Below the pieces are notes generated by a model. The model was not told the DNA's origin and did no database searches. It saw nothing but the letters and a program-made list of their open reading frames with translations. From NCBI GenBank assembly GCA_018715085.1, contig DVMI01000002.1, positions 1 to 64,000 on the forward strand: 64,000 bases of DNA, read 5' to 3'. The DNA comes from Candidatus Avidesulfovibrio excrementigallinarum. Lineage in GTDB: Bacteria; Desulfobacterota; Desulfovibrionia; Desulfovibrionales; Desulfovibrionaceae. The position numbers and the translations under genes are program-made. Below, in pieces: positions 1 through 64,000 of this stretch. Each line of letters starts with the position of its first letter. Position 1 is the first letter of the stretch.

Positions 1-314
1 GGCAGCTTAGAAATGACGGACCGTCCGTGAAAGTCAATGATGACTGTTCACTGCCGCATAGGCAGCTTAGAAACGCAATCATCGCCGTGAGGGTGTCCTT
101 TTCGAGTTCACTGCCGCATAGGCAGCTTAGAAATGGGCAATGTCACTGACCACGACCTGCTTGACGTTCACTGCCGCATAGGCAGCTTAGAAAGCATAGT
201 TGCCGCTGGTGCCGCAACCGGCGTCCGTTCACTGCCGCATAGGCAGCTTAGAAAGAGGAGAAGGAAAGCGCGGCCTTGGCTTTCGGGTTCACTGCCGCAT
301 AGGCAGGTCAGGAA
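1..314 (+). CRISPR. Type I-F-like CRISPR array, leader-distal end (array continues left of window)
   Basis: 28-bp repeat GTTCACTGCCGCATAGGCAGCTTAGAAA at 46-73, 106-133, 166-193, 227-254; partial copy at 1-13; degenerate terminal copy at 287-314 (GTTCACTGCCGCATAGGCAGGTCAGGAA); spacers of 32-33 nt. Repeat resembles the known I-F consensus. Confidence 0.97.
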
Positions 315-619
315 AGCAGCTGTAGTGTTGAGGTGGCTGTGCAGCTTTTAGCAGCGCACAGTGCCGTAAGGGGAACCTGTGGTGTTGCGCAGTAACCCGG
401 AACGCCGCCTGTGGCTATGTTTGGTACGGAGCGTCCCGCGGGGGTATGGTTTAGGGCATACGGGTGCGATCAAAGCGCCACGGCGCGGCCCGTATGACGT
501 GCACAGGGGAACCTTTGTTAGCACAGGGAACAGATCTTTTCTTGCGTGTCGTCAGGGGCGCCGGGCAGTGCCGCGCGCAGGGACGGCGGCGCAGTCTTTG
601 AGGGGGAGCGCTGCAGTTG

Positions 620-655
620 CAAACGCCCTGCCGCAGTGAAGCCGCAGGGCGTTTG
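620..655 (-). terminator. Inverted repeat downstream of the 684-1313 gene, probable terminator
   Basis: 12-bp perfect stem CAAACGCCCTGC / GCAGGGCGTTTG. Confidence 0.6.
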
Positions 656-683
656 TGACTGTGCTGTTTGGATTGGCGCTGCC

Positions 684-1313
684 TCAGGCAGAGGTTTTGG
701 GCTGTTCCGCCTGCGGGGCAGCGGCGGCCTTGTCGTCCGTACCGTCGTCGGGCAGGAAGGTGTAGCGCTCGAGCGTATCCAGAATATTGCAGAGCGTGAT
801 GGCCATCATGCCGGAGACAAAGGCGATTTTGTTGTTGTCCAGCGTTGTTGCGTATTCCGGCCCGATCACGGCCTCCAGAAGGCGCTTGGGGCATTGCCGC
901 TGTTCCCGCTGCAGGAGCAGTTCCATATATTTGTTCAGCGTGTTGTCGATGAAGGCATCGGCCGCCGCGGTGTCATAGCCGCCAAACTGAGACAGCAGAT
1001 CGCGCGTGCAGCTGATATAGCCGGTAATGGCCCTTTCGGGGGCTTTGCCCATCAGGGCGTAGATGATGCCGGCATGGACAAAGCCAAACCATTCCCGGCG
1101 CAGGGCTTCGGTGCTTTCCGGGTGTTCCGGGCCAAAGGGAATGGTGGCGCGATCGGCCATGTCCTTCAGCTCGTCCTGATTGATGTTGAGTTCAAACAGC
1201 GTGCAGGCGCCTGTGATGGCCTGACGCCAGGTAAGAGGCTTGAATGGCGTCCCGTCAGCCGAACGCACAAGGCCCGGCGTGAGGTCGTTGTTGATCATGT
1301 TAGTGAAGTCCAT
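684..1313 (-). CDS. Uncharacterised protein translationally coupled to fabD
   Basis: ORF beginning MDFTNMINNDLTPG; its start overlaps the fabD 3' end; same strand. Confidence 0.75.
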   Translation of the reverse strand: MDFTNMINNDLTPGLVRSADGTPFKPLTWRQAITGACTLFELNINQDELKDMADRATIPFGPEHPESTEALRREWFGFVHAGIIYALMGKAPERAITGYISCTRDLLSQFGGYDTAAADAFIDNTLNKYMELLLQREQRQCPKRLLEAVIGPEYATTLDNNKIAFVSGMMAITLCNILDTLERYTFLPDDGTDDKAAAAPQAEQPKTSA

Positions 1314-2271
1314 CTGCCGCCTCCAGCGTTCCAACGGACTGAGCAGCTTCGTCGAGTCCTTCCCCGGCTGCGCCGCTGTCTTCAAGAATGGGACGCACCA
1401 TTTTGGCAAGCACGCTCTTGGGACCCAGTTCCAGCCAGCGCGTGACGCCGTCTTCCCACTGATGACGGATGGTGTCGATCCACAGGACCGAGGACGTCAT
1501 TTGCTTGATGGCCAGTTCCTGCAGGGCGTGCCTGTCGGCTGTTGCCGCGCCGGTGACGTTGCAGTAGACAGGAAAACGCGGCGTGTGCCACTCGGCCCGC
1601 TGCAGCCGTTCGGCCAGCTTGCGCGAGGCGTCCGCCATGAGCGGGCTGTGGAACGCGCCGCTGACCGCCAGCGGCAGCATGCGGCCGCGGCGCTCTTTGA
1701 TGAGCGGAGCCAGCACGTCAAGCGCGGCTTTGGTGCCGCTGACCACAAACTGGGCCGGGGTGTTGTAGTTGGCGATCAGCAGAATTTCGCGCGGATCGCC
1801 GATGGTGCGGACGGCCTCGGCAACGGCTTCCTCAACCGTGCTGCGGGGCAGTTTGACGATGGCGGCCATGCCGCAGCGTCCGCTGGGATCGGCTTCGGCC
1901 ATGAGCGCGCCACGCAGGGTGACGATTTCCAGGGCTTCGTCAGCGGTCAGGGCTCCGGCGGCGGCCAGGGCGCTGTATTCGCCAAGGCTGTGACCCGCGG
2001 CGCAGGCAGGAGTCAGTCCTTTTTTTTCCAGCAGGGGCGCTGCGGCCTGCCAGAGCGTCAGCGTCATGACAGTGAGCGCCGGCTGCAGCGCCCGCGTATC
2101 CGCCATGAGCGCCGCGTCGTCGCTTTCCCAGTAGATGGAGCGCAGTTCAAGGCCGGACAGCCGTTCGGCCTTTTTCCACAATTCCATCGCATCTTTTGAC
2201 GATTCGGCAACGTCCCGGCCCATGCCGGTGACCTGTGACCCCTGTCCGGGGAAAAGCAATGCAATGCTCAT
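1300..2271 (-). CDS. fabD: Malonyl CoA-acyl carrier protein transacylase
   Basis: LLFPGQGSQ N-terminus, AGHSLGEYSAL nucleophile motif, GAFHSPLM. Confidence 0.93.
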   Translation of the reverse strand: MSIALLFPGQGSQVTGMGRDVAESSKDAMELWKKAERLSGLELRSIYWESDDAALMADTRALQPALTVMTLTLWQAAAPLLEKKGLTPACAAGHSLGEYSALAAAGALTADEALEIVTLRGALMAEADPSGRCGMAAIVKLPRSTVEEAVAEAVRTIGDPREILLIANYNTPAQFVVSGTKAALDVLAPLIKERRGRMLPLAVSGAFHSPLMADASRKLAERLQRAEWHTPRFPVYCNVTGAATADRHALQELAIKQMTSSVLWIDTIRHQWEDGVTRWLELGPKSVLAKMVRPILEDSGAAGEGLDEAAQSVGTLEAADGLH

Positions 2272-2349
2272 CAAACAATCCTTGTTGTGCGGCATAGGTG
2301 TGCCGCCTGTCTTGCACGACCAGCGCAGGGCGTGCGCAAAAAACACGGT

Positions 2350-3342
2350 TTAGTCGTACTTGATCGCGCTGATCTGCATCAGCTTGTTCCAGTTGTGGTG
2401 CGACTCCATGTAGCGGATCGTGCCGGTTTTGCTGCGGATCAGCATGGAATGCGTGGTCGCGCCCGTTTTGTCGTAACACACGCCGGAAAGAAGCGATCCG
2501 CCGGTGATGCCTGTTGCGGCAAAATAGACATCGTCACCATGGACGAGATCGTCAATGGTGAGAATGCGGGAAATGTCAATGCCGTCTGCCTCGATGGAGG
2601 CTTTTTCCGCCTCGGACTGGGGGGCAAGCCGGGCGAGCATTGCGCCGCCCATGCCCTTGAGGGCGCAGGCGCTGATCACGCCTTCGGGCGTGCCGCCAAT
2701 GCCCATCATGACATCGACGTCGGCGCGCGGGTCGGCGGCCATCAAAGAGCCGGCCACGTCACCGTCGGTGTGCAGCTGGATGCGGGCGCCGGCAAGGCGG
2801 ATTTGTTCGATAAGCTCCTTGTGGCGCGGCTTATCCAGCACAAAAACGACCAGGTCGTTGACGTCTTTGTTCAGGGCCGCGGCAATATGTCCGAGGTTGA
2901 CGGCCACGGGGGCGTCGAGATCAATCACGTCCCTGGCCGCAGCGCCGACGACGAGCTTTTCCATGTAAAAGCTGTGGCCGGGGTGGAGCATGGCGCCTGA
3001 GGGCGCGGCCCCGATGACCGAAATGGCGTTGGGGCGGCCGTACGAGAGCAGTTTGGTCCCTTCCACGGGATCAACGGCCACATCCAGTTTCGGCCCCTTG
3101 CCCGTGCCGATCTTTTCGCCGTTGTACAGCATGGGAGCTTCGTCTTTTTCGCCTTCGCCGATAACGACTTCTCCCTGAATGTCGAGCGTATTGAACAAAA
3201 GACGCATGGCGTCGACCGCGGCGCCGTCGCCGGATTTGCCGTCTCCGCGGCCCAGCCAGCGGGCGGAGGCCAGAGCGGCTCCTTCCGTGATGCGTACAAG
3301 ATCAAAGGCGATATTCCGTTCCGGGACTTCCATCAAAGCCAT
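2350..3342 (-). CDS. glpX: Class II fructose-1,6-bisphosphatase
   Basis: NIAFDLVRITEGAALASARWLGRGDG, GEVVIGEGEKDEAPMLYNGE, VDPVEGT motifs. Confidence 0.95.
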   Translation of the reverse strand: MALMEVPERNIAFDLVRITEGAALASARWLGRGDGKSGDGAAVDAMRLLFNTLDIQGEVVIGEGEKDEAPMLYNGEKIGTGKGPKLDVAVDPVEGTKLLSYGRPNAISVIGAAPSGAMLHPGHSFYMEKLVVGAAARDVIDLDAPVAVNLGHIAAALNKDVNDLVVFVLDKPRHKELIEQIRLAGARIQLHTDGDVAGSLMAADPRADVDVMMGIGGTPEGVISACALKGMGGAMLARLAPQSEAEKASIEADGIDISRILTIDDLVHGDDVYFAATGITGGSLLSGVCYDKTGATTHSMLIRSKTGTIRYMESHHNWNKLMQISAIKYD

Positions 3343-3595
3343 GGCGCAGTTCCCTCCCAAAGGTGTGTGTCGTGCAGTGCGCAAGATGCTCCGCAGCAGT
3401 GCCGCGGCGTAGTTGATTAAGCATACCTCAGGCGGTGGCGGCCATCAAGTCCGGACTGGACTCTCGTCGTGGAACAACGTAATGGGGAAAGGCCGGGTGC
3501 GCCGCCGGGGGAGTTTCCCAGTGCGGGACGCGCGGTGATCCCTGCGTGATGAAAAGAAGTCCGGAGGGATATGTTTGCCCTTGCAGGAGAAGTGT

Positions 3596-4702
3596 ATGAT
3601 AGCGGTGGCCGTAAGCGGCGGCGTGGACAGCCTGTATGCCCTGATGACGCTCAAGGACAGGGGAGAGAGCGTGATGGCCCTGCACGGCCGGTTCAGAGCG
3701 GTTGCGCCGGAGGAAGATCCCGTTCCGGGGCTGGAGGAAAACTGCCGCCGGCTGGGGGTGAAGCTCGTTGTGGCGGATCTTGCCGCACCGTTCCACGAGC
3801 GTGTTGTGCGTCCCTTTGCCGAAAGTTATGCGGCAGGGGCAACCCCCAATCCCTGTGCGCTGTGCAATGCGCGCATCAAATTTGGTCTGCTGCTTGACGC
3901 GGCGCTGGAACAGGGCGCGGACGTCCTTGCCACAGGGCATTACGCGCGGCGGGCGGAGCATCCCCGCTACGGGGTTGCGCTGGCGCCGGCTGCCGACAAG
4001 GATAAGGATCAAAGTTATTTTTTGGCGCTCACCCCCGGTCAGCGGCTGGCCCGTGCCCTTTTTCCGCTGGCAGGGACGGACAAGGCGGCTGTGCGGGCCG
4101 GTGTGGAGGCCCGCGGACTTGTTGCGCCGCTGCCCAAAGAGAGCCAGGAGATTTGTTTTGTGCCCGGCAATGAGTACCGGCGCTTTCTTGAGCTGGCGGG
4201 CGTGCGCCTGCCGGGCCCCGGCCCGGTCGTCTATGTGGCCGGCGAGGCCGGCGACGCGCGCGACGGAGCCGTAATCGGCGTTCATCAGGGGTTGTGGCGC
4301 TATACGGAAGGCCAGCGGCGGGGGCTGGGCATTGCCTGGTCTGAGCCGTTATATGTGGTTGGCAAGGACGTGCGGCATAACCGCCTTCTGGCCGGCCCGG
4401 CCGCGGCGCTTTGCCAGCGGCGCTGCACGGCGGGCGAGGTCAACGTCCTGGTTGATCCGGCGCTCTGGCCGCAGCGACTTTTTGTGCGGATCCGCTACCG
4501 GGAAAAAATGGCTCCGGCCCGTGTCGGCCTGGTGGATGGCGTGGATGGCGGCAGGCTGGAAATCTGTTTTGATTCGCCCAAAAGCCCGGGAGCGCCCGGG
4601 CAGATTGCGGTTGTGTACGACGAAGAGGGGATTGTGCTTGCCGGCGGGGTCATTCTGGCCTCGTCCCTTGAGGCGGACGGCGCAGCCGCCGCTTCTGCCT
4701 GA
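3596..4702 (+). CDS. mnmA: tRNA-specific 2-thiouridylase
   Basis: VSGGVDS PP-loop, ATPNPCALCN, GHYARR, DKDQSYFL, SQEICFVPG. Confidence 0.9.
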   Translation: MIAVAVSGGVDSLYALMTLKDRGESVMALHGRFRAVAPEEDPVPGLEENCRRLGVKLVVADLAAPFHERVVRPFAESYAAGATPNPCALCNARIKFGLLLDAALEQGADVLATGHYARRAEHPRYGVALAPAADKDKDQSYFLALTPGQRLARALFPLAGTDKAAVRAGVEARGLVAPLPKESQEICFVPGNEYRRFLELAGVRLPGPGPVVYVAGEAGDARDGAVIGVHQGLWRYTEGQRRGLGIAWSEPLYVVGKDVRHNRLLAGPAAALCQRRCTAGEVNVLVDPALWPQRLFVRIRYREKMAPARVGLVDGVDGGRLEICFDSPKSPGAPGQIAVVYDEEGIVLAGGVILASSLEADGAAAASA

Positions 4703-5085
4703 ACCGCGTCCGGACCGGCGCAACCGTGCGGCGGCGGGAGCGCCCGCGTCTGCTGGCGTTTGCGCAGGGCGCCGTTGCCGCTGTTTGCGGGACGCGGCAG
4801 AGAGCTGCTTGGCCGGAAAAGGCCGTGCCGGCAGGGGAGGTTGCGGCCCCTTGTCAGGCAGACCTTGGGGCGCAGCCTCCGCTGCCCTGTGGCAGGGCCC
4901 GGAACGCGGCATGCCTGCCGGGGGAGAACGGCGCCGCCGGGTTTGGCAAAAGGGCAGCCGCCGCATGTCCTTGAAGGCGGCAGCGCCGGTGCAGGGACAG
5001 GCCGGCCGGCGGCCCGGCTTTTGCCTTGCCGATCTGCAGCCAAGGATCTATATTGCTTCCCAGACATCGAGCCCGAGGAGTATCA

Positions 5086-6270
5086 ATGATAGGCATATCC
5101 AAATTGTACTGTGGTCAGGTGGAACCGTCCGATGCGTTGCGGTATGGGCGTCATTCCGGCAAGCTTCCTTCTCACCTGCTGCAGTTTTCTGCGGACAAGA
5201 AGCCGGTGGTGGTCTGGAACATGACGCGCCGCTGCAACCTGAAATGCGTCCACTGCTATGCACAGGCTGTGGACCCCAACGGCACTGACGAAATATCCAC
5301 GGCGCAGGCCAAGGCGATCATTGACGATCTGGCCGCCTATGGCGCTCCTGTCATGCTGTTTTCCGGCGGGGAGCCGCTGGTGCGCAAGGACCTTGTCGAA
5401 CTGGCCAGCCATGCCACGTCCAAGGGCATGCGGGCGGTCATTTCCACAAACGGCACGCTCATTACCCCCGAAAAGGCCCGCGAACTGAAGGAAGTCGGCC
5501 TTTCGTATGTGGGGATATCCCTTGACGGGGGCGAAGAGGTGCACGATCGTTTCCGCGGCGTGCCGGGCTCATACCGCAAGGCCTTGGAGGGCGTGCGCAA
5601 CTGCCAGGAGGCGGGCCTGAAGGTGGGCCTGCGCTTCACCATCAACCGGCGGAATGCGGTGGAAATCCCCAAGGTCTTTGATTTGATGGAAGAACGGGAA
5701 GTCCCGCGCATCTGCTTCTATCATCTTGTCTACTCCGGCCGCGGGTCAGAGCTGATTAAGGAAGACCTCAATCATGAGGAAACCCGCGCGGTGGTCGATC
5801 TGATCATGGATCGCACCAGGGATCTCCACAACCGGGGCAAGCATTACGAAGTGCTTACCGTGGACAACCATGCCGACGGCCCCTATGTGTGGCTGCGCCT
5901 GCTCAAGGAAGATCCCAAACGGGCCGCCGAAGTGTATGAACTGCTGCAGTTCAACGAAGGCAACAGCTCCGGGCGCGGGATAGCCTGCATTTCGTGGGAC
6001 GGCAAGGTCCATGCGGATCAGTTCTGGCGCAATCATGTGTTTGGCAACGTGCTGGAACGCCCCTTCTCCGAAATCTGGGACGATCCGTCCATTGAGCTTC
6101 TGCATCAGCTCAAGGACAAAAAGCCGCACGTCAAAGGCCGTTGCGCGCACTGCCGCTTCCTCAACATCTGCGGCGGCAACTTCCGCGCCCGCGCTGAAGC
6201 CGCCTACGGCGACATCTGGGCTGAAGATCCGGCCTGTTTCCTGACTGACGAGGAAATCCGTCCGGAATAA
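5086..6270 (+). CDS. ahbC: Radical SAM protein, AhbC-like (12,18-didecarboxysiroheme deacetylase)
   Basis: CNLKCVHCYAQ radical SAM motif, C-terminal Cys-rich SPASM-like CAHCRFLNICGGNFRARAEA; adjacent to hemB and a second radical SAM gene. Confidence 0.88.
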   Translation: MIGISKLYCGQVEPSDALRYGRHSGKLPSHLLQFSADKKPVVVWNMTRRCNLKCVHCYAQAVDPNGTDEISTAQAKAIIDDLAAYGAPVMLFSGGEPLVRKDLVELASHATSKGMRAVISTNGTLITPEKARELKEVGLSYVGISLDGGEEVHDRFRGVPGSYRKALEGVRNCQEAGLKVGLRFTINRRNAVEIPKVFDLMEEREVPRICFYHLVYSGRGSELIKEDLNHEETRAVVDLIMDRTRDLHNRGKHYEVLTVDNHADGPYVWLRLLKEDPKRAAEVYELLQFNEGNSSGRGIACISWDGKVHADQFWRNHVFGNVLERPFSEIWDDPSIELLHQLKDKKPHVKGRCAHCRFLNICGGNFRARAEAAYGDIWAEDPACFLTDEEIRPE

Positions 6271-6318
6271 CTGATTCGTTCCCGGGCGGCCCCGTGCCGT
6301 CCGGCGTCGAAGGAGTGC

Positions 6319-7317
6319 GTGATGCAAGAGTCTTTTTACCGCGGCCGCCGGCTGCGGTCTTCTGCCGCGATGCGGGAACTGGTCCGCGAAACCAGACTGG
6401 CCCCGTCCTCGCTGGTCATGCCGTATTTTGTGGTTGACACGCCCGACGCCTCGTTCCGTCAGCCCGTGCCGTCCATGCCGGGGCAGTTCCAGCTGTCTCT
6501 TGCCGAACTGGAAAAGCAGATGGCCCCTGCCGTGAAGGCCGGCCTGTCTGCTGTGCTGCTGTTTGGCATCCCCAAGCACAAGGACCCCGTGGGCAGCGAA
6601 GCCTATGCCGCCGACGGCATTGTCCAGCAGGCTGTGCGCATGATTAAGGATCGCTGGCCTCATTTGCTGGTCATCACCGACGTGTGCCTGTGCGAATACA
6701 CGTCCCACGGTCATTGCGGGCTGCTGAAGGAAGGCGACAGGGTCGGCGAGGTCCTCAACGATCCCACCTTGGAGCTGCTTACCCGCACGGCGGTCAGCCA
6801 TGCCGAGGCCGGCGCGGACATCGTCGCCCCGTCGGACATGATGGACGGGCGCATTCAGGCGCTGCGCCACGGCCTGGATCAGGCGGGCTTTTACAATCTG
6901 CCGATCATGTCCTACGCGGTCAAGTACGCCTCTGCCTATTACGGGCCTTTCCGCGACGCTGCCGAATCGACGCCCCAGTTTGGCGATCGCAGGACCTATC
7001 AGATGGATCCGGCCAACGCCCGGGAAGCGCTGCGCGAGGCATCCGCGGATCTGGACGAAGGCGCCGACATGCTGATGGTCAAGCCCGCAGGGCCTTATCA
7101 GGACATCATCCGCGTGGTGGCCGACACGTTTGACGTGCCGCTTGCGGCGTACCAGGTGAGCGGAGAATATTCGCTGATTCGCGCCGCTGGGCAGCAGGGC
7201 TGGATTGACGAAGAACGGCTCATCATGGAAGCCCTGACAGGCATCCGGCGCGCCGGCGCTTCCATCCTGATCACCTATTTTGCCGAGGAACTGCTCTGCA
7301 AAGGGCTGGTGCGCTGA
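6319..7317 (+). CDS. hemB: Porphobilinogen synthase
   Basis: Full-length similarity: [37 protein letters not shown]. Confidence 0.96.
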
Positions 7318-8465
7318 TGGAAGCTCATCCTCAGGGACATCCCCCGGCAGGCGCTCATCCGGGTAGTCATCCGGGCGGCCACCCCGGCGGCGCGCCGCGC
7401 ACCTTGCCGGACGGTTCGCCCATGTGCCGGCTCATCGCCTGGGAAGTCACGCAGGCCTGTAACCTGGCCTGCAAGCACTGCCGGGCCGAAGCGCAGTTGA
7501 CGCCTTCGCCGGACGAGCTGTCCGGCGAGGAGGCCAGGGCGCTTATTGACACCTTCCCCCAGGTTGGCAACCCCATCATCATCTTCACCGGCGGGGATCC
7601 CATGATGCGCCCCGACGTGTATGATCTGGCAGCCTATGCCAGAGACAAGGGGTTGCGCTGTGTCATGTCGCCAAACGGAACGCTCATCACGCCGGAAACT
7701 GCCGCCAGAATCCGCGAGGCGGGCATCCAGCGCTGTTCCATTTCCATCGACGGCCCGGACGCCGCAAGTCACGACGCGTTCCGGGGCGTTCCCGGCGCCT
7801 TTGACCGGTCGCTGCAGGGCATCCGCTACCTGAAGGAAGCGGGGATCGAATTCCAGATCAATACGACGGTCACGCGCAACAATCTGGGAGATTTCCGGCG
7901 GATTTTCGAACTGTGCGAGCGTCTTGGGGCTGCGGCCTGGCACATTTTCCTGCTCGTTCCCATGGGAAGAGCCGCCGGGCTGGCCGATCAGGTGATCAGC
8001 GCCGAAGAGTACGAAGAGGTGCTGCACTGGTTTTACGATTTCCGCAAAACCACCTCCATGCACCTGAAGGCGACCTGCGCCCCCCATTACTATCGCATCA
8101 TGCGGCAGCGGGCCAAGGAAGACGGCCTGCCTGTCACGCCGGAGCATTTTGGCATGGACGCCATGACTCGCGGCTGTCTTGGCGGCACGGGGTTCTGTTT
8201 TATCAGCCATAGCGGGCAGGTACAGCCCTGCGGCTATCTGACGCTCAACTGCGGCAACGTGCGCGAAACGCCGTTCCCGGAAATTTGGAAGACATCGCGC
8301 ATTTTCCAGCAGTTCAGAACGCCGGCAGAATACAAGGGCAAGTGCGGGCGCTGCGAGTTCCACCGTGTGTGCGGAGGATGCAGGGCCCGGGCCTGGAGCA
8401 TGACCGGGGACTATATGGGGCAGGAGCCTTTGTGCACCTACGAACCCCGTAAAAGCCAGGCATAA
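7317..8465 (+). CDS. ahbD: Radical SAM protein, AhbD-like heme synthase, with His/Gly/Pro-rich N-terminus
   Basis: CNLACKHCRAEA motif, C-terminal CGRCEFHRVCGGCRARAW; ATG overlaps the hemB TGA by 1 nt. Confidence 0.88.
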   Translation: MEAHPQGHPPAGAHPGSHPGGHPGGAPRTLPDGSPMCRLIAWEVTQACNLACKHCRAEAQLTPSPDELSGEEARALIDTFPQVGNPIIIFTGGDPMMRPDVYDLAAYARDKGLRCVMSPNGTLITPETAARIREAGIQRCSISIDGPDAASHDAFRGVPGAFDRSLQGIRYLKEAGIEFQINTTVTRNNLGDFRRIFELCERLGAAAWHIFLLVPMGRAAGLADQVISAEEYEEVLHWFYDFRKTTSMHLKATCAPHYYRIMRQRAKEDGLPVTPEHFGMDAMTRGCLGGTGFCFISHSGQVQPCGYLTLNCGNVRETPFPEIWKTSRIFQQFRTPAEYKGKCGRCEFHRVCGGCRARAWSMTGDYMGQEPLCTYEPRKSQA

Positions 8466-8487
8466 GCCTTCTTTGCGCATTCATGAC

Positions 8488-8519
8488 AAAGGGCGGGATC
8501 AGTGATCCCGCCCTTTTTT
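8488..8519 (+). terminator. Intrinsic terminator after ahbD
   Basis: GGGCGGGATC-agt-GATCCCGCCC followed by T6. Confidence 0.95.
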
Positions 8520-8753
8520 GTTGTGCGCGGCCTTTGCAAAACGCCGCGTCAGCACGCCCTCAGGGCGCCGCGGCGCACGCCTTCAGGCGTGTTCAAGCCG
8601 GCGCCAGGCTGCATGTTTCTGGCCGGGTGCGGCAGCAAGGCGCGTGTGATCTGTCCGGCAGGCAGCGTGGCAAGCAAGGCTGCGGGCTGTCTGTGGGGGC
8701 GCTTTTCCGCCCCGTGCGGCCGTGCCCCGCGCAATGCCGTTGCACGTCCCGGT

Positions 8754-10031
8754 TCAGGCATGGGCGTTGCCGACACGCAGCGTCAGCCTGCCTTCGGCAT
8801 CAAAGGTGACCGGCTGCGGGTCGCTGAGGATTTCAAAGCGATCCGTATCCGTCAGGTCAGGCAGCACCGCCGGTGAAACAAAGCAGTCTGTAAGATACAG
8901 CGTATTGGGCACATGCACCAGGCGGACCTGTTCCTGCGGGATGCTGCGCAGGCAGAACATCATGGTTTCAAGCGTTTCCTGATCGGTGTCAAACCAGGTC
9001 GGGAAGAACGCGCGGGTTACGAACGTGGTGGTCAGGTTGTTCAGGTAGGTGGCCTTGCGGTCGATTTTGTCAATGAGGCGCTGGGTCACAAAGTCCGTCA
9101 GACCTATGCCCGTTGCGTTGCCGTGGGAGGCCTCTGAAAGGTCAAGCACGCTGATATAGCGGATGACGGGGGATTCGGGTTCTGCCTCGCCGGTGATGCG
9201 CAGGCGGCCGATGATGTTGGTGTCTACGCCTGTGCCGCTGAAGTTCTTGCCCATTTCTTCGACAATAAGTCCGTGCAGGTGGCTGACCGGCAGGGAGGGC
9301 ATGAGAGACTTGGACCAGGCAAGAAGCTTGATTTCCTCGTCGAGCATCTCCTCGGCATACAGGGCCTGAATGCGGGCGGTTTCTTCATAGGCGTTTTCCA
9401 CAATGGCCACGCCGCCAATGACCGGCATTTTTTCAAGAATAATCCGGCTTACGTCCACAAGCAGGCGGGGCAGCTGCGACTGTCCCAGGCTGTGGAACTG
9501 ACCGGCTCCGCTGGGACCACCAAGCCCCACAACGAGCTTTTTGGCCAGGCCGCTTTCGACGCAGCCTTTGAACGAGGTGTGTGTCTTGACGCGGTTGATG
9601 GGAATGATGGCGTCGACGCTGAACGCCGAATCAAGCATGTGGGCCACAAGACCGTCGGCAGTGGCGCCGATGGCGCGGCCGGTGGCGCAGGTGATGACCT
9701 TGGCTCCCAAGCGCTCTTCGGTAATGCCAAGGCTGTCCAGCACTTCTTTCTGTCCGGTTTCTGTTCCGCCGCCATGGCTGCCCATGGCCGCCAGCAGCAC
9801 CGGCGTTGCGCCTTTTGCGCGCACCACGCCGATGGCCGCTTCCAGCATCGGCAGAATGTTCTGAATGCCCCGGCTGCCAACGGTAATGCCCACAGTTGTG
9901 CCCGGTTGAATGCGGGGCGCAAGTTTTTGCATCTGGGCAGTCATTTCAGCGGCGGGATCCGCGACAGTGGGGCGGGCAAAGGTTTGCCGTATGCGAATCA
10001 TTGGAGGCAGAGGCCTGCGGGTGTCAGCCAT
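8754..10031 (-). CDS. Lactate racemase N-domain (Lar_N/DUF2088)-like protein
   Basis: MGSHGGGTETGQKEVLDSLGITEE and NRVKTHTSFKGCVESGLAKKLVVGLGGPSGA resemble the LarA-related family; start MADTRRPLPP. Confidence 0.7.
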   Translation of the reverse strand: MADTRRPLPPMIRIRQTFARPTVADPAAEMTAQMQKLAPRIQPGTTVGITVGSRGIQNILPMLEAAIGVVRAKGATPVLLAAMGSHGGGTETGQKEVLDSLGITEERLGAKVITCATGRAIGATADGLVAHMLDSAFSVDAIIPINRVKTHTSFKGCVESGLAKKLVVGLGGPSGAGQFHSLGQSQLPRLLVDVSRIILEKMPVIGGVAIVENAYEETARIQALYAEEMLDEEIKLLAWSKSLMPSLPVSHLHGLIVEEMGKNFSGTGVDTNIIGRLRITGEAEPESPVIRYISVLDLSEASHGNATGIGLTDFVTQRLIDKIDRKATYLNNLTTTFVTRAFFPTWFDTDQETLETMMFCLRSIPQEQVRLVHVPNTLYLTDCFVSPAVLPDLTDTDRFEILSDPQPVTFDAEGRLTLRVGNAHA

Positions 10032-10250
10032 GGGTTCAACTCCTTGGAGTGGTTGTATCGGGCCTGGAGCGGTTCGACGCGCCCGCAGAACCGTTCTGCT
10101 GAGGCGGGAAAGGCGGCGTCCGACAACGGGAAGACCCCGTTTTTGTAACAGGCGCAGTGTACGTTGGAACCGGCCTGCTTTCAAAAGAAATTTATGCCGG
10201 CAGACGGTTGCCGCGGCGCGGGGCAGGCCATGGCAACCGTCTGGCAGCGG

Positions 10251-11714
10251 CTACAGAAGTCCAATCAGCGGGAACCAGACAAGAGCCATGACAGTCCAGA
10301 CTATCCAGGCCATCAGGCCCACGGCAAACGAGGACTTGAGCTGTTCGGGCACGGTAAAGTATCCCGCGCCGTACATGATGATGTTGCCCATGGTGTTAAA
10401 GGGCAGGAACAGTGCATAGCCCATGAGAATGGCCAGAGGCAGCACAAAACCGACAATGGGGAAGCCGAACGTCTGGGCCAGCCCGATGTAAATAGGAATC
10501 ATCACGCCGGCCATGGCTGTGGTGGTGGACCAGATGATGTGACTGAAAATTGTGAATCCCATCAGCCCGATCAACAGCGGCATCATGCTAACGTCGCTCA
10601 GTCCCAGGGAGGTGATGAGCGTTTTGATGAGCCATTCAAAGGCCTTGGTCTTCATGAGCACGCCGCTGAGGGTAATGACTCCGCCAAAATAGACGAACAG
10701 CTCCCAGGGAATGGATTTCTGAGCCTCTTTCCAGCTGAGCACGCCGACTTTAGGCAGCAGGATCAGCGTGCAGACGCCAAAGGCAACCATGGTGGCGTTG
10801 AAGTGATGCCACATGTCGGTGGACCAGAGCACCAGAGCAAGGAAGAAGTAGAACAGAGATTTTTTTTCGCGCAGGGTCATGGGACCCATCTGGGCCAGTT
10901 CGTCTTCAATGTAGTGGATTCCACCCGGGATGCTTTTCATTTCGGGGGGGTAGAACCAGCGCACCACAAACAGCGTGCCGACAAGAATGATGACGGTGGC
11001 GGGCACTGCGGCCAGCGCCCAAAAGCCCCAGGAAGTGGCCACGGATGTTGTGCCAAGTGCGGCAGTGATCAGGCCGATGGCAATGGGGTTGGGGATGGTG
11101 GCCGTCATGAAGCCGCCCGCAGTGATGTTGGATGCGAACGTATTGCACAAAAACAGCGTTTTGCCAAAGTTGCTGGTGCCTTTTTCCACGCGATAGGCCT
11201 GGGCGACGCCTTCGACAATGGGCAGCATGGCCGCTGTGCGGGCCGTGTTGGAGGGAGTCAGCGGCGAAATGAGCAGGTTGGCAAACATGGGCGCGAGGAT
11301 GGCGCCGGTCGGTGTTTTGCCCAGCAGGCGCATCATATTGAGGGCAACGCGCCGTGCCATGCCGGTTTCTGTCATGGCAATGGAGATGATGAAGCCGGTG
11401 ACGAGCATCCACAGCGACGTTGTGCCAAAGCCGGACAACGCAAAACTGGCGTTGTGAATGAGAACACCGTCTTTCATGGCGCCATCGGCGTTGCCTACCC
11501 AGAAATACAAAAGTGAGATGATAAGGAACGTACTTGTGGCAAAGCTGACGCTGAGGGTCACCCACAGCACTACGGCACCGGCAAAGATGGCCAGAAGCTT
11601 ATGTTGTACAAGGGTCATTCCTTCCGGCGTGGGCAGCAGCCAGACGAGGAAAAAGACGGCCACGGCAATGATATTGCCGTATTTTTTGCCAAGTTCTTCA
11701 AAACGATTTGCCAT
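10251..11714 (-). CDS. DASS-family (SLC13/CitT-like) dicarboxylate/anion transporter
   Basis: Multi-TM protein with SPLTPSNTARTAAMLPIV and FLPFNTMGNIIMY motifs of the DASS family; start MANRFEEL. Confidence 0.88.
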   Translation of the reverse strand: MANRFEELGKKYGNIIAVAVFFLVWLLPTPEGMTLVQHKLLAIFAGAVVLWVTLSVSFATSTFLIISLLYFWVGNADGAMKDGVLIHNASFALSGFGTTSLWMLVTGFIISIAMTETGMARRVALNMMRLLGKTPTGAILAPMFANLLISPLTPSNTARTAAMLPIVEGVAQAYRVEKGTSNFGKTLFLCNTFASNITAGGFMTATIPNPIAIGLITAALGTTSVATSWGFWALAAVPATVIILVGTLFVVRWFYPPEMKSIPGGIHYIEDELAQMGPMTLREKKSLFYFFLALVLWSTDMWHHFNATMVAFGVCTLILLPKVGVLSWKEAQKSIPWELFVYFGGVITLSGVLMKTKAFEWLIKTLITSLGLSDVSMMPLLIGLMGFTIFSHIIWSTTTAMAGVMIPIYIGLAQTFGFPIVGFVLPLAILMGYALFLPFNTMGNIIMYGAGYFTVPEQLKSSFAVGLMAWIVWTVMALVWFPLIGLL

Positions 11715-12470
11715 GAGAGCCTCGCTTCGTGTGCATGGTTTCGCTTGCGTGAGAGTGTGGGGATCGGGTGCGCCTGATAGTTGTTTTGATGACAAGCAAC
11801 GTACAGGACAGTGCACCGGGGATCCCGAAGCCTGTGACAGGGCCGGGCAAACGGCGGACAGCGTTCGCGCCCGCGGACAGAAGCAGGCTGCAGCGCAGTA
11901 TTCTGTCGTTGTTGGGCGGTACTGGCAGACGGGAAGCGGGGCGTCCGCGCCTGCCTGCGCGGAAACGCCGCGTGCCAGGCCATGGCGGCAGAACCGTGCG
12001 CGGGGGAAAGGCCGTTTTGACACGGCCGGCCCCTGCGGCAGCGGCTTTGCCACCTGCTTTTTTGCTGCATTGCGGCAGCAGTGTTTGGGTTTGCAGGGCT
12101 GTTGGGTGAAACAGCCCCGTGTGTGAGCGTTGTTTTTCAGCCGTCCCGCGGTGTTTGATCGGCCGCGGGCACTGGCTGCCTGTTTTGGCAGCCAGTACGG
12201 CAAGCGCCTATGCCACGCGGCCGTTGCCGGCATAACGGAGCCGCGATCAGCTCTGCACAGGACCGGGTGTGCCTGCGCCTTGGCTGTTAAAGTGATGCTG
12301 TGGCCGTGGCAGGATGGCGTTTGTCCCCTCAGACGCACGGGAGCGGACTCCTCTGCGCCTGGTGGGGAAACAGCGCTGCCTTTCTGCACATACGGACAGC
12401 GTTTTTTTAGGACGCCATGGGGAGGCGCCGGATTTTATCCCTTTTGTGCTGGCGTGTTGGAGACCGGCGT

Positions 12471-13625
12471 TTACAGGCCGGGCTCTGCTTCAACAATATC
12501 CAGCCAGTGGCGGACACTGACGCCTTCCGGCGCCACGGAGGCAAGCTGCATGGTGCAGCCGCTGCATCCTGTGACGATGCTGTGGCAGTCTGAGGGAAAG
12601 CCTGCCAGGCATTTTTTGCCCAGTTGGGCGGACACGTCGGGGTCGCTCATCTTAAGAATGCCCCCCATTCCGCAGCACAGGGCCGTCCCCTTGGTCAGTC
12701 CGGGCAGGGCGCGTTGCAGTAAAGGCCAGTCCGGATCGTTGTCGCCCCAGTGGCAGGGCTGATGGTATCCGGGCATGGCAGGCGCTGCCGGCAGAGTCCG
12801 GATGATCGCGCCTTCAAGCAGAGCGCTGAGCCCCTTGACGCTCGCGCGCCACAGGGCCGCGTCATCGCCATCCAACAGGCCTTCCTGTTCGGCATAGCCT
12901 TCAAGACTGTGCTTGCAGGAGGCGCAGAAGACAGCCAGCACAGGCTTGCCCAGCGCTTTCCAGCGTTCGATATTGCGCCGCTGCACGTCGGCCTGGGCTT
13001 TGAACATGCCGGCGTGGTGCAGCGTTCCGCCGCAGCAGGTAAAGCCGTCCTGTTCAATGACCTGGTACCCCCACACTTTGAGCAGCGCGCGGGCTTTGGC
13101 AATCCACTGCGGGCGGATGTTGCGGGCGGTACAGCCTGCAAAGACAGCCACAGGACGCGAAGGGGCCGTCCAGGCTGGATCCGGGCGCAGAGTGAACCAT
13201 GTCTGGGGTTCGCCCTTGTCAACCATGGCGCGCGCCGTGTCCAGCGAAGATTGCAGCGCCTCGGGCGTCAGCGCATCGGGGAACATGGCGGCAAGGCGTC
13301 CGGCCGTGGGCCAGAGAGGGCCGGCGCGGCGGATCCAGATATCCCAGATATACTGACTCCAGTGCGGATGGCTGGCCCGGACCTCCGCAAGCAGGTCGCT
13401 GGTCGACAGCTTGCGCGCGCACGCTTTTTTACAGCGTTCGCATCCGGCGCACAGCCGTGACAAATCCCGGATGATCTTCCAGGGCATGGGCTCTTCCGCT
13501 CCCCAGCCGTCCAGCGGCTCCATGAGCAGGCGTTTGCCCTTGGGGGCGTATTCCTCACGCTTGAACAGCGCAAATACCGGACAGACGTTCAGGCATTCGC
13601 CGCATTGTGTGCATCCGCGCTTCAT
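12471..13625 (-). CDS. Fe-S oxidoreductase subunit, GlcF-like (two [4Fe-4S] motifs plus CCG domains)
   Basis: CTQCGECLNVCP, CAGCERCKKAC, FTCCGGTLHHAG, ALCCGMGGI. Confidence 0.9.
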   Translation of the reverse strand: MKRGCTQCGECLNVCPVFALFKREEYAPKGKRLLMEPLDGWGAEEPMPWKIIRDLSRLCAGCERCKKACARKLSTSDLLAEVRASHPHWSQYIWDIWIRRAGPLWPTAGRLAAMFPDALTPEALQSSLDTARAMVDKGEPQTWFTLRPDPAWTAPSRPVAVFAGCTARNIRPQWIAKARALLKVWGYQVIEQDGFTCCGGTLHHAGMFKAQADVQRRNIERWKALGKPVLAVFCASCKHSLEGYAEQEGLLDGDDAALWRASVKGLSALLEGAIIRTLPAAPAMPGYHQPCHWGDNDPDWPLLQRALPGLTKGTALCCGMGGILKMSDPDVSAQLGKKCLAGFPSDCHSIVTGCSGCTMQLASVAPEGVSVRHWLDIVEAEPGL

Positions 13626-13627
13626 GA

Positions 13628-15007
13628 TCAGTACCCCTTTGCGGGATTGAGAATCCCGTTGGGATCAAACAGTTCGCGGACTTGGCGCATCATGGCGTGC
13701 TCTTCCTTTCCAAGCTGGCGGCCTACGTCCTTCAGGCAGCCTCCGCCGTGCTCTCCTGAAAGGCTTCCGCCAAATTCCAGCACCGCTTCGTCAAGTTCGT
13801 GGTGTGTTTTGAGAGTCCGTTCGGTGTCGTCCGGATCCGAGGCGTCATAGTGCAGATTGGCGTGGATGTTGCCGTCGCCGGCATGGCCAAAGCCGATCAG
13901 GCGCTTGCCGTTGTTGCGGGCGATTTCTTCAAACCGGCGGACGGCCTTGAGCAGTGAGCCGCGGGGCACGGCCATGTCGCCGCCGATACGGTCCGGTCCA
14001 AGAACGTAGGAGGCGGCCGACACGCGCCGGCGGAAGGCCCAGAGCTTGTTTTCCTCTTCTGCTCCTACCCCTTCCATGGTCCACAGGGCGTCATCCAGCT
14101 GCCTGGCCAGACGGGCGTTTTCAAGCGGAATGGTCTCCCGGCTGCCGTCGATCTGGAACAGCAGCAGAGAATGCACCGTATCGGGCCACGGGCATTCGCC
14201 GGTTTTAGTGAGAATTTCCAGCACAGTTTCGTTCATGAATTCCACGGCGCAGGGCAGAATGCCGGCGGCAAACACCTTGCCCATGGAGCTGAGCGCAGCG
14301 TCAAGTGACGGATAGCCGACAAGAACCGAAGCCGAGGCTTCCGGCTTGGGCAGCAGTTTGAGGTAGAGCTTGGTGACAATGCCCAGCGTGCCTTCGCTGC
14401 CCACAATCATGCGGGACAGATCAAGGCCGATGACGTCCTTGTGGGTTCGGCCGCCAAGCTTAAGCAGCTTCCCGCCCGGCAGGACGATTTCCATGCCAAG
14501 CACATAGTCGCGGGTCACACCGTATTTTACGGCGCGCAGGCCGCCGGCACAGGTCATGACGTTGCCGCCGACTGTTGTGGCTTTGCCGCTGGCCGGATCC
14601 GGTGGATAGAAAAGGCCGCGTTTGGCACATTCGGCCTGGAATTGAGCCGTGTTGACGCCAGGTTCGATTTCCGCAACGAAATCTTCGTTGGAAATGTCAA
14701 GAATGCGATCCATGCCGGTCATGGAGACGACAATGCCCGGCCTGGTGGGCACGCACCCGCCTGACAGGCTGGTTCCCCGGCCCCGCGGATGAATGTACAC
14801 GCGCTCCTCGTCAGCCCAGCGCATCAGCGTCTGCACCTGACTGGTACAGGTGGGGCGCACCATGGCGAGCACGGTGCCCGTCTTCAGACTGGCGTCTGAA
14901 GCATACACGCGCAGTTTTTCGGGTTCAAAGGTCACCGCATCGCCGAACGTGCGTTTCAGATATTCGATGTGCGACTCGCTCAAGGCTGTAATGTGCGTCT
15001 GGGTCAT
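13628..15007 (-). CDS. FAD-binding 2-hydroxyacid oxidase/dehydrogenase, GlcD-like
   Basis: PRGRGTSLSGGCVP, VGGNVMTCAGGLRAVKYGVTRDYVLG, GFGHAGDGNIHAN, GGSLSGEHGGG. Confidence 0.93.
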   Translation of the reverse strand: MTQTHITALSESHIEYLKRTFGDAVTFEPEKLRVYASDASLKTGTVLAMVRPTCTSQVQTLMRWADEERVYIHPRGRGTSLSGGCVPTRPGIVVSMTGMDRILDISNEDFVAEIEPGVNTAQFQAECAKRGLFYPPDPASGKATTVGGNVMTCAGGLRAVKYGVTRDYVLGMEIVLPGGKLLKLGGRTHKDVIGLDLSRMIVGSEGTLGIVTKLYLKLLPKPEASASVLVGYPSLDAALSSMGKVFAAGILPCAVEFMNETVLEILTKTGECPWPDTVHSLLLFQIDGSRETIPLENARLARQLDDALWTMEGVGAEEENKLWAFRRRVSAASYVLGPDRIGGDMAVPRGSLLKAVRRFEEIARNNGKRLIGFGHAGDGNIHANLHYDASDPDDTERTLKTHHELDEAVLEFGGSLSGEHGGGCLKDVGRQLGKEEHAMMRQVRELFDPNGILNPAKGY

Positions 15008-15405
15008 GCTGATACTCCGACAGAAAGCAGGTGAAAGGCTTGGCGCGGGGTGCCGCGTCGTGGAAAAAGCATGTCTGGCTGGCGGGATCCTCCGCCTGTG
15101 CAGCCGGAGGGACCGCGCTGCTGTTGCCGGTGCAGGGTCGTTCGCCAGGGCTGTTCAGAGCCTTTTGTGTCCATGGCAGGCGGCGCCGCAGGAACGATTC
15201 CGGGACGGCCGGAACCGGTCTGCCGCGTCCTGCTTTGTCAGGGCACGCTGGCCGTTTCAGAAGGCGCTTGGCAACAGCGCTGTCTTAAACCGGCAGCCGG
15301 AAGGCCGCGCGGCGTGCGCAGGCAGGCGGAAAAAACGCCCAGCCACAGGCAAAGCCAGACAGCGCAAAGCAGTGCTATGCGCGCCGCACACGCCTGTCAA
15401 GTGGC

Positions 15406-15423
15406 TAGCAAGTTTTGTTCCGT
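15406..15423 (-). promoter_or_regulatory. Candidate sigma54 (-24/-12) promoter upstream of the GlcD-like gene
   Basis: Minus strand ACGGAACAAAACTTGCTA: GG and GC dinucleotides separated by 10 nt. Confidence 0.45.
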
Positions 15424-15485
15424 AGAGGACGTTTATTGTAACATATTTATATTAATTATAAAAAATAGAAAGGTAGAGTTCGATT

Positions 15486-15510
15486 GTTGCAAAATGATGC
15501 GGTATGCAAC
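15486..15510. promoter_or_regulatory. Candidate activator binding site (UAS), inverted repeat
   Basis: GTTGCA-N13-TGCAAC, about 65-90 bp upstream of the candidate -24 element, AT-rich DNA between. Confidence 0.45.
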
Positions 15511-15541
15511 ATTATTGCAGCATGCGCACCATATATGGGGT

Positions 15542-17458
15542 TCAAAGCTGGAGGCGTTTTATTTTGCGGAACAACGTACTGCGATTCATACCCAGCAGCT
15601 GTGCCGCCTGGCTCCTGCGGCCATGGCATGCCTCAAGCGCCTGAAGAATGCGTTCCCGCTCGTCTGTGACGCCATCGCCGGCAGAAAAGTGGCTTCCTCT
15701 GCGGGACGCGCAGGAATCCGCCGAAGGCGTGGTGTCACCGCCCGGCAGCAGCTCAGCTTGCAGCACTTCGGCCGTCAGTTCGTCGGGGCAGGCGGCGCAA
15801 AGACGCTGAATGAAGTAGTACAGCTCCCGGACGTTGCCGCACCAGGGATGTTCTTTCAGAACCTGGGCCGCATCGGCCGAAAGGGTCATGCCGCGCAGCA
15901 GAGGCGTCTGATTAAGAAAATGCCGCGCCAGTACGACAATATCTCCTTCCCGTTCGCGCAAAGGCGGCAGGTGCAGCAGCAGAACGCAGAGCCGGTAGTA
16001 GAGATCGGCGCGGAACCGTCTGGCCCGGACGCGTTCCCACAGGTCGGCGTTGGTGGCGGCGATGATTCTGACGTTGATGGGAATGGGGTGAGAACCGCCA
16101 ATGCGCAGGACATACTGACTTTCAAGCACACGCAGCAGGCGCTGCTGGGCGTGGAGGTTAAGCTCGGCAATTTCATCAAGAAACAGCGTGCCGCCGTCGG
16201 CCAGTTCAAAGACGCCTTTTTTGCCTTTGGCGCTGGCTCCGGTAAACGCGCCCTTGTCGTAGCCGAACAGCTCTGACTCCAGCAGCGACTGTGGCAGGGC
16301 CCCGCAGTTGATGGCCACAAACGGACCGCTGCTGCGGGCGCTGGCGTTGTGAATGGCCTGGGCAAACAAATCCTTGCCCGTGCCGGTTTCGCCGTCGATC
16401 AGCACGGTATGATCGGACGCTGCAAACCGTCTAGCCCGGGACAGTGCCCGGACAAGGAGGCCTGAGCTGCCTTTGATGTCGTCAAAGGTCTTCAAGGCGG
16501 GAACACCCTGATATTTGGCGTGAAGTTGCAGCTTGTTTTCCTGAGCGGCAATCTTTTGTGCCTCATGGAACGTCAGGATGGCCCCTTTTATGACATTGTT
16601 GACAAAAACAGGCATGGCGCTGAGCAACAGCTGCTGTTCCCCGAGGGGCACAATTTCGTCGTATATCGGCTTGCCAAACAGAAGACACTGCTCAAGACCG
16701 GGCAGGGTCAGAACGGCCCCGAACGGCTGATCGAGCATGTCGGTCTGGAGGCGGAGTATGCGGCGCGCGGCAGGATTGAGCAACTTGATGGAGCCTGTCG
16801 CATCAAGTGAAATCACGCCTTGCGGAATCGCTTCGATGGCCGATTGGAACTTGAGGGTCTGCGTCTGCTCGAGTTCGCGGGCGTAACAAATGCGCTTGGC
16901 CATGTTGAGGGCCTGCCGGATGGCCGTTTCTCCCGTGGTCAGAATCTGGCTTTTCAGCCCCAGTTTCCTGGCGATGGCAAGAGGCGTTTCACCGCCAATC
17001 AGCACGTCAACGTTATCGGCAAGGGCTGTCAGCACGACATTGTGCATGGATTCCTTGGTCCAGAAACTGGGGTAGACCCGCAAATCCACATGCGGCAACA
17101 GGCGGGACAAGGCTTCAAGATCGGGGCGAAGCTGCGGGAAGACGGTAAAACCGATTCTGGGATGAGGAGAGGCCGTCTGCGCAAGCGCCCTTTCCAGCGT
17201 CATGACCATGTCCTGCACGCTGATGGGGATGAAGGAGACTGGGGTGCGGATACCGGCCTCGATAATCTGATTGGCAGACCAGCCGCGCGCAACGATGACG
17301 CTTGCGCCCTCGGCTTCGGCCTGCCGGGCGATGGCCAGAGAATTGTTCAGCCCGGTAAGATGCAGGCTGATCTGATCCTGGATGTCCAGTTCGGCTGCAA
17401 CCTGCTGGACATTGGCATAACTGGTACTTTCAGGCGCAATGACGACAATGGGATTCAT
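15542..17458 (-). CDS. Sigma54-dependent transcriptional activator, PrpR-type N-domain + PAS + AAA+ + Fis HTH
   Basis: N-terminal PrpR-like sensor (SVIVARGWSANQIIEAGIRTPVSFIPIS), GETGTGKDLFAQAIH, GAFTGA, C-terminal RRSQAAQLLGMNRSTLFRKIKRL. Confidence 0.92.
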   Translation of the reverse strand: MNPIVVIAPESTSYANVQQVAAELDIQDQISLHLTGLNNSLAIARQAEAEGASVIVARGWSANQIIEAGIRTPVSFIPISVQDMVMTLERALAQTASPHPRIGFTVFPQLRPDLEALSRLLPHVDLRVYPSFWTKESMHNVVLTALADNVDVLIGGETPLAIARKLGLKSQILTTGETAIRQALNMAKRICYARELEQTQTLKFQSAIEAIPQGVISLDATGSIKLLNPAARRILRLQTDMLDQPFGAVLTLPGLEQCLLFGKPIYDEIVPLGEQQLLLSAMPVFVNNVIKGAILTFHEAQKIAAQENKLQLHAKYQGVPALKTFDDIKGSSGLLVRALSRARRFAASDHTVLIDGETGTGKDLFAQAIHNASARSSGPFVAINCGALPQSLLESELFGYDKGAFTGASAKGKKGVFELADGGTLFLDEIAELNLHAQQRLLRVLESQYVLRIGGSHPIPINVRIIAATNADLWERVRARRFRADLYYRLCVLLLHLPPLREREGDIVVLARHFLNQTPLLRGMTLSADAAQVLKEHPWCGNVRELYYFIQRLCAACPDELTAEVLQAELLPGGDTTPSADSCASRRGSHFSAGDGVTDERERILQALEACHGRRSQAAQLLGMNRSTLFRKIKRLQL

Positions 17459-18012
17459 AGGAACGGTAGTGGCTGGACGGTTGCAGAAACGTCCTACAGT
17501 GTAGCGGACAGCAAGCGGCTCCACAAGAGCAGGGTATGGAGACTGGCTGACGGCGTTTGCAGAAAATCCGGCCAGAACAGCGGCAGACCTGAAGCTGCGG
17601 CACAACCGTTTGAGACAGCTGCGCCCGGCGCGCCGGCCTGGAGGAGCGTGCAGGAGGGCGCGTGTTTTTCCCGGATGCAAAAAATTCGCAGCCGGCGCAC
17701 AGGCCGGCCTGTACGCCAGCACCATAAGGGAGTGCGCCTTAATGCAAGCATAGCGCCAAAGAGGGCGCGTTTTGGGGGCTTGAAAAGGCAGAGGTCCGGA
17801 TGCTGCCGCCTTGTATGCAAACGGCGTGTCTGATCTGCCATTATGCCTGTTGCAGGCGATGGCCTGAATGCAGCAGCCGGCAACAGGCAGGATGGCGCAG
17901 CGCCAGTACCGCAACGAAGAGGGAAGCCGGGGGGCCTGTGACGCGCTCAAAAACGCGGCACACCGTGCGGTGGAAGAGGAGTGCGGTGCCGAAGGGCACT
18001 TGCGGAAAAGAG

Positions 18013-18049
18013 AAAGCCCCATAAGGCGTTTGGTGCCTTATGGGGCTTT
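18013..18049 (-). terminator. Terminator-like hairpin downstream of tRNA-Leu
   Basis: 15-bp perfect stem AAAGCCCCATAAGGC / GCCTTATGGGGCTTT. Confidence 0.85.
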
Positions 18050-18063
18050 ATGCAATCTTTATA

Positions 18064-18148
18064 TGGTGCCCAGGGCGGGACTCGAACCCGCACAGCATTC
18101 GCCACTACCCCCTCAAGATAGCGTGTCTACCAGTTCCACCACCTGGGC
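18064..18148 (-). tRNA. tRNA-Leu (GAG)
   Basis: Cloverleaf with 7-bp acceptor GCCCAGG/CCTGGGC, anticodon stem CTATC/GGTAG with loop TTGAGGG, long variable arm, GGTTCGAGTCC T-loop, encoded CCA. Confidence 0.96.
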
Positions 18149-18828
18149 AACGAAGAGTCTTATAGGCAAAAAACTGAGGCTTGGCAAGCTTTTTTTGCAG
18201 TTTTTTCCCAAAAAAATATTTCCTTGGGTAACAATGTGAAATTTCAAAGAGAAAAAACGGAAGAACGCACTGCCGCGCAGGCTGAAAGGCGCCTGGTGTA
18301 ACGCACAGTTGCACAGCAAGGCGTTCGGGAAGCCTTGTCCGGTCCGCCGGCACAAGACGTTGGAGGCGTATGGCGTCTTGTGGCAGAGCGGTGCAGGCAA
18401 GCGCGTTTGTGCCGAATCGGGCGGCCTGTATTTGCCAGAAATGCCCTTGCGGTAAGAGCCCGGAAGAGGAAGGAAGACGAGAAGCAGCCGCTCTGCCGGG
18501 GCGTGCGGGAGAGGGTGGCGCTGCCGTGTGTCAGAACGCGCTTTGCGGCAGCACCCGGACAGTTGCGTCATGGCACAACGGATGCTCGTCTTTGCTGTTT
18601 CAGCAGTGCCTGTCAGTCTGCCCGGACCGCAAACGTTGGATAAGGACAGACCGTGCACAGCAGAGCGCCTTCTGTTATTGAGCGCTGTCCGGGGACTGAG
18701 GGCGTGCGCTTTTATATTCTCGGGCTAATGGAAAATACGCGGGGAGCTTGCCTATTTGCCTTTACAGCAGAGGCGGTTTCGGGATATACAATTCTGATGT
18801 TCAACACCCCAGTCTTTGTGGAGTCGCT

Positions 18829-20118
18829 ATGAATCCTCTTCAGAAAGTAACGCTTGGCCTTGCCGGATTTGGCACTGTTGGCGGAGGGCTGGTCGAGATC
18901 CTCCAGAAAAACAAAGCGGAACTGGAAGCCCGATCGGGGTGCCGGTTCGAGCTTAAGACCGTAGTAGTGCGCGATCCGTCACGCATTCGCTCGGTGGCGT
19001 TACCTGAGGGGACGCGCCTTTCCACATCGCTGGCCGATGTGACCGACGACCCTGACATTGATATTGCCGTAGAACTCATGGGCGGCATTGAGCCTCCCAG
19101 GTCGTTTATCCATCGTGCGCTCGAAAACGGCAAACATGTGGTTACGGCCAACAAGGCGCTGCTGGCTGAGGCTGGCGAAGAACTGTTCAAGCTGGCTGAA
19201 CGTAAAGGGGTGCGCCTGCTGTATGAGGCCAGTGTGGCCGGCGGCATTCCGGTTGTTCAGACGCTGAAGGAAAGTCTTGCAGGGAACAGCATTCTTTCTG
19301 TTGAGGGAATCCTGAACGGCACAAGCAACTACATCCTTTCCGAGATGTCGAGCAACGGCAAAGACTTTGCGTCGGCGTTGGCCGATGCGCAGGCCAAAGG
19401 CTATGCGGAGGCGGATCCCTCGCTTGACATCGACGGGCACGACACCGCGCACAAGCTGGTGCTGCTCATCCGGCTTGCGTTTGGGGTGGACTATCCCTAC
19501 AGCCAGATGCCGGTACAGGGCATCCGCAACATGAACAGCATGGACATTGAGTTTGCCCGGGAATTTGGGTATCGCGTCAAGCTCCTTGGCCGTGTACGGC
19601 GTACTGAAGACGGGCTGGCGGCCGGTGTGTTTCCCGTGCTGGTGCGGCATACCTACCTGTTGGCCCGTGTTGGTGGAGCCTTCAACGCAATACGGATTGA
19701 AGGCAATGCCGTAGGATCGTTGTTCCTGCATGGGCAAGGCGCCGGTGCGCTGCCAACAGGCAGTGCCGTCATGAGCGATATTGTGGCGGCGGCCCGCGGC
19801 ACCATGCCGTTCAACACCGGTTTTGCCGCCCCGCTGCACACTGCGGCCATTGTGCCCCCGGATGACGCTGTCAGCCCCTACTATGTACGTTTTATGATTA
19901 AGGATCAGCCTGGCGTACTGCATGCCCTGACAGGCGATTTGGCTGAGTTTGGCGTCAGCATCGCCCAGGCCATTCAAAAAGGCGAACGCGATGACGGTGT
20001 GCCGCTGGTGCTCATGCTGCACGCGGCGCGGGTACAGGACGTGCAGAACGCCCTGAACAAAATTGCCGCCAGAGATTTTCTGAACGCCCCGGCGATTGCC
20101 TACCGCGTGATGGATTGA
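18829..20118 (+). CDS. hom: Homoserine dehydrogenase with C-terminal ACT domain
   Basis: GLAGFGTVGGGLVEIL, VTANKALLA, GILNGTSNYIL, GYAEADPSLDIDGHDTAHKL. Confidence 0.96.
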   Translation: MNPLQKVTLGLAGFGTVGGGLVEILQKNKAELEARSGCRFELKTVVVRDPSRIRSVALPEGTRLSTSLADVTDDPDIDIAVELMGGIEPPRSFIHRALENGKHVVTANKALLAEAGEELFKLAERKGVRLLYEASVAGGIPVVQTLKESLAGNSILSVEGILNGTSNYILSEMSSNGKDFASALADAQAKGYAEADPSLDIDGHDTAHKLVLLIRLAFGVDYPYSQMPVQGIRNMNSMDIEFAREFGYRVKLLGRVRRTEDGLAAGVFPVLVRHTYLLARVGGAFNAIRIEGNAVGSLFLHGQGAGALPTGSAVMSDIVAAARGTMPFNTGFAAPLHTAAIVPPDDAVSPYYVRFMIKDQPGVLHALTGDLAEFGVSIAQAIQKGERDDGVPLVLMLHAARVQDVQNALNKIAARDFLNAPAIAYRVMD

Positions 20119-20122
20119 CGCC

Positions 20123-21133
20123 ATGCCTGCCGGAGACGTTGCGCCGCTGCTTGAGGTTGACGAACTTACGGTACGCCTTGCCCCGCGGCATGGCGTTGCC
20201 TTTGACGCCGTGCATCGGGTTTCGTTTGCCCTTGCCCCGGGACAGACCTTCTGCCTGGTGGGGGAATCCGGATGCGGCAAGAGCCTCACGGCACTGGCGA
20301 TTCTCGGGCTTATCCCTGACATCGGGCGGATCGTTTCCGGCCGGATTCTGTTTGCCGGGCAGGATCTGGCCGGTGCGTCTGAGGCGGCGTTGCGCACGGT
20401 GCGCGGACGGCGCATCGGAATGGTTTTTCAGGAGCCCATGACTTCCCTGAATCCTGTGCTGCGGGTGGGGGATCAGGTGGCAGAAGTTATGGAATACCAC
20501 TGGCGGATGGGACATCGCGAGGCACTGCAGCGCACGATCGAACTGTTCCGGCAAGTGGGCATTCCCTCGCCTGACATCCGGCTGCGGGATTATCCCCACC
20601 AACTGTCCGGGGGGCTGCGCCAGCGTGTCATGATTGCCATGGCGCTGGCCTGCGATCCTGTGCTGCTGCTGGCTGACGAGCCGACTACGGCGCTGGACGT
20701 GACCATCCAGGGGCAGATCCTCACGCTGTTGCGCGAACAGGCCCAGCAACGCGGTATGGGGCTGCTGCTCATCACTCACGATTTGGGCGTGGTGGCGTCC
20801 ATGGCCGATGCCGTAGGCGTGATGTACGCCGGGCGTATGGTGGAGCGGGCGTCTGCCGCTGACCTGTTTGCGTGCCCGCTGCATCCGTATACCCGGGGGC
20901 TCATGCAGTCTGCGCCAACCCTGGATCGGCTGGATCAGGCGAGGCTGCCCGCCATTGCCGGCTCGGTGCCCACGCCTGGGGAACTGCCGGAAGGCTGTCT
21001 GTTCAGGCCGCGCTGTGCCGAGGCTGACGAACGGTGCCTGCGCCGTCCGCCCCGCGTGCGCCTGGGCTGCCGGGAAGTGTGCTGCTGGCTGCACGCTCAG
21101 GCACCGTCTGCGCAGATTGTGGCCGGGGACTGA
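20123..21133 (+). CDS. Oligo/dipeptide ABC transporter ATPase, OppD/DppD-like
   Basis: GESGCGKS Walker A, LSGGLRQR signature, [14 protein letters not shown]-terminal oligopeptide-transport extension with Cys residues. Confidence 0.93.
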
Positions 21134-21350
21134 AGCTCTCTGCCGTGCGCAACGCGGCGTGACGTTGCCGCGCCTCCGGGCTGGGGCCGTAACCCCGGCG
21201 GGAAAGGCGGGATTCTGCCCGGGAACAGTCAAACAGGTTCCGCCAGGGCGGGTGTGCGCGAAAAAGCCCGGCGGCTCTGCAGCGGGTCGCCATCCTGACG
21301 GGACATGGCCGGGTTCTGCACCGCGCTTTACGCCAACAAAGATCAACAAA

Positions 21351-21382
21351 GGCCTCCGGACAAGAAATGCCGGAGGCCTTTT
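21351..21382 (+). terminator. Intrinsic terminator downstream of hom-oppD
   Basis: GGCCTCCGG...CCGGAGGCC followed by T4. Confidence 0.85.
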
Positions 21383-21566
21383 CAGATGGTGCCGCTGGCG
21401 CAGCCTGTTGGTGGCCGCCGCCCGCGGCACCGAAACGGCCGCACCGTGCCGTGGGTATTCAAACGTCACGCGCCCCCTGTACCTTGTCTTTTCCGTTCCC
21501 GCATGCTGGCATGGAAACCCCAGAAAAGCTTTTTTGCAGGGATCGCCGGAACGTCTGGAGCGTCGG

Positions 21567-23600
21567 CTACAGATCCGGGCTGTCAAAACGCTCAAAGCGC
21601 ATGACAAGCCCTGCGCGCCCCTGCGTCGCCGAACGCAGATCGGTGGAAAAGCCAAACAGCTTGCTGAGCGGAGCAAGCCCCTGCACAATCTTCATGCCGG
21701 CCCGTTCTTCCAGGTTTTCGACCTTGCCGCCACGGTTGCCAAACAGGCTGATTGCCGAACCGAGCGCGCTGTCCGGCACGCTGATTTCAACAAACATCAA
21801 CGGTTCCAGCGTGGTGATGCGTGCCTGTTCCAAAGCCTGGCGCACGGCGGCGCCCGCGGCCATATGGAAGCCCACGGGAGTGCTCTGGCCTTCTTTGCGC
21901 ACCATGCTTGTGACAGTGACGGCCACGTCCTGCAAGGGGTATCCGGTCAGCGGCCCGGATTGCAGGGCGTTGTCCACGCCTTCGCGGACGGCCTCAATCA
22001 GTGCGGAGGGATACTGTGCGGTGTCAACGGCAAATTCGATCTTGTTGCCTTCGCCCCGGGGCAGGGGCCGCACGCTGACGCCAACCTGGCCGTGGTGCAT
22101 CTGTTTGCCCAGTTCCCGATCGAATACGGCATCAGCTGCGGCTTCGTGCATCGGCGTTTCGCGCTTGACGACCTGAGGATGGCCGGATCGGGGACTGATA
22201 CCGTATTCGCGGCGGATGCGCTCAAGAATGATGTCGAGGTGCAGCTCGCCCATGCCCGAAACAATGCGGTGCCCGGACCCTTCGTCAATTTCCGTGCGCA
22301 GGGTGGGATCTTCCAGGCAATAACGGGCCAGGGCTTCATCGAGGGTCTTGCCTTCGTCGGCGTTGCGCGGTTCCAGCGCCAGATTGATGACGGGCTGATA
22401 GGCTGTAATGGATTCCAGCAGAACGGGGTGAGCGGGATCGGCAATCGTGTCGCCTGTGGCGGCGCTGCGCAGTCCGACCACGGCGACAATGTCGCCCGCG
22501 CGGGCTTCGTCAAGCTGTTCGCGATGATCAGCGTGCAGGCGATACAGCCGGGAGATGCGTTCATCGGCCTTGCGCGTGACGTTGCGGCAGGCGTTGCCTT
22601 CGCGGAGCCTGCCGGCGTACAGACGAAGGAAGGAGAGTTTGCGGCCGCCGTCCATAAGCACTTTGAACACCAGCCCTGCCAGCGGCGCGTCGGTATCGCA
22701 GGGAATTTCCATCGGGGTAGCCCCGTCGGGGGCAAGCCCCTTGGCGGGCGGCAGATCAAGCGGAGAGGGCAGGTAGGCGGCAATGGCGTCAAGCAGTGGC
22801 TGGACGCCGGTATTTTTGAGCGCAGACCCGGCCAGCACGGGCGTGAGACGGCGGGCCAGCGTGGCACGGCGCACGGCTGCCTGAATGTCTTTGGGCGTGA
22901 ACGAGCCGGCAAAATACTGCTCCATGAAGTGATCATCCTGTTCGGCCAGCGTCTCTGTCATGCGTTCGCGCCAGGGAGCCGCCATGGCCGCAAGATCAGG
23001 GTCTTCGGCCAGTGGGCGCGTGTGCATGGTCTGACCCTGGTCGGAGGGATCAAATGTCAGGATGGTCTCGTGCACCAGATCGATGATACCCGAAAACGTT
23101 TCGGCCGCACCGACGGGCACGCACAGCGGCAGGGGCGTGGCGTCCAGCCGCACGCGCATGGCCTCCAGAACAGCGGAAAAGTCGGCGCCGACACGATCCA
23201 TCTTGTTCACAAACGCCAGTTTGGGCACGCCAAAGTGCTCAGATTGCCGCCAGACCGTCTCGGACTGCGGTTCAACGCCGCCCACAGCGCAAAAAACCCC
23301 CACGGCGCCGTCAAGCACGCGCAGGGAACGCTCCACCTCCATGGTAAAGTCCACATGTCCGGGAGTGTCGACAACGTTGATGGCGTACTGCTTCCATTCG
23401 CACGTTGTGCAGGCCGACATAATGGTGATCCCGCGTTCCTGTTCCTCGGGCATGTAGTCCATTGTGGCGGTGCCGTCATGGACTTCGCCCATGCGGTGAA
23501 TTTTGCGCGTATAGAACAGCATGCGTTCCGTCAGTGTCGTCTTGCCGGCGTCGATATGCGCGATGACACCAATATTGCGGATATGGGACACGTCAGCCAT
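21567..23600 (-). CDS. Translation elongation factor G-type GTPase (possibly an EF-G paralogue)
   Basis: GVIAHIDAGKTTLTERML, DTPGHVDFTMEVERSL, NKMDRVGADF; domains II-V present. Confidence 0.92.
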   Translation of the reverse strand: MADVSHIRNIGVIAHIDAGKTTLTERMLFYTRKIHRMGEVHDGTATMDYMPEEQERGITIMSACTTCEWKQYAINVVDTPGHVDFTMEVERSLRVLDGAVGVFCAVGGVEPQSETVWRQSEHFGVPKLAFVNKMDRVGADFSAVLEAMRVRLDATPLPLCVPVGAAETFSGIIDLVHETILTFDPSDQGQTMHTRPLAEDPDLAAMAAPWRERMTETLAEQDDHFMEQYFAGSFTPKDIQAAVRRATLARRLTPVLAGSALKNTGVQPLLDAIAAYLPSPLDLPPAKGLAPDGATPMEIPCDTDAPLAGLVFKVLMDGGRKLSFLRLYAGRLREGNACRNVTRKADERISRLYRLHADHREQLDEARAGDIVAVVGLRSAATGDTIADPAHPVLLESITAYQPVINLALEPRNADEGKTLDEALARYCLEDPTLRTEIDEGSGHRIVSGMGELHLDIILERIRREYGISPRSGHPQVVKRETPMHEAAADAVFDRELGKQMHHGQVGVSVRPLPRGEGNKIEFAVDTAQYPSALIEAVREGVDNALQSGPLTGYPLQDVAVTVTSMVRKEGQSTPVGFHMAAGAAVRQALEQARITTLEPLMFVEISVPDSALGSAISLFGNRGGKVENLEERAGMKIVQGLAPLSKLFGFSTDLRSATQGRAGLVMRFERFDSPDL

Positions 23601-23611
23601 GGCGAACCTCG

Positions 23612-24433
23612 TTATGCGTCAGCGTAAGGTGTGAATGACAGAGAAACGTTCACAAAGAAGTCAGGCGTCAGGTCGGCTTCAAGCCAGCAGCCGGCCAGGG
23701 CCTCGTTCAGCGAGACCTGTGCGCCGGCGGTGGTTTCGCCGGTGTGATATAGTGCCGCGGGCCGCGGAGAGCCGGCGGGAAGAGGCAGAGCGCATTGCGT
23801 CACCCCGGGCAGGAGCCTGCGGATGGCGTCCAGCGCCTCGGGCGCAAGTGCCGGATCCACGGCAGCAAGCGGGTGGAGCGGCGCGTTGTAGACGCCGACG
23901 CCCAGGGCCTGCGCGCCGGCTACGAGCTCTCCGGGCAGGCCTGTGCCTGCCAGCCGGCCTGCGCCGTCCTCTGCCATGCACCGCAAAAGGGCTTCTGCGC
24001 CAGAGTCGCCGGCATATCCATGAAGGGCGAAGGCGTGCTCTACGCCGCACAGCTCAAGCGCGGTCAGCACGCCGGCAGAAAGCGTGTCAGGAGCGGCCGT
24101 GAGAAATCCCACGGCAAGCTGAGGCACGCTGCCCAGCCGGGCGGCCATGAGCATGGACGTCAGCCGGGGGGCGTCGGCAAAGTCGCCCGGCACCAGAAAA
24201 AGCGCCCAGGGGGCGGGCACGCGCGTTTCGACTCGATCAAACCCCAGGGCCGCCGAGTCCCGGCGTAGAACTTCATAATCCGGCCGTTCGGCATACAGGC
24301 TCATGGCCAGCGCCTGGGTGGTCTTGAGCCTGGCCCTGTCTTCTGCGGCAAAGGACTCATAGCCCTGTGCCAGCAGCGCGTCGTCCAGACGGCAGGTTTC
24401 CAGCCCGGCAGGAAGCAGAGACAGATCACACAC
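23612..24433 (-). CDS. Divergent, short histidinol dehydrogenase-like protein
   Basis: APWALFLVPGDFADAPRLTSMLMAARLGSVPQLAVGFLT...LTALELCGVEHAFALHGYAG resembles the HisD core; GTG start chosen to limit overlap with the upstream gene. Confidence 0.45.
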   Translation of the reverse strand: MCDLSLLPAGLETCRLDDALLAQGYESFAAEDRARLKTTQALAMSLYAERPDYEVLRRDSAALGFDRVETRVPAPWALFLVPGDFADAPRLTSMLMAARLGSVPQLAVGFLTAAPDTLSAGVLTALELCGVEHAFALHGYAGDSGAEALLRCMAEDGAGRLAGTGLPGELVAGAQALGVGVYNAPLHPLAAVDPALAPEALDAIRRLLPGVTQCALPLPAGSPRPAALYHTGETTAGAQVSLNEALAGCWLEADLTPDFFVNVSLSFTPYADA

Positions 24434-24465
24434 GGCAAAGGCTCCCTTTCTGACAGTACAGTCCG

Positions 24466-25617
24466 CTAGCGTCCCAGAATCTGCTTGCGCATCCAGAGCT
24501 TGACGGCCTCTGCGCACAGCGCTTCGTGTTGAAGCGTCGAGGCGTACCGGCCGTCTTTCACCGCATCGCTGTAGGGGGCGTCGTCCAGCCCCTCGGCCTT
24601 TGATGTGGCCAGCACCTTGGCTTCATCGGCCAGCAGCGCGCGCAGAGCGTTGTCATCCAGCTTTTGCAAACGGGCAGCCTCGGCCACGATGGCTGCCGGG
24701 GACGGGCAGCGCGGCGATTCCACAACCTGGCGCAACCCTTTGATAAAGCGTTTGATTCCTGCTTTGATGTGCGATGCCTTGACGACATTCATGCCAGACC
24801 AGCCAGCCCTGGTCCATTTGAACATGGCAACATCCGTCTTTGTGCCCCCGGCAGCGTTTTCCATATAGATCGTGATGCCGGAGGAGGCATAGATCTGCGT
24901 TTCGGCCCAGCCGAGCATCGACAGATTGGTTCCCTGTTCGGCCGTATAGACATAGCGCCAGTTCGATTCGTCCACGATCAGGCCCTTTTTGCCGATGCTG
25001 GACTTGCCGGGCATGACGGAAACGCAGATCAGCGCGGTCCGGCCATCAATGGCCGCAAGGACAAAAAGCCGGTTGAGCTTGTAACGGTAAAAACAGCCGC
25101 TGGAGGTGTCCGGAGTGGTTTCTTCAAGTTCTATGCCGCGAAGGCTGACAGGGGCGGCCGGCGGAAAAGGCGCGTCAATCAGCCGTGCGCTGTCTTTGAA
25201 AATGGCGCTCCCCGGCTCCCAGTGGTTGTGGCGCACGGAAACCGGGTAGAGGGCTTCACCGGGAATGCCGGGGGTCAGCAGATAGCTCATGAGCTTGCGC
25301 AAGGGCAGGGAGAGCTGCGCCGTGTAAAAGGCGCCTTTGCCCTGGCGATCCCCGGGGACGACCTTCTCTGCCTTCTGGGCATGGGCTTGCGCCACAAAGC
25401 GCAGAAGGGACGTGACATCCTGCTCCTTTGGGGAGCTTTGTGCGTTGGCGGCCGCCAGCAGGGCGTCCAGGGCCTGTTCAACCTGGGGAGAAAGAGTGCT
25501 TTTGGAAGTGTCGTTATCCGCCGCCAGCGACGCGGCAGGACAGGCAATGAAGGCAGTCAGCAGAAACAGAATGCAGTAAAAGCACACAGGACGGAATGGA
25601 TTGAAGTAGCGAGTCAT
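24466..25617 (-). CDS. Uncharacterised exported protein
   Basis: Signal peptide-like N-terminus MTRYFNPFRPVCFYCILFLLTAFIACPAASLAAD. Confidence 0.7.
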   Translation of the reverse strand: MTRYFNPFRPVCFYCILFLLTAFIACPAASLAADNDTSKSTLSPQVEQALDALLAAANAQSSPKEQDVTSLLRFVAQAHAQKAEKVVPGDRQGKGAFYTAQLSLPLRKLMSYLLTPGIPGEALYPVSVRHNHWEPGSAIFKDSARLIDAPFPPAAPVSLRGIELEETTPDTSSGCFYRYKLNRLFVLAAIDGRTALICVSVMPGKSSIGKKGLIVDESNWRYVYTAEQGTNLSMLGWAETQIYASSGITIYMENAAGGTKTDVAMFKWTRAGWSGMNVVKASHIKAGIKRFIKGLRQVVESPRCPSPAAIVAEAARLQKLDDNALRALLADEAKVLATSKAEGLDDAPYSDAVKDGRYASTLQHEALCAEAVKLWMRKQILGR

Positions 25618-26503
25618 ACGGGTTCTCAGTAAAAGGAAATACAAAAAGGGCCTGATTTGTCTTTGACAGTGAAATGTACTCAGGTTATCCGCGTCCGTCA
25701 ATGGAAGGACGCCGGGAGAGATGGTACCGGCCGTCAATACAGCACCTATCAGGCGTATTTTGCGTTGAATCTTTTTTTGTTGCCCGCCGGCATCGGGAGG
25801 CGGGAACCGTCTGCGCCCAGTACAAGGCCGTTGAATGTTTTGCAGGGACCAGGAGGAAAAGCCGATCATTCATTATCCGTGGCCGGCATTGCCGTGGTGT
25901 TGCCACAAGTCACGCGGCGGTTTTTCCTTGGCGGTGCGTCGGCTTCATCACAGGCTGCCGCCGTACTGCGCTGTCTGTCTGCGCCGGCCTGTTGCAGAGC
26001 AGGCCGGGCCGCTTTGTCGGGAGGCTGCATGCGCTGGCTGGGGCAAATGCTTCTGTGTACTGCGAGAGGCCGGGCCGCTGACGTTTTCGGCTGAGGCGCC
26101 TGCAGAACTATGGCGGACAGTTTTGGATGCGGCGTAAAAGACCGGCAGCTGCCGGCGGCGGGAGCCCGTCTGTGCCATGGGCCGGGACACGTCGCAGTCA
26201 GTCGGGCCGGCAGGGCCGGGAGTGTTCCGCCTGCAGTCCTCCCTTATGGCGCTCCCTGGCAGGCGGCCGGGTTTTCAAGGCATGGCGCGGTGGATGCCGC
26301 CTGCCGGACAGACGCTGCGCAGGTTCTGTGGCAGAGGCGCATGCGGGATCAGCAGGGTGGCTGAAGCAGGCAGGCTGCGGCTGGCAGAGGCCGTGTTGCA
26401 CGGAGGGTGTCTTTCGGGCGAGTTCCCTGCCGGAAAGACCGGAAACAGGGAAAGCGGCGTTTGTCTGGTTGCGTCGCCCGACTGGGCCGCGTATATTGGG
26501 ATC

Positions 26504-28591
26504 ATGCAGAACGAACCTTCTTCTCTCCGTCCTATTCGCCTGCTCACGCCCGAGCTGTGCAACCAGATTGCCGCCGGCGAGGTGGTCGAACGTCCGGCCA
26601 GCGTGGTCAAGGAACTGGTGGAAAACAGTCTTGACGCCGGTGCGACGCAGGTGGACATCATTCTTGAAAATGGCGGCCAGACCTGGATCCGCGTCAGGGA
26701 TAACGGTGCGGGCATTCCGGAAGCGGAAATGGAACTGGCCATAACCCGGCATGCGACCAGCAAGATCGCCACACAGGCCGATCTCTGGCGCATCACGTCG
26801 TTCGGATTCCGTGGCGAGGCCCTGCCCAGCATTGCCTCGGTGTCGTCGTTGCGGCTGGAGTCGGCGGTGCAGGGGCCCGACGGCCCCGTGTCTGCCTTTT
26901 TGCAGGTGGAGCAGGGGCGGATTGTCGGACGCGGTCCCGGCGCGCTGTATCGCGGGACCATTGTAGATGTGCGGGACTTGTTTGCCTGCGTGCCCGCGCG
27001 GCTGAAATTTTTGAAAACCCCGGCCACAGAGTTCCGCCGCAGTCAGGACTGGCTGTCACGGATTGCCCTGGCCAGAACCGACGTGGGCTTTGTGCTGTCA
27101 AGCGGCGGCCAGGAGCGGCAGCGCGAAGTGCTGCGCTTTTCGGCCGGCCAATCCCTGGAACGCCGGCTGGGGCAGCTGTGGCCCGCAGAGATTGTGGAGC
27201 GCCTTCGCCCCTTTGATCTCTGCGTGCGGGGAGTGCGGGCCTTCGGGCTGGCCTCTCCGCCGGAGCTCACGCAAAGCCGCGGCGATCGCATGCTGCTGTA
27301 TGTCAACGGACGTGCGGTCAACGACCGGCTCCTGCTGCGGGCCGCCCGCGAAGCCTATAAGGGACGTCTTGTTGCCCGCGAGTTCCCGCAGCTGGTGCTG
27401 TTTGTGGAGCTGCCGCCTGACGAGGTCGATGTCAATGTGCATCCGGCCAAGTCGGAGGTGCGCTTTCAGGACGAGCAGGCTGTGTTTGTGGCCGTGCTCA
27501 AGGCAGTTGCCACCGCCACAGAGGGAACGGCCGGATACGGGCTGGCTGATGGGGCCGGGTCCTCTGAAACGTCTGCGGTGACGCCGGCCGGCGTGCCGTG
27601 CGGCGGGCCTGCGCCTGTGGCGGCAGACAGCCGGGAACGCGTCGCGGCACCCCGTCCGCTGGGATTTTGGGGCGAGGCCGATCGGGAACGGGTGGTCACG
27701 ACGGATTTTTTTGCTCAATCAGGAAATGCGGAAGAGCCTGTCGCCTCGCTGCCCGCAGGCAGAAGCAGAGCTGCAGACCGGACGGAGCCCGCCGGACAGG
27801 GCGCCATGCAAGAAGAGGCGTTTTCTGCGTCGCCTTTTTTTGTGCCGCCGATGAGCGTGCGGGAACCGGGACCGTCCTATGGCCTTACGGAGCCTGCCGC
27901 CGGCGGCAGGGGGGAGACCTGCACCCTGGCGGATCCTGAAGAAACGCCGGCCCGCAGTGAAGAGCCAGACAACGGCCAGTCCGTTGCCGTCTCTCAGGAG
28001 GCCGGAGGCATTGTGCGCGTCGGGGGATATACGTACCTGGGACAGCTTGGGGGAACCTATTTGATGCTGACCCGGGCAGATCAGCTGCTCCTTGTTGATC
28101 AGCATGCCGCCCACGAGCGGGTGCTTGTCAATCGGCTGCGGAGGGGTGGCCTGGCCGGCCAGGGACAAGCGCTGATCCTGCCGCTGGAATTCCCTTTGGG
28201 GAGTACAGAGAGGGAGCGTATCGAACCTTGCCGCGATACGTTGCGCGCGGCTGGCTTTGAGTGCGAGTTTCAGGCGGATCGGCTGATTGTCCGCGCCATT
28301 CCGCCGTTTATGGATCGAGCCGGTGCGGCGGCGTTCATGCAGGAAACGTTGCTTGGCCTGCGCGATGCACGGACTTCGGACGTGCTGGACGGTCCGGATG
28401 GGCTGTGGGCCCGCATGGCCTGCAAGGCGGCCATCAAGGCTCATGACGAGCTGGCTTTGGACGAGGCCGCGGTCTTGCTGGCACAGTGGCTGGGAGAAAC
28501 CTATCAGCGCGATTTCTGCCCGCACGGCAGGCCCGTCGCACTCAGCTGGTCGGTGCACGATCTGGACAGGCTGTTCAAGCGTAAAGTGTAA
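26504..28591 (+). CDS. mutL: DNA mismatch repair protein MutL
   Basis: IAAGEVVERPASVVKELVENSLDAGA, DNGAGI, RHATSKI, GFRGEALPSIASVS; C-terminal dimerisation domain DQHAAHERV. Confidence 0.97.
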   Translation: MQNEPSSLRPIRLLTPELCNQIAAGEVVERPASVVKELVENSLDAGATQVDIILENGGQTWIRVRDNGAGIPEAEMELAITRHATSKIATQADLWRITSFGFRGEALPSIASVSSLRLESAVQGPDGPVSAFLQVEQGRIVGRGPGALYRGTIVDVRDLFACVPARLKFLKTPATEFRRSQDWLSRIALARTDVGFVLSSGGQERQREVLRFSAGQSLERRLGQLWPAEIVERLRPFDLCVRGVRAFGLASPPELTQSRGDRMLLYVNGRAVNDRLLLRAAREAYKGRLVAREFPQLVLFVELPPDEVDVNVHPAKSEVRFQDEQAVFVAVLKAVATATEGTAGYGLADGAGSSETSAVTPAGVPCGGPAPVAADSRERVAAPRPLGFWGEADRERVVTTDFFAQSGNAEEPVASLPAGRSRAADRTEPAGQGAMQEEAFSASPFFVPPMSVREPGPSYGLTEPAAGGRGETCTLADPEETPARSEEPDNGQSVAVSQEAGGIVRVGGYTYLGQLGGTYLMLTRADQLLLVDQHAAHERVLVNRLRRGGLAGQGQALILPLEFPLGSTERERIEPCRDTLRAAGFECEFQADRLIVRAIPPFMDRAGAAAFMQETLLGLRDARTSDVLDGPDGLWARMACKAAIKAHDELALDEAAVLLAQWLGETYQRDFCPHGRPVALSWSVHDLDRLFKRKV

Positions 28592-28832
28592 CCGTGCAAA
28601 AAGTTCGTTGAAAGGCTCTGCAGGCTTGCTGTGCGGACTGGACGCGCGGCGGCCGTGCTGCGCTTTGAGTGACGGAAAGTGACGCGCGGCGGCGTTGTAT
28701 GCAGAGGTCCGTCCGGTCAGGATGCGGGCGGCGGTATGCGAAGGCCGCGGCCGTTGCGTACGGATGGGCAGGCCGCAGAGGTGCGGACGCCTGCGGGGCC
28801 GCTGGCGACGCGGGAATGGCACCGTTGCATGG

Positions 28833-29948
28833 TTATTTTGGGGTGCGCCTGCCACCGCGCGCCGCAGAAGAGGCACGTCTGCCGGGGAAGGACAGCTGCC
28901 GTGCGGGCATGTCGAGATGCAGCAGCAGCGGCGCGGACACAAAGACGGACGACAGCGTGCCGACCAGAACGCCGATAAGCATGGTCAGGGCAAAATCATG
29001 AATGACGCCGCCGCCCAGTAAAAACAAGCTGGTGCAGGCCGCAAGCGTGGTGATTGAAGTCATCAGCGTGCGCGACAGCGTCTGATTGAGGCTCTGGTTG
29101 ATGATGCTCCTCATATCGACGGCATTCTTGCCGGGTTGCGCCTGTGCAAGATTTTCCCGAATGCGGTCATAGACGACGATTGTGTCGTTGAGCGAATAGC
29201 CCACCAGCATCAGCAGCGCCGCGGCAACGCTCAGGTCAAAATCCTTGTGCAGCAGCGCAAGCAGTCCCACGGTCACACACACGTCATGGAGGAGGCCTGC
29301 CAGCGCCCCCAGGGCAAAGTGGAGTCTGAGCACGGCGCAAAGCGCAAAGGTCAGCAGCAGGCAGGCGCTCACCCGGATGGGCATGGCCAGTCCGCAAAGG
29401 CCCAGCAGGAACATGCCGCCGCCAAGACAGGCGGCCATGAGCCCGGCAACCCCCCAGCGGTGTTCAAAGCGTCCGGAGAGATAGACGGCAGTAAGCAACA
29501 TCACATAGAAAAAGGCTTCCAGCGCGGCGCAGCGCAGGTTTTCGCCCACTTTGGGACCGACCGTTTCCTGCCGGAGTATGGCGGCCTGATTGCCTTCGAT
29601 GGACTGCAACGCCCTGACAACCGCCGTGTAGGCGCGTTCGTTCGTCATGTCCGTGGGCAGCGCAAACCGCACCAGCCAGCCGGTTTTGCCTGCTCCGAAC
29701 TGCTGCACTGTCAGACCTGACAAGCCGGCGCTGACAAAGCGCTCTTTGAGCACAGTCCCGTCTATGGGGCGTTCAAAGTCAAGCTGCACCATGGCGCCGC
29801 CTGCAAAGTCCACGCCGTAACGCAGTCCGCCCAGGAGCACGGCGGCAACGGAAACCACGATGAGCAGCGCAGAAAGTCCGTAGCCGATATACCGAAACCG
29901 GATGAAGTCAAAACTGGGGACCGTGTTGCAAAGGCAGGCAAGGCGCAT
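28833..29948 (-). CDS. secF: Protein translocase subunit SecF
   Basis: GVDFAGGAMVQLDF, GYSLNDTIVVYDRIREN, TLMTSITTLAA. Confidence 0.95.
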   Translation of the reverse strand: MRLACLCNTVPSFDFIRFRYIGYGLSALLIVVSVAAVLLGGLRYGVDFAGGAMVQLDFERPIDGTVLKERFVSAGLSGLTVQQFGAGKTGWLVRFALPTDMTNERAYTAVVRALQSIEGNQAAILRQETVGPKVGENLRCAALEAFFYVMLLTAVYLSGRFEHRWGVAGLMAACLGGGMFLLGLCGLAMPIRVSACLLLTFALCAVLRLHFALGALAGLLHDVCVTVGLLALLHKDFDLSVAAALLMLVGYSLNDTIVVYDRIRENLAQAQPGKNAVDMRSIINQSLNQTLSRTLMTSITTLAACTSLFLLGGGVIHDFALTMLIGVLVGTLSSVFVSAPLLLHLDMPARQLSFPGRRASSAARGGRRTPK

Positions 29949-29959
29949 GATATGGACTC

Positions 29960-31540
29960 CTAGACGCTGAAGGGCTTGCCGGCGTTGCGCCGTACCCACA
30001 GGGTGAATACGACGCGGGATACGAAAATGGCAGTGAACATGGAGGCCAGAATGCCGATGGACAGCGTGACCGCAAACCCCCGCACGGGTCCTGTGCCGAA
30101 CTGATAGAGCACAGCCGCGGCGAGCAGGGTGGTGATGTTGGCGTCCAGAATGGAAGTACTGGCCCGCTCAAAGCCGGCCTTGATGACCTCCATCGCTGTG
30201 AGGCCTTTTCGGAGCTCTTCGCGCATTCTTTCAAAAATCAGCACATTGGCGTCAACAGACATGCCAATGGTCAACACAATGCCGGCAATGCCCGGCAGAG
30301 TGAGTGTTGCGCCGAACAGCGCAAGGCCCGCCAACAGCAGGAGTATGGTGAAGAGCAGCATGACATCGGCAACAAGGCCGGCCAGCCCGTAATACAAAAA
30401 CATGATCAGCGCGACGGCCACCGTGCCCACAAAGGAGGCCCACAGCCCCTGTTCGATGGATTCTTGTCCCAGAGTCGGGCCGACGCTGCGCTCTTCCAGA
30501 ATGGCGACGGGAGCAGGAAGGGATCCTGACCTGAGTACAATGGCCAGATCCTGTGCTTCCGCTGCGGTAAAATAGCCGGTGATGCTGGCGTTGCCCCCGA
30601 CAATGCGTTCGCGGATGGTCGGAATGGTGTAGATTTTGCCGTCCAGGACGATGGCAAGGCGTTTGTTCAGGTGCTGTCCGGTAATGCGCTCCAGATCCGC
30701 CGCCCCGCGCTGGTTGAAATACAGAGAGACGCAGGGGCGGTTGTTGCCGTCGAATGCAGGCCGTGCATCCATGATGTTTTCGCCGGTCATCAGCGGCGTG
30801 CTGTCCAGCAGGATTTTTTCGCTGGAGGCAACGGTCCCGGAAGCCTTGTTGATGACCTGGGGGTAGGGCAGGACCCCTTCGGGCAGAGGATCGCCGGGCT
30901 TGATGTCGTCGCGCACAAGATGAAAGGTCAGCTGTGCTGTCTGGCCGATAAGTTGAATGGCCCGATCTGGATCGGACAGGCCGGGCAGCTGAAGCTGAAT
31001 CTGATAACCGGACTGCTTGCGGATGTCGGGTTCTGTCACACCGAACTGATCGATGCGTTCGCGCAGCGTGCGCACAATCTGATCGACAGCCATTTCCCTG
31101 AGGCTTGTTGCGTAGTCCGGGGCAAACTGCCCGCGGTAGAGAATGCCGTCTGCAGAGTTGCGTTCCTTGGTGAAGTGCAGGTGGGAAAAACGGCGTTTCA
31201 GCAGGGCATCCAGCGCAGGTTCCTGTGCGGCGTCTGCCAGGTGCAGCGTGACGGTATGGAATTCCGGCTGGGGCGGAGAGACCGGCAGGTTGAGCTTTTG
31301 CGCCCGCCGGTAAAGCTCTTCGGCCGTTTGTATCAGCCTGTCGGCAACATGCTTTTCAGCGTCAATGCCCAGTGTCAGGTGTGTGCCTCCCTTGAGATCA
31401 AGGCCAAGGCGGATGGGGGTGCCGGGCAGCAGAGACGCCAGCGGCGAGCGGGCCACACCTGGCAGAGAGGGCAGGAGCGCGACAAGGCTTGTCATGAGCG
31501 CCAGGATGATAACAGCAATGCGCCAGGTGAGTTTTTTCAT
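29960..31540 (-). CDS. secD: Protein translocase subunit SecD
   Basis: LGLDLKGGTHLTL, GMSVDANVLIFERMREELRKG. Confidence 0.96.
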   Translation of the reverse strand: MKKLTWRIAVIILALMTSLVALLPSLPGVARSPLASLLPGTPIRLGLDLKGGTHLTLGIDAEKHVADRLIQTAEELYRRAQKLNLPVSPPQPEFHTVTLHLADAAQEPALDALLKRRFSHLHFTKERNSADGILYRGQFAPDYATSLREMAVDQIVRTLRERIDQFGVTEPDIRKQSGYQIQLQLPGLSDPDRAIQLIGQTAQLTFHLVRDDIKPGDPLPEGVLPYPQVINKASGTVASSEKILLDSTPLMTGENIMDARPAFDGNNRPCVSLYFNQRGAADLERITGQHLNKRLAIVLDGKIYTIPTIRERIVGGNASITGYFTAAEAQDLAIVLRSGSLPAPVAILEERSVGPTLGQESIEQGLWASFVGTVAVALIMFLYYGLAGLVADVMLLFTILLLLAGLALFGATLTLPGIAGIVLTIGMSVDANVLIFERMREELRKGLTAMEVIKAGFERASTSILDANITTLLAAAVLYQFGTGPVRGFAVTLSIGILASMFTAIFVSRVVFTLWVRRNAGKPFSV

Positions 31541-31584
31541 GAAATTCCCTGAAGGATGCAGGCAGGCGTTCAGGTGACGTTGAC

Positions 31585-31653
31585 GATCAAAAAAAGGGAG
31601 CCCGGCAGGAGCGGCCCGCCAGGGCCTTTCTTTCGGTCTCCCTTTTGTTGATC
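31585..31653 (-). terminator. Extended hairpin with U-run in the yajC-secD spacer
   Basis: Minus strand GATCAACAAAAGGGAG ... CTCCCTTTTTTTGATC, 15 of 16 positions paired, T7 in the 3' arm. Confidence 0.75.
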
Positions 31654-31671
31654 TGCCTGTTGGCGCGAGAC

Positions 31672-31995
31672 TTACTTGGCTTCCTTGTTTTCAACAAGGC
31701 CGGTGATGAAGCCGCGACCGATGTTCACTTCGGTTTTGCCGAGGTCGATGGTCAGAATGTCGCCGTCAATAGCGGTGATGCGGCCAAGCAGACCGCCGGA
31801 GGTCATCACCTGATCGCCCTTTTTCAGAGCGGCAAGCATGGCACGATGCTGCTTGGCACGCTTCTGCTGCGGGCGGATGAGCAGGAAATAGAAGATGACC
31901 AGCATAAGAATCAGAGGGACAAACTGCATAAAGGCGCCTTCGGCGGAGCCAGCGGCGCCAGTGGTACCCATGGCGTGGGCAACGGAAACGAACAT
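31672..31995 (-). CDS. yajC: Preprotein translocase subunit YajC
   Basis: Single TM plus FYFLLIRPQQKRAKQHRAMLAALKKGDQVMTSGGLLGRI. Confidence 0.95.
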   Translation of the reverse strand: MFVSVAHAMGTTGAAGSAEGAFMQFVPLILMLVIFYFLLIRPQQKRAKQHRAMLAALKKGDQVMTSGGLLGRITAIDGDILTIDLGKTEVNIGRGFITGLVENKEAK

Positions 31996-32580
31996 GATGC
32001 CTCCAGGAAGCTAGGTTGATGTGAATATGCGTTGTTATGCGGCGCCATCCCGGGGATGTGCCGCTGGAAAACCGGAGCTACTGCGGAGAAGAGCGGTTTT
32101 CCATGAAGCCTCTCTCGTCTCAAGTAAGAGAGTATAGTCCGTGAAAGATTGAATGGCAATGTTTTTTATGCTGTCCGGCAGGGCGGACGCGGGGCAGGGC
32201 TCCCGGCATGGCTGCCTTGCCGTCAGAAAGCCTTTGCGGACGTGTGCTGCCCGGCGTGCCGCGCCATGCCGGTTTTGGTGCCCGCAGGCGAAAAGGGAGG
32301 GACAACGCTCACCAAGCCGTATGGTCCTGCCCGGAGCGTGCCGTTGCAGGTGCCCGGAGTTTGCGGCCGTTTTGGCAACGCACGGCGGTTGCCGCTGCGC
32401 GTGCAGGCTTCGCAGCCCGGCGGGGGCGCGGTGGGCTGCATGTGGCGAAACCGCCTCGGTTTTGAGGCAGACGGGGCTCAGGGGAGAGGCACACGCACTG
32501 CTTGATTGCCCTTCTGGGGAAGTATAAAGTAAACAGCCTTGCATGGCTGCCATCAGAAGCAGCCTGGCACTGGAGGTGTT

Positions 32581-34020
32581 ATGTCAACCATACAAACGGC
32601 GGATGAGGAAAAAAAACACGCGGCGCTCAACTCGTTATACTGCGCTGCGCTGTTGACGTTTTTGAAGCTGGCTGCAGGGCTTGCCACCAACAGCCTGGGG
32701 ATCCTTTCAGAAGCGCTGCACAGCGGGCTTGATCTGCTTGCTGCGGGGATTACGTTGTTTGCCGTCAGGATGGCTTCCCGCCCTGCTGACAGGGCGCATC
32801 CATACGGCTATGGAAAAATCGAAAATCTTTCGGCGCTGGCAGAGACGGTTCTGCTGCTGATCACCTGCGGATGGATTGTCCATGAGGCTGTGGCGCGCCT
32901 GTTCTTTGAAGCGCCTGTGGTCATTCCGTCAATCTGGGGGGTTGCGGTCATTGCCGTATCACTGATTGTAGATCTCAACAGGGCGCGGATGCTGCGCCGC
33001 GTGGCCAAAAAGCACAAAAGTCAGGCGCTGGAAGCGGACGCGCTGCATTTTTCCACGGACATATGGTCGTCGGCCGTCGTCCTGGTGGGCTTGCTCTGTG
33101 TTTGGGCAGGATCGTTTTTTGCGCCAGATTCCCTGATGTATCGAGTGCTGCATATGGGCGACGCTGTGGCGGCGTTGTTTGTTTCGGGTATCGTGGTGCT
33201 TGTGGGTATCAGGATGTCCGGCAAGGCCGTCAACGCGCTGCTTGATGGCGGAAGCCTGGTCCATACTGAAAAAATTGAAGAAATTCTGGCACAACGTTTT
33301 CCTGGCTGCACCATAAGCCGCTTGCGCGTGCGCGAAAGCGGTGCGGACGCCTTTGTTGACGTGACCGTGGAAGCCCCTTCAGACATCAAGCTTGACGCGG
33401 CGCACGACATCACCAGGCAGATTGAATCTGCCGTCCAGGAGGTGATTGCGGAGGCGGATGTCACTGTGCATGTCGAACCTGCCTCCAAAAGAGGCCCCAG
33501 CGTCATGATGACCGCGCACGCCATGGCCGCCGCCTACGGACTGACCATTCATAATCTCAATCTGTCCCGGCAAAGTGACGGTGGCGGCCTTATTCTTTTT
33601 CTGCATGTGGAAGCGCCGCCTCAGATGCTCCTTACAGAAGCGCACCAGCGGGTGCACGCCTTTGAAGGGGCCCTCGGGCAGCGGCTTGACGCGCGCGTGG
33701 TGACGCACATTGAGCCTGAGACGCAGGACGGAACGGACGTCTGCCAGACGCTGACTGAGGCGCAGGAGCAGCGGCTGCGTGAGGCCGTGGCCAGCACGCT
33801 TGCCGAATTTCCCGCAATCAGTCATGTGCATGGATGGTGCGTGTATCATCTTGGCGGCACGCCGCTGTTGAGTTTTCACTGCCGCGTGCCTGAGCAGCTG
33901 ACCGTTTCGGAGGCTCACGAACTGGCTTCACGCTTTGAGCGGGCTGTATTGCACCGCTGCCCTGAGTTGGGCAGGATTCTTATCCATACGGATCCGGCAT
34001 CTGTTGTGGCAAACGCATAA
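32581..34020 (+). CDS. Cation diffusion facilitator family transporter with extended C-terminus
   Basis: CDF TM domain (LGILSEALHSGLDLLAAGITLFAVRMASRPADRAHPYGYGKIENLSAL) and repeated ZT_dimer-like domains. Confidence 0.92.
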   Translation: MSTIQTADEEKKHAALNSLYCAALLTFLKLAAGLATNSLGILSEALHSGLDLLAAGITLFAVRMASRPADRAHPYGYGKIENLSALAETVLLLITCGWIVHEAVARLFFEAPVVIPSIWGVAVIAVSLIVDLNRARMLRRVAKKHKSQALEADALHFSTDIWSSAVVLVGLLCVWAGSFFAPDSLMYRVLHMGDAVAALFVSGIVVLVGIRMSGKAVNALLDGGSLVHTEKIEEILAQRFPGCTISRLRVRESGADAFVDVTVEAPSDIKLDAAHDITRQIESAVQEVIAEADVTVHVEPASKRGPSVMMTAHAMAAAYGLTIHNLNLSRQSDGGGLILFLHVEAPPQMLLTEAHQRVHAFEGALGQRLDARVVTHIEPETQDGTDVCQTLTEAQEQRLREAVASTLAEFPAISHVHGWCVYHLGGTPLLSFHCRVPEQLTVSEAHELASRFERAVLHRCPELGRILIHTDPASVVANA

Positions 34021-34041
34021 CCTGGAAAGAGGTCGACAGAC

Positions 34042-34911
34042 ATGGAAGTGATTCGCGCCAAGACAGCCGGGTTCTGCATGGGAGTCAGCCTTGCGCTCAA
34101 ACGGCTGGATGAGGCCATTGAACAGCGCAGGTCTGACGGCCGGCTGCTGATGCTGGGGCCCATCATCCATAATCCTTCAGTCCTGGAACATTACAGGCAG
34201 AAAGGCGTGGTGTGCGCGGGGAGCCATGAGGAGGTGCTGCCTGGCGATACGGTCGTAATCCGGGCGCACGGGATCCCAAAAGCAGTGGAAGAAGAGCTGA
34301 ACGCCCGTGGCGCTTACGTTGTGGACGCCACCTGCCCGCGGGTCAAGGCCGCACAGCTGGCCATTGCCAACGCCACCCGGGGCGGGATTCCTCTCTGGCT
34401 GTTCGGGGAGGCTGATCACCCTGAAGTCCGCGGCCTGATTTCGTATGCTGAGGGCGACTGCCTGGTGTTTTCGGAGGCTGACGCAAGCAAGGCGTTTCGT
34501 TGCAACGAATATCAGCCCGTTGTGCTTGCGGCTCAGACCACGCAGGAAAAAGCCGTTTTTCAGGCGCTTTCCGAGCGCTTGCGGCAACGGTGCCCTAAGC
34601 TGCACGTCCTTTCGACAATTTGTGACGCCACATCCAAACGCCAGGCTGAAGCGCGGGCCATTGCCAGACAGGTGCAGCTGATGCTGGTGCTCGGAGGCTT
34701 TTCAAGCGGCAATACCCGCCGGCTTGTTGATGTGGCAAAGGCGGAAGGTGCCAGAGCCCTGCATGTTGAGACCATGACAGATCTGCCATTGGAGGAACTT
34801 GCCAGCTATGCCCGTATCGGCCTGACTGCCGGAGCCTCGACCCCTCACGCCATGATTGATGAAGTTCAGGCCCTGCTCGAGAACCTCCCCGGCGGAAAAG
34901 AGCTTGCGTAA
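34042..34911 (+). CDS. ispH: 4-hydroxy-3-methylbut-2-enyl diphosphate reductase
   Basis: AKTAGFCMGVSLAL, RAHGIPK, DATCPRV, CDAT, GASTPH motifs. Confidence 0.95.
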   Translation: MEVIRAKTAGFCMGVSLALKRLDEAIEQRRSDGRLLMLGPIIHNPSVLEHYRQKGVVCAGSHEEVLPGDTVVIRAHGIPKAVEEELNARGAYVVDATCPRVKAAQLAIANATRGGIPLWLFGEADHPEVRGLISYAEGDCLVFSEADASKAFRCNEYQPVVLAAQTTQEKAVFQALSERLRQRCPKLHVLSTICDATSKRQAEARAIARQVQLMLVLGGFSSGNTRRLVDVAKAEGARALHVETMTDLPLEELASYARIGLTAGASTPHAMIDEVQALLENLPGGKELA

Positions 34912-34995
34912 GGCTATGGCCGGGATGGGAGCGCTGAACCTGTTCACGCGCGGTTCGCAAACACAGCGGCGTTAAGCAATATTCACAGTATCCCC

Positions 34996-35041
34996 AAGGG
35001 CTTCGATGATCCTCTTTAATCCGAGGATCGCGAAGCCCTTT
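34996..35041 (+). terminator. Terminator-like hairpin downstream of ispH
   Basis: AAGGGCTTCG...GATCCTC/GAGGATC...CGAAGCCCTT long interrupted stem. Confidence 0.8.
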
Positions 35042-35459
35042 GTGTTTGCTCCGTCTGCCGGGGCGCTGAAAGACCGCTGCAATTTTTTGATGCGGTGTTG
35101 CCGGAACGCGCCCTGGGCGGGGCGGCTGTGGCAATCCGAAGTCATGTTGCCGGATCCTTGTGAGGGGCATGGAATCGGCACACGGTAGTGGCTATGCCGT
35201 TCAGGGAATCTGCCAGGCCGGAACGATGCTGCCGCCGGAGTTTTTTGCCTGATGGAGACTGGAAACGGCATCATGCCAGAATCAGGCACGAGCGCGATCT
35301 GACTGTGACAGCGTCATGACTGCACAGCCTGCCGGGAGCGCCACGCCAGGTCTCTTCCATTTCCCTCCGCGACGCTATTGCAAAGGCGCCTGTGAGGCAG
35401 ATTTGCGCAGTGCATGCTAATTGACTGTTTTTATTATGGTGCACCTCCTGGTTGCCTGG

Positions 35460-35495
35460 ATGTAAACCGAACGATGCCCGTTCAAATGTAAACCG
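35460..35495 (+). repeat. Two direct repeats ATGTAAACCG, 26-nt period
   Basis: ATGTAAACCG at 35460-35469 and 35486-35495, upstream of a small exported protein gene. Confidence 0.6.
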
Positions 35496-35600
35496 TTGGT
35501 TGGTTGAGCACCCATATGGAATTATGTAGCGTTGCCAGCGTGCGAGCCCGGGGCTTTGCGCATTCGAATGATAAAACCTTTTTTTGGGGAGGTCTGGAGT

Positions 35601-35861
35601 ATGAAGACATTGGTTTTGTGCGCGTCGATGCTGTTGTTGTCTGGCGTGGCTGTTTCCGCACAGGCGGCGTGCTCGGCGGAAGAAGCACAGCAAAAGGCGC
35701 TGGCGTTTTCTCAGGTGGTTCAGGAAATGGCTCAGAAAGATCCCCAGAAATATGCGAAGATCATGCAAGAATTGCAGCCTGAACTGTTGCAGCTTCAGCA
35801 GAAGCAGGATCTTGAAGCGCTTTGCTCCTTCTATGACAAGGCCATGGACGAACTGAAGTAA
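35601..35861 (+). CDS. Small exported helical protein with two mature Cys residues
   Basis: Signal peptide MKTLVLCASMLLLSGVAVSAQA, then Gln/Glu-rich helical mature part; RBS-like GGGGAGG upstream. Confidence 0.7.
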   Translation: MKTLVLCASMLLLSGVAVSAQAACSAEEAQQKALAFSQVVQEMAQKDPQKYAKIMQELQPELLQLQQKQDLEALCSFYDKAMDELK

Positions 35862-36997
35862 CCCGTGACAGTCGCGCCAGTCTGCCCGGAGCAAAGGACA
35901 GGGCTGGCAGGGAGCGGTTCTTCGTACGAGCTAAGGACCGCTCCGGACGGCACAGGGATACGCAAGGCATAACGGCGGCCGCGCAAAAGCAGAATCATGC
36001 TCGGGAGTTTTTCCTGACGGACGCTGCACGGCGGCGCCTGCCGCAACTGCAAGGCCTCTGCCGGTTTTTTGAGTATCCGCAAGGCGCGCTGGACAACGAT
36101 GCGGCGCGCAGCAAGCGGAGTCAGAAACGGCTTTTCCGGCACGGAAACGGCCTTTGCCGCGTGCGCAACGAGGCCCGTAATATGTGTGTCCCCCCCCGCA
36201 AGCACGCGTTGCGGCATATCCGATTTTTACGTCAACGCCCTGTGTGTGCAGGGTGTGGGCAGCAGACGCTGCGGCTGCACGGTCGTTTGGAGGGCCGCCT
36301 TCCGGATCAGCTGTGACCGGGAAAGCCGCTTGAGCAATACCAGCACGCCGTGTGGCCGGGGCTGCCTGCTCGCGGGAGTCCGGGGCTGGGAGGCCGCAGG
36401 CATGCTTTTGCAGGGCAGCCTCCGGATGCACATTCGATGGCGTACCGTTGCCCGGGTTTGCCTTTGTCCTCTCATGCTGCTATGGCACATGGTCAGCAGG
36501 TTTTGTCCGTCCGCCGCTGGATGTTGAAGAAAGCACACGGTCTGGCCCGTTTGGGGCAGCGGAGCGGGGGACGCAGCACCCGGAGACAGGAGGACGGCCG
36601 CGTCTCTTTGCCGGATGCATGGACAGCGCCTTGCCGTCATTTCAATATCAATGGAATGACGGCGGTACTGTGCCGGACTGTCTGCCGTTTTTGCAAAAAA
36701 AAGCTGTACGGCACAACACAGCCCTGGGAAAGGGCAGGCGCATGCGCTTTGCGGCGTTATGCTGCCTTGTAAGCGCTTTCCTTTTGTCTGCATGCTGTAT
36801 TTTGTACTATTGCGCAAGGTGGAGACGTTGAATGTGTATTGAAAGGATATGTTGCAATATTTTTTTGCGCACTCGTGCCTCATGTTCTGATATACAGCGA
36901 CAAGACAAAAACGTTTGCAAAGGCAAAGAGACGTCACGCCGTCTTGTCAGGCTCAGCTTGCAGGCCTGAACGTTCCTGACACGTTCGGAAACACGCC

Positions 36998-37849
36998 ATG
37001 ACCGACATGACAAAAAAGCACAACACCCTTGGTGGAAAGATTCAACGTTGCCGGAAAGGACTCGGCATATCGCAGGAGGAGTTGGCCCAGCGACTTGGGG
37101 TTTCCAGGCAGTCCGTCGCCAAGTGGGAAACCGGGCAGTCTGTGCCTGACTTGAACCGTCTTGTCACTCTTGCGGACATTTTGGGAGCCAGCCTTGACTA
37201 TCTGCTGCGTGATACAATTCCGCAGGATGCCGCAGCTGCGCCTGAAAGCCCGGCTGCCAGACAGTCTGCGCCGCCCGTGACGGCGTATGCCGGAGAAGGC
37301 GGCATGAGCCCGGACGCAGTTTGCGAGACGGGCGATTTGGAAGAACGGGCGCTGGCCGTGCGGGAAACCTGCTGTCCCCCCTGTGCGCTGCAAGAAGAGA
37401 AGGAAAGCCAGCCGGTGCCAGAACCGCGTGCAAGCGGCCTGGAGACGGATGACGGGGAAAAAGGAGGCCATGGCGGGGGCGGAGCATCCTGGATTGTCAG
37501 GCCGGAGGCGATCGGACCGGGCAACCCGTCTGCAAGTCAGGCCGTATCCGGCCGAATGCTGGCCGATTGCAGCAGAGAGCCGTTTGGTTTTTCCACACGC
37601 CGTCTTGTTGCGGCCTGTGGCATGGCGCTTGTGACGGTGGGCATTGTCGGGCTTGCCACCCTGTGGGTGCTTTCAGAAATGCACCCTGTCCAGCTGACCA
37701 TGTGGGATGGCAGCCTCCGTGAGGGGGTATGGGGGTTTGTTCTGGCCCATAATCTGGATAAGGTGTTTTTTGCAACGTGCGGCACGGCCCTGGGCGGCAT
37801 CATCCTGTTGAGCGGCGTGTGGATTTCTTCGCGCCGGAAGCGGCGGTGA
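36998..37849 (+). CDS. XRE-family HTH protein with C-terminal transmembrane segments
   Basis: LGGKIQRCRKGLGISQEELAQRLGVSRQSVAKWETGQSVPDLNRLVTLADILGASLDYLL, then linker and two hydrophobic segments. Confidence 0.88.
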   Translation: MTDMTKKHNTLGGKIQRCRKGLGISQEELAQRLGVSRQSVAKWETGQSVPDLNRLVTLADILGASLDYLLRDTIPQDAAAAPESPAARQSAPPVTAYAGEGGMSPDAVCETGDLEERALAVRETCCPPCALQEEKESQPVPEPRASGLETDDGEKGGHGGGGASWIVRPEAIGPGNPSASQAVSGRMLADCSREPFGFSTRRLVAACGMALVTVGIVGLATLWVLSEMHPVQLTMWDGSLREGVWGFVLAHNLDKVFFATCGTALGGIILLSGVWISSRRKRR

Positions 37850-38280
37850 TGAGCTGGCGGCGGGCGGGGAGTGCAACGCTCCTGGCTGCAGGCGGGCAGT
37901 ATTGTGCACGCGGGCCGGGCCGGTGGCGCAAACAAGGCGTGGCGGCAGGCCGAGACTGCCCGGCCGTTGCGTGCGGGGACAGCGCCGGTCCGATCGCGCC
38001 AGACGGCTTTCCACGGCTTTTCCCTGAGTGTGGCGCAGATAAGCTGTGGCAGGGCAGCGCTTTCCGGCGCAACAGCCGCTGTGTGGCGTGTCCGGACGCT
38101 GCCTGTAAGGCGTACGGCTTTTCCCCCCGTACAGCGTCGTTGCCCTCAGACCGGGCAGCGCTGCTCCCGGTTCTTCAGGGCGGCAAGCCGGGGCAGTTTT
38201 TTCAGGGCAGGGCGCCACGCTGAAGACGTGCGCCGTGCCGGCCGCTTGTGGTGCTCCTGTACCCGGTGTTTTAACGGCGC

Positions 38281-38331
38281 TTTCCTCTCTCTTTCTTGCT
38301 TTCTTTCTCTTTCTTTTTTTTCTCTCTCTTC
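38281..38331 (+). repeat. 51-nt polypyrimidine (C/T) tract
   Basis: TTTCCTCTCTCTTTCTTGCTTTCTTTCTCTTTCTTTTTTTTCTCTCTCTTC with a single purine. Confidence 0.95.
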
Positions 38332-38463
38332 AGGCGATCCACGCGTCAACAGCACAGTGTGACAGAAAATTTTCCTGAACGGCGCGGCGGGTAAGGCCGT
38401 CCGGGCTATATGAGGAAGCCGTCTGTCTTGTGGCCCATGTGTACGCGCTATAGGGAAGGCTGT

Positions 38464-38961
38464 TCAGGATTTGTTGTCCTGAAGAGCGCCTTCCAGCGTC
38501 AGGAGGTATTTTTTGCGCCCGAGTCCGCCGTTATAGCCGGTCAGCCGTCCGCTGGCCCCGACGATGCGGTGGCAGGGGATGACGATGGCAATGGGGTTTT
38601 GTCCGCAGGCGGCGCCGGTGGCGCGGGCCGCGCCGGGGTGTCCTGCAAGGGCGGCAAGGCGCCCGTAGGACAGCGTCTGCCCGTAGGGCACGCGTTGCAG
38701 CGCCTGCCAGACGGCCAGCTGAAAAGGGGTGCCTTGCGGCGCGAGGGGCAGATCAAAGCGGGTCAGCCTGCGATCGAGGTAGGCGCGCAACTGGCGTTCG
38801 GCTTCCAGCAGCAAAGCAGAGGGGGAAGACTGGCAGGGGGTGGGCGTGCCACACAGAAAATGCACGCGGGTCAGCGCTTCGCCTTCTGGCGTGAGGGCGC
38901 TGCGCAGTTCCAGGATCCCCAGAGAAGGAAACGCGGGGAAAAAGCAGTGGCTGAGGGGCAT
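38464..38961 (-). CDS. ogt: Methylated-DNA--protein-cysteine methyltransferase
   Basis: IPCHRIVG active site, TPFQLAVWQALQRVPYGQTLSYGRLA. Confidence 0.93.
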   Translation of the reverse strand: MPLSHCFFPAFPSLGILELRSALTPEGEALTRVHFLCGTPTPCQSSPSALLLEAERQLRAYLDRRLTRFDLPLAPQGTPFQLAVWQALQRVPYGQTLSYGRLAALAGHPGAARATGAACGQNPIAIVIPCHRIVGASGRLTGYNGGLGRKKYLLTLEGALQDNKS

Positions 38962-38973
38962 GTCCGCGTCCTG

Positions 38974-39780
38974 TCAACCTTCAATGCGGGCAAAGGCATT
39001 GTGCGGATGGATCGATTCGTGGCTTTCGACCTCGACGCAGAAACCGCTGACCAGAGGATGCGCCTTGAGCTTGGCGGCCACGTTGCGCACGACGTCTTCC
39101 ACAAAGGTCGGGTTGGCAAAGGCGTGTTCGGTCACAAATTTTTCGTCCTGCCGCTTGAGCAAGGTATAGACCGGGGAGGAAGCAGAGGATTCGGCGATTT
39201 CAATCAGTTCTTCAATCCAGATGCGTCCGGTCATGCCTACGGACATGTGCACGTCGGCCCGCTGGCTGTGGGCGCCTTCATCGCTGATGGCCTTGGAACA
39301 GGGGCAGACGGTCATGACGCTGACGGTCACATCCAGAGTAAAGCGCGGTCTGGAGGGCTTGTCGGGGCTCTCCGGGGCGTGCAGTTCGCCGGTCAGGGCG
39401 CAGGCATACCGCATCAGCCCGGGGATGGTTGAGGCGGGCGCGGGGCGGGAAAGGAAGTAGGGGAAACGGAAAGTCACATGGGAACGGCGGGCATTGAGCC
39501 GGTGGCAGATGTCCTCGAGCAGCTGTTTCATGGCAGGATAGTCCAGCGCGTCGGAATGATCGGTCCAGTACTGGAGGGCTTCCACAAAACGGCTCATGTG
39601 CGTGCCCTTGTAGGCGGCGGGCAAATCGACGCTGATGTCGATGGAAGCGACGGTGCGCTGTGCTTCTCCTGTGGCGTCGGCGTTGCGCCGGCGCACCAGC
39701 AGAGGCATGGCAACGTCGCGGATTCCCACGCGGTTAATGGGGATGGCAATGCCGGCCGGGCCACTTTGTACGTCTTCCAT
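38974..39780 (-). CDS. folE2: GTP cyclohydrolase FolE2
   Basis: [54 protein letters not shown]. Confidence 0.95.
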
Positions 39781-39808
39781 GGAGAGGGATCCTTATTGCA
39801 AATAAAGG

Positions 39809-40225
39809 TCAATAGTCGAGCTCAAGAGGCGTCAGGGAGAATGAGCCCTGCTTGACACCCCGGATGGCGCGCAGTTGATCGGCCAGCTCGCGCAGCGTGT
39901 GTGAAGGCCCGCGCAACACTAGCATCTCAAGGCAGTTGTGGTGATCCAGGTGTACATGCATGGTGGCAATGATGCAGTCGTGGGCGTCGTGCTGGCGCTC
40001 CGTAAGCTTGTGGGAAAGATCGGGCACATGGTGGTCGTAGACCAGCGTCAGCACCCCTGCGGCGTTCACGTTGCCCGTTTCCAGGGCTTCCTGCCCCAGT
40101 TCTTTGCGGATCATGTCCCTCAGGGCTTCTGAGCGGCTTGGGCAGCGGCGGCGTTCGCAGAGCTTGTCAAAGGCCTGCAGCAGGTCTTCTTCCAGCGAAA
40201 CGCCGAAACGGGTCAGTTCAGACAT
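39809..40225 (-). CDS. nikR: Nickel-responsive regulator NikR
   Basis: RHH N-terminus (RFGVSLEEDLLQAFDKLCERRRCPSRSEALRDMIR) and ACT-like C-terminus with HVHLDHHNCLE. Confidence 0.95.
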   Translation of the reverse strand: MSELTRFGVSLEEDLLQAFDKLCERRRCPSRSEALRDMIRKELGQEALETGNVNAAGVLTLVYDHHVPDLSHKLTERQHDAHDCIIATMHVHLDHHNCLEMLVLRGPSHTLRELADQLRAIRGVKQGSFSLTPLELDY

Positions 40226-40240
40226 GACAAGGTCCTTTGT

Positions 40241-40915
40241 CTATCGGATGAGTTCCCAGATCCTGACGGGCACAGGACGTTCCTGCGGATACAGAGCGGG
40301 CGTCGTCGTTTCGTGCACGCACCGGCATCCCCAGCGCCGTCCGATGACCATCGCGCGGAAGGTATCGTACACCTGGCGGCAGGGTTCGGCAATCCAGGCG
40401 CGCCCGTTGGGAGCCAGAACATGATCAAGAAAGTCGAGAATGGGCCGCGCAAAGCGCTGTTCGTACATGATGTCGCCAGCCCAGACAAGCGGTATGGAGC
40501 GCGCTTTTACAGCGGGCTTCCGCCAGTCCATGACAACCCAGGAAGGCTGAGGCACACCGTTGCGCACCGCGTTGAGACGGGCAAACCGCAGGGCCTCGGG
40601 TTCATAATCCATGCCGATGACGCGCGCCCCAAGCCAGCTCCCGATCAGTGCAGTCAGGCCAATGCCACATCCCATGTCCAGCGCCGGCCGTCCGGCCAGT
40701 TCGTCCCGGTGACTGTACAGCCAGGAGCCCAGCACCAGGCTGGAAGGCCAGATCTCCGTCCAGTAGGGAATGCGTTCATCCTCGTTGAAAACGTCCATCT
40801 GGTTCCAGAGGGATTCGAGATCCGCGACGCGCTCCATATGCCATGCTCGTCCGCACAGCGATATGGAAACAACAGGTTGCCAACCGGCGCAGGAGGACGT
40901 GTCAGACCCGCTCAT
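40241..40915 (-). CDS. SAM-dependent methyltransferase (protein methyltransferase-like)
   Basis: PYWTEIWPSSLVLGSWL, ALDMGCGIGLTALIGSWLGARVIGMDYEPEAL. Confidence 0.8.
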   Translation of the reverse strand: MSGSDTSSCAGWQPVVSISLCGRAWHMERVADLESLWNQMDVFNEDERIPYWTEIWPSSLVLGSWLYSHRDELAGRPALDMGCGIGLTALIGSWLGARVIGMDYEPEALRFARLNAVRNGVPQPSWVVMDWRKPAVKARSIPLVWAGDIMYEQRFARPILDFLDHVLAPNGRAWIAEPCRQVYDTFRAMVIGRRWGCRCVHETTTPALYPQERPVPVRIWELIR

Positions 40916-41038
40916 GCCTTTTCTTCCTTTCAAAAAGAATGCGTCGAACATACGCGGAGGACGAAGCCGGGTCAACGGTATGCGCAGGCAGACGCGTGTC
41001 ATTGACCAGAGCGGCCTGTTGGGGTATGTTGGACGCTG

Positions 41039-41070
41039 CGGTTCCATGCAGATGGAACCGGATTTTTTTT
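41039..41070 (+). terminator. Intrinsic terminator in the leader of the lysO-like gene (putative attenuator)
   Basis: CGGTTCCAT-gcag-ATGGAACCG 9-bp perfect stem, then GA and T8; ends 20 nt before the ATG at 41090. Confidence 0.85.
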
Positions 41071-41089
41071 GTGTGCGGGGGGGGAAACC

Positions 41090-42016
41090 ATGCTGGCGGA
41101 ACTGGGGTGCATCGCTCTTGGCGTCCCGACAGGCTATGTGTGCCGGCGTCGGGAACGCATTGTGCGCGTGACGGATCAGTCTATGACGTGGCTTGTCTGG
41201 GCGCTGTTGTTCCTGCTTGGCATGACGGTGGGATACGATACAGGACTGATGACGCGGCTGGACAGCCTGGGAGTCCGGGCGACGCTGATCTGCCTGTGCG
41301 CCATGACCGGCGGACAGCTTGGCGCATGGCTTTTGAGCCGCCGGATCCATATTGATCCCCCGCGCCGGCAGGGAGGGGACGGCAAGGCCGGCAGGGCACC
41401 AACTCTGTGGCGGGCCGTCTTTTCGTCCGTCATTGTGCTTGGCTTTTTTGGCGGAGGCGTGGCCTGCGGGTGGTTTGCGCTGCTGCCTCAGGCCCTGACT
41501 ACCGGCGAAGCCGTGCTTGTCACGCTGTATGTGCAGCTGTTTGCCGCCGGCATGTGTATTGGATTCAGTCTGCAGTCGTTGCGCGTGATTGTCGAACTGC
41601 GCCTGATGGCGCTGCTGATTCCGGTGACGGTTGCTGTGGGTTCGCTTGCCGGGGGCGCATTTGCCAGCGTGCTGCTGGATGATCTGTCGGTGCGCGATGC
41701 GCTGGCCGTCAGTGGCGGACTCAGCTATTACAGCCTGTCCAGCGTGCTTGTGACCCGTCTGGGCAATGCGGAGCTGGGATCAGTCACCCTGCTGGCCAAC
41801 CTGTTGTGGGAGCTTCTGGCCCTGATTTTTACGCCCCTGATGCAACGCGCCATCGGGGCGCTTGGGCCGATTGCGGCAGGCGGCGCCGCGGCCATGGATA
41901 CCTGTCTGCCCGTGATCGCACGCGAATGCGGCGAGCGGGCGGCCATTGTGGGCATGTTTTCGGGCGTATGCCTGACCATGGCGGTTCCGCTGCTGCTGTC
42001 GGCGCTGCTGGCCTGA
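41090..42016 (+). CDS. LysO-family (DUF340) putative lysine exporter
   Basis: Multi-TM; LLFLLGMTVGYD, ALAVSGGLSYYSLSSVL, TCLPVIARECGERAAIVGMFSGVCLTMAVP. Confidence 0.83.
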   Translation: MLAELGCIALGVPTGYVCRRRERIVRVTDQSMTWLVWALLFLLGMTVGYDTGLMTRLDSLGVRATLICLCAMTGGQLGAWLLSRRIHIDPPRRQGGDGKAGRAPTLWRAVFSSVIVLGFFGGGVACGWFALLPQALTTGEAVLVTLYVQLFAAGMCIGFSLQSLRVIVELRLMALLIPVTVAVGSLAGGAFASVLLDDLSVRDALAVSGGLSYYSLSSVLVTRLGNAELGSVTLLANLLWELLALIFTPLMQRAIGALGPIAAGGAAAMDTCLPVIARECGERAAIVGMFSGVCLTMAVPLLLSALLA

Positions 42017-42268
42017 TCTGAAGAGCGCGTGTGCCAGCAGGGCTGGTCAAGAGGCAGGATGCTGTGCGCCAAAAAAGTGCCTTGCCGCCGCCCTGCCAAG
42101 AATTTCCCGTTGCCGTACTGCACAGCCGTTAGGGCAGGACAGTCTGCTGCACCAGGCAACGTTTCTCCAGGCCGCGCCGCGCACAGGGAACTGAAAGGCC
42201 GTCTCCGGCCGTTTGGGGCACAGCGGTTTTGCGATGACGGGCAGAGCGCCTTTTGCGGCGCTCACCTT

Positions 42269-45200
42269 TTACGGAGCCTTTGCCGCAAGCGGGCTGCCAG
42301 CATTTTTCCCGGCGTCCTGTGCGTCGTCCAGCAGGGGTTCCAGCGCATGGCGGGCGGCGTCAAGCCGCGCGTGCACGGGTGGCGTGGTATCCAGGCGATA
42401 TTCCAGAATGGCCGGAGGAGCAAGCCGTGCGTCCTTCTTGTGCCGGCTCATGAAGGCGAGCAGCCGCTCGAGAGGAAACGCGGTCTGTTTTTCGCTCCAG
42501 CTGATCCGGATCCTGTCGGCAAAGATGTCTGCCCGCAGAGCCTGGGTCTTGCAGAGCAGCGCCTTGAGATCGAGCATGGAAATAAAGGTCTCCAGCTCTT
42601 CTGGCAGCCTGCCAAAACGATCGAGCAGCTCCATGCTCAGTTCGTGACGGGCGGCGGCGTCCGGCGCGGCTGACAGTCTCCTGTACCAGCGCAGGCGTTC
42701 GTGCCCGTCGGTGATGTAGGTTTCGGGAATATGGGCTGCGAGTCCGAGGTTGATTTCGGTCTCGGCAACGAGCGCGGCCCCCTCACCCTTGAGTCTGGCT
42801 ACGGCTTCTTCAAGCATTTCAAGATACAGGTCAATGCCTACCCGGCCCATATGGCCGCTTTGCACTTCCCCGAGGATATTGCCCGCGCCGCGCAGGCGCA
42901 AATCTTCCATGGCCACCTGGAACCCGGCGCCCAGATAGTCCATGTCAAGGATGATGCGCAGACGCTCTTTGGCGTTTTTGGGCAGGTGTTCGAGATCGGA
43001 GACGACAAAAACCGCGTAGGCCTGCCTGTCGGAGCGTCCGACCCGGCCGCGCAGCTGGTAGAGCTGCCCAAGGCCGAACATGTGGGCCTGATCAACAATG
43101 AGCGTGTTGGCGCGGGGAAAGTCGAGGCCCGATTCCACAATGGCGGTACAGACCAGAATGTCCAGTTCGCCATGCCAGAACCGGTGCATGGTGTCTTCCA
43201 GCTCCCGTTCGGGCATCTGCCCGTGAGCCATGCCGACACGGGCGTCCGGAACAAGCTCTTTGACACCGGCTGTAACCTGGGCAAGGCCTTGAACCCGGTT
43301 GTGCACCCAGAAAACCTGCCCCTGCCGGTCCAGTTCGCGGCGCAGGATCTGACGCAGCGTATTGTTGTCACGCTCAATGAGCGCGGTAGCGACGGGCTTG
43401 CGTTCGGGCGGCGCTGTTTCGATGACGGACAGCTCGCGCACGCCCGAAATGGACAGCTGGAGTGTGCGGGGAATGGGTGTGGCCGTCAGCGTCAGCGCGT
43501 CCACGCTTTTTTTGAGCTGCTTCAGCTTTTCCTTGTGCCGCACGCCGAAACGCTGTTCCTCATCAAGAATGAGCAGGCCCAGGTTGGGCAGGGAAACGTC
43601 GTTTGAAAGCAGCCTGTGTGTGCCTATGAGAACGTCGATCTGGCCTGCTGCAGCGGCCTTGAGCACTTCCTTTTGTTTTTTGGGAGGCACAAACCGGCTG
43701 AGCAGGCCTACGTTGACGGCAAACCCTGAAAGGCGCGCCCGGAAGGTCTGATAATGCTGCTCCGCCAGCACTGTGGTGGGGCAGAGCAGGGCTACCTGGC
43801 GGCCTTCCGAGGCGGCGCGGAAGGCCGCGCGCAAGGCCACTTCCGTCTTGCCAAAGCCCACATCCCCGCAGATGAGCCTGTCCATGGGCTCGGGCCGTTC
43901 CATGTCGGCCAGCATGTCCTGGATGGCCCGGGCCTGATCGGGGGTTTCCTCAAAGCCGAACGTGGCTTCAAACTCCCTGTACAAATCGCCCACAGGGCCG
44001 TAGCGGAACCCTTTGGCAACCTTGCGCCAGGCATACATGTCCACAAGATCGGCGGCAATTTTTTCGATGGCCTTACGGGCTTTTTCCTTGCCCGCCTGCC
44101 AGGCCCCTCCGCCAAGCCGATCCAGCGGCGGCGTCAGTTCGCTGCCGCCCTTGTAGCGCTGGATGAGCGAAAGCCTGTCCACAGGAACGTATAGCCGGTC
44201 GTCACCGGCATAGTTGAGCAGCAGATAGTCGTTGGGCACGCCGCCCGGGCTCATGCGCAGCAGCCCGCCAAAGCGGCCAATGCCATAGTCGCGGTGCACA
44301 AGCAGTTCGCCAGGCGCGAGGTCGTCATAGTGCTCCAGCCCCTTGAAGGCGCCACTGGGCGTTTTGCGCCGCTGCGGCGCGTGCGGCTGGATGACGTCTT
44401 CGCCCAAAATCAAGGTGTCGTTCCAGGACAGATCCGCACCGCCCCGGAAAGAACTTTGCAGCGCATAGAGGCCCGGAACGCCGGGCGCCAGGCGCAGCGA
44501 GGGCACAAGGCCGTCCTGACTGGCCAGCTTGAGGAATTTGTCCCGGCTGCGCAGGCTGGAAAACGACAACAGGATCCGTTTTTTTTGCGCCTGCCAGGTT
44601 TTGACCGCCTGGACAAAGGTCTGCCAGGGGCGATCCTGATCGGAGGGAGCAGGAAACAACGTTGTGAATGAGGCAATCTCTCGCTCGGGCAGGTCCGTGC
44701 CTGTGGCCTCGATGCCAAGGCGGAGGGGCTCGGCATGGACCATGAGGCTGTGTGCACGCAGCGCGTCCAGGGTGTCGGGAGCGCGCAGGCAGAGCCGTGC
44801 GGGCAGATCGCGGAATTCTGCTTCCTTAAGGGCTTCGCGCCACTGCAGATCGGCCGAGGCCAGCGCGTCGCTGAGCTCCTGTCGGCCGGGCAGCAGCCAG
44901 ACGGGATCCAAAGGCAGCCAGTCTTCAAGCAGGGTTGCGTTGCCAAAGGCCGCCCCTGGCAGCAGCCTGAGCGATCCTTGTTCCAGCAGATGGCGCATGC
45001 CGGAGCGCTCGTTTTCGCTGATCAGAGCCCGCTGGAACAGCGTATCCCAGTGATCGCGCAGGGCTTTTGCGTCGGCGGCAGTGCGGAAAAACGGGCTGAC
45101 AGGCAGGAGCGTCGCTTCTGGCAGCGAGCGGAGCGAACGTTGCGTGGACGGATCAAATTCCCGGATGTCTTCAAGCAGATCGCCAAAAAAGTCGAGCCGC

Positions 45201-45832
45201 AGCGGTTTGGAAAAACCCGGCGGCAGAATGTCGAGAATGTCGCCACGCCGCGCGATTTCGCCAGGATTGGACACCATGGGCACGCGCTCGTATCCCCACT
45301 CCACGGCTTGTTCCAAAATCAGATCCGGAGACAGTTCTTCGCCTTTGCTCAGACGCAGCTCGCGTCCGTCAAACAGAGAAAGCGGCGGCAACCGCAGCAG
45401 AAGATTGTCTGCGGTCATCACCACGCCGCGCACAGGAAGCAGACGGGGGGTGCCGTCGGCGGCTGCCTCGTCGCGCCGTCCGTGGCGCAGAGCGTGCAAC
45501 GTAGCCATGCGGTCTGCCCAGCCCAGCCGATCAGTGCTGCGGACGGTGCAGGGACCAAGACTTGCCCAGTCCCCAAATCCGTTGCGCGTGACGCCGCCGG
45601 AACCGGAAGACAGTTCGGGCGTCAGCAGCTGAATGAGTCCGCGAACAGCAAGCAGCTCTTCGCGCTGGCGCACGACGAGCACCACATTCCGGCCCCGGCG
45701 CAGCAGTTCCACGGCCAGCGCCGCCAGCGTGCCGAATCCGGCGCGGGAAAGCGTTTCGGTTCCTGGGCGTGGTTCAAGAAGCCGCTGGATCAGCGTTTCA
45801 CAGGTGTTGGTCTGGGTGGTTGTCGAAGTCAT
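42269..45832 (-). CDS. mfd: Transcription-repair coupling factor
   Basis: CICGDVGFGKTEVALRAAF-like Walker A, DEEQRFGVRHKE, CTAIVESGLDFPRANTLIVDQAHMFGLGQLYQLRGRVGRSDRQAYA; start MTSTTTQTN. Confidence 0.96.
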   Translation of the reverse strand: MTSTTTQTNTCETLIQRLLEPRPGTETLSRAGFGTLAALAVELLRRGRNVVLVVRQREELLAVRGLIQLLTPELSSGSGGVTRNGFGDWASLGPCTVRSTDRLGWADRMATLHALRHGRRDEAAADGTPRLLPVRGVVMTADNLLLRLPPLSLFDGRELRLSKGEELSPDLILEQAVEWGYERVPMVSNPGEIARRGDILDILPPGFSKPLRLDFFGDLLEDIREFDPSTQRSLRSLPEATLLPVSPFFRTAADAKALRDHWDTLFQRALISENERSGMRHLLEQGSLRLLPGAAFGNATLLEDWLPLDPVWLLPGRQELSDALASADLQWREALKEAEFRDLPARLCLRAPDTLDALRAHSLMVHAEPLRLGIEATGTDLPEREIASFTTLFPAPSDQDRPWQTFVQAVKTWQAQKKRILLSFSSLRSRDKFLKLASQDGLVPSLRLAPGVPGLYALQSSFRGGADLSWNDTLILGEDVIQPHAPQRRKTPSGAFKGLEHYDDLAPGELLVHRDYGIGRFGGLLRMSPGGVPNDYLLLNYAGDDRLYVPVDRLSLIQRYKGGSELTPPLDRLGGGAWQAGKEKARKAIEKIAADLVDMYAWRKVAKGFRYGPVGDLYREFEATFGFEETPDQARAIQDMLADMERPEPMDRLICGDVGFGKTEVALRAAFRAASEGRQVALLCPTTVLAEQHYQTFRARLSGFAVNVGLLSRFVPPKKQKEVLKAAAAGQIDVLIGTHRLLSNDVSLPNLGLLILDEEQRFGVRHKEKLKQLKKSVDALTLTATPIPRTLQLSISGVRELSVIETAPPERKPVATALIERDNNTLRQILRRELDRQGQVFWVHNRVQGLAQVTAGVKELVPDARVGMAHGQMPERELEDTMHRFWHGELDILVCTAIVESGLDFPRANTLIVDQAHMFGLGQLYQLRGRVGRSDRQAYAVFVVSDLEHLPKNAKERLRIILDMDYLGAGFQVAMEDLRLRGAGNILGEVQSGHMGRVGIDLYLEMLEEAVARLKGEGAALVAETEINLGLAAHIPETYITDGHERLRWYRRLSAAPDAAARHELSMELLDRFGRLPEELETFISMLDLKALLCKTQALRADIFADRIRISWSEKQTAFPLERLLAFMSRHKKDARLAPPAILEYRLDTTPPVHARLDAARHALEPLLDDAQDAGKNAGSPLAAKAP

Positions 45833-46413
45833 GGCATGCAGTGGCAAAAGGTGAGCAGGACGGCGTTCCCCTGCAGACGCCCTGCCGGCGCAAGACCGGA
45901 GGTGGCTGAAAAAGGCGTTTTTCGGAGCCGCAGGCCGCACAGGAGGGTGAAGAAACGGGGTTACCCTATATCGAACGAGGGCACGAAGCAACCATACTGG
46001 ACAAAACGCCGCCCGGCGCCGCTCTGCTGTATCTGGCGGGCTCCATGGGCGTGCCCCGGCGGCATGGGAGGCAGGCCGCTCTGACAGCTGCGGCGTGCAT
46101 CCCTGCCACGGTAAAGGATCCGGGTGTTCATTGCAGCCGGGGCATTTTGGGGGGATGCGGGCTGTTGGAACAACCTGTACGCGCAGCGTTCCCCGGCCCT
46201 GTGCCTTTTTGGGGCGCAGAGCCTTGTTGCGCAGATCTTTCAGACCGTTGCCGGGCGCGTGTGCGGAAAAGGCGTGTGACTTCCCCGCCGCAGGAAAAAG
46301 AAAGCCGGCGGACGCTGAAGCCGTGACGCCGCATGTGTCGCCCTGCTTCAAAAAGGCCGGCAACGTCACAGCCCCCGCAGGGAGCATTCAGGCACAGGTG
46401 CGCGCGGACAGCG

Positions 46414-46686
46414 TTAGTCTGCCTTGGGCGAGCTTGAATCCTCGTCTTTTGCGGGAGGTGCGAACAGCGCACCAAGCTGGGAGCCTCTGAAGATGATTGC
46501 AGTGGCCGTTTTATCTGCCAATTCTCCAACATCCATCAGTTTTTCAAGAAAAGCCAGCACTTCCTGCCGGCGCTCCTCCGAAGACCACTTGAAATCTTCT
46601 TCCATCTCGCCCGAGCGCATGTATTCTTCCAGCGCTTCGAGATACTTCATGTTCAGCGCGGCCATATCGACTCCTTGCATAATCAT
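46414..46686 (-). CDS. Uncharacterised small acidic protein
   Basis: 90-aa ORF MIMQGVDMAALNMKYLEALEEYMRSGEMEEDFKWSSEERRQEVLAFLEKL; divergent from the b561-like gene. Confidence 0.6.
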   Translation of the reverse strand: MIMQGVDMAALNMKYLEALEEYMRSGEMEEDFKWSSEERRQEVLAFLEKLMDVGELADKTATAIIFRGSQLGALFAPPAKDEDSSSPKAD

Positions 46687-46734
46687 GGGGAACTCATGTG
46701 GCCCCTGTTACAGTTGGCAAAAAGGAGGTGCTCT

Positions 46735-47334
46735 GTGTCAAAAAAAAGTTTTTTTATCGGGCAGTTCCGGCTGTTGTGGCGTTTTTTGGGCTTTTTTCAG
46801 CCTCCGGGAATGCGCCTGCTGCACGCCATGGTGGCGGCGCTGGCCATCACGCAGTATCTCACCGGCCTTGGAGCGCACGCCGGCTCTGCGTACAAAGGCG
46901 TGCTGAGCGCTCTTTGCACAGACTGGCACATCATCGCAGGGCTGTCCTTGTTTGCTCTGGTGCAGGCGCTTGCCTTCAGCAGCCTGCAACACCGCGGATT
47001 GAGGGTGCTGTTTCCCTACCTGTGGGGAGACATTGCCCGCCTCAAAGAGGACCTTGCCGCCACGCTTCGCGGAAAACTCGTACCGCCAAAACCAGGTGGC
47101 CTTGCTGCCTGCGTGCAGGGGCTGGGACTTGGCGCGCTGCTTTTGGCCGTTTATTCAGGCTTAGCCTGGTTTGTGGCATGGCTGTTTGACTTGCCCGTAC
47201 GCAGGCCTTTGATCGAGCTGCATAAAACGCTGGTTCCTCTTGTAGGGCTCTATGCGCTGGGCCATGGCGGCATGGCGCTGACCCACTTTGTGATCTGGCA
47301 GCGCAAAATGAACAATGCCGCATCCCGCACCTGA
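46735..47334 (+). CDS. Cytochrome b561-like membrane protein
   Basis: RBS AAGGAGG then GTG TCA AAA AAA; RLLHAMVAALAITQYLTG, WHIIAGLSLF, LHKTLVPLVGLYALGHGGMALTH with conserved His residues. Confidence 0.75.
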   Translation: MSKKSFFIGQFRLLWRFLGFFQPPGMRLLHAMVAALAITQYLTGLGAHAGSAYKGVLSALCTDWHIIAGLSLFALVQALAFSSLQHRGLRVLFPYLWGDIARLKEDLAATLRGKLVPPKPGGLAACVQGLGLGALLLAVYSGLAWFVAWLFDLPVRRPLIELHKTLVPLVGLYALGHGGMALTHFVIWQRKMNNAASRT

Positions 47335-47568
47335 CGACAGGGCGCGATCCCTTTTGAGCCACCTTGCCGCTGCCCGGACAGGGCGCGACCGTGCCCGGGG
47401 AGGACCGCCTCCATTTGGGCGCCGCCTGCAGGGGAAGGCTGCCTGACAGGCACAAGCTCTGAGGCGCGGCAAATGCGACGGCCTGCCGTGCGCCGTTGCC
47501 TGCCATGCAGGACTCCATCTTCAGGCCGGCGGCCCGGAAGGATAGGCCGCGGGGCTGGCCGGAAGGCG

Positions 47569-48585
47569 TCAGGCCCAGCGGGTGACGGCAGGCACGGGAA
47601 GGTTGTGCAGCGCAGTGGCAAGCTCTTCTGGCGAGGCCGTGGCAGCGCCGACACGCGCCACCACAAGGCCGGCGGCATAGTTTGCCAGCATGCAGGAGGC
47701 GAGCAGTTCCTGTCCTGCGGCCAGTCCCAGTGCGAGCGTGGCAATGACGGTGTCGCCTGCGCCGGTGACGTCAAAGACATCGCGCGCCACGGTGGGGATA
47801 TGCCAGACCTCATCGGGAGAGACAAACAGGGCCATGCCATCCGGCCCCAGGGTGGTCAGCAGATGAGGGCTGGCTGTTCTGGCCAGAATGGCGCGGCCGG
47901 CAGCAAGAATTTCTTCCTTGTTGCCGGCGGGCATGCCGGAACATTCGCCAGTTTCCTTGGCGTTGGGGGTCAGCAGTGTGACGCCGGTATAACAGGCCAC
48001 ATTGGCCGGCTTGGGGTCGACAAGAATGATCGGATGCGCGTGCTGGAGCGCAAGACGCCGGTGCAGTTCGTTCATGAACGGCTCGGACATGAACCCCTTG
48101 GCGTAATCCGAAAGAATGATCACGTCGTGTGTGGCAAGGTGCGGTTCGAGGATTGCCAGCAGAGCGTTGCGCTCCTCGGGCGTAAACGGAGAAGCGTCTT
48201 CGCGGTCAAGGCGCAGCATCTGCTGTCTGCGGGCAAGGACCCGCGTCTTGATGGTCGTAGGACGGCGCGGCGAAATGGACAGATCGTGAGCGATGGCGTG
48301 CTGTGCAAGCACGGAGCGGAGCTTGCTGGCTTCGGGATCGCAGCCGATCTGCCCAATCAGTGTCGGATGCCCGCCCAGCGCGATGATGTTGCGGGCCACG
48401 TTGCCTGCTCCGCCAAGAACAAGTTCTTCGTCCATGACGCGGACAACAGGAACCGGCGCTTCTGGAGACAGCCGTTCTGCGTCTCCTGTCAGATAGGTGT
48501 CGAGCATGACGTCGCCCACAACGAGGACGCGCTTGCCTGCAAGCTGCGGGACAACGGATATCAGGTCTGAGGGTTGCGGTACCAT
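47569..48585 (-). CDS. D-glycero-beta-D-manno-heptose-7-phosphate kinase (RfaE1/HldE kinase domain), PfkB family
   Basis: VLVVGDVMLDTYLTGDAERLSPEAPVPVV, GGAGNVARNI, DVTGAGDTVIATLAL; no cytidylyltransferase domain. Confidence 0.92.
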   Translation of the reverse strand: MVPQPSDLISVVPQLAGKRVLVVGDVMLDTYLTGDAERLSPEAPVPVVRVMDEELVLGGAGNVARNIIALGGHPTLIGQIGCDPEASKLRSVLAQHAIAHDLSISPRRPTTIKTRVLARRQQMLRLDREDASPFTPEERNALLAILEPHLATHDVIILSDYAKGFMSEPFMNELHRRLALQHAHPIILVDPKPANVACYTGVTLLTPNAKETGECSGMPAGNKEEILAAGRAILARTASPHLLTTLGPDGMALFVSPDEVWHIPTVARDVFDVTGAGDTVIATLALGLAAGQELLASCMLANYAAGLVVARVGAATASPEELATALHNLPVPAVTRWA

Positions 48586-49179
48586 GCTGCCTCCCAGAAA
48601 ACGGCATGTTAGACTGCAATACGGGTATTGCAATGTTGAACGTGTAATCAGCTCAAACGGGCGCGCCGTTCAGCACAACAGGGACGCAGGCATGCCCGGG
48701 TAACGCGCCGGAAGGTTTGTGGCAAGGCACACCTGTATGTGCCGGATAGCCGCAGACAGCAAGGTGTCAGTGCCGTGCAGTGCGGCATCCTGAACGTTGC
48801 AGGGCCCTGTTGCCGGTACAGGCATTGCCTGCGCCTGAGCAAGCGGCAGAACAGCTGTTGCAGGCGCCGCACAAAAACCGCGCTGCCTGTATGCCGCAGG
48901 CGCAACACGCGCAAGAGACCCGCCTCGTTGCCTCGGGCGTAAAATCGTGCTGCCGCCAGAGGGCTTCAGGAAGCAAAGGTCCTTCAGCGCTCCGGGAAGT
49001 TCCGTGGTCCCCTGCCAAGCTGCACTCTGGCGGACCCGCCGCAGGCGCGGGCAGATCCAGACTGCCAGGAGACGCTTGACCGTCAATGCCACAGAGTGCG
49101 TGTTATTGCTGTGTAGCCTTCAGAAGGCGGCGCGGTCAAGCGCGGCAAACAGAGGCGCCCCGGTTTGCCGGGATGACAG

Positions 49180-51021
49180 CTAAAAATCAAAAAGTTCCCA
49201 GAACGAACTGGCGTGCTGCGGTTCTTCCTTGTTTTGCGCGGGCGTGTTCTGAGGAGCCTTGTTTTCTGCCGGCGTGGGCTTGGCCGCGGCACTGGTGCCA
49301 GGCTGTTGCGCCTTAACAGCCCCGGACGCAGGAACATTTTGGGGAGCAGCCTTACCCGCAGGGCCGGCCTGTGCCGGAGACTGCCCTTTGACAGCCTGCT
49401 GAATCCGGGAAGGCACGTCAGACGGCTCCTTTAACGTCTGTTCCGGCGAGCCCTTTTGCTGTTTGATGGCAGAAGCGGCGGGATCTGTCTTTGTTGAGCC
49501 ATGAGAGGCAGACACGGCGCTCTGAATTTTATCGGCAGAGCGTTGAGTCAGAGGCAGGGTTTGCGTCTCACCTGCCGGTGCGGTGGCGCTGGCAGACGGG
49601 ACTGGGGCAGGGGCCGCGCCCTGAACCGGGGAGAGCTGCCCGTTCAGAGGCTGAGGCTGCGAGGCTGCGGGGCTGCCGGAAGCGCCGGGAGCCTGCGGGA
49701 GCGTTTCCGGCTTGGCAGGCGCGGCCACGGGAGACGTCGGGGCCGGATCCCAGGTTATGGGAATCCGGTTCGGAGCGCCTGAGGGCGACTGGGATCCGGA
49801 AGGCGCTGGCCCACCAGTATTGCCCGTGCCGTTTTGGTTGTTGGCGGGCAGGGGGACGGCGGGCGCAGGCGTGGCGCTGTCGCGTTGCAACGGAATAACG
49901 ACTTCCGTGGAAGACGCTGCCGGGGACGCTGCGGCTTTTGAGGGGACGGAGGGCGCTGTCTGCGTCTGTGGCACGTCGTCGGAGCCGTCATCAGCCGGGA
50001 ACTGGTGCGGCAGCGCCTGGTCCTCGGGAGAAGGCGCGGCAACCGGCGCAATTTGGGGCTTAAGGCCAGACAGCGGCGGCTTGCCCATGTACTCGCTGAG
50101 CGTCACAAAACGGCACTGACTTGCTTCAAGGTAGTCAATGAGCACAGGCAGAGCCTTGATTGTCCGCAGATGCGTGTCATGAAACAGAAAGACGCCGCGC
50201 GTAGGCCTGTCGTGCCCGCGCCGTGACGACATGCCGTCGATGGAAAGCGTGTGACGCCAGTCGTTGGTGTCGACGGACCAGAGAACAACGTCAAGGTTCA
50301 GATCTTCAGCCACGCGCAGTGTCGCGCTGTTGAAGCTGCCGTATGGCGGACGCAGAAAGCGGCCTTCCACGCCCAGTTTGTGGAACAGGGCCTGAACCGC
50401 AGCGATTTCCTCGCGCTGCTTCTCTTCAGACAGGCGGGACAGTTTGGGGTGGGAATAGCTGTGGTTAGCCACTTCATGGCCTTCGGCAACGATGCGCCGG
50501 ACCAGATCCGGCCGGCTGCGCACCTTGGATCCAAGCAGGAAAAAGGTGGCTTTGATACCCCGTTCGCGCAGCAGTTGCAGCAGCTGCGGCGTGTACCGGG
50601 TAGGGCCGTCGTCGAACGTCAGGGCGCAGAGTTGATGCTTCTGGCCAAGGTATTCAAGAGTATTGGCGGTGATGAAGTTGGACTGCGAAGGCCCGGGGGC
50701 CGGGATGGCCGGGAGAGAGGCCCGGGGGCGTTTCTGAGGGCGTTGAGCCCGGACAGCCGGTTTGTTCCGAGGCGTTGCGGGAACTGCTTTGGGAGTGGTG
50801 GGCCGGGCTTTGTTCTGCGAGGAAGAAACGCGGGGGGCCTGCGTGGAGGTTGCCTGTGTGTGTTTCTCAGGTGCAGCGGTGGTGGTTGTCGGCAGGGGGT
50901 GCCTGTCCGGGGTCTGCGCGTCCTGGGCGCAGGCTCCACAGAGCAGAACGCACAGTAAGGCTGGCAGCAGCGGATGCCGGGGCGCCAGACGTGTACGGAA
51001 CAAGTCAAACAAAAGCATCAT
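49180..51021 (-). CDS. Polysaccharide deacetylase (CE4/NodB) with long Pro/Ala/Gln-rich C-terminal extension
   Basis: ALTFDDGPTRYTPQLLQLLRERGIKATFFLLG, GHEVANHSYSHPKL, FLRPPYGSFN; about 280-aa low-complexity tail. Confidence 0.93.
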   Translation of the reverse strand: MMLLFDLFRTRLAPRHPLLPALLCVLLCGACAQDAQTPDRHPLPTTTTAAPEKHTQATSTQAPRVSSSQNKARPTTPKAVPATPRNKPAVRAQRPQKRPRASLPAIPAPGPSQSNFITANTLEYLGQKHQLCALTFDDGPTRYTPQLLQLLRERGIKATFFLLGSKVRSRPDLVRRIVAEGHEVANHSYSHPKLSRLSEEKQREEIAAVQALFHKLGVEGRFLRPPYGSFNSATLRVAEDLNLDVVLWSVDTNDWRHTLSIDGMSSRRGHDRPTRGVFLFHDTHLRTIKALPVLIDYLEASQCRFVTLSEYMGKPPLSGLKPQIAPVAAPSPEDQALPHQFPADDGSDDVPQTQTAPSVPSKAAASPAASSTEVVIPLQRDSATPAPAVPLPANNQNGTGNTGGPAPSGSQSPSGAPNRIPITWDPAPTSPVAAPAKPETLPQAPGASGSPAASQPQPLNGQLSPVQGAAPAPVPSASATAPAGETQTLPLTQRSADKIQSAVSASHGSTKTDPAASAIKQQKGSPEQTLKEPSDVPSRIQQAVKGQSPAQAGPAGKAAPQNVPASGAVKAQQPGTSAAAKPTPAENKAPQNTPAQNKEEPQHASSFWELFDF

Positions 51022-51741
51022 GGCCGGAGTTCCTGTAACTAACCTTCTAACAACGTGTTTGAGAAGATGTCATGCTCAACCGTTGCACAATGGGGGAAAG
51101 CCGCTTTCCCCGCGGGTGGACGCAGACGTCTGCCTTTGACTCAGCTGGAGCGGGGCCCCTCTGGGGAACGCGCCGCAATGGTCAGACAGTTGATTATCAG
51201 TGCCCGTCTGACTCTCAGTGTGTCCATCCCGGGGTGCTTTGGCAGGCAGGGTTCCTATAGTGCGTTCTGCGTAGGAAAGCTATCCCCTTGGACACAAAAT
51301 TTTAGCCTGAAAATTTTCTCTCACGCCGGGCTGACGGCCACTTGCGCAGCCCGGCGGAATGCAGGCTGTATTGGGCGGCTGGAGAGGTGCCGGCGTTGTT
51401 TTATGGCTTCAGCCTGCGGTGATCTGACGGAAGACATGCGGCGTCCACGCCGGAACCGAGGCGGCTTCACGAGAAAAAGGGCAGAAAAAACAGCTCCGGC
51501 AAACAAGTGCCATGGCCGGAGCGTAATCCCGTGGATCCGCCTGGCTCACCAGGCGGGAGAGGCAGGTGCAGAGCCTGCCGCGTACAAACCGGAGGGCACG
51601 GCAGTGTTGTGCCCGGGCCCATGGCGCAGAAAAACAGTGCGTGTTGGAATACGCGGGCGCCGCTGTATCACCGGCAAAGGTTGCTGCGGCAGCGCCTGGG
51701 GCGGCAACAGCACAGCGGAAGACCCGCGTGCGGCAGTCCGC

Positions 51742-53181
51742 TCAGGCAGGCTCGCGAAGTGTGAACAGCGACGCGCATTCCACATGCTGGGTTTGCGGGA
51801 AGAGATCCACAGGGCGCGCGCTTTTCAGCACATAGTCCGGGGCAAGGCGCTGGGCGTCCCTGGCCAGTGTGGCCGGATTGCACGAAATGTAGGCAAGACG
51901 CCGCGGCCGCAGCTGTAGAATGCCCTCACAAACCTGTTTGGAAAGGCCGGCTCTTGGCGGGTCAACAACCACGACGGTTTCGGCCTGCCGGTTTTGCGGC
52001 CGCAGGCTGGCAAACGCTTGTGCGGCGTCGGCCGCTTCAAACCGGCAGTGAGCAAACGCGGCATGCCGGGCATTTTCGATGGCCAGGGCTACGGCCGCGG
52101 GCGTTTCTTCAACGCCAAGCACGCTGTCGGCCAGCGGAGCGAGGAACAGCCCGATACCGCCTACGCCGCAGTAAAGATCCAGCAGGCAGGACGCCCGCAC
52201 TGCGGTGAGCTGCCGCGCAGCTTCGCCATAAAGGCATTCTGCCGCAAGGGTATTGACCTGAAAGAACGACCGGTGATCAAAGCGCAATGCCAGAGGAGGC
52301 GTGGGGCCAAACACGTCAGGGGGCCGGTGCAGCGTTTCGCACAGGGTGCCGTCGCCTGTTTGAAACAGGGTTTTTTCGCCCTGGGTAATGTCGGCAGGCG
52401 ACGAACGGAGTGAAAGCACAACGCCTGTGAGCGCCGGGCAGGCAGCTGTGAGCGCGTCGGCCAGCGGCGGCCCCAGACGCACGGCGGACTGCCTGCCACA
52501 AGGATGGGGCGCAACGAGACATTCGGCCAGGTATTTCCCGTCCCGGTTGCGCCGGACGACGAACGCACGCCAGAAGCCTGTGCGAAGAGCGCTGTCATAG
52601 GCAGGAAGCCGCGTCTTTTGGGCAAATTGCCGCATGGCTTCAAGCAGTTGCATGGTGGCGGGCGTCTGCATAAGACATGCGTGCAGATCAACGACAGCAT
52701 GGGAGCGGCGGCCGCGCTGGCCCAGTGTCACGTTGCCCTGCGTCCCGGTTCCAAAGGCAAAGGCCATCTTGTTGCGGTATCCCCATGTTTCCGGCGAAGG
52801 CAGAATGGGCAGCACAGGCGGATTGGCAATGTGCCCCAGCCTGGTCAGCGCATCCTCAACGACGCGCTGCTTCCAGAACAGCTGGCGATCGTAGGGGAGC
52901 GTCTGCCAGGGGCAGCCGCCGCAGACAGCTGCATGAGGGCAGGGTGCCGGGCGCTCGTCGGGGCTGGGTTCGAGAACTTCTTCGACAAGGGCTTCGGCAA
53001 GACGTTTGCGCAGCGTGAGCAGACGCGCGCGGACAAGTTGCCCCGGCAGGGCCCGTTCCATAAATACGGCCAATCCGTTACTGCGGGCGACGCCCCGCCC
53101 GTCCGAGGCCAGCGACGCCACGCGCAAGGTCAGTTCCTGACCTGGCAGAAGAGGGGAAAAAGCGCAAGAAGTGTCTGTCAC
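51742..53181 (-). CDS. 23S rRNA (uracil-5-)-methyltransferase, RlmD/TrmA family
   Basis: TRAM-like N-terminus, CPHAAVCGGCPWQ Fe-S motif, LDLYCGVGGIGLFLA, VDPPRAG, YISCNPATLARD; GTG start. Confidence 0.92.
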   Translation of the reverse strand: MTDTSCAFSPLLPGQELTLRVASLASDGRGVARSNGLAVFMERALPGQLVRARLLTLRKRLAEALVEEVLEPSPDERPAPCPHAAVCGGCPWQTLPYDRQLFWKQRVVEDALTRLGHIANPPVLPILPSPETWGYRNKMAFAFGTGTQGNVTLGQRGRRSHAVVDLHACLMQTPATMQLLEAMRQFAQKTRLPAYDSALRTGFWRAFVVRRNRDGKYLAECLVAPHPCGRQSAVRLGPPLADALTAACPALTGVVLSLRSSPADITQGEKTLFQTGDGTLCETLHRPPDVFGPTPPLALRFDHRSFFQVNTLAAECLYGEAARQLTAVRASCLLDLYCGVGGIGLFLAPLADSVLGVEETPAAVALAIENARHAAFAHCRFEAADAAQAFASLRPQNRQAETVVVVDPPRAGLSKQVCEGILQLRPRRLAYISCNPATLARDAQRLAPDYVLKSARPVDLFPQTQHVECASLFTLREPA

Positions 53182-53312
53182 GAGCAGAGTTTTCCTGTAA
53201 CATGGGTTACGTTTCTTGACAGCGGCCAAGAAAGCATTCTACAAAATACCCGCGCCAAAGCGAAGGCGTGTCCATTTCGCAAACCCCTGTCACCGCGCTA
53301 AGGAGATCGATC

Positions 53313-53453
53313 ATGCTGCAGGAACTTGTTGCCAACGCCATGCACTCTTCCACTGCCGGCTTCGTGGGCGTTACCCTGATTTTTGCGTATTTTGTGCTGA
53401 TTTTCTGTACGGCCTGTTATCGCATCGTCAAAGGCGAGCACATGGGACACTAG
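53313..53453 (+). CDS. 46-aa single-pass membrane protein
   Basis: AAGGAG RBS then MLQELVANAMHSSTAGFVGVTLIFAYFVLIFCTACYRIVKGEHMGH. Confidence 0.7.
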   Translation: MLQELVANAMHSSTAGFVGVTLIFAYFVLIFCTACYRIVKGEHMGH

Positions 53454-53591
53454 GTTCGCGTCCCGGCGTCTGTGCCATGCGGGATGCTTTGCGGGGTCGC
53501 CGCGCATGGGCGCGGCGTTCTCCACGCTGTTCCCGCAGGGAATTGCGGTCCCCCTGGGGGCGGATGGCTTCCAGTGGGACTTTACTTGTTT

Positions 53592-53615
53592 CCTTGCAGA
53601 ATGCAAGGCTTTTTT
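53592..53615 (+). terminator. Intrinsic terminator immediately upstream of the IMP cyclohydrolase gene
   Basis: CCTTGCA-gaa-TGCAAGG, C, then T6; 22 nt before the ATG at 53638. Confidence 0.85.
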
Positions 53616-53637
53616 GTTACGTCTCCATGGAGGAATC

Positions 53638-54246
53638 ATGGACTTACTGCCTGTTCGTCGCGCGTTATTGAGCGTAACCCATAAGAACGGCCTTGCGGAG
53701 CTGGCCCGTTTTCTGCACGAAGGTGGTGTGGAACTCGTGTCGACCGGTGGCACGCTGAAAGCGCTTGCTGCCGAAGGGCTCCCTGTGACGGCCGTTTCGG
53801 ACGTCACCGGGTTCCCGGAAATTCTTGACGGCAGGGTGAAGACGCTTCATCCGTTCATCCACGGCGGCATCCTTGCCGACAAGGACAATCCTGCCCACAT
53901 GCAGACGCTGGCGGAAAAAGGGATCAAGCCGTTTGATCTTGTCTGCGTCAATTTGTATGACTTTGAGAGCGCGCTGGCCAAAGGTCTGAAACCTCGTGCC
54001 GCCATTGAGGAAATCGACATCGGCGGCCCCTGCCTGCTGCGCGCCACAGCCAAAAATTTTCACAGCATGCTGGTATTGCCGGATCCTTCCTTCTATAAAG
54101 AAGCCATGGATGAAATGAAGGCCAGCGGCATGCGTGTGTCGCTTGCCTTCAGACAGCGCATGGCGGCGCAGACGTTTGCCCGCACATCCAAGTATGACGC
54201 CATGATCGCCACCTATCTGGAAAACAATCCCGCGAGCGGCGAATGA
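53638..54246 (+). CDS. IMP cyclohydrolase (stand-alone PurH N-terminal/MGS-like domain)
   Basis: RRALLSVTHKNGLAELARFLHEGGVELVSTGGTLKAL, GRVKTLHPFIHGGILADKDN, EEIDIGGPCLLRATAKNF; stops before any AICAR transformylase domain. Confidence 0.92.
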   Translation: MDLLPVRRALLSVTHKNGLAELARFLHEGGVELVSTGGTLKALAAEGLPVTAVSDVTGFPEILDGRVKTLHPFIHGGILADKDNPAHMQTLAEKGIKPFDLVCVNLYDFESALAKGLKPRAAIEEIDIGGPCLLRATAKNFHSMLVLPDPSFYKEAMDEMKASGMRVSLAFRQRMAAQTFARTSKYDAMIATYLENNPASGE

Positions 54247-54728
54247 CGGAAGCAATGGCTCCTGAAACCGTGAGGCCGGATACGGCACTGTCTGTACGCG
54301 GCGCATCCGCAAAAGGCTGGCTTGAAGTCGTATGCGGGGTGGTGTGGCGCGGAGAGCGCTTTCTGGCCTCACGCCGGGCCGCGCATCAGCCGCATGCGGG
54401 CTGGTGGGAGTTCCCTGGTGGAAAAATCGAACCGGGGGAGACGGCAGGCCAGGCGCTTGCGCGGGAATTGCGCGAAGAGCTGGGTGTTGACATCGTCTCT
54501 CCGGTTTTCTGGAGAAGTGTGGAGCATGTTTATCCTGACAAGCAGGTACGGCTCCATGTGTTTTTTGTTGACGGCACAGTGGGCGAACCCAGTCCCATTG
54601 AAGGCCAGACAGTCCGCTGGGTGACCCCTGAGGAAGCGCTTGCGCTGGGGTTTCTTCCGGCGGATCTGGTCTTGTTGCAGGATTTGGCTGAACATCACAG
54701 CAAAGGCGGCATGCTATGTATATCGTAA
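54243..54728 (+). CDS. NUDIX hydrolase, MutT-like
   Basis: Nudix box GGKIEPGETAGQALARELREELGV; start overlaps the previous stop (ATGA). Confidence 0.9.
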   Translation: MTEAMAPETVRPDTALSVRGASAKGWLEVVCGVVWRGERFLASRRAAHQPHAGWWEFPGGKIEPGETAGQALARELREELGVDIVSPVFWRSVEHVYPDKQVRLHVFFVDGTVGEPSPIEGQTVRWVTPEEALALGFLPADLVLLQDLAEHHSKGGMLCIS

Positions 54729-55690
54729 CGGGCGGCGCGGGATTCATCGGCAGCGCCATGGTCTGGCAGCTCAATCAGATGGGCATTGACGACATCCTTG
54801 TGGTCGACAACCTGGCCAGTACGGAAAAATGGCGCAATCTTGTCAACCGGCGCTATCGCGACTACATGCACCGCGACGAATTTTTGCAGCGCATCAATGA
54901 CGGGCGTCTCGGCCTGCCGCGGTTGCAGGGCGTCATTCATCTGGGAGCCTGCTCCTCGACGACCGAACGCGATGCCGATTTTTTGATGCGCAACAACTTC
55001 CATTACAGCCAGAGCGTCTGCCGCTATGCGCTTGAGCACGGCGCCCGGTTCATCAATGCAAGCAGCGCCGCCACCTACGGTGACGGGACGCAGGGTTTTT
55101 CTGACAGCCTGCCGACAACGTTGTCGCTCAAGCCGCTGAACATGTACGGGTATTCAAAACAGCTGTTCGATCTCTGGGCGCACCGGGAACACCTTCTGGA
55201 CAGTCTCGTCAGTGTCAAGTTCTTTAATGTTTACGGACCGAACGAATACCACAAGGGCGATATGCGCAGTGTTGTCTGCAAGGCCACGGAGCAGATTCTT
55301 GCCACAGGCCGCATGGGGCTTTTTGCCTCTGACAGGCCGGAATATCCTGACGGGGGACAGCTGCGCGACTTCGTATATGTCAAGGACGTTGTCGCAGTGC
55401 TCTACTGGTTCCTCGAACATCCGGAGATCAGCGGCATCCGCAATCTTGGTTCCGGACAGGCGCGCACCTGGAACGATCTGGTCAAGGCCGTATTCGCGGC
55501 GATGGATCGCCCCGCACAGATTGACTACATCCCCATGCCTGCGCATCTTGCCGGCAAGTATCAGTATTTTACAGAGGCAGACATGAGCTGGCTGGCTACC
55601 TCCCAGTGCCCTGTGACCTTCCACTCCCTGGAAGACGGCGTCCGCGATTATGTTAAGGGGTATCTGCTGGCCGAGGATCGCTATCTGTAG
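54716..55690 (+). CDS. hldD: ADP-L-glycero-D-manno-heptose-6-epimerase
   Basis: MYIVTGGAGFIGSAMVWQLNQMGIDDILVVDNL, SSAATYGDG, MYGYSKQLFD, FNVYGPNEYHKGDM. Confidence 0.95.
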   Translation: MYIVTGGAGFIGSAMVWQLNQMGIDDILVVDNLASTEKWRNLVNRRYRDYMHRDEFLQRINDGRLGLPRLQGVIHLGACSSTTERDADFLMRNNFHYSQSVCRYALEHGARFINASSAATYGDGTQGFSDSLPTTLSLKPLNMYGYSKQLFDLWAHREHLLDSLVSVKFFNVYGPNEYHKGDMRSVVCKATEQILATGRMGLFASDRPEYPDGGQLRDFVYVKDVVAVLYWFLEHPEISGIRNLGSGQARTWNDLVKAVFAAMDRPAQIDYIPMPAHLAGKYQYFTEADMSWLATSQCPVTFHSLEDGVRDYVKGYLLAEDRYL

Positions 55691-55959
55691 GGCGGTGGTC
55701 TCTTTTGCGCCGGGGCTCTTGCGCTGCCCTGTTCCATAAGGCCTCTGCGTTTGCGTACAATTCCGCTCTGGCCGAATGACGCCGGAGCTGTCCGGCAAAG
55801 TCGTTTCGGGTGTATTCGGGAGAATGTCCTTTTGCGGCCGTCTGACGGCGTGCCGTTTTTACAGTCCTCAGTGCCCCCCTGGCGCGCAGCACAGAACGGT
55901 TGATGGCGGCTGTGCGGCAGGGGGCTGTTTTTATAACCTGTTTTAAGGAGGGAGAACCC

Positions 55960-56427
55960 ATGTATTCCATGCGTCGCACAGATCGCCAGATAAGCAGGGA
56001 AGAGGCCATGGAGCTGTTGAAGCGTGCCGAATATGGCGTGCTTTCCACAGTAGGGCCCGATGGCGAGGCGTATGGCGTGCCGTTGACCTTTGCACTGGAC
56101 GAAGAGAGCGGAACGCTGCTTTTCCACTGTGCCACGGCCGGCCGCAAGCTTGATTGCCTGCGGGCGCACCCACGGGCCCAGTTTGTGGTTGTAGCCGACA
56201 CCAAAGTGCTCCCTGACGTCTTTTCCATCGAGTACACGTCTGCCATGGTCGAAGGCACGGTTGAAATCTTGGATGATCCTGACGTCAAGAAAAAGAGCGC
56301 CGTGAAGATTGCAGCCAAGTACTCTGATAAGGACGCTTCAGCGTACGCGGCAAGTGCGGTGGACAAGTATCTTATTCTGCGCATGACTGTGGCAGCGGTC
56401 AGCGGCAAACGCCTGTGCCGTTCCTAG
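55960..56427 (+). CDS. Pyridoxamine 5'-phosphate oxidase/NimA-like family protein
   Basis: MRRTDRQISREEAMELLKRAEYGVLSTVGPDGEAYGVPLTF, RKLDCLRAHPRAQFVVV; RBS AAGGAGGG. Confidence 0.88.
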   Translation: MYSMRRTDRQISREEAMELLKRAEYGVLSTVGPDGEAYGVPLTFALDEESGTLLFHCATAGRKLDCLRAHPRAQFVVVADTKVLPDVFSIEYTSAMVEGTVEILDDPDVKKKSAVKIAAKYSDKDASAYAASAVDKYLILRMTVAAVSGKRLCRS

Positions 56428-57458
56428 AATCCTATTTCCTTTGCCGGTTTCCAAAGACAGCGGGCTGCCCGGCGCAGAGGGCATCTGCAGCGGGCCAGCC
56501 CCCAACCGGCAGATCCGGGCTGGCGTACAAGCCTGCCTGATCTGCCGGTCAGCCCGGCAGCACGCGACGTCCTGCGTGTGAGGGGCAACGCTTACGCCGG
56601 CGTGGATCTCACTTAGAGCCGTTTTTCAGAAACCAGGCCGCAATACCGCATCAATCCCGCCGACGGTTTTCCCGGCCGGAATATGGAGGCCGGACAGCGC
56701 CTGCACCGCCCGTTGCCAGGCAGCTTGCAGCCCCGCACAGCCTGCAGTGAGAGGACTGCCCGTGGGGGAGCCTTCTTTGATTTGCTGGACAATCTTCCTT
56801 CTTTTTGCCGTTCAGAATGCCTCTGCGGTCAGCCCCGGTGCGCAGAAGGTGAAGCAGCGTGCGCAACGAAAGCACGGCAGTCTTAAAACGGCAGTGCCGT
56901 GTGCTGCTGCGCCGTTGTGATAGACAAGGCGGGGCCAGCCGTTCAGCGTGATTTGGCGCTGTGTTATATGATCATCTAAATTACCTCTGTAGACAGCCTG
57001 TGTTTTGGGAGGCAGCCAGGCAGCAGGCCGGACGCTGCTGGAAGTGGCGTGTGGTGCGGCTGTAAAAGAAGAGGCAGCAGCGCGCACGCTTTGTGCTGAC
57101 GTGACAGCGTGCGCATTCTGCACAGTGCATTTGCGCTCCCGTGGTGAGGTGGCTGGCCGTAATGTGACGTCTGGGCGGTATTTCGGGCGGAAAACTGCGA
57201 CGCTGGAGCGCAGCCGGATCCTTTGCGGCCGGGTTGCCGGAGGAAGCAGCCGTATTGCCTGGGAGAGGCCGCCATTGAGGCCGTGGATCACTCCGGAACG
57301 GAGGACGGCGCGGTACCAGGCGCCCGGGACTGAAGGGAGCGTCCGGCGCGCAGTTTCGGTTGTTTTGTGTCCGGCCGGTTTTGTGGCTTGAATCCCGGGC
57401 GCGAATGTGGCATGCCGGTATGCACTTTCCTTTAACCGTTCTTGCAAGGAGCCGGAGC

Positions 57459-58670
57459 ATGGCGGAGTTATGGCACCTCCACGGGCATGGCCTGCCTCAG
57501 TTTTTTCATCGTCCCAGCCGTCGTCCCGATGCCTGGACAATGCTGGCGCTGTTATATCTTGTGGTGTGCACACTGGGGATTTTGTACGCGCCGCAACCGT
57601 TACTCAACGTGCTTGGCGCAGAGTTTGGCACAAGCAAGACCACGACAGCGCTCGCAGTCACATGCGGCATGTTTCCTCTGGCGGTTGCGCCGCTGCTGTA
57701 TGGGCCGCTTGTCAGCATGATTCCTGCCCGGCGCCTGCTCCTTTTTGCAACCCTGCTGCTGGCGGCCACGGGCGTTGGCCTGTATCTGACCCGCTCGTTT
57801 GCGTTGCTGCTGGTTTTCCGCGTTGTGCAGGGGATGCTTGTGCCGGTCATGATGACAGCCATCATGGCGCACATTTCGCGCCAGTGTCAGGGGGCCGAAC
57901 TTCAGCGCGCCCTGGCTGTATATATCGGATGCACGGTGTTAGGGGGCTTTTTGGGCCGCGCGGGATCCGGCGCGCTGTCATCGCTGGTCGACTGGCGGTT
58001 TTCTCTGCTGGTTATGGCGATTCTGCCACTGCTCGCACTGCCGGCACTGTTTAAGATGTCTGTAGAGCGCGGCGCGGGAGGCCGCTGGCATCCGTTCCGG
58101 GAATATCTCGCGGGACTGCGTGATCCCGGTGTAGGAAGCGTAGTGCTCGTTGAAGCGTTGATGTTCTTTGTGTTTGGAGGCATCAGCAACTTCCTGCCGT
58201 TCAGAATGGCGGAGCTGGGGCAGGGCGAGGTTGAGTTCGTGCTTGGGCTCATGTACACAGGGTATCTGCTTGGCGCAGTTGTGGCCTTCAACTCCCGCAG
58301 GCTGACCAGCTGGTTTGGCGGACCGGTCCATTTGATGCTTGCCGGGCTGGCCTGCTATCTGCCGATGCTGCTGCTCATGGCGGTTCCAAGCAGTATTGCC
58401 TTGTTTGTGGGCATGAGCGTCATCTGCCTTGGTCAGTTTACCGCGCATTCCAATGCCCCGGGGCTTGTGAACCGCCTGAGCACCCTTGACAAGGGCATGA
58501 TTAACGGACTCTACCTGACGTGTTATTACAGCGGCGGTTCGCTGGGATCGTGGCTGCCAGGCTATGTGTTCCATGACTATGGCTGGAATGCCTGCCTGCT
58601 GCTGTTTGCCGCACTGATTGTGGTGGCAATGGGCCTGGTCTGGCGGCTGAACAGACAGCAGCTTATTTGA
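57459..58670 (+). CDS. Major facilitator superfamily transporter
   Basis: 12-TM-type hydrophobic pattern; LVFRVVQGMLVPVMMTAIMAHISRQCQG. Confidence 0.88.
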   Translation: MAELWHLHGHGLPQFFHRPSRRPDAWTMLALLYLVVCTLGILYAPQPLLNVLGAEFGTSKTTTALAVTCGMFPLAVAPLLYGPLVSMIPARRLLLFATLLLAATGVGLYLTRSFALLLVFRVVQGMLVPVMMTAIMAHISRQCQGAELQRALAVYIGCTVLGGFLGRAGSGALSSLVDWRFSLLVMAILPLLALPALFKMSVERGAGGRWHPFREYLAGLRDPGVGSVVLVEALMFFVFGGISNFLPFRMAELGQGEVEFVLGLMYTGYLLGAVVAFNSRRLTSWFGGPVHLMLAGLACYLPMLLLMAVPSSIALFVGMSVICLGQFTAHSNAPGLVNRLSTLDKGMINGLYLTCYYSGGSLGSWLPGYVFHDYGWNACLLLFAALIVVAMGLVWRLNRQQLI

Positions 58671-58909
58671 GCGTTTAGGACAGCAGGCGGCTGCGCACGC
58701 CAGTGGAATACACCGTCGGATGCCGGCGCGGATGCCGCTGCCTTGCTGGCCGTGCAGGGCGGCCGTGGCCGTCATGCGCTGGAATGCACGGCAGCCATTG
58801 TGATTTTGCCGGGGTGCACGCATTGCATGTGATGCAAGTTGTGCGCGGCACTGACTGCGTTGTACGGATGACGGGTTGTATTTACTTTGCGGAAGGAGGG
58901 AACATCATC

Positions 58910-59824
58910 ATGCGCGAGCTGACCGAACGGGTTGAGGCGTTCTTGCAGAACTGTCTGCGTGATCTGGAAATGCCGGAGCGCCTGCGTGAGGCCATGAACT
59001 ACAGTTTGCTTGCCGGAGGCAAGCGCCTGCGCCCCGTGTTGTGCCTGCTGTGTGCTGGGGTGGTCGCCCCGGAGACGGAGCGCGAGACAGTACAGGCAAA
59101 AACCATGCCGTTTGCCGCAGGGCTTGAAATGATCCATACCTATTCGCTCATTCATGACGATTTGCCGGCCATGGACGACGACGATCTGCGCCGTGGCCGT
59201 CCTTCCTGCCACAAGGCGTTTGATGAAGCTACGGCCATCCTTGCCGGTGATGCGCTGCTTACGGATGCGTTTGCGTTCATGTGTGAAGCAGGACTGTCCG
59301 GAGGACTTGCTGCGGATCGCGTGCTGCGGGCTGTTTCGGTTGTTGCCGCCGGGGCCGGCGGGCGCGGCATGGTGGGCGGGCAGGTGCTCGACATGGCCTG
59401 CACAGGGCTGGGCAGCGCACCGGTCAAGGGGGATCCTGCGCTCCTTTCCCAGCTTACAGCCATGCAGGCGCTCAAAACCGGCGCTCTGTTTTGCGCGGCG
59501 TGCGTCAGCGGCGGCATTTTGGGGGGTGGCAGCAAGGAGCAGCTCGCGGCACTGCGCACCTATGCCGAAGGGCTGGGGGCGGCCTTTCAGATTGTGGACG
59601 ACATCCTCGACGTCACGCAGGATTCCTCCACACTGGGCAAGCCTGCAGGGAGCGATGCCGAACAGGGCAAGCTGACCTGGCCTGCGCTGACGTCGCTGGA
59701 AGCCAGCCGCGAGCGGGCCGCGGTGGAAGCCGGCAAGGCTGTTGATGCGCTGGCGTCGTTTTCCGGAAAGGAGGCCGATACGCTGCGCGGGCTTGCAACG
59801 AAGCTTTTGCACAGAGTTGCCTAA
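58910..59824 (+). CDS. ispA: Polyprenyl (farnesyl/geranylgeranyl) diphosphate synthase
   Basis: GGKRLRPVLCLL, LIHDDLPAMDDDDLRRG, FQIVDDILDVT. Confidence 0.93.
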   Translation: MRELTERVEAFLQNCLRDLEMPERLREAMNYSLLAGGKRLRPVLCLLCAGVVAPETERETVQAKTMPFAAGLEMIHTYSLIHDDLPAMDDDDLRRGRPSCHKAFDEATAILAGDALLTDAFAFMCEAGLSGGLAADRVLRAVSVVAAGAGGRGMVGGQVLDMACTGLGSAPVKGDPALLSQLTAMQALKTGALFCAACVSGGILGGGSKEQLAALRTYAEGLGAAFQIVDDILDVTQDSSTLGKPAGSDAEQGKLTWPALTSLEASRERAAVEAGKAVDALASFSGKEADTLRGLATKLLHRVA

Positions 59825-59833
59825 GGCACACTG

Positions 59834-59866
59834 AAACGCCGCCCTTGGTGCGGCGGACGGCGTTTT
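59834..59866 (+). terminator. Terminator-like hairpin downstream of ispA
   Basis: AAACGCCG...CGGCGTTT with T4. Confidence 0.7.
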
Positions 59867-60210
59867 AAAGGCACCCGGGCGTGGGGAGCAGCATGCGCGT
59901 TTCGATTTGAACTGCCGGTTGTTGACGGGCGCTGTTCTTAAGCGGCGTGCGCCGGCAGGCACGTTCACGGCCGGTGCATGGCAACAGAGAACGGCTTGTC
60001 GTGTCCGGCAGGATACCGACACAGGCCGTGGGCGAATACGAACCTGCACTACGGGCATGAAGAACGGAAGGCACAGAGAGCAGAATGGGGGATGTACAGC
60101 ATGGGGGTTCTGTCATGGCGCCGGATGGATGGACTTGCCGTGCGTTGCCAGCGAAATGAAATAGGCGTATACGAGTTCGTTATGCTTGTTTTGGAAAAAG
60201 GTAAGGCGTC

Positions 60211-62190
60211 ATGAGCGAGTCCACTCCAGCATCCCTTTTATCCCGCATCAGACGGCCATCTGACGTGGCCGGCTTGAGTTCAGGAGAAAAAGTGCAGCTT
60301 GCCCAGGAGCTGCGTGACACAATCATCAGAACGGTCTCTGCCAACGGGGGCCATCTTGCGCCCTCGCTGGGCGTGGTGGAACTGACGCTGGCGTTGCTGT
60401 CGGTGTTTGATCCTCGTCATGATCGCCTGGTGTGGGATGTGGGGCATCAGGCATACGCTTGGAAACTGCTGACAGGCCGGGCTGCACAGTTCGGCACGCT
60501 GCGCCGCCTGGGAGGGCTGAGCGGTTTTCCGCGCCGGGAAGAAAGCGAGTATGATCATTTTGGCGTCGGCCATTCTTCCACGTCCATTTCGGCGGCGCTG
60601 GGCATGGCCATGGCCCGGGATCTTTCGCCGGATCCGGTTGTGCGGGCCAGCCATGTGCTGGCTGTCATTGGCGATGGCGCCCTGACGGCAGGCATGGCCT
60701 TTGAGGGGCTTAACCAGGCCGGGGCCATGGGGCGGCGGCTGATTGTGGTCTTGAACGATAACGAAATGTCCATTTCGCGCAACGTCGGGGCCTTGTCGCT
60801 GTTTTTGAGCCGCAACATGGAGCGGGGCTGGGCGCGGCGTTTGCGGCGCGAAGTCAAGGACTGGCTGCGTTCGATCCCCGGCATTGGCGAAGAGATGGCC
60901 GAATACGCCCATCGGACGCACCGCAGCCTGAAAACGGCCTTTACTCCCGGCATGTTGTTTGAGGCTTTTCGCTTCAATTATATCGGGCCTGTCAACGGGC
61001 ACGACATTGAAGAGCTTGAAAAGCACCTGCGCATGGCGGCTTCCATCGACGATCAGCCTGTATTGCTGCATGTACTGACCAAAAAAGGCCGTGGCTATCT
61101 GCATGCTGAAGCCGATCCTGCCCGTTTTCACGGCCTTGGACGCTTTGATTTGCAGAGTGGCGAGCCGTTGCCGGGCAAGCCGTCCGCCGGTCCTGCCTGG
61201 ACTGACGTATTTGGCCGCACGCTTTGCGAACTGGCCGAGCGTGACAGGCGCGTGGTGGCCATTACCGCCGCCATGGCCGCAGGCACGGGAACGGCCGGCA
61301 TACGGCAACGCTTTCCTGAACGTTTTGTCGACGTAGGTATTTGTGAACAGCACGCCATCACGTTTGCTGCCGGTTTGGCCACACAGGGACTGCGGCCGTT
61401 TGTGGCGCTGTATTCGACCTTTGCGCAGCGGGCGTATGATCAGATTGAACATGACGTTTGCCTGCAAAATTTTCCGGTGACGCTGTGTCTTGACCGGGCC
61501 GGACTTGTCGGAGAGGACGGTTCAACACACCATGGCGTTTTTGATATCGCCTTTCTGCGGCATATCCCTAATATGACACTTGTGGCGCCGCGTAACGGTG
61601 CGGAACTTGAGCGCATTTTGCACATGGCGCTGAACTGGAACGGCCCCCTGTCCATCAGGTATCCTCGAGGCAAGGGCCCCGCTGTGGTTCTGTCGGAAGA
61701 AGGCGTCTCCCCCCAGCCCCATGCGCTGGCAGAGGGGGATGTGCTGTACGGTTCCGCGCAAGGCGGCGACGTGCTGCTTCTTGCCGTGGGCAGCATGGTC
61801 CAGCCGGCGCTGGAAGCCGCCGAGGCCCTGGGGCAGGAGGGGATCCAGGTGACGGTTTTTGACCCGTGGTGGATCAAGCCGCTTCCCGAAAAACAACTGC
61901 TTGATCTGGCTTCTCGTTTCCCCCTGCTGGTGACGGTGGAAGAAGGCGTGCTGGCCGGAGGCTTTGGGTCGGCCGTGGAAGAGGTGCTGGATGCTCATGA
62001 CGTGCTGCAGGGCCGCCGTCTGCGGCGTATCGGTATCCCTGACAGTTTTGTTGAGCATGGGGCGCAGGATGAATTGCGCCACTTGAGCGGGCTTGACGCG
62101 GAGGGCATTGCCCGCGTGATCCGCGATCTGCACAGCATGCCTGCGCCTGGTCAGAGTACTGAGACACCGTCTTTGCACGCGGGCGATTGA
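60211..62190 (+). CDS. dxs: 1-deoxy-D-xylulose-5-phosphate synthase
   Basis: ANGGHLAPSLGVVELTLAL, GDGALTAGMAFEGLN, DVGICEQHAITFAAGLA. Confidence 0.97.
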   Translation: MSESTPASLLSRIRRPSDVAGLSSGEKVQLAQELRDTIIRTVSANGGHLAPSLGVVELTLALLSVFDPRHDRLVWDVGHQAYAWKLLTGRAAQFGTLRRLGGLSGFPRREESEYDHFGVGHSSTSISAALGMAMARDLSPDPVVRASHVLAVIGDGALTAGMAFEGLNQAGAMGRRLIVVLNDNEMSISRNVGALSLFLSRNMERGWARRLRREVKDWLRSIPGIGEEMAEYAHRTHRSLKTAFTPGMLFEAFRFNYIGPVNGHDIEELEKHLRMAASIDDQPVLLHVLTKKGRGYLHAEADPARFHGLGRFDLQSGEPLPGKPSAGPAWTDVFGRTLCELAERDRRVVAITAAMAAGTGTAGIRQRFPERFVDVGICEQHAITFAAGLATQGLRPFVALYSTFAQRAYDQIEHDVCLQNFPVTLCLDRAGLVGEDGSTHHGVFDIAFLRHIPNMTLVAPRNGAELERILHMALNWNGPLSIRYPRGKGPAVVLSEEGVSPQPHALAEGDVLYGSAQGGDVLLLAVGSMVQPALEAAEALGQEGIQVTVFDPWWIKPLPEKQLLDLASRFPLLVTVEEGVLAGGFGSAVEEVLDAHDVLQGRRLRRIGIPDSFVEHGAQDELRHLSGLDAEGIARVIRDLHSMPAPGQSTETPSLHAGD

Positions 62191-62939
62191 TCTTCTGGAT
62201 TTTCCCGTGACCAATCGGGGACGCTGCCTTCCACGGACATGTTGAGAACTGCGTTTCTGCAATGTTCTGCCGCCCCTGCACGTCATGCCCATGAGAGCAT
62301 GTACGGTGGAGCGGCCCTTTTACCGGCAATGTCCGCGCGGTGTGCGCGTTGAACGCGTTCACGCGGCAGGACGGCGTCCGACTGCACGGGGGGGCGGTTG
62401 GGCGCCTGCCGGTTTGAATCCGGTTTGCGGGAGGGGAACGCCGTTCTGGCGAGTGGCAAGCCTGGGGGCGCGTTTTTCAAAGCGGGAGAAAGCGTGTTGC
62501 GCCCGCGCGCAGGAAAGGACGCCGTTGAAAAGGGCAGAGCAAGCCGCGACAGCGCGTTTTGCGTGCGAGTGTGCCATGCGTGAGGTGCCAGACTGCTGCC
62601 GTGCACGGCGATTGCCCGATATTGCCGGAGAGGACGGATGTTTTTGGGGGAATATGCGTTTTGGGCGTTGCAGCCGCGCTTACACAACCGCCTCAAAAAA
62701 GAAAGACAAGAGCAGGTAGGGAACGGCTCGACGCCGCGGATGTCTTTTAGGGCGGCATGTCCCGCTTGATGCGCGACGCACGGCGTTGGCCTTGGATTTA
62801 GGGCAGTTCAACGGGTTTCATGCAACGAACGGCGCGCATTGGCGGGGCTGGACGTGTCGGCTCTGGGGGGGGCCATGTCCGTGTTGCCTTGGTGTTGTGA
62901 CGGACGACTGCAACAAGCCGCGAGGGGGTACAGCTCGTT

Positions 62940-63680
62940 ATGCTCTGGCGTCTTTCCACCTGTCATCCAGAACTGTTTCCTGATCCTGAGCTGGCAGAGC
63001 CTTCAGGGCTTTTGGCCGTGGGTGGCGATTTGACGCCGCACCGGCTGGTAGTGGCGTACTGCTCGGGAATTTTCCCCTGGTACAATGTCGATTCTCCCAT
63101 TTTATGGTGGTCGCCGGATCCGCGTTGCGTCATCGAACCTTCAACGTGGAAGCCGCCGTCACGGCTCGCGCGCACGTTACGAAGCGGCCGGTTTCGTGTG
63201 ACGCGCGACACATGCTTTGCAAGAGTTATCCGGCGTTGTGCGTCAATCCGGAGGGTTGACGCTGAAGGCCATGTTGTTGGCGGTACATGGCTTGTGCCGG
63301 AAATGATAGTGGCCTATGAACGCCTCCACGACATGGGGCTTGCGCATTCTGTAGAAGCCTGGGTCGAGGAGGGAGGAGAACAGATTCTGGCCGGCGGCCT
63401 GTATGGCGTGGAGCTTGGGAAGGTTTTTTTTGGTGAATCGATGTTTCACGAACGCCCGGACGGATCCAAGGCTGCGCTGGCAGAGCTTGTGACGGATCTT
63501 GCCGAGCGTGGAATCGGCCTGTTGGACTGCCAGATGCCTACGCCGCACCTCATGCGCATGGGAGCCCGCCTGCTCGATCGCCGGGAATTTCTGGCGCGCG
63601 TGCGGGAGGGCACCCGTGAGATTAGAAGAAGTATTTGGCTATCAGCGAACAGAACATCAGCGTCACAGAAACCAGCATGA
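62940..63680 (+). CDS. aat: Leucyl/phenylalanyl-tRNA--protein transferase
   Basis: GLLAVGGDLTPHRLVVAYCSGIFPWYN, WWSPDPRCVI, GGLYGVELGKVFFGESMFH, LLDCQMPTPHL. Confidence 0.95.
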   Translation: MLWRLSTCHPELFPDPELAEPSGLLAVGGDLTPHRLVVAYCSGIFPWYNVDSPILWWSPDPRCVIEPSTWKPPSRLARTLRSGRFRVTRDTCFARVIRRCASIRRVDAEGHVVGGTWLVPEMIVAYERLHDMGLAHSVEAWVEEGGEQILAGGLYGVELGKVFFGESMFHERPDGSKAALAELVTDLAERGIGLLDCQMPTPHLMRMGARLLDRREFLARVREGTREIRRSIWLSANRTSASQKPA

Positions 63681-64000
63681 ACACGCGCACGATGCGCGAT
63701 CCCTTGAGCATGGCCAGGCGGCTTCCTACAACATTGCCCAGCATTTCCGTCACAGCCATGGGAATGGCATAGAAAAACAGGACCTGCCCGTTGAGCAGAA
63801 AAACGCAGGTAGAGCTGAGGCAGGAAACCGTGCTTGTGACCTTGCTGAGCGCGTTGGCGTGCACAAGGTCAAGCCGTACAAAGAGATGCAGGCCCAGAAT
63901 GAGGAAGGTCGCGCCGGCAGCGCCAAAGGCCCCGTCGTAAATGCCCACGATGAAGCAGGTGAGGGGCAAGATGATCCAAAAGCGCCTTCCCGACGGAATG
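63622..64000 (-). CDS. TSUP (TauE/SafE) family membrane permease, N-terminus beyond window
   Basis: Open frame to window edge; GIYDGAFGAAGATFLILGLHLF typical of TSUP C-terminal half. Confidence 0.85.
   Translation of the reverse strand, partial: IPSGRRFWIILPLTCFIVGIYDGAFGAAGATFLILGLHLFVRLDLVHANALSKVTSTVSCLSSTCVFLLNGQVLFFYAIPMAVTEMLGNVVGSRLAMLKGSRIVRVFMLVSVTLMFCSLIAKYFF

Follow-up and report, generated by a model that had tools for sequence, protein, structure and literature searches.

A probable sigma54-dependent control region between a PrpR-type activator gene and a 2-hydroxyacid operon in Candidatus Avidesulfovibrio excrementigallinarum

How is an operon for the oxidation of hydroxyacids switched on when the gene directly upstream of it encodes a PrpR-type activator? 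This question is raised by a 64,000-nt stretch of the genome of Candidatus Avidesulfovibrio excrementigallinarum, here called the window. Comparison with related loci makes it very likely that positions 15408-15522 control the hydroxyacid operon that follows and are themselves switched by the adjacent PrpR-type activator. The features of the locus, in the direction of transcription, are as follows.

15542-17458, minus strand: regulator gene, 638 amino acids, with PrpR_N, PAS, AAA+ (with GAFTGA) and Fis-type helix-turn-helix (HTH) domains (Pfam)
15485-15522, minus strand: candidate upstream activator site (UAS) TGCTGCA-ATAA-TGTTGCA-TAC-CGCATCA-TTT-TGCAACA, a 15/16 match, with the same array in loci L045-L049
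15422-15484, minus strand: AT-rich spacer from UAS to promoter, 24% GC, the only 50-nt stretch with 20% GC or less in 64 kb
15408-15421, minus strand: predicted sigma54 -24/-12 element GGAACAAAACTTGC in the context TACGGAACAAAACTTGCTAG, ranked top with an 11-promoter matrix
15395-15397, minus strand: predicted start of transcription, some 12 nt beyond the -12 GC, from the usual sigma54 promoter geometry
15008-15395, minus strand: predicted untranslated leader of 388 nt, counted up to the GlcD ATG (15007) with transcription beginning about 12 nt beyond the GC
13628-15007, minus strand: GlcD-like FAD-linked 2-hydroxyacid dehydrogenase, first gene of the predicted operon (Pfam, NCBIfam)
12471-13625, minus strand: GlcF-like Fe-S subunit (domain and family matches, cluster in relatives)
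10251-11702, minus strand: DASS-family sodium/anion (dicarboxylate-type) symporter (TIGR00785 over cut-off; related to solved dicarboxylate transporters)
8754-10037, minus strand: nickel-pincer cofactor-dependent isomerase, group 22, LarA superfamily (NF052515)

Activator, half-site array and promoter element

The regulator combines an AAA+ sigma54-interaction domain with an HTH (PF00158, PF25601, PF02954) and by its domains is a one-component sigma54 enhancer-binding protein (EBP). The GAFTGA motif that the original prediction had placed in its AAA+ domain is there and intact. Its best NCBIfam match is the PrpR family TIGR02329, but the score is below the cut-off (343 versus 499 bits), as is that for NF011953 (320 versus 703 bits), so that it does not qualify as a PrpR equivalog.

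Where might such an activator bind? The original prediction had pointed to an inverted repeat, GTTGCA-N13-TGCAAC, and this repeat is found 65-89 bp upstream of the -24 GG (15486-15491 and 15505-15510); it is no isolated palindrome, however, but belongs to an array of four TGNNNCA half-sites that spans 38 bp (15516-15522, 15505-15511, 15495-15501 and 15485-15491). On the operon strand the half-sites start at 0, 11, 21 and 31 bp, that is every 10-11 bp, a periodicity that would put all four on one face of the helix. Fifteen of the 16 defining bases are present, with the mismatch confined to one half-site, and no other array with at least 14 of 16 occurs in the 64 kb; half-site spacings of 3 or 4 were permitted post hoc, once the sequences had been seen. 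In the 2.1-Mb draft genome, scanned with three spacing variants, it is the best array found and the sole match with one mismatch. Under a first-order Markov model, none of 40 simulated 64-kb windows contained an array with at least 15 of 16 bases, and about 0.00025 such arrays are expected per 120-bp AT-rich region.

The GG-N10-GC spacing that had drawn attention to the promoter is indeed present on the minus strand, at 15421-15408 (GGAACAAAACTTGC). By itself this spacing is no evidence, because the window has 1,343 instances of it (both strands), 10 of them in the 534-nt spacer between the regulator gene and glcD; it is informative only in context. In GGAACAAAACTTGC the GG and GC lie 10 bp apart in a TGGCAC-N5-TTGC-like context, and the site ranks first among about 128,000 strand positions in the window with a matrix that comprises 11 promoters of related loci but not that of the window, and twelfth with a matrix from the five closest promoters alone. 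Since its 13.1 bits fall below the score of every related promoter (17.5-25.7 bits, leave-one-out), it is a divergent and probably weaker promoter; the base before the GG is C in the window and T in the related promoters.

Are array and promoter conserved together? Phylogenetic footprinting in other genera, as the same-genus contig of G009 begins inside glcD and G008 lacks the region, indicates that they are. Orthologous regulators with about 55-57% identity were found by local tblastn in five genomes of the genus g17 of the same family, the regulator of L048 being 57% identical to that of the window. All five loci (L045-L049) carry the four-half-site array, with 14-16 of the 16 bases, between the regulator gene and the next operon, located 82-97 bp upstream of a clear TGGCAC/T-N5-TTGCT sigma54 promoter, for example TGGCACAAAGATTGCTT; the distance between UAS and promoter differs among loci. 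Six more distant regulators of about 40% identity (L057-L062, all of g22, although g22 and g39 were not separated in this comparison) are divergent from a DASS gene, and the intergenic DNA contains TGNNNCA half-sites or arrays followed by TTGGAACGNNNTCTGCT-type promoters. The promoter form of this clade is TTGGAACG-N3-TCTGCT, and GGAAC is common to the g22-type promoters and that of the window. Repeated dyad sites upstream of the promoter are thus conserved with the regulator, as arrays in g17 and as TGNNNCA clusters in g22, and this comparative evidence backs the original prediction of a sigma54 promoter with an activator site. Moreover, the array-bearing regulators share a recognition helix, RSTL[FW]R[KR], and no array was found near regulators with other recognition helices in the fetched DNA. 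An apparent exception, L063 (g39), reads as degenerate TGAAACG half-sites with a GGAACGATTGCTGC promoter.

Spacer, leader and sigma factor

The DNA between array and promoter had been described as very AT-rich and capable of binding IHF. The former is borne out by the 24% GC of the spacer, and 50-nt windows with 20% GC or less occur only within 15418-15495 in the entire 64 kb. The latter found no support: the best match to WATCAANNNNTTR in the spacer is 8/9, which is reached in 22% of shuffles (P=0.22), and the TTGATAYCA present in the spacers of the g17 relatives is absent from that of the window. Genes of the HU/IHF family exist in the genome, but none reaches the IhfA cut-off. The spacer is probably flexible and suited to DNA looping.

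The same spacer could also harbour a promoter of another kind. A sigma70 promoter with an extended -10, TTTATA-N16-TACAAT (15462-15435, minus strand), might drive the operon, in which case the TGNNNCA sites would serve a repressor or have some other role. It is a single 9/12 match with a TG ahead of the -10; however, chance alone would give 0.8 such matches in the scanned region, AT-rich DNA favours them, and the relatives have clear sigma54 promoters at the same place, which leaves this reading improbable.

Transcription from the sigma54 promoter would produce a leader of about 388 nt, close to the 390 nt estimated originally; it is not unusually long, as had been thought, since the leaders of the g17 relatives span 90-502 nt. 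No Rfam family matches the leader, its folding is not unusual (z-score -1.0), and a terminator-like hairpin (15361-15336) is poor in G-C pairs and lies where 6 such hits were counted versus an expectation of 3.4+-1.9. An attenuator or riboswitch was rejected on the lack of an Rfam match, the z-score and the weakness of the hairpin. The leader has no significant protein or DNA similarity to the loci of the relatives, which also led to the rejection of an origin from genes once located between regulator and glcD, and no sigma70-like site was found on the minus strand between 15008 and 15400. In three of the related loci (L045, L046 and L049), leaders of 470-500 nt before the 2-oxoacid oxidoreductase operon hold a conserved near-palindrome, TAGACTGTTTATGTAAACAGT, and the conserved blocks GGCAGGGGGC.T and AACCAGCCGGCT.TCGGCACAAACCCGCATGGGGA; these elements may represent a second site for a regulator together with a structured RNA leader, and the L045 leader has no credible Rfam match.

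Is there a sigma54 to act at such a promoter? The three draft genomes of the window's genus (G000, G008 and G009) yielded no rpoN domain. In relatives, rpoN comes after lptB, behind pyrG and its neighbours. In the genome of the window (G000), contig C155 carries both pyrG and lptB and breaks off just past lptB, and in G008 the contig terminates inside the gene adjoining pyrG. The absence is likely an assembly gap; a true loss of rpoN in the genus was judged less likely because the contig stops right after lptB. RpoN is also expected to exist because the genome encodes about 22 strong EBP domains.

Downstream genes and the proposed pathway

What would the promoter control? The GlcD of the window is 80-81% identical to the GlcD of the same cluster in L045, L046, L048 and L049, and the isomerase belongs to group 22 (NF052515, 453 bits versus a cut-off of 400). 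The gaps between the genes appear enlarged throughout the predicted operon of the window, as that between glcF and the DASS gene (768 nt versus roughly 90 nt in L048) and that between the DASS and isomerase genes (213 nt versus roughly 25 nt) both exceed those of L048. Convergent to the isomerase gene lies a radical-SAM gene for heme b synthase (AhbD, TIGR04545; 7317-8465, plus strand), and the left edge of the window (46-314, plus strand) contains five CRISPR direct repeats of the Rfam family CRISPR-DR4.

In g17 the promoter is followed by genes for a ferredoxin-like protein, 2-oxoacid:acceptor oxidoreductase subunits, succinyl-CoA ligase, glcD, glcF, the DASS symporter and the group-22 isomerase. 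It could be imagined, therefore, that the control region of the window is the decaying relic of a version that in the relatives precedes an oxidoreductase and ligase operon, and that most glcD transcripts come from an unseen promoter or read through from the regulator gene. Such decay would account for a promoter weaker than those of the relatives, for oxidoreductase and ligase (kor/suc) genes that in the window's genus are located elsewhere in the genome without an array, and for a long leader unrelated to the relatives' sequence. Yet 15 of 16 array bases and the GG..TTGCT core are retained at 57% regulator identity, the regulator and all four enzyme and transporter genes are intact, and the minus strand of 15008-15400 offers no sigma70-like site, so that we give decay a slim chance, slightly below that of the sigma70 promoter. 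A chance resemblance devoid of regulatory function can practically be dismissed: GG-N10-GC is frequent, but array, best promoter of the window, sole AT-rich stretch, order, spacing and adjoining regulator all coincide. As a separate observation, the 2-oxoacid oxidoreductase genes in three loci of the window's genus (L104, L105 and L106) adjoin a divergent response-regulator-like gene, not a PrpR-type activator.

Because the relatives' promoter precedes a cluster of 2-oxoacid:ferredoxin oxidoreductase, succinyl-CoA ligase and glcD genes, the gene set suggests uptake of a 2-hydroxy-dicarboxylate and its oxidation via the 2-oxoacid to an acyl-CoA. The simplest candidate substrate is perhaps 2-hydroxyglutarate; the oxidoreductase subunits score under the 2-oxoglutarate-specific cut-offs. 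A connection between the isomerase and the known hydroxyglutarate racemase of "D. desulfuricans" was considered and abandoned, because the species in question is Deferribacter desulfuricans and the protein of the window falls into group 22. In four divergent loci (L050, L051, L054 and L055), too, a group-22 isomerase gene is a near neighbour of a PrpR_N activator, which suggests a recurrent pairing of sensor and enzyme. More tentatively, and with doubts that outweigh our confidence, we propose that a so far undescribed branch of PrpR_N activators, which uses a TGNNNCA-array code of its own, runs a complete oxidation route for 2-hydroxyglutarate or a similar 2-hydroxy-dicarboxylate, comprising import by DASS, the group-22 isomerase, GlcDF, 2-oxoacid:ferredoxin oxidoreductase and succinyl-CoA ligase, in one cluster in g17 and in two in the window's genus. 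No reported substrate of group-22 nickel-pincer isomerases was found in the literature consulted; if the proposal is true, the route would supply one.

Proposed mode of action and relation to known systems

How could the switch operate? In the preferred reading, an activator-controlled sigma54 promoter, we infer the following sequence of events. The PrpR-type activator encoded directly upstream would bind the four TGNNNCA half-sites as dimers or a higher oligomer, and a DNA loop across the flexible AT-rich spacer would let its GAFTGA ATPase open sigma54-RNA polymerase held at GGAACAAAACTTGC. Transcription would start near 15396 and proceed through the leader into glcD-glcF, and probably into the symporter and isomerase genes too. 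The signal would probably be a 2-hydroxy- or 2-oxo-dicarboxylate, with 2-hydroxyglutarate as first guess, sensed by PrpR_N and/or the PAS domain.

The control region adds a well-supported example to a type of switch that is already known. In the prpBCDE system of enteric bacteria, PrpR acts with 2-methylcitrate, sigma54 and IHF (PMC10101121), and as in the window a one-component PrpR_N-AAA+-HTH activator is encoded beside a sigma54-dependent catabolic operon. In contrast to PrpR, the regulator of the window is under both PrpR equivalog cut-offs, has a PAS domain, is co-oriented with its operon and has as its putative target the oxidation of hydroxyacids instead of propionate, and an IHF site is unsupported. 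One-component EBPs of Desulfovibrio vulgaris Hildenborough control local regulons, with the EBP gene adjoining the sigma54 promoter, the UAS mostly within about 100 bp and carboxylic-acid metabolism among the targets (PMC4641369). Like the regulator of the window, DVU0569 has a promoter downstream of its own gene, and the three half-sites of the DVU2956 site are akin to the multi-half-site array described here, whereas most of the grouped motifs consist of TGT/ACA pairs at distances of 9, 11 or 12 bp; PrpR is not mentioned in the text of that study (PMC4641369). PrpR_N domains in EBPs and the same logic of UAS and promoter are also found in the sigma54 regulons of Clostridiales, with the consensus TTGGCATNNNNNTTGCT, albeit in different bacteria, with different targets and, according to the text, with TGT/ACA inverted repeats as the largest motif group (PMC6615313).

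The locus illustrates that the reading of a sigma54 control region from sequence alone can gain backing from comparison. With the anatomy of the activator site corrected, mutations can be positioned precisely, and the regulon offers a testable function for this branch of PrpR_N activators and for the group-22 nickel-pincer isomerases.
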